Under the pieces are notes generated by a model. It ran no database searches. It had not been told where the DNA came from and saw only the letters and a list, made by a program, of their open reading frames with translations. This document shows positions 1 to 32,090 of a DNA stretch of 32,090 nucleotides, piece by piece. The DNA is from Actinomycetota bacterium. GTDB lineage: Bacteria > Actinomycetota > Thermoleophilia > Gaiellales > F1-60-MAGs149. Position numbers and translations under genes: made by a program. How positions within the stretch are numbered: the stretch's first letter is position 1; every line of letters starts with the position of its first letter. The stretch is taken from the NCBI GenBank assembly GCA_009885805.1, contig VFJZ01000058.1:1-32090 (forward strand). Direction: 5' to 3'.

Positions 1-461
1 AGGAACAGCGCGTACGTCTCGTCGACGACCTCGGAGATGCGCGCGTCGGGGCGATCGACCTTGTTGACGACGAGGATCACGCGCAGGTCGACCTCCAGCG
101 CCTTGCGCAGCACGAAGCGCGTCTGCGGCAACGGGCCCTCGCTCGCGTCGACGAGGAGCAACACGCCGTCGACCATCGTCAGCGCGCGCTCGACCTCACC
201 GCCGAAGTCGGCGTGGCCCGGCGTGTCGACGATGTTGATCTTCGTCTCGCCGTACCGCACTGCGGTGTTCTTGGCGAGGATCGTGATGCCCTTCTCGCGC
301 TCCAGGTCCATCGAGTCGAGGACGCGTTCGGCGACGTCCTGGTTGGCACGAAAGGCGCCCGTCTGCCAGAGCATCGCGTCGACCAGGGTCGTCTTGCCGT
401 GGTCGACGTGGGCGACGATGGCGACGTTACGGAGGTCGGCGCGTTGCTGCACGATCCTCAC
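1..461 (-). CDS. typA: GTP-binding protein TypA/BipA, N-terminal part (runs off left edge)
   Basis: This is the G domain of the translational GTPase TypA/BipA, which binds ribosomes and helps assembly and stress or cold adaptation. The visible 153 residues carry the P-loop AHVDHGKT (residues 17-24), the switch region [12 protein letters not shown] (about 56-67), DTPGH (79-83) and NKVD (133-136). The string around [13 protein letters not shown] is characteristic of TypA rather than EF-G or LepA. The GTG at 461 is chosen because AAGGGG lies about 10 nt upstream; a second in-frame GTG at 452 is possible. The C-terminal two thirds lie outside the window. It is divergently transcribed from the CBS gene. 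Confidence 0.96.
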
Positions 462-477
462 GGTAGCCGCGGACCCC

Positions 478-519
478 TTGCAAACGGCCCAAACACTCGT
501 ATTGTGAGATACGTGTATC
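478..519 (+). promoter_or_regulatory. Possible promoter and small palindrome between typA and the CBS gene
   Basis: TTGCAA (478-483) and TATTGT (500-505) are separated by 16 nt and could drive the CBS gene. Just downstream, GATAC-GT-GTATC (508-519) is a 5-bp inverted repeat that could be an operator for the divergent pair. Both calls rest on eye inspection only. Confidence 0.3.
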
Positions 520-527
520 AACCTGGG

Positions 528-815
528 ATGATCCGCGTACCCATCGCGACGACGCTCGGAGAGGTCGCCCGAATCATGGAACGCGAGGCCGCGAGCGCGC
601 TCGTGGTCATCGATGCCGACGACTCGCCCGTCGGCGTCATCACCGATCGCCATCTGCTCGCCGCGATGGCCGCCAGCCGCCATCCCGACCACGGCACCGC
701 CGCCTCCTGGATGGCACCCGTCGTGATCGACGCGGACGGAACGCGCACCCTGCCCGAGACGGATGCGGGCCGCAGGATCGGCATCCGCACGCGTGACCGA
801 GCCGAGTCGCGGTAG
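528..815 (+). CDS. Short CBS-domain protein, second CBS truncated
   Basis: The 95-residue product begins with a normal CBS motif: [29 protein letters not shown] style spacing, followed by a VITDRHLL segment (about residues 8-50). CBS domains usually sense adenine nucleotides and occur in pairs. Here the second repeat starts near residue 68 ([13 protein letters not shown]) but breaks off after about 25 residues into an Arg-rich tail, so only one complete CBS repeat is present. I see no continuation of the second repeat in another frame before 1038. The ATG at 528 starts the recognisable fold, although no clear Shine-Dalgarno precedes it; a GTG at 504 is an alternative. It may be a degraded remnant or a small single-domain sensor. 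Confidence 0.65.
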
Positions 816-1024
816 TTCGCGCAATTTGCGGCAGCCGGCCGTGACGGGCGCTTGACGGCCCCGTAGCGGGCCTGTACGTTTGTCCATGCACCGAGCACGG
901 AGCGCACGCCGACTCCGACCCGGGTGCCGAATCCTTCGGGGGACGGTACGCGAGTCGCAGACGGAGTGAGCCACCGGCTCGGTGCCTCGTTGTGCGGTCA
1001 TACGGCGTCGTCCGACTGCCGCCG

Positions 1025-1030
1025 TACACT
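1025..1030 (+). promoter_or_regulatory. -10 box TACACT of an apparently leaderless gene
   Basis: TACACT ends 8 nt before the GTG at 1039, with no Shine-Dalgarno between. The preceding intergenic stretch (816-1024) shows no other feature I can support. Confidence 0.45.
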
Positions 1031-1038
1031 CGGCTGGC

Positions 1039-1365
1039 GTGGGCCGCTTCGCCAACGCCGTGGAGGAGCAGTGTGCGCGGCTGCTCGATTTCTACGGTGT
1101 CGCGTGGGAGTACGAGCCCCGCACGTTCGACCTCGACGTGGACGACGAGGGGCGTGTGCGCGACGCCTTCACGCCTGACTTCTACCTCACCGAGATGGAT
1201 CTCTACATCGAGGTCACGACGATGCGCCAGACGCATACGACGCGGAAGCACCGCAAGGTGCGGCGGCTCGCGGCGATCCACCCCGAGGTCAGGGTGAAGC
1301 TGTGGTGCCGCCGCGACATCGAACGCCTCGGCGAAACCCACGGTCTCGAGGCCGGCGCGGCGTGA
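1039..1365 (+). CDS. Small PD-(D/E)XK-like protein of unknown role
   Basis: The 108-residue product has the look of a compact PD-(D/E)XK nuclease fold: an N-terminal helix with [13 protein letters not shown], then TPDFYL (PD at 46-47) followed by LYIEVTTM, with E58-x-T60 in the place of the usual E-x-K, and a basic stretch TRKHRKVRR. The lysine normally used in catalysis is replaced by Thr, so activity is uncertain. The GTG at 1039 is chosen because an upstream -10 box fits and because residues before it (from the ATG at 982) are low-complexity Arg-rich sequence. Its stop overlaps the next start by 4 nt (GTGA), so it is probably cotranslated with the phosphoribosyltransferase-like gene. I do not recognise a named family. 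Confidence 0.6.
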
Positions 1366-1913
1366 TCGCGAATCCCGGCCCGGTCGCGATCGACGCAGCG
1401 GCGGTCGATCGCCGCATCGCGGAGGTCGCAGCCGAGATCGACCACCGGCACCCGGCCGGGGTCGTGCTGCTCGGCGTGCTGCCGGAGGCCGGGCGGTTCA
1501 CCGAGGCGCTGCGTCAGCGGCTGACAGGCGGGGTCACCGTCGAGGCGATCACGGTCACCCGCTTCGGTTCGGGTGAAGCACGGGCGCGCCTCGTCCGAAC
1601 TGGCCGGGCGCCGCTCGCCGGACGAGCGGTTCTCGTCGTGACGACCATCATCGACACCGGCCTTCGCCTGCGATTCGCGGCCATGACCCTCGCGGCCGAG
1701 CAGCCGGCATCGATCGGCATCTGCGCGCTGCTCGACCGCCCGGACCGTCGCATCGTCGACCTGCCGATCGACCATGTCGGGTTCACGGTGCCCGACTGTC
1801 TGTTCGCCGGCTACGGCCTCGGCGGACCGGGCCTGGCCGAGCTCGCTGCCGTGCACTACCGCGACGCTGCCAACGCTGAACGGGCTCGCCGGTCGCATCT
1901 GCTGATCGCGTAG
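1362..1913 (+). CDS. Hypoxanthine-guanine phosphoribosyltransferase-like protein with altered PRPP loop
   Basis: The C-terminal half matches bacterial HGPRT closely: ALLDRPDRRIVDLPIDHVGF and PDCLFAGYGLGG correspond to the purine-specificity and hood segments of Hpt, which makes IMP/GMP from hypoxanthine/guanine and PRPP. However, the PRPP loop, normally V-E-D-x-x-D-T-G, reads V-T-T-I-I-D-T-G (residues 93-100). Both acidic residues that contact the ribose hydroxyls are Thr (94-95), while the general-base Asp98 remains. The N-terminal pyrophosphate loop, usually LKGS/LKGG, is LPEAG (40-44) and lacks the Lys. The 183-residue length is normal. It may have a changed substrate, a regulatory role or no activity. 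The GTG start overlaps the stop of the preceding gene. Confidence 0.75.
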   Translation: MIANPGPVAIDAAAVDRRIAEVAAEIDHRHPAGVVLLGVLPEAGRFTEALRQRLTGGVTVEAITVTRFGSGEARARLVRTGRAPLAGRAVLVVTTIIDTGLRLRFAAMTLAAEQPASIGICALLDRPDRRIVDLPIDHVGFTVPDCLFAGYGLGGPGLAELAAVHYRDAANAERARRSHLLIA

Positions 1914-1936
1914 TCGACGCGGGCTAGGCCGAGGCG

Positions 1937-1942
1937 TAGACT
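1937..1942 (+). promoter_or_regulatory. -10 box TAGACT for the alpha-beta-barrel gene
   Basis: TAGACT lies 17 nt after a weak -35 candidate TCGACG (1914-1919). The next gene starts at 2005 with a good ribosome site (GAGGAGGAG, about 1994-2002), so this transcript has a leader of roughly 55 nt, unlike the leaderless genes nearby. Confidence 0.45.
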
Positions 1943-2004
1943 GGGCGGGCCGGGGACACACGATGCGCCCGCGCCCGGCCTCCGCGGGCTGACGAGGAGG
2001 AGCG

Positions 2005-2307
2005 ATGTACGCATCGATCAGGCACTATCCGGGAGCCGCCGGCCTCGCGGATCGACTGGTCGCGCACGAGGAGGAGGTGAGGGCGTTGATCTCGAGCGTC
2101 CCGGGGTACCACGCCTATTACCTCGTCCGCGGCGACGACGCGACGACCTCGATCACCATCTGCAGCGACCGCGCCGGCACGGACGAGTCGAACCGGATCG
2201 CCGCAGCCTGGCTGCGCGAGAACATGCCCGACGCGGCCGTCGCGACACCACAGGTAACCGCGGGCGACGTCGTGATGCACGGCGTCGGTGTTGCGGCGAC
2301 CACCTAG
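2005..2307 (+). CDS. Small dimeric alpha-beta-barrel (ABM-like) protein
   Basis: The 100-residue product has the pattern of the ferredoxin-like alpha-beta barrel seen in antibiotic-biosynthesis-monooxygenase and stress-responsive proteins: a first strand MYASIRHYPG, a helix with VAHEEEVRALISSVPGYHAYYLV, then TSITICSDRAGTDESNRIA and a C-terminal strand TAGDVVMHG. Proteins of this form are common stand-alone genes in Actinomycetota and generally lack an assigned reaction. GAGGAGGAG precedes the ATG, supporting the start. It is monocistronic by spacing: its own -10 is upstream and a new -10 lies directly downstream. Function unknown. Confidence 0.7.
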   Translation: MYASIRHYPGAAGLADRLVAHEEEVRALISSVPGYHAYYLVRGDDATTSITICSDRAGTDESNRIAAAWLRENMPDAAVATPQVTAGDVVMHGVGVAATT

Positions 2308-2342
2308 GCGATCACGCGCGCCCGTCGGAGCGCCGCGCGGGC

Positions 2343-2348
2343 TACCCT
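2343..2348 (+). promoter_or_regulatory. -10 box TACCCT, leaderless start
   Basis: TACCCT is followed by exactly 6 nt and then the GTG at 2355. There is no Shine-Dalgarno in the spacer. Confidence 0.5.
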
Positions 2349-2354
2349 GCCCGC

Positions 2355-3014
2355 GTGGCGCTCCGCCTGGCAGTCCGCATCGCGTCAACGGTTGCGATCG
2401 CTGTCCTCGCGTACCTGATCACGTCCCCACTCGTGCGGATCCTGGCCGGCGGCGGCTGGCCACTCGCCGCCCAGGTCGCGCTCTGGGCTGCCTACGGCGC
2501 TGTGGCGCTCGCGGTCGTCACCATCCTCGAGCGCGACGCCCGCGTTCACGTCACCCGTGCAGCCGCCCGGCGAGCGGCCGGCGAGGAGCGGGCGCGCCGG
2601 CTGGCCGCCTCGGGCGAGCCGTTCGAGCTCGGCAGCACGGAGTTCGAGGGAGTCGTGGTGGCCGAACTGGCGGCGCTGCCCGTCTGGATCCGCGGCGAAC
2701 TCGACGCACGACGCGTCCACCTGCACACGGCTGAGGTACGCGAGGGAGCGCCCAACGTCCTTGGCCTGTACGAGCGACGGCCGGTCGCGGCCGGCGCGTT
2801 CGGCGGCACGACGGTCGATGTCGACGCCGCGATCACGCTGTATCGCCTGCCGATCATGTTCCACGCCCGGACCGCCAGCCGCCTCGGCGACGTCGTCCGC
2901 GAGACGCTGCTGCACGAGGTTGGCCACGCACTCGGGATGAGCGAGGACGACCTCGATCGGTACTCGATCGGCAACCAGCCGCGGCCCGACGCGATCCGCG
3001 TGCCCCGCCGATGA
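2355..3014 (+). CDS. Membrane-anchored zincin-type metallopeptidase family protein
   Basis: The 219-residue product has two N-terminal hydrophobic helices (about residues 7-32 and 39-58), an Arg/Ala-rich linker and a C-terminal domain ending in LLHEVGHALGMSEDDLDRYSIGN. HEVGH (187-191) is an HExxH zinc site, and the following GMSEDDLD resembles the short 'Zincin_1' metallopeptidase family, whose members are small and of unknown substrate. The membrane anchor is an addition to the usual soluble form. The start is set by a -10 box ending 6 nt upstream of the GTG. The stop overlaps the next start (ATGA), so it is coupled to the glutamine amidotransferase gene. Confidence 0.75.
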   Translation: MALRLAVRIASTVAIAVLAYLITSPLVRILAGGGWPLAAQVALWAAYGAVALAVVTILERDARVHVTRAAARRAAGEERARRLAASGEPFELGSTEFEGVVVAELAALPVWIRGELDARRVHLHTAEVREGAPNVLGLYERRPVAAGAFGGTTVDVDAAITLYRLPIMFHARTASRLGDVVRETLLHEVGHALGMSEDDLDRYSIGNQPRPDAIRVPRR

Positions 3015-3757
3015 TCCGCCTCCTCGTCGTCCAGAACGACCCCGACAAGGGCTTCGGTCGGGTCGGCGACGCTCTCCACCGCATCGGCGCAGTCGCCGCC
3101 ACCCACATGTCGTCCGGCGACCTACCGGCCGTGGATGGCTACGACGGCGTCGTCGTGTTGCCTGGCCTCGCCGATCCGGGGGACGATGAGGAGGCGGTGC
3201 ACCGAGGGCGCGCCACCATCGCCGCCGCCCTCGGGGCCGGCTTGCCGGTGCTCGGCATCTGCCTCGGCGGCCAACTGCTCGCGCAGGTGCTCGGTGGCGA
3301 GACCTACCGCTCGGCGACGGAGGTCGGGTACCTGACCGTCGAGACGACCGACGCAGCCGTCGACGACCCGCTGTTCGGCGGCGTCCCCCGTCGATTCACC
3401 CCGTTTCACGCGCACGCCTACGCGTTCCGGTCGCCGCCGGGCGCGACCGTGCTGGCGCGCACGGCGGCGTGCGATCAGGCCTTCCGGCACGGCGAGACGT
3501 GGGGCATCCAGTTCCACCCCGAGACCACCATCTCGTTCGCAACCGGGCTCGCGAACGGCCTCCGCGGCGTCCCGGGCGGCGTCGACGGCGCGACGGTGCC
3601 GTTCTTCGCCGCGAACGGCCTGCATCCCGACACGCTCGAGGCCGACGCGCACCGCCTCGACTCCGAAGCCACGAGAGTCGCGGCGACGATCGCCGCCGGA
3701 TTCGTCGCTCGCTGCCTCGACCGGCGCTCTCAAGCGGCCAGGGTCGGTGGCCGATAG
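3011..3757 (+). CDS. Class I glutamine amidotransferase-like protein
   Basis: The 248-residue product has the GATase class I triad: the nucleophile Cys84 in GICLGGQ, and His169 and Glu171 in WGIQFHPE. The fold normally hydrolyses glutamine and passes ammonia to a partner synthetase. No synthetase is adjacent, so the acceptor is unknown; stand-alone members include gamma-glutamyl-compound hydrolases and GMP-synthase-like paralogues of unknown role. The Gly-Gly after Cys replaces the common G-x-Q spacing only slightly and the elbow looks intact. It starts within the stop codon of the metallopeptidase gene and overlaps the following methyltransferase-like gene by 11 nt, indicating a three-gene operon. 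Confidence 0.85.
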   Translation: MIRLLVVQNDPDKGFGRVGDALHRIGAVAATHMSSGDLPAVDGYDGVVVLPGLADPGDDEEAVHRGRATIAAALGAGLPVLGICLGGQLLAQVLGGETYRSATEVGYLTVETTDAAVDDPLFGGVPRRFTPFHAHAYAFRSPPGATVLARTAACDQAFRHGETWGIQFHPETTISFATGLANGLRGVPGGVDGATVPFFAANGLHPDTLEADAHRLDSEATRVAATIAAGFVARCLDRRSQAARVGGR

Positions 3758-4469
3758 ACCCTCCGTGCTCGAACTCGACCGTCTGATCGGCGCCCAGCCC
3801 GCACCGTGGTGGGAGATCGCGCTGCCGCCGTCGGAGATCCCCGGGATGATCACCGAGGAGGAGCGGCGCTACTACGAGTGGATCGGCGGCTGGTACACCG
3901 GCGCCGGCGCCGCGATCGAGCTCGGGCCGTGGTTCGGCCGATCGACGACGCACATCGTCTCGGGCCTGCAGGCGTCGCCGGCGTTCGCCGACCGGCGCCT
4001 CCAGGTGTACGACGACTTCGTCTGGCGCAGCTCGTGGATGGACGAGTACTACGGCGAGGCCGACCGCCCGGCGGACGGCGCGTCGTTCCAGGCGATCTTC
4101 GAGCGGTTCGCGGCGCCGATCGCCGACCGGATCGACGTGCACCGTGGCCGGATCGTCTCCCACGGGGACAACGACCACGTCGCGGCGCTGGCGTGGAGCG
4201 GCGGCCCAATCGAGATCGCGTACATCGACTGCGGGCGCACCTACGAGGTCAATGAGGCCTGGTACTCGCTGCTCGAATCGTCGTTCGTCGAGAACCGCAC
4301 GCTCCTCGTCATGCAGGACTGGCAGCTCTGGAAGGAGCAGCCGCCGCAGGAGTACAACCAGACGAAGATCTTCACCGACTCGAAGGGCCCGGCGCTCGAC
4401 CTGATCCACGAGCTGGCGCACGGCGCGATCGGGACGTTCCTCTACCGCGGGCGCGCGCCGTCGGCGTAG
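3747..4469 (+). CDS. Class I SAM-dependent methyltransferase-like protein
   Basis: The 240-residue product carries AIELGPWFGRST (about residues 56-67), which fits motif I of Rossmann-type methyltransferases (E/D-x-G-x-x-x-G-x-S/T). Later IEIAYIDCGRTYEVNEAW fits the strand-4 motif of the class 24 / cephalosporin-hydroxylase-like group, where an acidic residue and His often bind a metal; here the expected His is Arg. LLVMQDWQLWKEQ follows. The substrate cannot be told. GTG at 3747 is the longest start and overlaps the previous gene; GTG at 3765 is an alternative. The stop is 11 nt before a large inverted repeat. Confidence 0.6.
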   Translation: MADRPSVLELDRLIGAQPAPWWEIALPPSEIPGMITEEERRYYEWIGGWYTGAGAAIELGPWFGRSTTHIVSGLQASPAFADRRLQVYDDFVWRSSWMDEYYGEADRPADGASFQAIFERFAAPIADRIDVHRGRIVSHGDNDHVAALAWSGGPIEIAYIDCGRTYEVNEAWYSLLESSFVENRTLLVMQDWQLWKEQPPQEYNQTKIFTDSKGPALDLIHELAHGAIGTFLYRGRAPSA

Positions 4470-4480
4470 GGAACTCCCGC

Positions 4481-4548
4481 TGTCGCAATGGTGCCGCACA
4501 CCTTTGCGACAGTGCCGTGTCGCAAAGGTGTGCGGCACCATTGCGACA
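4481..4548. repeat. Perfect 31-bp inverted repeat (paired 31-nt hairpin units), variant 1
   Basis: The left arm (4481-4511) and right arm (4518-4548) are exact reverse complements separated by 6 nt. Each arm is itself a hairpin: TGTCGCAA at the 5' end pairs with TTGCGACA at the 3' end, an A-A mismatch lies at positions 9 and 23, GGTG pairs with CACC, and the loop is five bases. A third unit lies at 11681-11711 and a related variant at 29655-29748. It lies between the convergent ends of the methyltransferase-like and LLM genes. No T-run follows, so it is not a standard intrinsic terminator, though it could still end or stabilise transcripts from both sides. The design resembles REP/BIME elements. 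Confidence 0.93.
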
Positions 4549-4550
4549 CG

Positions 4551-5456
4551 CTACGAGTCACCCCCAAGATCAGGGATGACCTCCCGGGCGATGCGCTCGA
4601 ACATCGGCACCTGTCGTCCGAGCGCGGGGTAGTACAGCCCGATCTCGGTGATCCCCAGCGCGACGACCTCGCCGACCATCCGCCGGAACGTCGCCTCGTC
4701 CTCGTAGTAGGCGAGCGCGCCGCCGCCCGCCCGCGCCGTCGGGTCGAACATCAGGTAGGAGCGGCGAAGGCTGGCTGGATCGCGGCCGAGTGCGGCGCAG
4801 CGGGCGTCGATCGTCGCGATCCGCTGGCGGGTCTCTGCAATCTGCTCGTCGAACGTCGCCGCGAAGCTGAGGCTGTTCCAGATGTCGGCGTGCCGCGCCG
4901 CGAGGCCGAGCATCACCGGCCCCATCGCCGCGATCATCAGCGGCGGCCGCGGCGACTGCACCGGCAGTGGCCGCAGGATCGCGGCGTCGGTCGTGTAGTA
5001 CTCGCCGGCGAAGGTCGTCTCCTCGCCGCGCAGGAGCCGGTCGACGACCTGCACGTACTCGCCGAGGCGCGCGACGCGTTCCTTCGCGCTCCAGTTCGGC
5101 ACGCCCATCATGCGGCAGGAGGGGTCGCTCTCGAGCCCGGTGCCGAGTCCGACGTCGAGCCGGCCGCCGGAGGCGTGGTCGGCCGTCAGCGCCTGGAGGG
5201 CGAACATCGCCGGGTTGCGCAGCGGGATCTGCGCGACGAGCGTCGCGATCCGGATGCGCTCGGTCACCATCGCGACCGCCGAGACCTGCGACCAGAGCTC
5301 GAACCACGGGCCCTTGCCGCCCGCCCAGTCGACGAGGTGGTCGACGAGTCCGACGGTGTCGAAGCCAAGCTCCTCCACGTGCCGGCAGCGCCGGACGAGC
5401 TCCGGCCACTCGACGTTGGGGAGCACCAGGACGGAGAAACGGAGATCGTCGGCCAT
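4551..5456 (-). CDS. LLM class (luciferase-like) flavin/F420-dependent oxidoreductase
   Basis: This 301-residue protein has the bacterial-luciferase TIM-barrel pattern: FSVLVLPN at strand 1, HVEELGFDTVGLVDHL, TERIRIATLVAQIPLRNPAMFALQ, and SGGRLDVGLGTG before the substrate-covering helices. Such enzymes use FMN or F420 for hydride transfer or monooxygenation; which one is used here cannot be read from the sequence. AAGGAG precedes the ATG. It is the last gene of a minus-strand operon after the alcohol dehydrogenase and the SDR, with only 9 nt between it and the SDR. This suggests successive oxidation of one substrate class. The stop abuts the 31-bp inverted repeat. Confidence 0.88.
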   Translation of the reverse strand: MADDLRFSVLVLPNVEWPELVRRCRHVEELGFDTVGLVDHLVDWAGGKGPWFELWSQVSAVAMVTERIRIATLVAQIPLRNPAMFALQALTADHASGGRLDVGLGTGLESDPSCRMMGVPNWSAKERVARLGEYVQVVDRLLRGEETTFAGEYYTTDAAILRPLPVQSPRPPLMIAAMGPVMLGLAARHADIWNSLSFAATFDEQIAETRQRIATIDARCAALGRDPASLRRSYLMFDPTARAGGGALAYYEDEATFRRMVGEVVALGITEIGLYYPALGRQVPMFERIAREVIPDLGGDS

Positions 5457-5465
5457 CGTGCTCCT

Positions 5466-6248
5466 TCAGTAGACCTTGGCGAGAAGACCGCCGTCGACGG
5501 GGAGGGCGGCGCCGTTCACGAACGAGGCGGCGTCGGAGGCGAGGAACACGACGGCGGCGGCGACCTCCGCCGGCTCCCCCATGCGACCGCGCGGATAGAC
5601 GGCATGGATCTCCGCCCGGGTCGCGGCCGGATCGGGCGTCGAGTCGAAGTAGCGGTCGTTCATCGGCGTGTCCATGTCGCCCGGGCAGACGCAGTTGACG
5701 CGGACCCTCGCCGCGGCGACGGCCGGGTCGACGGCGAGCGCGCGCGTCAGGCCGAGCACCGCGTGCTTCGTCGCGGTGTAGATCGGGATCAGCGGATCGC
5801 CGGCGAACGCCACCATCGAGGCGGTGTTGACGATGCTCCCGCCACGGCCCTGCGCGCGCATCACCTCGACGGCGTGCCGGCAGCCCCAGAAGACGCCGCC
5901 GACGTTCACCGACCACATCAGCTCGATCTCCTCCGGCGTGACGTCGAGCAACGGATGCCCGACGAGGACACCGGCGTTGTTGTGAATGAAGTCGAAGGAG
6001 CCGAACGCGCCGACGCAGGCGTCGATCGCCGCCCTGATCGACGCCGGGTCGCGGACGTCGGTCGTGACCGCCGTCGCGGTGACGCCCTCGCCGACGAGGG
6101 CGGCGACCGCCAGCTCCGCCTTCGCGCCGTCGAGGTCGGCGACGACGACGCTCGCGCCCGCCCGGCCGAGCGCCAGCGCCGACGCGAACCCGAGTCCCTG
6201 CGCGGCACCGGTGACGACACCGGCCTTCCCCGCCATCTGCCCGCTCAT
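5466..6248 (-). CDS. Short-chain dehydrogenase/reductase (SDR)
   Basis: A classical 260-residue SDR. The cofactor motif TGAAQGLG is at residues 13-20, NNAG at 90-93, and the catalytic Ser144, Tyr157 and Lys161 are in place. VADLD after strand 2 (Asp38) favours NAD(H). CVCPGDMDTPM and a C-terminal VNGAALPVDGG are typical of the family. The start ATG overlaps the stop of the upstream alcohol dehydrogenase gene (ATGA), and GGAGAGGGG lies just before it. The substrate is unknown. Its position between a zinc alcohol dehydrogenase and an LLM enzyme suggests a hydroxy- or keto-intermediate. Confidence 0.92.
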   Translation of the reverse strand: MSGQMAGKAGVVTGAAQGLGFASALALGRAGASVVVADLDGAKAELAVAALVGEGVTATAVTTDVRDPASIRAAIDACVGAFGSFDFIHNNAGVLVGHPLLDVTPEEIELMWSVNVGGVFWGCRHAVEVMRAQGRGGSIVNTASMVAFAGDPLIPIYTATKHAVLGLTRALAVDPAVAAARVRVNCVCPGDMDTPMNDRYFDSTPDPAATRAEIHAVYPRGRMGEPAEVAAAVVFLASDAASFVNGAALPVDGGLLAKVY

Positions 6249-7372
6249 GACGCGCCCCTCTCCGTTGCGGTGCCGTGCATGACGACCGTCCGCGTCGACC
6301 GGCCGGCGCGGAGGTCGTCGAACGCCGAGTTGATGTCGCTCAGCGGGATCCGCCGGGCGATGAGCGGATCGAGGTCGAGCCGCCCGTCCGCGTACCAGTC
6401 GAGCAGCCGCGGGAAGTCGAGTGGCGGCCGCGCGGAGCCGTAGTTCGACCCGGTCAGCGTCTTCTCGCGATCTGACATGACGTACGGGTCGATGCTGATC
6501 CTCACGCCGTCGGCGACCTGTCCGACGACGACCGTGACGCCGCCCGGCGCGGTCGCCTCGAACGCCTGCTCGATCGTCTCCCCCCGTCCGATCGCCTCGA
6601 ACGCGTAGCGCACGCCACGACCGCCCGTGATCGCACGGACTCGATCCACGACGGGCTCGGTCCGCGCATCGATCGTCGCTGTCGCACCCAGCCGGCGCGC
6701 GAGCTCGAGCTTCTCCGGGATCACGTCGACGGCGATGATCTCGGCGGCGGCGACGAGACCCGCGCCGAGGATGGCCGACAGGCCGACCGCGCCGCAGCCG
6801 ATCACGAGCACGGTGGAGCCTGGCTCGACGGCGGCGGTGTTGACGACCGCGCCGACGCCGGTCGTGACGGCACAGCCGACGATGGCGGCGATCTCGAACG
6901 GCACGTCGCGGCGGATCCGGATCGCCGCGGAGGCGGGCACCACGGTCGCCTCGGCGAACGCTCCCACCCCGGCGCCCGAGCGGACGCCGACATCGCCGCG
7001 CCAGAGCCTCGCGCCGTCGGCTCCCATCAGGTTGCCGGTCGCGGCGGCGACCTCGCAGAGCACGGGCCGCCCGCGCAGGCACGGCGGGCAGGCCCCGCAG
7101 TACGGCGTCCAGCTGAGCACGACGTGGTCGCCGACGGCGACGCTCGTCACGTCGGCGCCGACGGCCTCGACCACACCCGCGCCCTCGTGCCCGAGCACGA
7201 CCGGGACGGGCCGCGGCCACTCCCCCGAGACGATGTGCAGGTCGCTGTGGCAGACGCCGCTCGCGGCGAGGCGGACGAGCACCTCGCCGCGGCCGGGTTC
7301 GACGAGGCGCAGGCGCTCGAGCCGGAGCGGCTTACCAACACCGTCCCAGACTGCGGCCGTCACCACCGGCAT
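6245..7372 (-). CDS. Zinc-dependent alcohol dehydrogenase (MDR superfamily)
   Basis: The 375-residue protein has the catalytic zinc ligands Cys41 and His62-Glu63 (GHEGAG) and a complete structural zinc lobe, Cys92, Cys95, Cys98 and Cys106. VLVIGCGAVGLS is the nucleotide-binding turn and AVDV (about residue 213) places an acidic residue for NAD(H). Length and lobe pattern match class III-like and NDMA-type actinobacterial alcohol dehydrogenases. It oxidises an alcohol to an aldehyde or ketone. GAGGGAG precedes the ATG. It is first in a three-gene minus-strand operon. In-frame sequence upstream of 7372 is antisense to the divergent LLM gene and is not part of this protein. Confidence 0.92.
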   Translation of the reverse strand: MPVVTAAVWDGVGKPLRLERLRLVEPGRGEVLVRLAASGVCHSDLHIVSGEWPRPVPVVLGHEGAGVVEAVGADVTSVAVGDHVVLSWTPYCGACPPCLRGRPVLCEVAAATGNLMGADGARLWRGDVGVRSGAGVGAFAEATVVPASAAIRIRRDVPFEIAAIVGCAVTTGVGAVVNTAAVEPGSTVLVIGCGAVGLSAILGAGLVAAAEIIAVDVIPEKLELARRLGATATIDARTEPVVDRVRAITGGRGVRYAFEAIGRGETIEQAFEATAPGGVTVVVGQVADGVRISIDPYVMSDREKTLTGSNYGSARPPLDFPRLLDWYADGRLDLDPLIARRIPLSDINSAFDDLRAGRSTRTVVMHGTATERGAS

Positions 7373-7398
7373 CCGCGCTCCCTCGCTCGACGAACGAA

Positions 7399-7425
7399 AG
7401 GCTACACGGACCGATGTGGTAGGTT
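7399..7425. promoter_or_regulatory. Divergent -10 boxes between the ADH operon and the LLM operon
   Basis: TAGCCT on the minus strand (7404 to 7399) faces the alcohol dehydrogenase gene and TAGGTT on the plus strand (7420-7425) faces the LLM gene. Both transcripts would carry leaders with ribosome sites (GAGGGAG and AAAGGG), in contrast with the leaderless genes elsewhere in the window. Confidence 0.45.
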
Positions 7426-7462
7426 CGCCCGGCACGTCCGGCAGCGACCAAAGGGTGACGCG

Positions 7463-8833
7463 ATGGCAGTCGAGTGGGGCATTTTCCAGAACGGCGCGAC
7501 CGACCTGCCGACGAAGGTCGTCGATGACATGGTGATCCCCGACGGCGACCTCGCGGCGCTCGCCGAGTCGTACGCGCGCGTCCAGATCGGGCAGATCCGG
7601 CAGGGCGTGCTCGCCGACAAGCTGGGCTTCGACTACTACTTCATGAGCGAGCACCACTTCCAGCCGGAAGGGGCCGAGTTCAGCCCCAACCCGCTGCTCG
7701 CCGAGACGGCGATCGCGGCGCTGACGAAGCGAATCCGCCTCGCCCAGGGGACGAACGTCACGACCGAGCACCATCCGGTGCGCATCGCCGAGCAGGCGGC
7801 GATGCTCGACATCATCAGCGGCGGGCGCCTCGACTTCGGCATCGGGCGCGGCTACCAGCCGCGCGAAGTCGAGTCGCTGGGCGCCGCGTTCGGCTCGACG
7901 ATCCAGGATCAGGAACGCAACCGGGCGATGTTCGAGGAGACCTTCGCGATCATCATGAAGTGCTGGACCGAGGACTCCTTCTCGCACCACGGCGAGTTCT
8001 TCACGATCCCGCCGACGTACACGCGCTGGCACCACCGGCAGACGATGGCCTACTTCAAGGACCAGGGGGATGGCGCGCTCGAGCGGGTGCTGAAGGTCGC
8101 GGCGGAGGACGAGTACGCGACCAGCGGCATGCCGATCAGCTCGAAGGAGACGACGCTCCGCGAGCTCCAGGTGTTCCCGAAACCGCTCCAGAAGCCGTAC
8201 CCGCAGATCTGGCAACCGCTGACCAGCGGCCGATCGATCAAGTACGCCGCCGAGCACGGCGTCAACGGCTACTTCAACGCCTCGACCAACGAGCGCCTGA
8301 AGCGCGACATGGACCGCTACTACACGGCCGCCGAAGCCGCCGGCTGGCCGGACCGCCTCGATCGCGGCGAGTTCCGGTACGGCTGGGACACGGAGCGCCG
8401 GCGTGGCGTCATCACCGACCGCATGATCCACATCGTCGACGAGGGCATCGGCGACCTCGACCGCGCCGCGCGCGGTGTCGAGGTGCAGTGGGACTTCTAC
8501 GGACCGTTCGGGTTCTCGGCCGCACTGGTGAATCCCGGCGAGCAGCCGTACCCGCTGGACATGAAGATCACCGCGCCGCTGCTGCGCGAGAAGGGCATCG
8601 CCCTGCACGGCACCGTGGAGGAGATCATCGAGAAGATCATCGGCATCCGCGACGGCGCCGGCTACGGCGAAGACTTCATGCTCAACTGCCACTTCGAGCT
8701 GGCCGGCTTCAAGAGCGCCGAGATCGAGGAGCAGATGCGCTGCTTCGCCGAGCGGGTCATGCCCGTCGTGGCGAAGGCGTGCGGCGGCCATCCGCCCCGT
8801 CCGGAGAGCACCGTCGACTTCGTAGTCGACTGA
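7463..8833 (+). CDS. Large LLM class oxidoreductase (flavin-dependent monooxygenase type)
   Basis: A 456-residue luciferase-family protein, longer than the usual 300-350. It shows ADKLGFDYYFMSEHHF (active-site His pair region), TKRIRLAQGTNVTTEHHPVRIAEQAAMLD, and SGGRLDFGIGRGYQPRE. A large insertion (about residues 180-260) contains PPTYTRWHH and a Pro-rich segment KPLQKPYPQIWQP. The E-H-H and R-G-Y motifs are those of LLM flavin monooxygenases. AAAGGG lies 7 nt before the ATG. The stop overlaps the start of a lactonase-like gene (TGATG), and a carboxymuconolactone-decarboxylase-like gene follows. The three together suggest oxygenation followed by opening or hydrolysis of a lactone or ester. 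Confidence 0.87.
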   Translation: MAVEWGIFQNGATDLPTKVVDDMVIPDGDLAALAESYARVQIGQIRQGVLADKLGFDYYFMSEHHFQPEGAEFSPNPLLAETAIAALTKRIRLAQGTNVTTEHHPVRIAEQAAMLDIISGGRLDFGIGRGYQPREVESLGAAFGSTIQDQERNRAMFEETFAIIMKCWTEDSFSHHGEFFTIPPTYTRWHHRQTMAYFKDQGDGALERVLKVAAEDEYATSGMPISSKETTLRELQVFPKPLQKPYPQIWQPLTSGRSIKYAAEHGVNGYFNASTNERLKRDMDRYYTAAEAAGWPDRLDRGEFRYGWDTERRRGVITDRMIHIVDEGIGDLDRAARGVEVQWDFYGPFGFSAALVNPGEQPYPLDMKITAPLLREKGIALHGTVEEIIEKIIGIRDGAGYGEDFMLNCHFELAGFKSAEIEEQMRCFAERVMPVVAKACGGHPPRPESTVDFVVD

Positions 8834-9609
8834 TGCGCCTGTACGCGTTCCACTGCGGCGGCGAGATGGGCATGCGGTCGCTGTTCGACCCGAACGACCC
8901 CGACTGCGGCGCGCCGATGGAGGTGCCGTACTTCTTCTTCCTGATCCGGCACGGCGACCAGAACATCCTCTTCGACACCGGGATGCACCCGTCGACGATC
9001 ACCGATCCGACAAGCCATTTCGGGGCGGACGTCGACCAGTACCCGCTGCGGATGAGCCCCGGCGACGACGCGGTCAGCCTGCTCGCCGAGGTCGGGGTGG
9101 CGCCGGACGACGTCGGGCACATCTTCCAGTCGCACCTGCACTACGACCATGCCGGCGGACTGACGCTGTTCCCGAACGCGACCGTGCACATCAACCGGGC
9201 GGAGATCCCGTTCGCGACCTGGCCACCGGCGTACCAGCGCGACCCGCCGCAGTTCATCCGCCGCGAGTTCGACGGCGTCACGCGCTGGCACGAGATCGAG
9301 GGCGAGTGCGACGTCCTCGGCGATGGGCGGCTGATCGCGATCCCGACGCCGGGGCACACAGCCGGCCACCAGTCGCTGCTCGTCCACCTCGACAGTGGGC
9401 CGGTCGTCCTCGTCGGCGACGCCGCCTACAACCTCGACAAGATGCGGGCGCGACGGCTGCCTGCGGTGCTCTGGAGTCCCGACGCGATGGTGGCGAGCTG
9501 GGAGCGTCTCGAGGGACTCGAACGAAGCCTCGGTGCGACCCTCATGGTCAGCCACGAACTCGAGTACGCGACGAAGCGGCGCCTGGCGCCGGCCGCGTGG
9601 TACGAGTGA
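8833..9609 (+). CDS. Metallo-beta-lactamase fold hydrolase, N-acyl homoserine lactonase-like
   Basis: The 258-residue product carries the dinuclear zinc motif HLHYDH (101-106), a later PTPGHTAGHQS with the third His, and VLVGDAAYN with the bridging Asp. ILFDTGMH near residue 46-52, and overall length, match the AHL-lactonase (AttM/AiiA) group, which opens lactone rings. Its place between an LLM oxygenase and a CMD-family gene makes a catabolic lactonase at least as likely as quorum quenching. It starts within the stop of the LLM gene, so translation is coupled. Confidence 0.85.
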   Translation: MRLYAFHCGGEMGMRSLFDPNDPDCGAPMEVPYFFFLIRHGDQNILFDTGMHPSTITDPTSHFGADVDQYPLRMSPGDDAVSLLAEVGVAPDDVGHIFQSHLHYDHAGGLTLFPNATVHINRAEIPFATWPPAYQRDPPQFIRREFDGVTRWHEIEGECDVLGDGRLIAIPTPGHTAGHQSLLVHLDSGPVVLVGDAAYNLDKMRARRLPAVLWSPDAMVASWERLEGLERSLGATLMVSHELEYATKRRLAPAAWYE

Positions 9610-9709
9610 CCGCCGTCCACCTCAACGACCCGAGCCTGTAGACCGCCGGCGTCCCGCACGAGGCGATCCGACGCCACGATTCAACCTCACCGCCACGAAC
9701 GGAGGGCTC

Positions 9710-10078
9710 ATGAGCCTTGATCCGCAGGGCCTGTCCGTCCGCCGCGAGGTACTGGGCGACGACCACGTCGACCGCGCGATCGCCCGGACGACCCCGTTCA
9801 CGGAACCGTTCCAGGAGTTCATCACCCGCAGCGCCTGGGGCGACGTCTGGGCGCGGCCCGGGCTTGACCGACGCAGCCGGTCGATCGCCACACTCGCCGC
9901 GCTCGTCGCGCTGCGCGCCGAGGGCGAACTCGCGCTGCACGTCCGCGCCGCACGACGCAACGGCCTGACCAGCGAGGAGATCGCCGAGGTGCTCCTTCAC
10001 ACCTCCCTCTACGCCGGTCTGCCGGCGGCGAACACCGCCTTCGCCATTGCCGACGAGGCACTGCGCGAGGAGGCGTAG
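9710..10078 (+). CDS. Carboxymuconolactone decarboxylase (CMD) family protein
   Basis: The 122-residue protein has the PcaC-like pattern: RRSRSIATLAALVAL, then ALHVRAARRNGLTSEEIAEVLLHTSLYAGLPAANTAFAIADE. It lacks the CxxC of the AhpD peroxidase branch and keeps the His (in LHVRAA) used in the decarboxylase branch. In the beta-ketoadipate pathway PcaC acts on 4-carboxymuconolactone. GGAGGG (9701-9706) marks the start. The 100 nt between it and the lactonase gene show no separate promoter I can support, so it is probably in the same operon. Confidence 0.88.
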   Translation: MSLDPQGLSVRREVLGDDHVDRAIARTTPFTEPFQEFITRSAWGDVWARPGLDRRSRSIATLAALVALRAEGELALHVRAARRNGLTSEEIAEVLLHTSLYAGLPAANTAFAIADEALREEA

Positions 10079-10106
10079 AGAGCGGCGCGGCGCGGACCGA
10101 GGTTGA

Positions 10107-10520
10107 TCAGCCGTCGCGGAACGGGTTGGAGACGCGAACGCCGTCGTAGTCCTGCCCGTCGGCCAGATCCTCCGAGAGGACGATCGCGCAGTCGAGCGCC
10201 CGAGCCGCCTCGATGATGGCGGCGGCCCAGTACGAGATCTGGAAGCGTCGTTGAGCCGCAATCGCAGCCCGCATCACCCCGACGGTGACGTGGGCGACCT
10301 CGAACCGGAGAAATGACTCGACGAGCAGCGACGCCTGTTCTGCCGTCAGCGCATCCAGCCGACTTGATCGGGTCGCCTGGACGTAGAACTCCTGGAGGAC
10401 CTGGATCGACAGCGCAAGGTCGTGCTCGTTCAGGAGCGCGTTCGCTCGTGCCGCCTTCGCCCGTTCCGAAGGATCTCGTGAGATCGCGTAGAGCAGGACG
10501 TTGGTGTCAACGAAGCGCAC
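10107..10520 (-). CDS. vapC: PIN-domain toxin, VapC family, lacking one expected acidic residue
   Basis: The 137-residue product begins VRFVDTNVLLY (Asp5), has QEFY (Glu44) and ends with LSEDLADGQ (Glu117/Asp118), the usual PIN ribonuclease layout. In the common family pattern S-Y-W-D-A-x-I the Asp is a metal ligand; here the string is SYWAAAIIEAA, so that Asp is Ala99. Glu104, one helical turn later, might substitute. VapC toxins cleave tRNA or rRNA. The GTG at 10520 is chosen because it begins the conserved first strand, and it overlaps the antitoxin gene by 14 nt. Confidence 0.88.
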   Translation of the reverse strand: MRFVDTNVLLYAISRDPSERAKAARANALLNEHDLALSIQVLQEFYVQATRSSRLDALTAEQASLLVESFLRFEVAHVTVGVMRAAIAAQRRFQISYWAAAIIEAARALDCAIVLSEDLADGQDYDGVRVSNPFRDG

Positions 10521-10746
10521 GGTCGTGGAGCGCCTCGCGGTCGAGTCGATCACCGGCACGGAACTGCACGATCTCCGCCTGGACGCGCGCCTGCTGTGCC
10601 GCGAGCCGGGTGAACTCGGACTCCCGATCCGACAGCGAGCGGAGGTATCCGGCGACGAGGGCGCTCACGGAGCTGCCGCGCTCGGCGGCCCGGATTCGCG
10701 CCGTCCGGTAAACCTCGTCGGGCACCGCAACCGTGATGTTCTTCAC
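10507..10746 (-). CDS. vapB: Ribbon-helix-helix antitoxin, VapB-like
   Basis: The 79-residue product starts KNITVAVPDEVYRTARIRAAERGSS, which is a ribbon-helix-helix DNA-binding strand and two helices, then GYLRSLSDRE and a charged C-terminal tail expected to wrap the PIN toxin. The GTG at 10746 is preferred over the upstream GTG at 10770 because a -10 box (TACGGT) ends exactly 6 nt before it. It overlaps the toxin gene by 14 nt. A 13-bp palindrome lies over the presumed -35 region, in keeping with autoregulation. Confidence 0.88.
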   Translation of the reverse strand: MKNITVAVPDEVYRTARIRAAERGSSVSALVAGYLRSLSDRESEFTRLAAQQARVQAEIVQFRAGDRLDREALHDRALR

Positions 10747-10752
10747 GGGTCG

Positions 10753-10780
10753 ACCGTACCACAGTTTCACAGAATCTGTG
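10753..10780 (-). promoter_or_regulatory. vapBC promoter and palindromic operator
   Basis: Reading the minus strand, TACGGT (10758 to 10753) is 6 nt before the vapB start. CACAGA-A-TCTGTG (10768-10780) is a perfect 6-bp inverted repeat with a one-base centre, covering the place where a -35 box would fall. This is inferred to be the binding site of the antitoxin or its complex. Confidence 0.5.
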
Positions 10781-10817
10781 TACTCGTGAGCGTGGAAAGC
10801 GAACGGACGTGTTGCGA

Positions 10818-10823
10818 TAGCCT
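10818..10823 (+). promoter_or_regulatory. -10 box TAGCCT, leaderless start of the PhzF-like gene
   Basis: TAGCCT is followed by 6 nt and the GTG at 10830. The 24 nt from 10813 match 11943 onwards at 22 positions. Confidence 0.5.
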
Positions 10824-10829
10824 CTGAGC

Positions 10830-11663
10830 GTGCCGACGCGCCGCCCGTTCGCCCAGGTCGACGTCTTCGGGAGCGGCCAGCTCACCGGGAACCCCGTCGC
10901 GGTCGTCCTCGACGGCACCGGGCTCGACACGGACTCGATGCAGCGGTTCGCCAACTGGACCAACCTCTCCGAGACCACCTTCGTCCTCCCGCCGACCGCG
11001 GCGGCCGCCGACTATCGCGTGCGCATCTTCACGCCGACGCTCGAGCTGCCGTTCGCCGGCCACCCGACGCTCGGGACGTGCCACGCCTGGGCCGAGCACA
11101 CCGGGCGTCAGGCGGCCGACGTGGTCGTCCAGGAGTGCGACGCGGGCCTGATCGAGGTGCGGCGGACGCCGACCGGACTCGCGTTCGCCGCGCCGCCACT
11201 GATCCGCTCCGGCCCCGTGGATGGCGCGACGGTCGACCGGATCGTCGCGGCGATGCGAATCGATCGCGGGTCGATTCTCGACGCGGCCTGGGTCGACAAC
11301 GGCCCCGGCTGGGTCGCCGTCGCGCTCGCGACGGCGACCGAGGTGCTGGCGATCCGGCCAGGCCCGGTCAACCTCGACATCGGCGTCGTCGGGCCGCACC
11401 CGCCGGGGTCGGAGACCGCCTTCGAGGTGCGGGCGTTCTTCCCGAAGGACGGCGCCACGGTCGAGGACCCCGTCACCGGCAGCCTCAACGCGTCGCTCGC
11501 CGGCTGGCTCCGCGACAGCGGGCGGGTGGACGGTGACTACGTCGCGAGCCAGGGCACGGCGCTCGGCCGTCGCGGCCGCGTCCACGTCACGTACGACCCG
11601 GACGGGGCGATCTGGGTCGGCGGGGCAACGGTCACCGTCATGTCCGGCGAGGTCGACCTCTAG
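10830..11663 (+). CDS. PhzF-family epimerase/isomerase
   Basis: The 277-residue protein has the two-fold diaminopimelate-epimerase-like PhzF fold. Glu48 in NLSETTF is the residue used for catalysis in PhzF; FAGHPTLG (about 74-81) and EDPVTGS in the second half are signature loops. Family members isomerise small acids such as dihydro-hydroxyanthranilate, but most, including this one outside any phenazine cluster, have unknown substrates. The GTG start follows a -10 box by 6 nt. It is monocistronic: the next feature is a 31-nt hairpin repeat followed by an opposing tRNA gene. Confidence 0.88.
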   Translation: MPTRRPFAQVDVFGSGQLTGNPVAVVLDGTGLDTDSMQRFANWTNLSETTFVLPPTAAAADYRVRIFTPTLELPFAGHPTLGTCHAWAEHTGRQAADVVVQECDAGLIEVRRTPTGLAFAAPPLIRSGPVDGATVDRIVAAMRIDRGSILDAAWVDNGPGWVAVALATATEVLAIRPGPVNLDIGVVGPHPPGSETAFEVRAFFPKDGATVEDPVTGSLNASLAGWLRDSGRVDGDYVASQGTALGRRGRVHVTYDPDGAIWVGGATVTVMSGEVDL

Positions 11664-11680
11664 CGCGGCACGCCAGCGAG

Positions 11681-11711
11681 TGTCGCGAAGGTGTGCGGCA
11701 CGATTGCGACA
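11681..11711. repeat. Single 31-nt hairpin unit, variant 1
   Basis: It matches the right arm at 4518-4548 at 29 of 31 positions; the changes are A7 to G and C22 to G. As RNA the first change leaves a G-U pair, while the second opens the lowest pair of the inner stem. It lies between the 3' end of the PhzF-like gene and the 3' end of the opposing tRNA gene, the same kind of site as the other copies. Confidence 0.85.
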
Positions 11712-11735
11712 CGTCGCAGCAGGCCCGACGCCCCA

Positions 11736-11808
11736 TGGGCGGTGAGGGCTTCGAACCCCCGACCCCCTGCTTGTAAAGCAGGTGCTCTGCCAGCTGAGCT
11801 AACCGCCC
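11736..11808 (-). tRNA. tRNA-Val, anticodon TAC
   Basis: Read on the minus strand, a full cloverleaf is visible: acceptor stem GGGCGGT paired with ACCGCCC, D-arm TAGCTCAGCTGGCAGAGCA, anticodon stem CCTGC/GCAGG with loop TTTACAA (anticodon TAC at plus positions 11773-11775), and T-arm with GGTTCGAAGC. The discriminator is A. CCA is not encoded, so it must be added by the nucleotidyltransferase. Confidence 0.96.
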
Positions 11809-11818
11809 TGGCCCGCCA

Positions 11819-11824
11819 AGTGTA
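11819..11824 (-). promoter_or_regulatory. -10 box TACACT upstream of tRNA-Val
   Basis: TACACT on the minus strand ends about 10 nt before the mature 5' end of the tRNA. A weak -35 candidate CTGAAC lies 16 nt upstream. Confidence 0.5.
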
Positions 11825-11947
11825 GATCGGCGGCAGATCAGTTCAGTACGCACGACTTCGGCAACTCGAACAGCCACGCAGCCACGAGCGGTCCGGCGTG
11901 GCCGGTGAGCGCCGCCTCCTCCCGGGCCCCGTCGACACCGCGTGCGG

Positions 11948-11953
11948 TAGCCT
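11948..11953 (+). promoter_or_regulatory. -10 box TAGCCT, leaderless start of the FAD/Fe-S gene
   Basis: TAGCCT, 6 nt, then GTG at 11960. It is nearly identical to the box and start region of the PhzF-like gene about 1.1 kb upstream. Confidence 0.5.
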
Positions 11954-11959
11954 CCGAGC

Positions 11960-14698
11960 GTGCCGATCGCCCGCCTCAGGGGCAGCCTTGCCGGGGAGGT
12001 CCGCGACGACGCGGCGACACGGCACGCCTATGCGACCGACGCCTCCGTGTACCGCATCGTCCCGCAGGCGGTCATCATCGCTGCCGCGATCGACGACGCC
12101 TCGGCGACGCTCGCCTGGTGCAGTGAGGAGGGCGTGCCGCTGACACCGCGCGGCGCGGGCACGAGCCTCGCCGGCCAGGCGATCGGCGCGGGCGTCATCC
12201 TCGACCTGTCGCGGGTCGACCGGATCCTGGAAGTCGATCCCGAGGCGCGGACGGCGCGCGTCGAGCCCGGCGTCATCCAGGCCGACCTCGACCGGGCGGT
12301 CGGCGCACACGGCCTCTGCTTCGGGCCCGACACCGCGACCGCCGCGCGCGCGACGCTGGGCGGCATGGTCGGCAACGACTCGGCCGGCATACGTTCGGCC
12401 GTCTACGGCCGGACCTCCCACCGCGTCCGGGCGCTCCGCGTGCTGCTGGCGGACGGCACGGATCAATGGGTACGCGAGTCGGGCGTCGCCGCCCTCGACG
12501 GGCCCTTCGCCGCCGCCCGCTCGATCCACGATCGCAACGCGGCCGAGATCGAGGCGCGCTGGCCGAAGCTCCTGCGCTGCGTCGACGGCTACAACCTTCC
12601 CGCACTGGCGGGCGACCGCCCCCACCCGGCTCGGTTCCTGTGCGGCAGCGAGGGGACGCTGGCGCTCGTCCTCGAGATCGAGGTCGAACTCGACCCGCTC
12701 CCAGAGTTGCGGGCGTGGACGATCGTGCGGCTCTCCTCCCTCGACGCCATCGGGGACGCGACCCTCGCGATTCTGCCGAGCGCGCCCTCGGCGCTGGAGA
12801 TCATCGACGCCGGGGCGCTCGTCGGCTCACCGGCGTCGCGCGAGGTCTCGGCCGGCGCGGACGCGGTGCTGCTGGTGGAGCACTCGGGCCGCGTGGACGA
12901 GGTGGCAGCGGCTCGCAGTCTCCTCCGGGACATCCCCGGAGCGACCGCCGTCGTCAGCGTCGACGGGCCGGAGGAGAACGCCCGCATCGTCGGCTTCCGG
13001 CGCGATATGCAGGGGACGATCAACCGCGCCGTCCGCGGTGGGCGCCGCCCGACGACCGTCGTCGAGGACGGCGCCGTGCCCGTCGAGCAGCTCGGGGCGT
13101 ACCTCGACGGACTCCGAGCGGCGTTCCGCGACGAGGGCACCGTGTCCGTCATCTACGGGCACGCGTCCGTCGGCTGCGTTCACGTCCGGCCGCTGCTCGA
13201 CCTGTCCGAGGACGAGGATCGCGCGCGCTTCCGGCGTCTCGCGGAGCGAGGTGCCGACCTGCTCGTCGCGCACGGCGGCGCGCTCTCCGGCGAGCACGGC
13301 GACGGCATCCTCCGCGCGGAACTGCTCCCCCGCCTCTTCGGCGCGCAACTGATCGACGCGTTCCGGGACGTCAAGCGCGCCTTCGATGCCGCGGGCATCC
13401 TCAACCCGGGCCGCATCATCGACGCGCCGCCACTCGACTCGAACCTTCGCATCGCCCCCGGCCCGCGCACCCAGCTGCAGCTCGACGTCGCCGCCTGCAT
13501 CGGCATCGGCTCCTGCATCGAACGGCGCGGCGGCACGATGTGCCCGCCGTACCGGATCACGGGCGACGAGCGTCACACCGTCCGCGGACGCGCCGACCTG
13601 CTGCGCGAGGCACTCGGTGGCGCACTCGCGCTCGACGACCCCGGCCTGCGTGATTCGCTCGCCACCTGCGTCGGCTGCAAGGCCTGTCGCAGCGAATGCC
13701 CGGCCGGTGTCGACCTGGCATGGATCAAGGCGCAGCACCTTCACGCGAGTCACGATCTGCACGGCGTTTCCCGCCGCGAGCGGGCGTTCGCCGACACGCC
13801 GACCGCGCTCGCGCGGGCGGGGCGCACGCCGCGGCTCGCGAACATCGCGGCGGCGTCGCCGCTCGGCGCACTGCAACGGCGGCGCCTCGGCATCCACCGA
13901 TCGCGACGGCTGCCGCGGCTTGCCCGGCACGGCTTCCGGGAACTGGCAGGCGCACGCTACGGCCCACGCCGCGTCGACGTCGCCCTGTTCGTCGACACCT
14001 TCACGCAGTGGCTCGAGCCGCAGATCGGGATCGCCGCGCTCGACTACCTCGACGCTGCCGGCGCCAACCCGGCGATCGCGCCGAACGTCTGCTGCGGCCG
14101 CACCTACATCTCCGCTGGCATGCTGGACGAGGCGCGCGCCCTCGCGATCGAGAACGTCCGGCGCCTGCTACCGCTCGCGTCGAGTGGCGTCCCGATCGTC
14201 GGGTTGGAGCCGTCCTGCATCCTCACGCTCCGTGACGAACTGCTACGCCTGCTCCCCGGTGACGATGACGCCCGCACCGTCGCACGCCATGTGCTGCTGT
14301 TCGAGGAGGCGCTCGATCGGTGGGAGACTCCCGCGCTCGACCCGCTCCAGGCGGCCGTCGTCGTCCACCCCCACTGCCACGCGCGCGCCCTCGGCCGCCC
14401 CGAGGCGACTGCGGAGGCGCTCGGCCGCATCCCCGGCGCCCGCGTCACCGTGATCGACGCGGGCTGTTGCGGCATGGCCGGATCCTTCGGCTACCGCGCC
14501 GAGCAGTACGACCTTTCGGTCGCGATCGCGGGCGACCGGCTCCTGCCGGCGCTCGGCGACGCGCCGGACGCCCTCGTCGTCGCGCAGGGCACGTCGTGCC
14601 GCGCCCAGATCGGCGATCTCGCTCGCCGGTCCGCCCTGCATCCAGCCGAGCTCCTCGCCCGGCAACTGCGCCCTACGGGGTCTCCGCCAGGCGGATGA
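11960..14698 (+). CDS. FAD-binding and Fe-S-binding fusion dehydrogenase (D-lactate/2-hydroxyacid type)
   Basis: The 912-residue protein joins a GlcD-like flavoprotein to a GlpC/GlcF-like Fe-S subunit. FAD binding is seen in PRGAGTSLAGQ (about 62-72) and LGGMVGNDSAG; SGEHGDGILR (His446) is the active-site motif of the C-terminal oxidase half. Two 4Fe-4S sets follow: Cys513, Cys519 and Cys528, and Cys570, Cys573, Cys576 and Cys580 (C-x2-C-x2-C-x3-C-P). Two cysteine-rich CCG motifs, NVCCGRT and AGCCGMAGSFGY, complete it. Family members oxidise D-lactate, D-2-hydroxyglutarate or glycolate and pass electrons to quinone. The last 26 nt overlap the opposing PilZ gene. Confidence 0.92.
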   Translation: MPIARLRGSLAGEVRDDAATRHAYATDASVYRIVPQAVIIAAAIDDASATLAWCSEEGVPLTPRGAGTSLAGQAIGAGVILDLSRVDRILEVDPEARTARVEPGVIQADLDRAVGAHGLCFGPDTATAARATLGGMVGNDSAGIRSAVYGRTSHRVRALRVLLADGTDQWVRESGVAALDGPFAAARSIHDRNAAEIEARWPKLLRCVDGYNLPALAGDRPHPARFLCGSEGTLALVLEIEVELDPLPELRAWTIVRLSSLDAIGDATLAILPSAPSALEIIDAGALVGSPASREVSAGADAVLLVEHSGRVDEVAAARSLLRDIPGATAVVSVDGPEENARIVGFRRDMQGTINRAVRGGRRPTTVVEDGAVPVEQLGAYLDGLRAAFRDEGTVSVIYGHASVGCVHVRPLLDLSEDEDRARFRRLAERGADLLVAHGGALSGEHGDGILRAELLPRLFGAQLIDAFRDVKRAFDAAGILNPGRIIDAPPLDSNLRIAPGPRTQLQLDVAACIGIGSCIERRGGTMCPPYRITGDERHTVRGRADLLREALGGALALDDPGLRDSLATCVGCKACRSECPAGVDLAWIKAQHLHASHDLHGVSRRERAFADTPTALARAGRTPRLANIAAASPLGALQRRRLGIHRSRRLPRLARHGFRELAGARYGPRRVDVALFVDTFTQWLEPQIGIAALDYLDAAGANPAIAPNVCCGRTYISAGMLDEARALAIENVRRLLPLASSGVPIVGLEPSCILTLRDELLRLLPGDDDARTVARHVLLFEEALDRWETPALDPLQAAVVVHPHCHARALGRPEATAEALGRIPGARVTVIDAGCCGMAGSFGYRAEQYDLSVAIAGDRLLPALGDAPDALVVAQGTSCRAQIGDLARRSALHPAELLARQLRPTGSPPGG

Positions 14699-15308
14699 GC
14701 TGACCGGAGAGCGCCCGCTCGGTCGATGCAGTGAGACCCGTGAACTGGAGCACCGACTGCTCCCCGTCGCACCGCACCACGACGGCGCCGAGAACGAGTT
14801 CGGCGCCGGGCAACGCAACCACGACCCGGTAGGCCGCGCCCTCCTGTAGCGTGGCGTCGACGAGCGCACCGCCAGCCGAGACGTTGAGGGTCTGCGCGGT
14901 GAAGGGGTCGGCCCTACCGATCGGCTCGCCACGCAGCGCCAGGCCGACACCGAGCCGCTCGTGCGAGCGGCGCTCCTCGAGTTCCGCGCGGGCGACGTCG
15001 ACGTGCAGCGTGGCCAGCGCGTTGTCCACATCCAGCACGAGCACCGGTACTCGAACGAGGCCGCGGTCGGCGACGCCGTACAGCGTCGCCGGTCCGGGCC
15101 GAAGCGACGCGAGGCTGGTTGGAGCCTCCGCCAGGACGCGGCGCCGAGCCGCGTCGGCGTGGACGATCCGGAGCGTGTCGAAGACCTCCCCGCCCTGCGC
15201 GAGCACCGCGCTGCGAAGGTCCTCGACGAGATCCTCGACCGTGGCGCGAACGCCCGAGCGGCGGTCACGGCGGTCGAACTCAGAGGTAGGCAGCGTCGAA
15301 TCTCCCAT
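14673..15308 (-). CDS. PilZ-domain protein, cyclic-di-GMP effector candidate
   Basis: The 211-residue protein has an N-terminal YcgR-like beta domain (about 35-108) and a C-terminal PilZ domain. The c-di-GMP ligands are visible: R-S-H-E-R (114-118, RxxxR) and NVSAGG (142-147, N/D-x-S-x-x-G). It probably binds c-di-GMP and controls envelope or motility functions, but no partner is nearby. The ATG at 15308 lies 6 nt after a minus-strand -10 box TACGAT. Its start codon is only 18 nt from that of the divergent membrane protein. Its 3' end overlaps the FAD/Fe-S gene. Confidence 0.87.
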   Translation of the reverse strand: MGDSTLPTSEFDRRDRRSGVRATVEDLVEDLRSAVLAQGGEVFDTLRIVHADAARRRVLAEAPTSLASLRPGPATLYGVADRGLVRVPVLVLDVDNALATLHVDVARAELEERRSHERLGVGLALRGEPIGRADPFTAQTLNVSAGGALVDATLQEGAAYRVVVALPGAELVLGAVVVRCDGEQSVLQFTGLTASTERALSGQLIRLAETP

Positions 15309-15313
15309 GGATC

Positions 15314-15320
15314 TATCGTA
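15314..15320. promoter_or_regulatory. Overlapping divergent -10 boxes within an 18-nt spacer
   Basis: Plus-strand TATCGT (15314-15319) is 7 nt before the GTG at 15327. Minus-strand TACGAT (15320 to 15315) is 6 nt before the ATG at 15308. The two boxes share five base pairs, so only one polymerase could occupy the site at a time. Any -35 contacts would lie inside the opposite gene. Confidence 0.55.
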
Positions 15321-15326
15321 CGTCCC

Positions 15327-16136
15327 GTGCTCCGATCCTGCCTGGATACGCTCGCCTCGCGCGGCGGCTACATCGGCGTGATGGCGGTCTGGGTGCCGTC
15401 GGCGCTGTACGTCGACGCGACGTTCGACCGCTGGGCGCAGTCGGTCGTCGCCGTCGTCACCTGGCTCCTGCTCGCGATGGTGTTCGCAGCCGTCGGCGCG
15501 CGGGAGCGCCGCCAGCTGGTCGTCGTCGTGATCGTCGCCACGGCGCTCGAGATCACGTTCTCGATCGTCTGGGGCCTCTACGTCTACCGCTTCGAGAACC
15601 TGCCGCTGTACGTGCCACCGGGGCACGGCCTGATCTACCTGCTGGCGCTGCGCCTGTCCGAGTTGCCCGGCGTGTCCTGGAGCCGCCGCCTGACGTCCGG
15701 CGCCGTCAGCGTCGCGGTCAGCGCCTGGGTCGTCGGCGCGCTGCTCCTGCCGGAGCATCCCGACCTCGTCGGCGCGGCCCTGCTGCCGTCGCTCCTCTAC
15801 TGCCTCTGGCGGGCGCGCCGCTTCCACGTCTACGCCGGCGCGTTCATCGCGACGAGCGTGCTGGAGATCATCGGCACGCAACTCGGCAACTGGCGGTGGG
15901 CGGCGACCGTGCCAGGGCTCGGCATCTCCCAGGGGAACCCACCTTCAGCGATCGCCGCTGGCTACTGCCTGCTGGACGCCGTCGTGCTCTACCTATGCGG
16001 CCGGCCGTGGCTCACGTTCCCACGAGAACGGTCCGACGCCAGCGCAGGGCCCTCCACGACAGTCAGCGCCGTCCACGTGATCGCAGACCCGACACACCAG
16101 GTGCAGACCGCGGCGATCTCGATCAGTTCGAGGTAG
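15327..16136 (+). CDS. Polytopic membrane protein, unknown function
   Basis: The 269-residue product has about seven or eight hydrophobic helices, among them WAQSVVAVVTWLLLAMVF, LVVVVIVATALEITFSIVW, SVAVSAWVVGALLLP, AALLPSLLYCLW and AAGYCLLDAVVLYLC. Conserved-looking polar loops are LYVPPGHGLIY and GTQLGNWRW followed by GISQGNPPS. I do not recognise the family. About the last 40 residues (after RPWLTF) are antisense to a VKOR remnant and look like read-through beyond the original end; the decayed copy downstream ends sooner. The GTG at 15327 follows a -10 box by 7 nt; the ATG at 15379 is a shorter alternative. Confidence 0.75.
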   Translation: MLRSCLDTLASRGGYIGVMAVWVPSALYVDATFDRWAQSVVAVVTWLLLAMVFAAVGARERRQLVVVVIVATALEITFSIVWGLYVYRFENLPLYVPPGHGLIYLLALRLSELPGVSWSRRLTSGAVSVAVSAWVVGALLLPEHPDLVGAALLPSLLYCLWRARRFHVYAGAFIATSVLEIIGTQLGNWRWAATVPGLGISQGNPPSAIAAGYCLLDAVVLYLCGRPWLTFPRERSDASAGPSTTVSAVHVIADPTHQVQTAAISISSR

Positions 16137-16187
16137 GTGAGATAGACCGAGAACAGGGTGCCGGTAGCGGCGACGGACAGCCCGGCG
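16040..16187 (-). pseudogene. Vitamin K epoxide reductase (VKOR) C-terminal remnant
   Basis: The minus strand reads TLFSVYLTYLELIEIAAV then CTWCVGSAITWTALTVVEG. This is the last transmembrane helix pair and the CxxC active site of bacterial VKOR, which reoxidises DsbA-type disulfide catalysts. Only about 50 of the usual 150 or so residues remain. Directly upstream on the minus strand the sequence switches to the first codons of a PilZ gene copy, so the VKOR 5' part has been replaced. There is no start codon of its own. The frame stays open downstream to 15989, antisense to the end of the membrane protein gene. Confidence 0.72.
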
Positions 16188-16729
16188 GTCACGGCGGTCG
16201 AAGTCGGCGGTGCGCAGCGTCGAATCTCCCCCGTGGATCTAGCGGACGTCCGGTGCTCCGATCCCGCCTCGATGTGCTGGGCGCAAAGCGCGGTCGCCGT
16301 CGTCACCTGGCTCCTGCTCGCCGCCGTCTTCGCCGCCATCGCGGCGTGGCCGCGAGCCGCCGCCTGACATCTGGGATCGTCAGCGCCGCGGTCTGTGCCT
16401 GGGTCGCCGGCGCGTTGCTCCTGCCGGATCAACCAGATGTCGTGGGCGCCGCGCTGCTGCCCTCGCTCCTCTACTGCCTGTGGCGGGCGCGCCGCTTCCA
16501 CGTCTGCGCGGGCGCGTTTATCGCCACCAGCGCGCTCGAGATCGCCGGCACGCAGCTCGGCAACTGGCGCTGGCCCGACACGGTGCCCAGCCTGGGCATC
16601 TCGCAGGGCAATCCGCCGTCCGCGATCGCCGCCGGCTACTGCGTGTTCGACGCCGCAGTGCTCTACCTGTGCGCCCGGCCGTGGCTGGACGTTCGCCGAC
16701 GACGGGTTGCCGCCGAGCCGACCGGGTGA
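16183..16729 (+). pseudogene. Decayed duplicate of the PilZ/membrane-protein junction
   Basis: Positions 16183 onwards match 15259 onwards at a constant offset of 924, then 926: the first 16 or so PilZ codons on the minus strand, the spacer, and the membrane gene. The PilZ ATG and both -10 boxes are mutated. In the membrane gene copy (GTG at 16253) two deletions remove roughly 75 and 170 nt. The first shifts the frame and the second restores it, so a 158-codon frame survives with a scrambled Arg-rich middle. The last four helices (VSAAVCAWVAGALLLP to YCVFDAAVLYLC) are nearly identical to the intact gene. It is most likely non-functional, though the tail could be translated. Confidence 0.82.
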
Positions 16730-16746
16730 TTAGCCGACGCCCGGCC

Positions 16747-16752
16747 TAGGAT
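16747..16752 (+). promoter_or_regulatory. -10 box TAGGAT, leaderless start of the AIM24 gene
   Basis: TAGGAT is followed by 6 nt and the ATG at 16759. Confidence 0.5.
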
Positions 16753-16758
16753 GCGTCA

Positions 16759-17442
16759 ATGGACATCTCGATTCGTCACGCCCCCGCCTTCGCCGTCGCC
16801 CGCGCTGCGCTCGCGCCAAACGAGGCGATCCGCGTCGAGTCCGGAGCGATGCTCGCGACCGGCGGTGACATCTCCTTCGAGGCGAAGCTTCAGGGCGGCC
16901 TGATGGGCTCGCTGAAGCGGAGCGTGCTTGGCGGCGAGTCGTTGTTCATGACGACCTTCACGGCGGGCCCCGGCGGCGGCTGGGTCGACTGCGCCGCGAA
17001 CCTGCCCGGCGACGTGGCGGTGCGGACGGTCGATCCGTCGGCGGGACTGAACATCGCGCGCGGCTCGTTCCTCTGCGCCGAGTCGACCGTCCAGATCGAC
17101 ACGAAGTGGGGCGGGTTCAAGAACATGTTCGGCGGTGAGGGCGGCTTCCTGATCCACGCGAGCGGTCAGGGCGAGGTCGTCGTCGCATGCTTCGGTGCGC
17201 TGGAGAAGGTCGTGCTCGCGCCGGGCGAGCGTTTCACGCTCGACTCCGGCCACATGGTCGCGTACGACCCGACCGTCCAGATGACACTGCGGAAGGCGGC
17301 CACGGGGATTATCCAGACCCTGAAGTCGGGCGAGGGGTTCGTGTTCGAGTTCACGGGGCCGGGCGAGGTGTGGACGCAGACGCGCAACCCGAACGCGCTC
17401 GTCTCGTGGCTGACGACGGTGCTGCCCTTCTCGCGCTCTTGA
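16759..17442 (+). CDS. AIM24/TIGR00266 family protein
   Basis: The 227-residue product is all-beta, with VESGAMLATGGDISFEAKL, GGLMGSLKRSVLGGESLFMTTF, and FLIHASGQGEVVVACFGALEKVVL with APGERFTLDSGHMVAYD. This is the pattern of the AIM24 (formerly DUF124) family, related to a mitochondrial biogenesis protein; the bacterial role is unknown. No signal peptide or membrane segment is seen. The ATG follows a -10 box by 6 nt. It ends 1 nt from the convergent aldehyde dehydrogenase stop. Confidence 0.88.
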   Translation: MDISIRHAPAFAVARAALAPNEAIRVESGAMLATGGDISFEAKLQGGLMGSLKRSVLGGESLFMTTFTAGPGGGWVDCAANLPGDVAVRTVDPSAGLNIARGSFLCAESTVQIDTKWGGFKNMFGGEGGFLIHASGQGEVVVACFGALEKVVLAPGERFTLDSGHMVAYDPTVQMTLRKAATGIIQTLKSGEGFVFEFTGPGEVWTQTRNPNALVSWLTTVLPFSRS

Positions 17443-17443
17443 G

Positions 17444-18946
17444 CTACGCCACGTCGAACCGCACGCCCTGCGCGAGCGGCAGGTCGTGCGAGTAGTTGAT
17501 CGTCGCCGTCTGGCGACGCATGTACGCCTTCCACGCGTCGGAGCCAGACTCGCGGCCGCCACCCGTCTCCTTCTCGCCGCCGAACGCGCCCCCGATCTCG
17601 GCCCCGGACGGGCCGATGTTGACGTTCGCGATGCCACAGTCGGAGCCGACGGCCGACAGGAAGCGCTCGGACTCGCGTAGGTCACTCGTGAAGATGCACG
17701 ACGACAGACCCTGCGGCACGGCGTTGTGGAGCGCGATCGCCTCGTCAAGGTCGCCGTAGGGAATCGCGTAGAGGATCGGCGCGAACGTCTCCGACTCGAC
17801 GACGGGCGTCTGCGCCGGCATCCGCACGATCGCCGGGGTCACGTAGTAGGCGTCGGGGAACCGATCGGCGAGTACGCGCTCGCCGCCGGTGACGGTGCCG
17901 CCGTCCGCCCGCGCGCGGTCGAGCGCCGTCTGCATCGCGTCGAACGACTCGCGTGAGACGAGTGGGCCGAGCAGCGTCCCGGCCTCGCGCGGATCGCCGA
18001 CGGGGACGCTCGCGTAGGCGCGCTCGAGCCGGCCGACCAGGTCGTCGTGGACATCCGTGTGTGCGATCAGGCGCCGCAGGCTCGTACAGCGCTGTCCGGC
18101 AGTGCCGACCGCCGAGAACGCGATCGCGCGGACGGCCAGTTCCAGATCGGCGCTCGGTGTGACGACCATGCCGTTGTTGCCGCCGAGCTCGAGCAGGCTG
18201 CGCCCGAGCCGGCCGGCGATCCGCGGTGCCAACGCGCGACCCATCGTCGTCGAGCCCGTCGCCGACACGAGCGGCAGCCGCGGGTCGTCGGCGAGTTGCA
18301 CGGCGCGGTCGGCGCCGCCGACGATCACCTCGAGCAGCCCGTCCGGGATGCCGCCGAACCGTTCGCCGGCACGGCGCAGGAGCGCCTGACAGGCGAGCGC
18401 CGTGAGCGGCGTCCGCGGCGACGGCTTCCACACGACCGGGTCGCCGCAGACGAGGGCGAGCGCGGTGTTCCAGCTCCAGACGGCAACAGGGAAGTTGAAC
18501 GCGGTGATGACGCCGACCGGGCCGAGCGGATACCACGTCTCGAGCATGCGATGTCCCGGCCGCTCGGAGGCGATCGTCAGCCCGTAGAGCTGGCGCGAGA
18601 GCCCGACACCGAGATCGCAGATGTCGATCATCTCCTGTACCTCGCCGAGGCCCTCGGAGGTGACCTTGCCGACCTCGAGCGTGACGAGTTCGCCGAGCGC
18701 CTCCTTCTCGGAGCGCAGCACCTCGCCGAGCAGGCGGACAAGTTCGCCACGCCGCGGGGCGGGCACCTGGCGCCACTCGTCGAACGCCGCCCGTGACCGA
18801 GCGATCGCCGCGTCGGTGTCCGCGGCCGACGTCGATGCGATGCGCGCAATCACCCCGCCCGTGATCGGCGAGCGCACCTCGAGGTCGCCGCCACCACCGG
18901 TCGCTTCATCGAGGCCGAGACGGGTGAAGAGGGCGGCGGTGTCCAT
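17444..18946 (-). CDS. Aldehyde dehydrogenase, ALDH7 / piperideine-6-carboxylate dehydrogenase-like
   Basis: A 500-residue NAD(P)-dependent aldehyde dehydrogenase with Asn151 (FNFP), Lys174, Glu253 (ELGGNN) and catalytic Cys287 (GQRCTSL). ELGGNN instead of ELGGK, and the C-terminal FGGEKETGGGRESGSDAW, are hallmarks of the ALDH7 (antiquitin/AmaB) group. That group oxidises alpha-aminoadipate semialdehyde in lysine catabolism or related semialdehydes. The ATG at 18946 begins the family N-terminus; CACGAT lies 7 nt upstream as an imperfect -10. In-frame sequence beyond 18946 is antisense to the EamA gene. It is divergent from EamA, with 38 nt between the starts. Confidence 0.9.
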   Translation of the reverse strand: MDTAALFTRLGLDEATGGGGDLEVRSPITGGVIARIASTSAADTDAAIARSRAAFDEWRQVPAPRRGELVRLLGEVLRSEKEALGELVTLEVGKVTSEGLGEVQEMIDICDLGVGLSRQLYGLTIASERPGHRMLETWYPLGPVGVITAFNFPVAVWSWNTALALVCGDPVVWKPSPRTPLTALACQALLRRAGERFGGIPDGLLEVIVGGADRAVQLADDPRLPLVSATGSTTMGRALAPRIAGRLGRSLLELGGNNGMVVTPSADLELAVRAIAFSAVGTAGQRCTSLRRLIAHTDVHDDLVGRLERAYASVPVGDPREAGTLLGPLVSRESFDAMQTALDRARADGGTVTGGERVLADRFPDAYYVTPAIVRMPAQTPVVESETFAPILYAIPYGDLDEAIALHNAVPQGLSSCIFTSDLRESERFLSAVGSDCGIANVNIGPSGAEIGGAFGGEKETGGGRESGSDAWKAYMRRQTATINYSHDLPLAQGVRFDVA

Positions 18947-18970
18947 GCCGCGGATCGTGCCACGGGCCGC

Positions 18971-18976
18971 TACGGT
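18971..18976 (+). promoter_or_regulatory. -10 box TACGGT upstream of the EamA gene
   Basis: TACGGT ends 8 nt before the GTG at 18985; no Shine-Dalgarno is present. The spacer also serves the divergent ALDH gene. Confidence 0.4.
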
Positions 18977-18984
18977 CCGGCTCC

Positions 18985-19833
18985 GTGCGAGCGGCTCCCT
19001 TCGTCTTCGTGCTGCTGTGGTCGGGCGGCTACACCGCGGCGAAGGTGGCGATACCGCACTCGGGGCCGATGACGCTCCTCGCGCTGCGGTTCTTGCTCGC
19101 GCTCGCCGTGCTCCTGCCGATCTGCCTCGTCGTCCGACCCGCGCTCCCACGGGGCGCACGCCAGTGGCGAGATCTCGCCGTGGTCGGCTTCCTGATCCAG
19201 GTCGTCTACTTCGGCCTGTCCTACGTCGCCTTCGACGTGGGCATCTCGGCCGGTGGCCTCGCGCTGATCGTGTCGCTGCAGCCGATCCTCGTCGCACTGC
19301 TCGCGCCCGCGCTTGCCGGCGAGCGCGTCCCGGCGGTGCGGTGGGTCGGCCTCGCGCTCGGCCTCGCGGGGGCGACGATCGTCATCGTCGCCCGCTCGTC
19401 CGTGGAGGCCGAGTCGGCCGGGGCGATCGCGGCCGGGGTCGGCGCGCTGGCAGCGATGAGCATCGCGACCCTGTACGAGAAGCGGCACGGCGGCGAGGCC
19501 CATCCGCTGACGGCCAACGTCGTGCAGTACGCGCTCGGCGCGGCGCTGCTGCTCCCCGTGGCGCTGATCTTCGAAGGGCTCGCCGTCGACTGGAACACCG
19601 ACTACGCGCTGGCGCTCGGCTACCTGGTGGTCGGCAACTCGCTGATCGCGATCACCCTGCTGCTCGCGATGATCCGGCGCGGCGAGGCGTCGCAGGTGTC
19701 GGCGCTGCTGTTCCTGGTGCCGCCGGGCGCCGCGATCCTCGCCTGGATCGTGATCGACGAGCAGATGCCGGTGGCGGCGTGGCCGGGACTCGCGCTGGCG
19801 ATGGCGGGCGTCTTCATCGCCAGCCGACGCTGA
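18985..19833 (+). CDS. EamA/DMT-family membrane transporter
   Basis: The 282-residue protein has ten hydrophobic segments in two five-helix repeats, with the first-repeat start FVFVLLWSGGYTAAKVAI and LLALRFLLALAVLLP, and the second-repeat GALAAMSIATLYEKR and PPGAAILAWIVIDEQ. This is the drug/metabolite transporter superfamily (EamA), usually exporters of amino acids or small metabolites. The substrate cannot be told from sequence. It is divergent from the ALDH gene and followed after 30 nt by the six-gene catabolic-looking operon. Confidence 0.9.
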   Translation: MRAAPFVFVLLWSGGYTAAKVAIPHSGPMTLLALRFLLALAVLLPICLVVRPALPRGARQWRDLAVVGFLIQVVYFGLSYVAFDVGISAGGLALIVSLQPILVALLAPALAGERVPAVRWVGLALGLAGATIVIVARSSVEAESAGAIAAGVGALAAMSIATLYEKRHGGEAHPLTANVVQYALGAALLLPVALIFEGLAVDWNTDYALALGYLVVGNSLIAITLLLAMIRRGEASQVSALLFLVPPGAAILAWIVIDEQMPVAAWPGLALAMAGVFIASRR

Positions 19834-19863
19834 CGCCGGTGTAGGATGACGCCGGGAGGATCA

Positions 19864-20802
19864 ATGGCCGACATCAGCACCGCGACACCGCTCCGCACAC
19901 GACTCGAGTCCGGCGGAACGCCCCGCCTCGAGCACTGGGGCGCAACCTGTGAGTACGGCCTGCTGCGCGACGTCCTCGTCGGCGGCGCCGCATCGTTCCG
20001 CTGGCTCGGCGAGGAGAACGCGCAGTACTCGGCGCTCGTTCGCGAGACGCTCCGCAGGGGTTACCGCTTCGACCGCGACCTCGCTCTGCGGCAGTACGAC
20101 GAGTTCCTCGCCGCCTACCGGGACGCCGGCGTTGCGATCCACAGCCTCGAGGAGCGCGACGACCTCGCCTACGGCGTCTACGCCCGCGACTCCAGCTTCA
20201 TGACGCCGTTCGGCGCCGTCATCTGCCAGATGGCGAGTCCGCGGCGGCGCGGCGAGTACGCGACGACGCTGCGCTTCTACCTCGAGAACGACATCCCGAT
20301 CTACGACCTCGTCTCGGCCGGCAACTTCGAGGGCGGCGACTTCAACATGATCGAGCCCGACACGGCCCTGATCGGCTACACCGGCGGTCGCGGCGAGGAG
20401 GTCGCCGCGAAGCAGGTCGGCGGCTGGATGGAGCGCGAGGGCTTCGAGGTGAAGTACGCCCCGATCGACGAGTTCTACGTCCACATCGACCTGATGGTCT
20501 GCATGCTGGCGGAGAAACTGGCGGCGGTCTGCCTGGAGACGACGGACGACGAGATCGTGTCGTGGCTCCGCTCGAAGAAGATCGAGATCGTGCCGGTCTC
20601 GTTCCGCGACACGATGGCGCTCGGCTGCAACGTCGTCGCGCTCGGGAACGACCGGGTGCTGAGCGTCGCGTCGTCGAAGGACCTCAACGCGCGGCTGCGG
20701 GCACTCGGGTTCACGGTCTACGACCCGGACATGAGCCAGTTCCTGCTCGCCGGCGGCGGCGTCCACTGCATGAGCCAGCAGTTGCGGCGCGACCCCGTCT
20801 GA
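19864..20802 (+). CDS. Guanidino-group hydrolase-like protein (DDAH/arginine deiminase/amidinotransferase superfamily)
   Basis: The 312-residue protein shows the catalytic set of the guanidine-modifying superfamily: YARDSS (Asp109), NFEGGDF (Glu156, Asp159), VHID (His207) and GGGVHCMSQQL with nucleophile Cys302. These enzymes hydrolyse or transfer amidino groups from arginine-like compounds (dimethylarginine, citrulline, agmatine). Length is closest to DDAH/CtlX-type hydrolases. The ATG at 19864 follows GGAGGA by 3 nt, rather tight; an ATG at 19846 in the same frame is an alternative. TAGGAT (19842-19847) is a likely -10. It is the first gene of a six-gene operon and its stop overlaps the CoA-transferase start. 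Confidence 0.85.
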   Translation: MADISTATPLRTRLESGGTPRLEHWGATCEYGLLRDVLVGGAASFRWLGEENAQYSALVRETLRRGYRFDRDLALRQYDEFLAAYRDAGVAIHSLEERDDLAYGVYARDSSFMTPFGAVICQMASPRRRGEYATTLRFYLENDIPIYDLVSAGNFEGGDFNMIEPDTALIGYTGGRGEEVAAKQVGGWMEREGFEVKYAPIDEFYVHIDLMVCMLAEKLAAVCLETTDDEIVSWLRSKKIEIVPVSFRDTMALGCNVVALGNDRVLSVASSKDLNARLRALGFTVYDPDMSQFLLAGGGVHCMSQQLRRDPV

Positions 20803-21593
20803 TGCAGCCACTCGCCGGTCGGCGAGTCGTCTCGATCGCGGTCAACATCCCGGGGCCGCTCTGCACTCGGCGGCTCGCCGACCTCGGCGCGCACGTCATC
20901 AAGGTCGAGCCGCCGACCGGCGATCCCCTCGCGCACTTCGCACCGCGCTGGTATGCCGAGCTCACCCGCGGGATGGAGATCGTTGTCCGCGACCTCAAGC
21001 AGCACCCGCTCGACGACCTGCTCGCCGACGCCGACCTGCTCGTCACGTCCTCGCGGCCATCCTCCCTGGCGCGGCTCGGGCTCGGCCCCGAGGCGATCGC
21101 CGACCACCGGCGCCTCTGCCACGTCGCCATCGTCGGCTGGCCCGGCGGCGGTGCCGAGATCCCCGGCCACGACCTCAACTATCAGGGTGCGGCCGGCCTC
21201 CTCAGCCCACCGCAGATGCCGCCGAGCCTGTTCGCCGACATCGCCGGCGCCGAACGCGCCGCCTTCGCCGGGCTCGCGCTGCTCGCCGACCGCGACCGCA
21301 CCGGCATCGCCGGGACGGCAGAGGTCTCCCTCGCCGAGGCGGCGACGGCGCTCGCCCGGCCCGGCGCGATGCTCAACACGGGCAATCCGTTCTACACCCT
21401 GTACGAGACGGCCGATGGCTGGGCCGCCGTCGGCTGCCTCGAGGAGCAGTTCGCGACGCGACTCACTGCCGAACTCGGCCCCGACCTCGCCGCCGCGTTC
21501 CGTCGCCGATCGGCGGAGGAATGGGCTGCCTGGGCGCGCGACCAGGACCTGCCGATCACCGTCGTCGCGCCCCCGGCTGCACCCGCCGGCTGA
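20802..21593 (+). CDS. Short CaiB/BaiF (type III) CoA-transferase or acyl-CoA racemase
   Basis: The 263-residue product carries family marks: GPLCTRRLADLGAHVIKVEPP near the start, GHDLNYQGAAGLL (His123, Asp124) and MPPSLFADIAG with the likely catalytic Asp146, then RDRTGIAGTAEVSL. Typical members are 360-400 residues. Here the linker after residue 60 is shortened (VVRDLKQHPLDDLL) and the C-terminal CoA-binding part is brief, so this is a reduced form. Members move CoA between acids or epimerise 2-methylacyl-CoA. The start overlaps the preceding stop by 1 nt. Confidence 0.83.
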   Translation: MQPLAGRRVVSIAVNIPGPLCTRRLADLGAHVIKVEPPTGDPLAHFAPRWYAELTRGMEIVVRDLKQHPLDDLLADADLLVTSSRPSSLARLGLGPEAIADHRRLCHVAIVGWPGGGAEIPGHDLNYQGAAGLLSPPQMPPSLFADIAGAERAAFAGLALLADRDRTGIAGTAEVSLAEAATALARPGAMLNTGNPFYTLYETADGWAAVGCLEEQFATRLTAELGPDLAAAFRRRSAEEWAAWARDQDLPITVVAPPAAPAG

Positions 21594-21641
21594 CCCGCGC
21601 TATGCTCGCCGCGCCAGCGACGAGCGACGCAGGAGGCACGT

Positions 21642-22880
21642 GTGACCGCCGACGACAAGCCAGCCGATCCATCGGTCGGACGCGTGCTCGACGACTGGCG
21701 AAACGCGGCCTACAACTGCTTCAGCTCGGGGCACAAGTTCTGTCGCGAGGTCTGCCCGGTCCTGCAGGTCACGCACGACGAGACGCACAGCCCGACCGCC
21801 TTCCACGCGAACCTCGTCGCGATGGACAAGGGACTGCTGACGATCGAGGACGTCGCCGCCGACTACGTCAACTGCACCCAGTGCGGCGCGTGCGAGCTGC
21901 GCTGCCCGAACACGATCTTCGCCGGCGACTTCTACCGCTTCCGCACGCGGACGGTCGACCTCGTCAAGGCGATGCGCGCGCTCGCCGTCGAGAACGACAT
22001 CCATCAGCCCGAGTGGCAGCGCTGGAACCTGCAGACCGACGAGCTCAAGGCCGAGCCGGTCCTCGAAGGCGTCTCGCAGGAGCGCGTCGCCGACTGGGCG
22101 GCGGAACTCGGGCTGCCGATCGGCGGCGAGACGATCCTCTTCTGCGACTGCGAGGCGGCGTTCTACCGCACCTCCCAGCCGAAGGCGGTCGCGAAGCTGC
22201 TGCTCGCCGCCGGCGTCGAGTTCGGGCTGATGCGCGAGCAGTGGTGCTGCGGTGGGCCGGCCGCCGAGATGGGCTACGTCGACCAGGCGCGCCGCTTCGC
22301 GGAGCACAACATCGCCGACTGGCGCGCCGTCGGCGCGAAGCGCATCCTCGTCCTCGACCCGCACGACTACATCACCTTCACCGAGGACTACCCGAAGTAC
22401 TTCGGTGACGACTACGACTTCGAGATCGTCCTCGTGATCGAGCTCATCGCCGAGCTGATCCGCGACGGCCGCCTGACGCTGACCGTGCCGGTCGAGCGGC
22501 GCGCGACCTACCACGATCCGTGCCGCCTCAACAAGCGCAAGGGCATCCACCGCGAGCCGCGCGAGATCATGCGCGCGATCCCCGGCCTGACGTTCGAGGA
22601 CGTCGACCACGTCACGCAGTGGGGCTACTGCTCCGGAGCCGGCGCCGGGCTCGGGATCGAGAAGCCGGAGCTGACCGCCGCGATCAGCGCGCGACGCGTC
22701 GAGCAGGCGGCGACGCTCGACATCGACCTGCTCGTGTCCGCCTGCGTCTGGTCGGAGCGGCCGCTCTCCGAGCAGGCCGCGCCGCACGCGATCGAGGTCT
22801 GCGACCTGATGGAGCTCGTCGCCCACGCGGCGGGTCTGCAGCCCCTCGCCGGCCTCAACGTGGCGGCTGCGGGAGACTGA
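21642..22880 (+). CDS. Fe-S-binding (Fe-S)-oxidoreductase, GlcF/HdrB-like
   Basis: The 412-residue protein has two N-terminal Fe-S sites: Cys26-x7-Cys34-x3-Cys38-Pro, and a clear 4Fe-4S set Cys78, Cys81, Cys84 and Cys88-Pro. The C-terminal half has CCG-type motifs: WCCGGPAAEMGY is intact, while the second reads YCSGAGAGLGI and lacks one Cys. Such proteins carry electrons from a FAD dehydrogenase to quinone or a disulfide. The next gene, 1 nt away, is the matching FAD subunit. AGGAGG (21631-21636) supports the GTG start. Confidence 0.87.
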   Translation: MTADDKPADPSVGRVLDDWRNAAYNCFSSGHKFCREVCPVLQVTHDETHSPTAFHANLVAMDKGLLTIEDVAADYVNCTQCGACELRCPNTIFAGDFYRFRTRTVDLVKAMRALAVENDIHQPEWQRWNLQTDELKAEPVLEGVSQERVADWAAELGLPIGGETILFCDCEAAFYRTSQPKAVAKLLLAAGVEFGLMREQWCCGGPAAEMGYVDQARRFAEHNIADWRAVGAKRILVLDPHDYITFTEDYPKYFGDDYDFEIVLVIELIAELIRDGRLTLTVPVERRATYHDPCRLNKRKGIHREPREIMRAIPGLTFEDVDHVTQWGYCSGAGAGLGIEKPELTAAISARRVEQAATLDIDLLVSACVWSERPLSEQAAPHAIEVCDLMELVAHAAGLQPLAGLNVAAAGD

Positions 22881-22881
22881 G

Positions 22882-24390
22882 ATGGCGACCGTCACCGCGC
22901 TCGACGACCGCGTGCTCGAAGGCCTCGCGGAGATCGTCGGACACCAGTACGTCCTGACCTCCAAGACCGCGCGCATCAACCGCGCCCGCGTCCCCTCGAT
23001 GTTCGCCGTCCACCGCTGGGAGGAGCACGTCCCGCAGGTCGTCGTGCTGCCGGCCTCGGCGCACGAGGTCTCCGAGATCGTGAAGCTCGCGAATCGGGAG
23101 CGGATCCCGGTCGTCCCGCGCGCCGGCGGCACCGGCCTCGTCGACGGCGCCGTCCCGCTGAACCGCGGGATCCTCGTCGACATCAAGCGGATGGATCACG
23201 TCGGCGAAGTCGACCTCGCCGAGCGCGCGATCACCGTCGGCCCGGGCGTCAACATGTTCAAGCTGAACGAGATGCTCCGCCCCTACGGCGTGATGTATCC
23301 CGACAACCCGGCGTCGTACACGTGCGCACTCGTCGGCGGGCGGATCGGCACGAACGGCTGGTCGCTGCTCGGTGCCCGCTTCGGGCACGTCCGCAACCTC
23401 GTGATCTCGTTCGAGATCGTGCTGCCGACCGGTGAGATCATCCGCGTCGGCGAGGGCGGCGGAATCAAGACGCGGTCGAGCTCGTCGGGGTATCGCCTGA
23501 AGGAACTCTTCATGGGCACGCAGGGGACGCTCGGGATCGTCACCGAGGCGACACTGGAGCTCGTCAAACGGCCCGAGGCGGAGTTCTCCGCATTCTGGCT
23601 GCAGCGCTCGTACGACACCGCCTGGAAGACGGGCGGCGAGCTGATGCGCTCGGGCTACGCGACCATCGCCGGGGTGATGCTGTTCGACGAGCGCAAGGTC
23701 GACTTCGTCCGCCGCGACGACGAGGCGTACGTGCCGCAGCCCGACTGGTGCGAGGCGGTCTGCGCCTTCGCGCTCTACGGCAACCGCGCCGAGGTACGGC
23801 CGGCGGCGAAGGAGATGATGCGCATCGCGAAGGCGTCCGGCGGCGAGTACGTCGGCGACGAGATTGCGCAGCTCGACTGGTCGGCGCGGCACGACCGCTA
23901 CGCGACGCCGCTCCACGGCCGCACGCCGAACGGGCAGGTCGCGCCGATGTCCTGGCACTGCGAGGACGCCGGCATCCCCTATCCGAAGGTGCCGGAGATC
24001 AGGAAGCGCTGGCACGCGATCGTCGACGATCTCGTTGCGCGCCACCCGATCTTCGACGACTGGGGCATGTTCTCGTACACGAACGGGCCGTACAAGCCCT
24101 GGGGCGACATGCTCTGCGAGATCGACGTCGGCATCTGGGAGGAGCACCTCGACGACGAGACGTGGGGGGCGTGGGTCGACTGTAAGCGCGAGATCGCCCG
24201 CGCCTCGATCGAGGTCGGCGGCACCATCTCCGCCGCCCACGGCTCGTCACGCGCCGGCGAGGTCGACCTCGTCCCGCTCGAGCTCGGCGGCGCCTACGAC
24301 GTGATGAAGACCATCAAGCGCGCGCTCGATCCGAACAACATCATGAACCCGGGCAAGTACGGGCTCGACTCCGCCTACGAGGACGGCTGA
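22882..24390 (+). CDS. FAD-linked oxidase, GlcD / vanillyl-alcohol oxidase type
   Basis: The 502-residue protein has the PCMH FAD fold: VVPRAGGTGLVDGAVP (about 78-92), VGGRIGTNGWS and MGTQGTLGIVTEATLELVK. The C-terminal NNIMNPGKYG is the usual end of these oxidases. The common active-site HGDG-type string is HGSSRAGEVD here, suggesting a specialised substrate pocket. It probably oxidises a hydroxy acid and hands electrons to the Fe-S protein encoded 1 nt upstream. A 90-aa protein gene starts 2 nt after its stop, so all are likely cotranslated. Confidence 0.9.
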   Translation: MATVTALDDRVLEGLAEIVGHQYVLTSKTARINRARVPSMFAVHRWEEHVPQVVVLPASAHEVSEIVKLANRERIPVVPRAGGTGLVDGAVPLNRGILVDIKRMDHVGEVDLAERAITVGPGVNMFKLNEMLRPYGVMYPDNPASYTCALVGGRIGTNGWSLLGARFGHVRNLVISFEIVLPTGEIIRVGEGGGIKTRSSSSGYRLKELFMGTQGTLGIVTEATLELVKRPEAEFSAFWLQRSYDTAWKTGGELMRSGYATIAGVMLFDERKVDFVRRDDEAYVPQPDWCEAVCAFALYGNRAEVRPAAKEMMRIAKASGGEYVGDEIAQLDWSARHDRYATPLHGRTPNGQVAPMSWHCEDAGIPYPKVPEIRKRWHAIVDDLVARHPIFDDWGMFSYTNGPYKPWGDMLCEIDVGIWEEHLDDETWGAWVDCKREIARASIEVGGTISAAHGSSRAGEVDLVPLELGGAYDVMKTIKRALDPNNIMNPGKYGLDSAYEDG

Positions 24391-24391
24391 C

Positions 24392-24664
24392 ATGCAGGGG
24401 TATCGCAGGGCCGATCAGACGCCACCGCCGGCGCAGCGCATCACCGACCTCGTCGTGATGCGGCACGAGCACATCTACGAGGTCGATCCCGACCTGATGA
24501 CCGAGCACGTCGAGCAACAGCACATCCCCGCCTGGGACATGCTGCGGATGGTCGATTCGCGCCTCGAGTGGCTCTACATGCTCCAGGCCCACTTCTCGGA
24601 CGAACGCGTCTCCGGCGAGGAACTCCTGGCCGAGATCGAGGCGGAGGAGGCCTCACACCCATGA
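24392..24664 (+). CDS. 90-aa conserved-looking protein in the oxidase operon, unknown function
   Basis: The product is acidic and helical, with ITDLVVMRHEHIYEVDPDLM, EQQHIPAWDMLRMVD and a C-terminal LLAEIEAEEASHP. No Cys, signal peptide or membrane helix is present. I do not recognise it. It is locked into the operon: it begins 1 nt after the FAD oxidase stop and overlaps the LLM start by 4 nt (ATGA). Position suggests an accessory or assembly subunit of the FAD/Fe-S enzyme or a small partner of the LLM oxidoreductase. Confidence 0.7.
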   Translation: MQGYRRADQTPPPAQRITDLVVMRHEHIYEVDPDLMTEHVEQQHIPAWDMLRMVDSRLEWLYMLQAHFSDERVSGEELLAEIEAEEASHP

Positions 24665-25716
24665 AGATCAGCTTCGGACTGCTCCCCGATCATCCGATCA
24701 ACGAGATCCTCGACACGATCGAGGTCGCCGACCGACTCGGCTTCCACGGCGTCTATGGCGCGGACGAGACGTTCCACAAGGACTGCTTCCAGATCTTCGC
24801 CGCGGCCGCGCACAGAACGAAGAACATCATCATGGCCCCGGACGTCACGCACGTGATCCTCCGCGACCCGACGATGGTCGTGCAGGCGATGGCGACCCTC
24901 GACGAGCTGACGAACGGCCGCACGGAGCTGAACTACTCGATCGGGAACTTCGCGATGCTCGAGCAGTACGGCCTGCAGGACGCCGCAAAGCGCTCGCTGT
25001 CGCGGATGCGGGAGGCGTACACCATGATGCGCACCTTCCTCGACGAGGGCGTGCTCGACCACACCGGCGAGTTCTACACCTGTAACGGCATGTTCACGTC
25101 GTCGCGCCCGGTGCAGGAGCGGATGCCGATCAAGATCGGCGCGATGCGCGGCCCGAAGTCGTTCGAGTTCGCCGGCGAGGTGACGGATGGCATGCATCAG
25201 GCGCTCGGCTACTCGCGTGAGGCGAACCAGTACGCCGCTGACCACGTCCGTATCGGCGCCGAGCGGGCCGGCCGCGACTGGACGACCCTGGATATCGCCG
25301 CCTGGGGCGTCTCCTGCGTCGCGGAGGATCGGGCGGCCGCACGCGAGTGCGCCCGGGTGCTCGTTGCGTTCTACATCCCCGCGATGCCGATCGAGCAGGT
25401 GATGCGGCACGGCATCACGCAGGAGCAGACGCAGCCGATCTTCGACGCCTTCGCAAGCGGCGACGTCGAGCGCGCCATCGAACTGACGACGCCTGATCTG
25501 GTCGAGCAGTTGTCCTTCTCGGGGACGCCGGAGGACGTCGTTGCGCAGCTGAAGGAGAACGTCGTGCCGGCCGGCATGAACCACGTGATCCTCTCGCTCT
25601 GCGACCCGACACTCGCCGAGCACTGGCTGGGACGCCCCGGCGACTACACCGGCGTCCCACACATGAAGGATCAGCTACAGCTGATCCACGACCGGGTGAT
25701 GCCGCACTTCGTGTAG
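24661..25716 (+). CDS. LLM class oxidoreductase (methylene-H4MPT-reductase-like branch)
   Basis: The 351-residue protein opens MKISFGLLPDHPINEILDTIEVADRLGFHGVYGADE, followed by TKNIIMAPDVTHVILRDPTMVVQAMATLDEL and GRTELNYSIGNFAML. The non-prolyl cis loop region around IGNFA and the start resemble F420-dependent Mer-like LLM enzymes rather than oxygenases. Function: probably F420- or flavin-dependent hydride transfer. It is the last gene of the six-gene operon and ends 1 nt from the convergent aminotransferase stop. Confidence 0.87.
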   Translation: MKISFGLLPDHPINEILDTIEVADRLGFHGVYGADETFHKDCFQIFAAAAHRTKNIIMAPDVTHVILRDPTMVVQAMATLDELTNGRTELNYSIGNFAMLEQYGLQDAAKRSLSRMREAYTMMRTFLDEGVLDHTGEFYTCNGMFTSSRPVQERMPIKIGAMRGPKSFEFAGEVTDGMHQALGYSREANQYAADHVRIGAERAGRDWTTLDIAAWGVSCVAEDRAAARECARVLVAFYIPAMPIEQVMRHGITQEQTQPIFDAFASGDVERAIELTTPDLVEQLSFSGTPEDVVAQLKENVVPAGMNHVILSLCDPTLAEHWLGRPGDYTGVPHMKDQLQLIHDRVMPHFV

Positions 25717-25717
25717 G

Positions 25718-26809
25718 TCAGACGACGCGCCGCACCCATCCGTGCCGGTCGGGCAACCGGCCATGCTGGATGCCGAGCAGGTCCGCCCGGAGCGCCGTCG
25801 CGACGGGACCCGGCTCGCCGTCCGCGATCCGGAACTCGTCGCTACGCGTACGCACGTGCCCGATCGGTGTGATGACGGCGGCCGTTCCGCACGCGAACGC
25901 CTCGGTCATCGACAGGTCGGCGTTCGTCGCGCGCCACTCGTCCATCGTTACGCGTCGCTCCTCCACGCGTAGGCCGCGATCGCGCGCCAACGTGAGGACG
26001 GAATCCCGCGTCACCCCGGGCAGCAGCGTGCCGGTCAGCTCCGGAGTGACGAGGGTGGCATCGGCGCCCTCGCCGAGGACGAAGAAGAGGTTCATGCCAC
26101 CCATCTCCTCGACCGTCGTGCGCTCGATCGCGTCGAGCCAGACGACCTGGTCGCAGCCGGCCTCCTGCGCCTGCCGCTGCGCGACGAGGCTGGCGGCGTA
26201 GTTACCGGCCGCCTTCGCAAACCCGGTACCACCGGGCGCGGCCCGCGCGTAGTCCTCCGACACCCAAACCGTCACCGGCTTCACGCCGCGCGCGAAGTAG
26301 GCGCCGCTCGGCGAGTCGAAGAGGAGGAACGTGTACTCGCGCGACGGTCGGACGACGAGCGCCGGCTCGGTCGCGATCACCAGCGGTCGCAGGTAGAGAC
26401 TCTGCCCCTCGCCGTTCGGCACCCAGGCGGCGTCGGCCGTCACGAGCGCGTCGATCGCCTCCAGGAACCGCTCGGGCGGCAGCGCCGGAATCGCGAGCCG
26501 CGCCGCCGACCGGTTGAGCCGCGCCGCATTCGCATCGGGGCGGAACACACCGACACCGCCGTCCGCGAGCCTGTAGGCCTTGAGGCCCTCGAAGACGGCC
26601 TGCGCGTAATGGAACACCATCGCCGCCGGGGAGAGCGAGAGCGATGCATACGGCTCGAGCGACCCAGGCCCCCACCCCTCGCCTTCCCGGTAGTCGATGC
26701 GAACCATGTGCTCGCCGAAGAGCGTCCCGAAGCCGGGGTCGGCGAGCAGCGCGGCGCGGGTCGCGTCGTCGGCCGGCGAGTCCGTCAGCCGAACCGACAG
26801 GGTCGTCAC
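25718..26809 (-). CDS. ilvE: Branched-chain amino acid aminotransferase
   Basis: A 363-residue class IV PLP enzyme with the BCAT signature: FHYAQAVFEGLKAYR, FRPDANAARLNRSAARL, PLP-binding Lys199 in GTGFAKAAGNYAASL, and TVEEMGGMNLFFV. It transfers the amino group between leucine/isoleucine/valine and 2-oxoglutarate. The GTG start overlaps the stop of the upstream XdhC-like gene (GTGA), an unusual operon partner for ilvE. Confidence 0.95.
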   Translation of the reverse strand: MTTLSVRLTDSPADDATRAALLADPGFGTLFGEHMVRIDYREGEGWGPGSLEPYASLSLSPAAMVFHYAQAVFEGLKAYRLADGGVGVFRPDANAARLNRSAARLAIPALPPERFLEAIDALVTADAAWVPNGEGQSLYLRPLVIATEPALVVRPSREYTFLLFDSPSGAYFARGVKPVTVWVSEDYARAAPGGTGFAKAAGNYAASLVAQRQAQEAGCDQVVWLDAIERTTVEEMGGMNLFFVLGEGADATLVTPELTGTLLPGVTRDSVLTLARDRGLRVEERRVTMDEWRATNADLSMTEAFACGTAAVITPIGHVRTRSDEFRIADGEPGPVATALRADLLGIQHGRLPDRHGWVRRVV

Positions 26810-27774
26810 GCAGGCGCCCCGGCCAGGAACCGCACCCGGCAGCCGTCGCAGCAGAAGTAGAACGTCTCACCGTCCCGCTCCGCCGAAATCGCATCGCGCG
26901 TCACGACGACCTCCATGCCGCAGATCAAGTCGACGGCGATCACCGGTGTCTCGGCTACTGCCGCGGCATCGGTCGCGAACGCCCGCGGCGACGGGTGCTG
27001 ACGGATCAGCTCGGCGAGGATCGAGAGGGCGACCTCGCCAGGATGGCGGGCGCCGAGGTCGAGGCCGGCCGGGTTGCGGATCGCGGCGACGTCGTCGGGC
27101 GCCAGGCCGGCGGCGCGTAGCGCCTCGCGCACCTCCTCGCCGCGCCGGCGGCTCGCGACGAGCGCGACGTACGGCGCCTTCGCGCCGAGCGCGACCTGCA
27201 GCGCGGTCTCGTCGTAGTGCCCCTGCGACGCGACGACGACGCCCAACGACGCGCGCGTGCCGGGCGCCATCGCCCGCAGCCGGGCGCCGAGCTCGTCCAG
27301 CGAGACGGCGCCCTCGACGTCACGCAACTCCTCGGTGGAGACCGCACGCAGCACGCGGTACTCGAGCGTGCCGGCAAGCTGCGCGAGTGCGGCGGCGACG
27401 GGCGTCAGCCCGACGATGGCGATCGTCCGCGCCTGCACGAACGGCTCGATGTACACGTCGACCGCCCCCTTCGACCCGCACGTCATCGGCACCACGACTT
27501 CCCCGGCGGCAGCCGCGAGCTCCTCCTCCGGGCGGATCGAGACCAGCCGAGGCTCCCCTTCCCCAAGTGCGGCCAACGCCTGCCGCCGCACGACCTCGCG
27601 GGAGCAGGAGCCGCCGACGAACCCCTCCATGACACCGTCACCGAACACGATCGCGCGATCACCCATGTGGGAGGAGACCGGGCCGCGCCGCGACACGACG
27701 GTCGCGGTCGCGAACGCCACGCCGTCGCGACGGAGTGCGGCGATCCGCTCGAAGAACTCGTCGACACCGGGCAT
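26806..27774 (-). CDS. XdhC/CoxI-family molybdenum-cofactor protein with C-terminal YHS domain
   Basis: The 322-residue protein has the XdhC N-terminal domain with GGSC (Cys57) and MTCGSKG (Cys99), cysteines linked to holding sulfurated molybdenum cofactor. A Rossmann domain follows (TIAIVGLTPVAAALAQL), then HYDETALQVAL and IRNPAGLDLGARHPGEVALSILAEL. Unusually the C-terminus (about 278-322) is a YHS-type metal-binding domain: DLICGMEV, then FYFCCDGCRVRF. XdhC inserts or sulfurates the cofactor of xanthine/CO-dehydrogenase-type enzymes, matching the cox accessory genes on its right. The ATG at 27774 lies 10 nt after TAGAAT. It is translationally coupled to ilvE. Confidence 0.87.
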   Translation of the reverse strand: MPGVDEFFERIAALRRDGVAFATATVVSRRGPVSSHMGDRAIVFGDGVMEGFVGGSCSREVVRRQALAALGEGEPRLVSIRPEEELAAAAGEVVVPMTCGSKGAVDVYIEPFVQARTIAIVGLTPVAAALAQLAGTLEYRVLRAVSTEELRDVEGAVSLDELGARLRAMAPGTRASLGVVVASQGHYDETALQVALGAKAPYVALVASRRRGEEVREALRAAGLAPDDVAAIRNPAGLDLGARHPGEVALSILAELIRQHPSPRAFATDAAAVAETPVIAVDLICGMEVVVTRDAISAERDGETFYFCCDGCRVRFLAGAPA

Positions 27775-27784
27775 CGTGGGTCGG

Positions 27785-27814
27785 ATTCTACGCGCCAGGC
27801 GAGCCAACTACGAT
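27785..27814. promoter_or_regulatory. Divergent -10 boxes between xdhC-like and the 208-aa gene
   Basis: Minus-strand TAGAAT (27790 to 27785) is 10 nt before the ATG at 27774. Plus-strand TACGAT (27809-27814) is 6 nt before the GTG at 27821, the standard leaderless spacing of this window. Confidence 0.45.
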
Positions 27815-27820
27815 CCGGCG

Positions 27821-28447
27821 GTGACGCGCGAGCACCCAGCCCTGACCTTTGCGGCCGCCGCCGCTGCCGACAGGCTCGTCCTCGAGCCGCGCACGTACGA
27901 CTGGCTGGGCGAGCAGGGGCACGTCGGCCTCGAGCGGATCGCCCGGGCCCGTCGCGACCCGGCGATCGTCGCGCCGGTCAGGGCTGCGCTTCCGACGCTG
28001 GCCGCGATCTACGCGCGGCTCGGTGGCGACGTCACGGTCCTGCACGCCGCCCGGGCGAACCTGCTCCTCCCGGTCGAACTCGTCCACGTCCCGACCGGGA
28101 CGGTCGTCGAGGTCGACGGCCCCGAGCACTTCACGTCGTTTCGGCTGGAGACGCTCGGCCTGTATCCGGCCGGAGCCGACCTCGGATTCGACCTCGACGT
28201 CTACCGCGACCTCTGCCGCCGCCTCGCCGCCGAGACGGACCTGATCGGCCGCGGCCTCGCCGCGCGCGGCTTCGGCTTCGGTGGCGTCGGGCGCGAACGT
28301 GCCTACCACGACGCGCTCCGCGATCTCGGCTTCCCGGCGATGGGACACCCGCCGGTGCTCAGGATCGCCGCGCCGGACGGTGACGGCGTCGGCGCCTACG
28401 AGCGCGAGCACACCCGCCTGCGCGCGCTGGCCGCTACTCGCCTGTGA
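27821..28447 (+). CDS. Hypothetical protein with nuclease-like E-x-D motif
   Basis: The 208-residue product has an N-terminal helical half and a central strand-turn VVEVDGPEHFTSFRLETLGLYP. The string EVDGPEHF is shared in form with RAP-type and PD-(D/E)XK nuclease-like domains, where the acids bind metal, but the downstream Lys expected for a nuclease is not evident. The C-terminus has GFGFGGVGRERAYHDALRDLG. I do not recognise a family. The GTG start is set by a -10 box ending 6 nt upstream. Its 3' end overlaps the opposing zinc-ribbon gene by 14 nt. Confidence 0.6.
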   Translation: MTREHPALTFAAAAAADRLVLEPRTYDWLGEQGHVGLERIARARRDPAIVAPVRAALPTLAAIYARLGGDVTVLHAARANLLLPVELVHVPTGTVVEVDGPEHFTSFRLETLGLYPAGADLGFDLDVYRDLCRRLAAETDLIGRGLAARGFGFGGVGRERAYHDALRDLGFPAMGHPPVLRIAAPDGDGVGAYEREHTRLRALAATRL

Positions 28448-28670
28448 CGGCGACGTTGACGAGCTTGCAGCGGCCGCACTTCACGCGCACCTTCTTCGTC
28501 ATGTAGACGCCGTCCATCGCGGCGGCGAGGAGGTTCCCGCAGCCGGCGCAGACGTAGTCGTCCGGGCCGTTGCCGTGGAACACGGGCCGGTCCGGGTCGT
28601 CCTGGATCGCGGTGCCGCCGTCCCGCGGCACCTCACCCTCCCGCACCGGCCGCATCGAGATCGTCGCCAC
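28434..28670 (-). CDS. Small zinc-ribbon protein
   Basis: The 78-residue product has two CxxC knuckles, Cys41-Cys44 (CAGCGN) and Cys65-Cys68 (CGRCK), typical of a zinc ribbon. The GTG start is 7 nt after the CoxG-like stop and is preceded by GAGGCGG, so the two are cotranscribed. A role beyond metal binding cannot be told; its place suggests a link to the cox accessory set. Confidence 0.72.
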   Translation of the reverse strand: MATISMRPVREGEVPRDGGTAIQDDPDRPVFHGNGPDDYVCAGCGNLLAAAMDGVYMTKKVRVKCGRCKLVNVAVTGE

Positions 28671-28677
28671 GTCCGCC

Positions 28678-29109
28678 TCAGATCTGGCCGAGCTTGCCGC
28701 TGAAGTCGGTGATGAGCGCGTCGAGCACGCCGACCATGACGCCCTCGCCCATCGACGCGGCCTTGCCCGTGATCTGCGCGTTCGTGCGGATCGTCCCGCC
28801 TCCCTCGCTCAGGTCGAACGCGACGGTCGCGTTGGCGTACCCCTGACCACCCGCCTCGCGCGACTTCACCGTCAGCACGATCCGGTGCGCGGCGGCGTCC
28901 TGCTCGGTGATCTCGACGGTGCCGGTGAACGTCATCGACATCGCGCCCATGCGGATCTTGATCTCCGCCCGGACCAGCTCCGGCGACGGCCGCTCGAGCA
29001 CGGTCGCTCCCTCGACGCACGGCACGACGCTGTCGAGATCGAGGATGGCGACGAAACTCTCGTCGAGCGATCGCGCGGTGCTGAACGGGTTGAAGAGCTC
29101 GACGGCCAT
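28678..29109 (-). CDS. CoxG-like SRPBCC-family protein
   Basis: The 143-residue product starts with VELFNPFSTARSLDESFVAILDLDSVVPCVEGATVLE, the SRPBCC/START-like pattern of CO dehydrogenase subunit G, and continues YANATVAFDLSEGGGTIRTNAQITGKAASMG. CoxG is an accessory protein that anchors or assists CO dehydrogenase at the membrane; homologues accompany other molybdenum hydroxylases. The ATG follows a minus-strand TATACT by 7 nt. It is 24 nt from the divergent YceI start. Confidence 0.87.
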   Translation of the reverse strand: MAVELFNPFSTARSLDESFVAILDLDSVVPCVEGATVLERPSPELVRAEIKIRMGAMSMTFTGTVEITEQDAAAHRIVLTVKSREAGGQGYANATVAFDLSEGGGTIRTNAQITGKAASMGEGVMVGVLDALITDFSGKLGQI

Positions 29110-29116
29110 GGCGGGC

Positions 29117-29126
29117 AGTATAGGAT
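29117..29126. promoter_or_regulatory. Overlapping divergent -10 boxes (CoxG-like / YceI-like)
   Basis: Minus-strand TATACT (29122 to 29117) is 7 nt before the ATG at 29109. Plus-strand TAGGAT (29121-29126) is 7 nt before the GTG at 29134. The boxes share two base pairs, so the two start sites cannot easily be used together. Confidence 0.55.
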
Positions 29127-29133
29127 CCACGGC

Positions 29134-29697
29134 GTGACCATTCCCGCGGGCATCTACCACCTGGGACCCGACACCGCGACGCTCGCGGTGCGCACCGGCC
29201 GCACCGGCGCCGCCGCCAAAGCGGGCCACGACCTCCTCCTGCACGTCACGGCGTGGGAGGCAACGCTCGAGGTCGGCGCCGATCCGGCCGACACGCGGGT
29301 CGAAGTGACCGCGGACGGCGCGTCGCTCCGCGTGCAGGAGGGCACCGGCGGGCTTCAGGCGCTCGGTGACGACGACAAGGCCGACATCGCGAAGACGATT
29401 GACGACGAGGTGCTGAAGGGGCAGCCGGTCACGTTCCGGTCATCCGCGGTGCGTGTGAACGGAGGCGGCCTCATGGTCGAGGGTGACCTGACGCTGCTCG
29501 GGACGACCCGCCCCGTCACCGCGCAGGTCACGATCGGCGGCGACGGCCTGATCACCGCGCACGCCGCCGTCAGGCAGACGGACTTCGGGATGAAGCCCTA
29601 CTCGACGCTGTTCGGCGCTCTGAAGGTCGCTGACGAGGTCGCGGTTTCGCTCGTTGGAACGTTGGGGCCAGGCCCCTATGTTCCACCACCAGGCTGA
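29134..29697 (+). CDS. YceI-family lipocalin-like protein, tail encoded by a repeat
   Basis: The 187-residue product shows the YceI beta-barrel pattern: AGIYHLGPDTATLAVRTGR, GHDLLLHVTAWEATLEV and DLTLLGTTRPVTAQVTIGG, with the terminal strand DFGMKPYSTLFGALKVADEVAVSLVG. YceI proteins bind isoprenoid-like lipids. No signal peptide is present, unlike the periplasmic E. coli protein, which fits a cytosolic actinobacterial form. The last dozen residues, GTLGPGPYVPPPG, are encoded by the left arm of the 31-nt hairpin repeat pair. The GTG start is 7 nt after TAGGAT. Confidence 0.87.
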   Translation: MTIPAGIYHLGPDTATLAVRTGRTGAAAKAGHDLLLHVTAWEATLEVGADPADTRVEVTADGASLRVQEGTGGLQALGDDDKADIAKTIDDEVLKGQPVTFRSSAVRVNGGGLMVEGDLTLLGTTRPVTAQVTIGGDGLITAHAAVRQTDFGMKPYSTLFGALKVADEVAVSLVGTLGPGPYVPPPG

Positions 29698-29748
29698 AGC
29701 ATCAACGCGCGACCGCGTGGAACAAAGGGGCCTGGCCCCAACGTTCCA
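29655..29748. repeat. Inverted pair of 31-nt hairpin units, variant 2
   Basis: The left arm (29655-29685) and right arm (29718-29748) are reverse complements with one mismatch, separated by 32 nt. Each arm has TGGAAC/GTTCCA at the ends and GGGG/CCCC as inner stem with a five-base loop. Aligned to variant 1 (4518-4548), 18 of 31 positions are identical, including CAAAGG at 6-11. The left arm lies inside the YceI gene; the right arm ends one base before the stop codon of the CoxL fragment. Confidence 0.92.
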
Positions 29749-30210
29749 CTAATCCGCGTAGACCGCCTGCGCGTCCAACCCGCCCTCGACCCCCGGCGGC
29801 AGCGCTCCGGAGCCGTGCGCATACAGGGCGATGTCCGCGACGGTGCGCATCCGGCTCGGATCCGATCCGTCACCGGCGACCCAGGCGCCGTTCGACCACG
29901 CCAGGCTCTCCGGTGCCTCGCCGAGCGCCATCCCGGCGAGCAGTTCCCCCTTCTCGCGGATCTTCGCGGTCGCCCGCGTAATCGCCGCTGCCGTCCCCGG
30001 AGACGGGCTCGTGTTGAACCCGTGGCCATTGCCGAACCGGTCGGTGTCGGCCGGAACGACCTTGACATCAAGCGCCGGGACGCCGAGTGCGTCCGCAACG
30101 AGCTGCGCGTGGGACGACTCCTGCCCGTCGGCCGCCGTGGTCAGGCTGAGCACCATCTTCCCGGTCGGGTGCACGCGGAGAAACACCGCTCGGTACGCCT
30201 CGTTCGCCAT
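29749..30210 (-). pseudogene. Isolated fragment of a molybdenum hydroxylase large subunit (CoxL/XdhB type)
   Basis: The 153 residues match only the middle of a CoxL-type subunit (about 770-800 residues when complete). FLRVHPTGKMVLSL, then ADGQESSHAQLVADALGVPALDVKVVPADTD, correspond to the conserved segment around the GQGHET motif. The GQGHE itself is changed to GQESS, and the following G-S-R-S loop is replaced by GFNTSPSPG. It stops abruptly after GGLDAQAVYAD, where the family continues with Y-D-P-P, exactly at the edge of the 31-nt repeat. It is still preceded by GAGGAG and overlaps the upstream small gene, so it could be translated. Cofactor-binding regions are missing. It is either a truncated remnant or an unusual stand-alone domain. 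Confidence 0.7.
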
Positions 30211-30371
30211 CACGTCTTCTCCTCGTTGAGCCGCTGCCGCTCCTGGTGGGCGGTCAGCGCGTTGTGGTCGTCCCGGTCACAGAAGGCCGGGCGCGGGCCG
30301 CCCTGCGGATGGGCGGGCGCGGCGGGACGATCGCAGCCCGGGTAGATGCACATGCCGGCCGTCTCACTCAT
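30210..30371 (-). CDS. 53-aa Cys/His-rich small protein in the cox accessory operon
   Basis: The product reads MSETAGMCIYPGCDRPAAP, then a short Gly/Pro linker, AFCDRDDH, and a helical basic end. The Cys8, Cys13, Cys31 and His36 spacing suggests one zinc site. The ATG overlaps the stop region of the VWA gene by 8 nt, and its TGA overlaps the next ATG (TGATG), so translation is coupled on both sides. No named family recognised. Confidence 0.65.
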   Translation of the reverse strand: MSETAGMCIYPGCDRPAAPAHPQGGPRPAFCDRDDHNALTAHQERQRLNEEKT

Positions 30372-31698
30372 CGGTCACCCATCCTGGCGTCGTGTTGCCC
30401 TTGCTCGGCCCGTGCCCGCTCGGCATCGCCACCGAGCTGCCCGGGACGGGGGTCGCGCTCGCCCAGGATTCTCGCTCCTCCCCGACCGCCGCCGGCACGG
30501 CGACCGCCACCTCGCCGCCGCCGCCGATCGCCTCGACGACCTCGGCCAGCGCGTCGAAGCTGTGGCCGCTGACGAGCGCATCGCAGTGCGGCAGCGCCGC
30601 GACCATCCCGCCGGCCCGCACGGAGAAGGCGCTCGCGCTGACCCGCGGATTCACCCACACGATCCGGTGCGCGAGTCTCGCGAGCCGCGCCATCTCGCGG
30701 CCGACGTGCGTCGGATCGCCACGCTCCCAGCCGTCGGAGAGGATCACGACGACCGCCCCGCGCGCCATCCCGCGCCGCGCGTGCCGGTCGTTGAACGCCT
30801 TCAGCGCATCGCCGATGCGGGTGCCGCTCGACCAGTCCGGCGCCGCCGCGGCGGCGCGCTGGATCGCGCGCTCGGGACTGCGCGAGGAGAGCGCCCGCGT
30901 CAGCCGCGTCAGCCGCGTCGCGAACACGAAGGCCTCCGCGTTCGGGCCGCTGCCGGCCGCACAGGTGAGGAACTGCAGGTAGGCGCGGGCGTACGGCTCC
31001 ATCGAGCCGGAGATGTCACAGAGCAGGACGAGCCGGCGCGGAACGATGCGACGGTGGCGACGGGCGAGCCGGATCGGGTCACCGGCGGTGCGCAGGCTGC
31101 CGCGGAGCGTGCGCCGCAGGTCGATCGCGTGTCCGCGACGGCCCCGCTCGTAGCGGCGGGTGCGACGGTTCGGCGTCGCGATGTGCAGGCGCGTCATCAG
31201 GCGGTACAACTGGGCGAGCTCGTGCGGCGCGAGCGCGTCGAAGCTCCGCGACGCGAGCCGCTCGGCATCACTCGCCATCGCGAGCGGCACCTCGACCTCC
31301 TCGCCCTCGCCATCGCCGTCGGCCCCGCCCGGCGCGGTGAACGACACCCCGTCACCGGCAACCGCTCCCTCGGAGGAGTCGCGCGGCACCGACGAGGACT
31401 CCGCGCCCGTCGCAGTCGGCACGGCGTCGGCGTCGAACGGCGCCGAGTGCGAGCGGCCGAACACCTCGCCGAACACCCGGTCGAAGGCGCGCACCTGCGT
31501 CGGATCGGAGACGAACACGGAACGGGCCGTCCAGTAGAGGCGCCGCCGCGCGAGCGGCCGCACGAGATCGAGCGCGCGCGCGAAGTCGGCGGCGCGCACC
31601 GACGTGACGGGGAGCCCCGCGTCCTTCAGCCGGTCGGCGAAGGCGCCGACGAGCGGCGGCAGATCGAGCTCGACCGTCTCGACGCCGAAGTCAGTCAC
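30364..31698 (-). CDS. coxE: VWA-domain protein, CoxE-like
   Basis: The 444-residue protein has a variable, acidic Gly-rich middle (about 95-140) and a C-terminal von Willebrand A domain with the MIDAS motif LLCDISGSM (DISGS at 228-232). LVLLCDISGSMEPYARAYLQFL and SSGTRIGDALKAF are typical of CoxE. With the MoxR ATPase it forms the pair that matures the Cu/Mo active site of CO dehydrogenase or related molybdenum hydroxylases. The GTG start overlaps the MoxR stop by 8 nt. Confidence 0.92.
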   Translation of the reverse strand: MTDFGVETVELDLPPLVGAFADRLKDAGLPVTSVRAADFARALDLVRPLARRRLYWTARSVFVSDPTQVRAFDRVFGEVFGRSHSAPFDADAVPTATGAESSSVPRDSSEGAVAGDGVSFTAPGGADGDGEGEEVEVPLAMASDAERLASRSFDALAPHELAQLYRLMTRLHIATPNRRTRRYERGRRGHAIDLRRTLRGSLRTAGDPIRLARRHRRIVPRRLVLLCDISGSMEPYARAYLQFLTCAAGSGPNAEAFVFATRLTRLTRALSSRSPERAIQRAAAAAPDWSSGTRIGDALKAFNDRHARRGMARGAVVVILSDGWERGDPTHVGREMARLARLAHRIVWVNPRVSASAFSVRAGGMVAALPHCDALVSGHSFDALAEVVEAIGGGGEVAVAVPAAVGEERESWASATPVPGSSVAMPSGHGPSKGNTTPGWVTDE

Positions 31699-32090
31699 CG
31701 CTCCGCACCAGTTCCTCGAGACCGGCGGCGCGCACGACCTCCTGGTCCTCGCTGTACTTCAGCACCGAGCCGAGCGTACGGCCGGCGGTGGCGGCGTCGA
31801 GGCGCTCCACCCCGAGCAGCTGCAGCGCCGCCAGCCAGTCGATCGCCTCGGCGATGCCCGGCGGCTTCTGCACGTCGCTCGAGCGCATCCGCGCGACGGC
31901 GTCGGCAACCTGCACGGCGAGGGTCTCCGACGACCCCCGCACACGACGACGGATGATGTCGACCTCGCGCCGCCGGTCCGGGTAGTCGATCCAGTGGTAG
32001 AGGCAGCGGCGCTTGACGGCATCGTGCAGGTCGCGCGTGCGGTTCGACGTGAGGACGATGATCGGCGGGTGCGTCGCGACGACCGTCCCG
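31691..32090 (-). CDS. coxD: MoxR-family AAA+ ATPase, CoxD-like, C-terminal part (runs off right edge)
   Basis: The visible 133 codons include PPIIVLTSNRTRDLHDAVKRRCLYHWIDYP, which covers sensor 1 and the arginine-finger region of MoxR ATPases in the version found in CoxD. The lid domain follows (REVDIIRRRV to VRAAGLEELVRSGD). CoxD acts as a chaperone ATPase in CO dehydrogenase maturation with CoxE. The Walker A and B motifs lie beyond the right edge. It is coupled to the VWA gene by an 8-nt overlap. Confidence 0.93.
   Translation of the reverse strand, partial: GTVVATHPPIIVLTSNRTRDLHDAVKRRCLYHWIDYPDRRREVDIIRRRVRGSSETLAVQVADAVARMRSSDVQKPPGIAEAIDWLAALQLLGVERLDAATAGRTLGSVLKYSEDQEVVRAAGLEELVRSGD

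Follow-up and report, generated by a model that had tools for sequence, protein, structure and literature searches.

The locus

The window, by which we mean the whole analysed stretch of 32,090 nucleotides, comes from an actinomycetotal genome of the Gaiellales and holds near its beginning two overlapping genes. The upstream gene encodes a small PD-(D/E)XK-like protein, here called Dex, and the downstream one an HGPRT-like phosphoribosyltransferase (PRT), here called HPRT2. In what follows, G000 is the genome of the window, G001 represents another genus of the same family and G002 a third genus. The features are:

213..815, plus strand: ORF with a CBS domain, just upstream of Dex
982..1365, plus strand: Dex, small PD-(D/E)XK-like protein, 127 aa counted from the first start codon, conserved part from near 1045
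1174..1257, plus strand: active-site stretch of Dex, with PD at 1174-1179, ExT at 1210-1218, K89 at 1246-1248 and K92 at 1255-1257
1362..1365, plus strand: GTGA overlap of 4 bp between the stop codon of Dex (1363-1365) and the start of HPRT2 (1362)
1362..1913, plus strand: HPRT2, an HGPRT-like putative pseudoenzyme whose PRPP-binding side chains are lost (Pfam, NCBIfam, fold model, alignment)
1476..1499, plus strand: loop I, rewritten (VLPEAGRF), with Pro-Glu where Lys-Gly/Ala stands; P41, E42 and R45 are common to G001
1635..1676, plus strand: loop III (VVTTIIDTGLRLRF), with Thr-Thr for Glu-Asp (1641-1646) and Arg for Thr102
1713..1823, plus strand: base-binding segment, residues 118-154, of which 31/37 are identical to G001

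The 4-bp overlap suggests that Dex and HPRT2 are translationally coupled, as a sequence-only reading of the window had proposed, and the pair turned out to be both real and conserved. The order CBS-Dex-PRT is also found in G001. The CBS ORF has one CBS domain only and an Arg-rich tail, and it may be truncated or frame-shifted.

Elsewhere in the window, positions 4481-4548, between two convergent ORFs, form a perfect 31-bp inverted repeat with a 6-bp loop (TGTCGCAA...TTGCGACA) which looks REP-like. A 22-base half of this repeat occurs at 52 places in the genome with at most three mismatches, its own two included, and its reversed control at none; the halves form at least eight opposite-strand pairs starting 28 bp apart. 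One half (two mismatches) lies at 11681-11702, 33 bp from a tRNA-Val gene (tac; 11736-11808, minus strand).

Residues lost and kept in HPRT2

The HPRT2 gene begins with GTG and encodes 183 aa in an open frame; its translation contains, in order, the stretches VLPEAGRF, VTRFGSG, VVTTIIDTGLRLRF, ALLDRPDRR and VGFTVPDCLFAGYGLGG. The protein passes the cutoff of the phosphoribosyltransferase family PF00156 (37.7 versus 26.3 bits) and stays far below that of the NCBIfam HGPRT equivalog TIGR01203 (82.3 versus 150 bits), a model which all 58 scanned PRTs matched at E up to 1e-5. Solved HGPRTs align to it by sequence at E 1e-21. Its AlphaFold2 model, built from an alignment of 58 sequences, has a mean pLDDT of 95, and all 50 PDB matches shown by Foldseek were HGPRT-type enzymes (E 2.5e-18 to 1e-15), so the relationship to HGPRT is not a chance one. 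The alignments for the structure models contained 58 of 95 non-redundant PRT rows and, for Dex, 53 of 74.

A useful reference is the Hpt-1 protein of B. anthracis (PDB 6D9Q-S). According to PMC6783271, ppGpp binds to its loop III, at the site that also takes PRPP, by way of the Glu99 and Asp100 side chains and the backbone amides of Asp103-Thr107; the 3' phosphates of ppGpp are held by Arg165 together with a Mg ion, and the base is contacted by Lys131. By motif alignment these residues correspond to Thr94, Thr95, Asp98...Arg102, Ala159 and Arg126 of the window protein. The two proteins thus share the type I PRT fold and the catalytic Asp and DTG of loop III; they differ in that the window has Thr-Thr, Arg, Ala and Arg for Glu99-Asp100, Thr107, Arg165 and Lys131, a rewritten loop I and a TIGR01203 score below the cutoff.

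How unusual these changes are can be seen in a comparison table with one row per distinct Dex core, which holds 110 Dex sequences, 109 of them with a PRT (for L115, L132 and L141 this PRT, some 1.2 kb upstream of Dex, could be an ordinary hpt). At positions 94-95 the 107 paired relatives outside the window's family have ED in 91 cases, EN in 4, DA in 4, DE in 3, and DC, DN, EG, EE and QD once each. The VTTIIDTG loop of the window, with Thr-Thr for the Glu-Asp pair of VEDxxDTG, is just as the sequence-only reading had described it, and its statement that the pyrophosphate-loop Lys is missing was equally correct: Pro stands at the expected Lys site of loop I, where 105/107 relatives keep Lys or Arg. 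Further losses are the loop-III Thr, now Arg102 (Thr in 104/107 relatives, Ser in the other 3), the C-terminal Arg, now Ala159 in both the window and G001 (Arg in 104/107), and the Asp of GYGLD, now Gly, which is also absent from 29 of the 104 relatives that have a residue at this column. The catalytic Asp98 is kept in all 109 paired sequences (107/107 outside the family), and the window retains the DTG. The purine-specificity segment had been called well kept, which is true of its identity to the nearest relative (31/37) and untrue of two contacts: the base-contacting Lys is Arg126 and the stacking Phe is Leu. Arg is also found at the former position in 96/107 relatives and Leu at the latter in 45/107.

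The paired PRT of G001 has the loop VVAAVIDTG, with AA for Glu-Asp, and the same other losses as the window. P41, E42, R45 and R102 are present in both proteins and in none of the 107 other paired relatives. At least 85% of the relatives agree at 47 columns, of which 30 are retained by the window and 29 by G001. A manual count gives 13 that are changed in both, namely 6/10 ligand-contact columns versus 7/37 others (Fisher p 0.017, with the contact set chosen after the alignment had been seen). Only the window's family has lost both acids together with the other side-chain contacts. Milder changes of the acidic pair occur in other paired PRTs, 16/107 of which depart from ED, versus 0/11 canonical hpts of the order (12 rows before the exclusion of L021, a PRT of the paired type from a genome in which Dex is 2.5 kb distant from it). 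The variants include VDA (L099, L102, L124, L128), VDE (L120, L125, L129), VDN (L076) and VEN (L010, L017, L057, L085).

Three cases with H, Q or R at N90 of Dex had raised the suspicion that damage of the PRT loop co-varies with the KNRK motif of Dex. This idea was dropped because H or R also occurs beside VED loops (L115, L119, L126, L142) and VDA, VDE, VDN and VEN loops occur with a normal KNRK.

The window protein is an HGPRT homologue but should not be named HGPRT, since it lacks the acidic pair, the C-terminal Arg and the base Lys and does not reach the equivalog score. An accurate name would be 'HPRT-like pseudoenzyme paired with PD-EXX-K-like protein'. A weak sequence match (E 0.00067) links it to human PRTFDC1 (2jbh), an HPRT paralogue which is thought to be without normal salvage activity and in which the catalytic Asp is changed and the acidic pair kept, the reverse of what we see in HPRT2. 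We know of no nuclease partner of PRTFDC1.

Dex, the upstream nuclease-like protein

Seven residues, E28, P65, D66, E77, T79, K89 and K92, are invariant in all 110 Dex sequences. The model of Dex has a pLDDT of 83.5, and its order of strands and helices fits the PD-(D/E)XK nucleases (restriction-endonuclease-like fold). A profile of Dex matches T7 endonuclease I (3cae) at E 5e-6, the Dex of one relative matches PHROG 9019 at 2.9e-8, and members of the family match phage resolvase and endonuclease families. The only Pfam match of the window's Dex, PF05367 (phage endonuclease I), scores 19.2 bits, below the gathering score of 29.1; this family was matched by 20 of 53 Dex sequences at E up to 0.1, and none of the 53 matched any Pfam family better than its best value, 7.9e-5. 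Like T7 endonuclease I and the phage Holliday-junction resolvases (PF05367, PHROG 9019, 945), Dex has PD and a second acidic residue; it differs from them in its score below the gathering threshold, in having ExT instead of ExK and in its linkage to hpt.

The nearest relative of Dex cannot be named from the fold alone. Foldseek found nothing under E 0.001 (best E 0.12), and VIA-align listed Bax1, I-Bth0305I, VRR_NUC, Vsr, TnsA, Hjc and others between Z 4.6 and 7.2, with many PD-(D/E)XK nucleases at Z 5-7.2. Chance matches also fall in this range, and rows for mitoribosomal proteins (Z 8.2, 7.5 and 6.8) are tied with the nucleases. A known anti-phage system was also dropped as a candidate: in PADLOC the PRT had no match, and Dex matched PD-DEXK profiles only weakly (best E 8.7e-5, L163).

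The sequence-only reading had noticed that Dex lacks its catalytic Lys. There is indeed no Lys at the ExK position, which is Thr79 in 110/110 sequences, but the view that this marks a dead enzyme is not supported: the replacement is family-wide, and the invariant K89 and K92 sit in the model on the next helix, 83-99. A comparable arrangement is described in PMC551604 for the COG4636 nucleases (Tt1808, 1wdj), in which the catalytic Lys stands on the adjacent helix 16 residues past the Glu (K127, E111) and which its authors term PD-EXX-K; in Dex this spacing is 12 (K89) or 15 (K92). According to PMC2940758, an arenavirus endonuclease and other viral cap-snatching endonucleases likewise have the Lys on that helix. 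Among the structural matches of Dex, 1wdj ranks 40th (Z 4.5, 4.2 Å over 88 residues). Dex differs from COG4636 in being paired with hpt, and the latter's own Pfam family, which we take to be PF05685, is not among the Pfam matches of Dex at E 0.1. Because the loss of the ExK Lys is family-wide and the two invariant helix Lys resemble PD-EXX-K, Dex is probably an active nuclease.

Pairing and breadth

How general is the partnership? Among the best 80 of 498 Dex loci confirmed in named genomes, a selection which favours close relatives, 74 have a PRT gene on the same strand at most 200 bp downstream. Two of the other six have a PRT further downstream, three, all from Acidimicrobiia, have hpt about 1.2 kb upstream, and one has none in its flanks. 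By their titles, these best 80 belong mostly to Thermoleophilia, to Gaiella/Gaiellaceae/Gaiellales or only to Actinobacteria/Actinomycetota, and the rest include some Anaerolineae, Acidobacteria and Acidimicrobiia and one deltaproteobacterial MAG. Some MAG labels are probably wrong, judged from sequence: L096 'Chloroflexi', L098 'Acidobacteriota' and L128 'Burkholderiales' carry Thermoleophilia-like Dex and PRT. The phylum search found a PRT just downstream of Dex in all 20 best loci. Other families of the phylum contributed 19 further Dex loci (among L164-L183, picked for long frames), in which hpt lay 1.2-1.8 kb upstream in 11, just downstream in 4 and nowhere within about 2 kb in the remaining 4. 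The upstream arrangement resembles that of L115:5257-8435, where the order is MerR, hpt, bifunctional-nuclease domain, Dex and GcvT-like. Dex itself is present in 83/199 genomes of the class (E 1e-3) and in 159/396 genomes sampled across the phylum (E 1e-5). At least two PRT-profile matches (E 1e-12) were found in 17/18 re-searched genomes, and the Dex-linked PRT is therefore usually an extra copy. At the window, the two genes are adjacent, Dex has all the invariant residues and, on the tree, the PRT groups with paired PRTs of its order. No nuclease paired with an HPRT appeared in the titles and abstracts searched, which cover part of the literature.

The neighbourhoods vary. At L130:6434-7378, L137:3901-4875 and L140:1530-2480 Dex carries a cytidylate-kinase-like domain (PF13189) fused to its front and is followed by the PRT; in L113, L131 and L139 a separate gene before Dex encodes such a domain, again with the PRT after Dex. 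This domain ties Dex to nucleotide chemistry. The fusions come from MAGs labelled deltaproteobacterial, acidobacterial and Acidimicrobiia. The flanks of L079 (Gaiella) look unrelated (FBPase, M23 peptidase, CcmF), and in L161:569-2435 an RNase HII gene lies directly 5' of Dex-PRT.

The family of the window

Dex is found in three of the 16 genomes of the family, G000, G001 and G002; the other 13, which belong to genus g4, all lack it. The paired PRT is carried by G000 and G001, in both of which its frame is open and the gene directly follows Dex. A second, canonical hpt, which the sequence-only reading had advised looking for, does exist in the window's genome on another contig (G000:C20, loop VEDIVDSG). 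The other PRTs detected in the family, a single one in G001 and in each of 10 g4 genomes, have EDIVDSG loops and the base-site Lys. In G002 the active-site residues of Dex are intact; the 1 kb downstream of it contains no PRT, and a search of this 70%-complete genome at E 1e-8 found none either. As L109 also has no PRT in its flanks, Dex can do without an adjacent PRT and may be independent of its partner.

In a midpoint-rooted tree of 58 PRTs (short search, SH-aLRT support) the window and G001 proteins form a clade (99) whose sister is G036, with the loop VDC (93). It belongs to a starred set made up of 26 paired PRTs; the 7 canonical hpts, all unpaired, form one branch (97) outside that set. 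Since the canonical branch is itself surrounded by paired PRTs from other phyla, HPRT2 is not shown by the tree to be one old paralogue outside Thermoleophilia.

Relatives with normal VED loops had been expected to mark the window gene as a single degraded copy. Such relatives exist, Glu-Asp being kept in 91/107, but the conclusion is ruled out by G001, which belongs to another genus and has AA at the same site and the same 13 conserved columns changed. A broken frame is ruled out too: it is open in both genomes, and codon positions 1/2/3 differ 58/54/96 times over 183 codons. For this one pair, and with an approximate method (NG86), the PRT has a dN/dS of 0.48, Dex one of 0.44 and the canonical hpt one of 0.23; when codon pairs are shuffled, pN/pS is 1.23. 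The PRT value is twice that of canonical hpt, as relaxed constraint would give. Between G000 and G001 the base segment is 84% identical and the rest of the PRT 47%. An equally skewed identity was seen in 23 of 1864 other pairs of similar overall identity, these pairs not being independent, and the segment is generally better conserved than the remainder of the protein (mean 67.5% versus 49.8%).

Discussion

Our preferred, still tentative reading, which relies on sequences and predicted structures, is that Dex and HPRT2 form a module in which HPRT2 would be the purine-ligand-binding partner of Dex and, in the window's family, a pseudoenzyme. Dex would be a T7-endonuclease-I-like PD-(D/E)XK phosphodiesterase of the PD-EXX-K type, with E28, D66 and E77 as putative metal ligands and the catalytic Lys relocated to the next helix as K89 or K92, and it would probably be active on some nucleic acid. 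HPRT2 would work together with Dex, a contact that we infer along with the relevance of purine ligands. In most lineages, where the PRPP site is kept, an intact HPRT2 could bind PRPP, IMP/GMP or (p)ppGpp and so set the activity of Dex by the purine-nucleotide state. In the window's family the side chains for ribose, pyrophosphate and its metal are gone, and the protein most likely cannot run the PRPP reaction. It may persist as a pseudoenzyme partner with its fold and purine-side segment kept and its ligand altered or absent. Nucleotide sensing or an altered substrate, as had been suggested for the pair, would be compatible with the data.

Could HPRT2 instead be dispensable in this family, its catalytic residues drifting on the way to loss while Dex stays, and with no role beyond folding? 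This slow decay is the chief rival of the pseudoenzyme partner; we consider it less likely, yet several observations speak for it. The loops form a graded series from Glu-Asp in most relatives through VDC in G036, which adjoins the family on the tree, to AA and TT in G001 and G000; G002 keeps Dex without an adjacent PRT; and the g4 genomes have Dex in 0/13 and only canonical EDIVDSG loops in their 10 detected PRTs. To 37 paired rows of the order, the window and G001 proteins are more distant in the PRT (34-35% identity, mean among rows 57%) than in Dex (50-52%, mean 66%), and the doubled dN/dS of the PRT points the same way. Against decay, that ratio is still near the one of Dex, the base-side segment is 84% identical between genera, both of them have the same new states P41, E42, R45 and R102, and the fold model reaches pLDDT 95.

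These shared states, absent from the 107 other paired relatives, and the kept Asp98 and DTG would also suit a protein that is still a catalyst but acts on an NMP or a different phosphorylated donor, its acidic, metal-binding PRPP site having been remodelled and made more basic (R45, R67, R102). We regard such an enzyme as quite improbable: loops I-III are less conserved between the genera (7/11, 8/19 and 12/16) than the base segment (31/37), and to our knowledge no type I PRT functions without the acidic residues and a metal. About equally improbable is a mere operon of convenience, in which HPRT2 would be a second purine salvage enzyme with a base preference shifted by the Lys to Arg change and Dex would do unrelated nucleic-acid work. 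The paired PRTs do mostly have Glu-Asp (91/107), the catalytic Asp (107/107) and the base-site Arg (96/107), and the linkage is loose or absent in several other classes. Against this, the linkage is kept across records of several phyla in varied neighbourhoods, and a PRT without PRPP contacts remains beside Dex in two genera.

The preferred reading of a module with a pseudoenzyme partner can be extended to a bolder one, which we think rather doubtful. Dex and HPRT2, with the cytidylate-kinase-like part in some lineages, might be a purine-responsive nuclease module in which a PD-EXX-K nuclease has the PRT as its ligand-sensing subunit, the ligand being PRPP, a purine nucleotide or (p)ppGpp. An end point would then be seen in the window's family, where catalysis has been shed and a base or nucleotide is bound in a rebuilt pocket.

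A purine salvage enzyme is already presented in PMC6783271 as a (p)ppGpp target via the same PRPP loop. If a second HPRT is tied to a nuclease-like protein by linkage, the cleavage or repair of nucleic acids would be connected to purine status. There is also a risk of misannotation, because proteins of the HPRT2 type match HGPRT models and could be named as working enzymes. The window's family may be seen as a natural experiment: its PRPP contacts are lost while the partnership is kept, which would make the catalytic and structural roles of HPRT2 separable.

What the first reader, a model, noticed from the sequence alone, without database searches (positions are those of the whole stretch)
29107..29136. 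Second interlocked divergent leaderless pair (CoxG-like / YceI-like)
Start codons at 29109 (minus) and 29134 (plus) are 24 nt apart, with TATACT (minus) and TAGGAT (plus) overlapping by two base pairs. A second independent case of the layout at 15314-15320 suggests it is a recurring promoter architecture in this genome.
Basis: partly seen in the sequence, partly recalled or inferred. Interest (0 to 1): 0.66.

Follow-up and report, generated by a model that had tools for sequence, protein, structure and literature searches.

The report
Shared two-way promoter, no leaders
A 24-base gap between two genes that point away from each other very probably holds one two-way promoter that starts both messages at or next to their start codons; the same compact layout recurs dozens of times in this bacterium and is partly conserved in relatives, so it is a real but understandable variant of known bacterial bidirectional promoters.

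Summary
It is not chance. In 2.45 Mb (69%) of the same genome, 16 called divergent pairs have this shared-TA layout (shuffled spacers: mean 0.04, maximum 2 in 1000). A gene-call-free scan finds 41 sites against 1 for the reversed pattern. About 20% of called genes (497 of ~2,450) carry TANNNT 6-9 nt before the start, so leaderless genes are a main mode here. At this locus the 10-mer (ANTATAGGMT) persists across three families of the order at 57-75% protein identity. Two relatives also keep the double-leaderless 22-nt gap; three others keep the 10-mer but have a longer, Shine-Dalgarno-bearing CoxG leader. Best reading: a minimal bidirectional -10 promoter of the known 23-bp class (Warman/Grainger), both products leaderless, polymerase binding one way at a time. 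The window's 15314 pair is a different geometry (18-bp class), not clearly enriched in the gene-free scan. No RNA 5' ends exist to prove it. New variant of a known kind.

The parts
28678..29109 (-). CoxG-family (PF06240) gene, ATG at 29109
   Evidence: Pfam 7.7e-9; start recovered by box-blind gene calling; orthologues align from residue 1-3
29134..29697 (+). YceI-family (PF04264) gene, GTG at 29134
   Evidence: Pfam 3.2e-14; start recovered by box-blind gene calling
29110..29133 (.). 24-nt intergenic spacer, essentially the whole bidirectional promoter core
   Evidence: sequence
29117..29122 (-). -10 box TATACT of coxG, 7 nt before the ATG; predicted TSS at or within 1 nt of 29109
   Evidence: sequence; TATACT-6nt-GTG in G001 (L023), TATAGT-6nt-ATG in G102 (L097)
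29121..29126 (+). -10 box TAGGAT of yceI, 7 nt before the GTG; predicted TSS at or within 1 nt of 29134
   Evidence: sequence; TAGGCT-6/7nt-start in L003, L020, L021, L023, L097
29121..29122 (.). shared TA dinucleotide, the first two bases of both -10 boxes
   Evidence: sequence; defines the offset +4 class
15306..15329 (.). Related but different divergent pair (PilZ gene minus, unnamed gene plus): CAT-GGATCTATCGTACGTCCC-GTG region, boxes TACGAT(-)/TATCGT(+) overlapping by 5 bp (TANNNTA, 18-bp class); not the same layout
   Evidence: class not clearly enriched in the gene-free scan

Best explanation
The 24-nt spacer is a minimal bidirectional sigma-A-type promoter. One 10-bp core (AGTATAGGAT) holds two -10 boxes that share their TA; RNA polymerase can bind in either orientation, but not both at once, and starts at or within a base of each start codon, so coxG and yceI are both expressed as leaderless mRNAs. 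Shown: the sequence geometry, its genome-wide recurrence, and its conservation in relatives. Inferred: promoter activity, exact 5' ends, leaderless translation, and mutual exclusion of polymerases. In three relatives the core persists while coxG has an SD-bearing leader, so the coxG start codon has moved relative to a fixed promoter. The layout recurs probably because sharing TA needs only four fixed bases instead of six, the cheapest way to pack two leaderless promoters into a compacted divergent gap in a 71% GC genome.
For: TANNNT peaks sharply at 6-9 nt before starts: 239/144/74/57 against about 6 per position background. 16 called pairs with the shared-TA offset, out of 58 double-box pairs; shuffle mean 0.036, max 2 of 1000. 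41 sites against 1 reversed control, other offsets giving 0-6 apart from 9 (control 7) at -1; 34 of 41 are intergenic and 16 sit exactly on two called starts. Among leaderless genes, the base completing the opposite box (A at -4) is present in 63% of divergent starts with 20-28 nt gaps, against 10% in co-directional genes and in divergent 29-60 nt gaps. Orthologous spacers: AGTATAGGCT with 22-nt gap in G001, ACTATAGGCT with 22-nt gap in G102, ATTATAGGCT/ACTATAGGCT with SD leaders in L003, L020, L021 (tree). A second pair (L137) keeps its interlock in G001, ANGGTAGCGT at 58% protein identity. Most of the other 15 pairs carry Pfam-supported genes. Order-wide 235 sites against 35 control. Bidirectional promoters with 18, 10 and 23 bp TSS spacing are described (PMC12825309); offset +4 equals 23 bp by arithmetic.
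Against: No RNA data for this organism. A TANNNT box alone is weak evidence of a promoter: in M. tuberculosis about 3,100 of some 16,400 copies have a TSS (PMC3898074). Given one box, the partner needs only one further A, about 10-17% by chance. In several relatives the yceI box is kept but the opposite box is not (L007, L012, L013, L017, L018), so bidirectionality is not universal at this locus.
Confidence: 0.83

Rival explanations
1. Only yceI uses the spacer as a leaderless promoter. The minus-strand TATACT is a by-product, and coxG is transcribed from a promoter inside yceI, with its leader read through the spacer.
For: The yceI-side box is the more widely conserved element: most relatives have TANNNT 6-7 nt before yceI, while the coxG-side box is absent in L007, L012, L013, L017 and L018.
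Against: coxG has no Shine-Dalgarno site at working distance here, in G001 or in G102, unlike the longer-gap relatives. TATA[CG]T-6/7nt-RTG is kept in all three, and opposite-box completion is 63% in short divergent gaps against 10% elsewhere.
Confidence: 0.12
2. Chance overlap of two A/T-rich hexamers in a short intergenic gap.
For: Sharing TA lowers the requirement to four fixed bases; TANNNT is a low-information motif.
Against: 41 sites against 1 reversed control, 16 against 0.04 shuffled, conservation across genera at 57-75% protein identity.
Confidence: 0.02
3. The spacer is mainly an operator for a regulator, and the pseudo-symmetric 10-mer reflects a protein-binding site.
For: Short divergent gaps often hold operators (general knowledge). 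One other interlocked pair has a GntR regulator as partner (L202).
Against: Across the 16 pairs only the ANNNTANNNT bases recur, the other bases differ, and the genes are unrelated in function.
Confidence: 0.03

Closest known systems
Bidirectional prokaryotic promoters with shared -10 elements (Warman, Grainger and co-workers; PMC12825309, PMC10268837)
   Same: Divergent starts around overlapping -10 elements; the offset +4 here corresponds to their 23-bp TSS class, and the 15314 pair to their 18-bp class.
   Different: Here the dominant class is the shared-TA one, not 18 bp; both products are predicted leaderless mRNAs of two protein genes, and the promoter fills the whole 22-27 nt gap.
Leaderless TANNNT promoters of high-GC bacteria (PMC3160421; M. 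tuberculosis, PMC3898074; Deinococcus-Thermus, PMC12340547)
   Same: TANNNT 6-9 nt before the start codon, no detectable -35 consensus.
   Different: Those works treat single promoters; 'divergent', 'bidirectional' and 'opposite' do not occur in the Deinococcus paper. The shared-TA double arrangement is not described in the passages read.
Juxtaposed divergent leaderless promoters of M. tuberculosis, e.g. prpD/Rv1129c (PMC3898074)
   Same: Divergent neighbours, both leaderless by mapped TSS; closely juxtaposed divergent promoters are called common there.
   Different: No interlocked -10 geometry reported in the passages read.

Membership tests
Bidirectional promoter (Warman/Grainger definition) | -10 elements reciprocally overlapping on opposite strands | tested here: met
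   TATACT and TAGGAT share TA at 29121-29122
Bidirectional promoter (Warman/Grainger definition) | Divergent TSS pair 7-25 bp apart | not testable with these tools
   Predicted 23-25 bp from box positions; no TSS data
Bidirectional promoter (Warman/Grainger definition) | One RNA polymerase excludes the other | not testable with these tools
   Follows sterically from overlap; not measured
Leaderless gene (TANNNT type) | -10-like box about 12-13 nt upstream of the start codon, no Shine-Dalgarno | tested here: met
   Both boxes 7 nt before their starts; no SD in the spacer on either strand; genome-wide peak at the same distance
Leaderless gene (TANNNT type) | mRNA 5' end at the start codon | not testable with these tools
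   No transcript data
   15314 pair has offset -1 and a 5-bp overlap; that class has 9 sites against 7 control

The most novel reading that the evidence does not exclude
In this order of Thermoleophilia, divergent genes are under selection to collapse onto a single 10-bp shared-TA core with no leader on either side, making a class of switch-like gene pairs whose transcription is mutually exclusive per polymerase binding event, with leaders gained and lost around a fixed core.
Probability: 0.2. Interest if true: 0.6.

Novelty: new variant of a known kind. Interest (0 to 1): 0.42.

Why it matters
It gives a sequence-only signature for about the most compact two-gene promoter plausible in bacteria, usable to correct start codons. 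It also offers natural pairs to test polymerase competition without leaders, and a locus where the same promoter core is seen with and without a leader.

Tried and rejected
The greedy gene caller missed yceI; replaced by dynamic programming. A -35 consensus was sought upstream of 497 leaderless starts: none. The interlock pattern across other classes of the phylum is only weakly enriched (286 against 203), and A/T-rich genomes inflate both counts, so lineage specificity outside the class is not settled. A resemblance between own L066 and a G001 site (L205) was checked and found not orthologous. Warman 2021 itself is not held. No paper combining bidirectional promoters, leaderless, divergent and M. 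tuberculosis was found.

Full report
Observation. The sequence is as described. CoxG-family ATG at 29109 on the minus strand and YceI-family GTG at 29134 on the plus strand enclose 24 nt. TATACT (minus) and TAGGAT (plus) each lie 7 nt from their start and share TA at 29121-29122. Both proteins match Pfam. A gene caller using codon usage only, with no promoter or ribosome-site term, picked exactly these two starts.

Genome context. I took 2.45 Mb of the 3.56 Mb draft genome (71.4% GC). Among about 2,450 gene starts, TANNNT occurs 239, 144, 74 and 57 times with 6, 7, 8 and 9 nt to the start codon, against about 6 at other distances. Leaderless genes are thus a major class, and no -35 consensus is visible upstream of them, as reported for M. 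tuberculosis (PMC3898074).

Divergent pairs. Of 366 divergent pairs, 58 have a box at 6-9 nt on both sides, and 16 of these have the plus box offset by +4 from the minus box, i.e. the shared TA; no other offset exceeds 4 pairs. With spacers shuffled, the mean is 0.036 and the maximum 2 in 1000. Shuffling is a lenient null because leaderless boxes are common, so two other comparisons were made. Without gene calls, the pattern gives 41 sites against 1 for its reversed form; 34 of the 41 are intergenic. Conditional on one leaderless box, the A that completes the opposite box is present in 63% of divergent starts at 20-28 nt gaps, but in 10% of co-directional ones and of divergent ones at 29-60 nt. 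Part of the 63% arises because a double-leaderless pair in such a gap can hardly be arranged otherwise: offsets 0, 3 and 5 are impossible by base conflict, and only +4 and -1 need four rather than six fixed bases. The preference for +4 can therefore be an economy of sequence, not a regulatory advantage.

The two window cases. That class has 3 called pairs elsewhere but 9 sites against 7 in the reversed control, so it is not established as recurrent. The two belong to the 23-bp and 18-bp classes of bidirectional promoters (spacings from PMC12825309; the mapping of offset to spacing is my arithmetic).

Comparative evidence. The divergent coxG/yceI pair occurs widely in Thermoleophilia, while in Solirubrobacter the two genes are co-directional. 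Spacers: own CAT-24 nt-GTG with AGTATAGGAT; G001, another genus of the family, 22 nt with AGTATAGGCT; G102, another family, 22 nt with ACTATAGGCT. In these three neither gene has a Shine-Dalgarno site at working distance. L003, L020 and L021 hold ATTATAGGCT or ACTATAGGCT next to yceI, but coxG lies 35-45 nt from its box with a Shine-Dalgarno site. L011 and L117 (a more distant family) have AATATAAGCT with 42 nt. Several other relatives keep only the yceI box. In the tree the window, G001 and the three SD-leader loci form one supported group (96/97) in which leaderless and leadered forms are mixed (inner forks weakly supported), and G102 falls elsewhere (86/89). So the core appears older than the leader state, and the leader probably changed at least twice; the direction of change is not resolved. 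One other interlocked pair (L137) is also conserved in G001.

Reach. The 22-nt form of the pattern totals 235 against 35 control in 103 genomes of the order, and 286 against 203 in 136 genomes of other classes of the phylum (sums from counts copied out of the tables). Enrichment is clear in this order; beyond the class it is weak and confounded by base composition.

Mechanism. The most likely mechanism is a single shared promoter core used in either orientation, giving two leaderless mRNAs. Sequence, recurrence and conservation are shown; transcription, exact 5' ends and polymerase exclusion are inferred. In E. coli, basal activity of such promoters is too low for competition unless one side is activated (PMC12825309), so strong antagonism here should not be assumed.

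Noticed in passing
29652-29752: Inverted GGGGCCAGGCCCC / GGGGCCTGGCCCC elements flanked by GTGGAAC-like ends straddle the yceI stop codon. The core palindrome occurs 22 times in 2.45 Mb, 20 of them intergenic: a dispersed intergenic repeat family.
   Followed up: partly
window 15306-15329: Divergent PilZ / unnamed-gene pair with TANNNTA boxes (18-bp class); the box-blind gene caller put the PilZ start at 15206 instead of 15308, so the start is uncertain.
   Followed up: partly
L006 (also G101, L095/L103): In a relative the coxG/yceI gap is 33 nt with two separate leaderless boxes (TAAGAT, TATGAT) 7 bp apart, not interlocked.
   Followed up: no
L008, L009 coxG/yceI spacers: An AGGAG Shine-Dalgarno-like site lies directly after the coxG-side box, too close to be in an mRNA started from that box.
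   Followed up: no
own genome, divergent pairs: Non-overlapping double-leaderless pairs seem to cluster at box offsets 10-12, 17 and 19; numbers are small.
   Followed up: no
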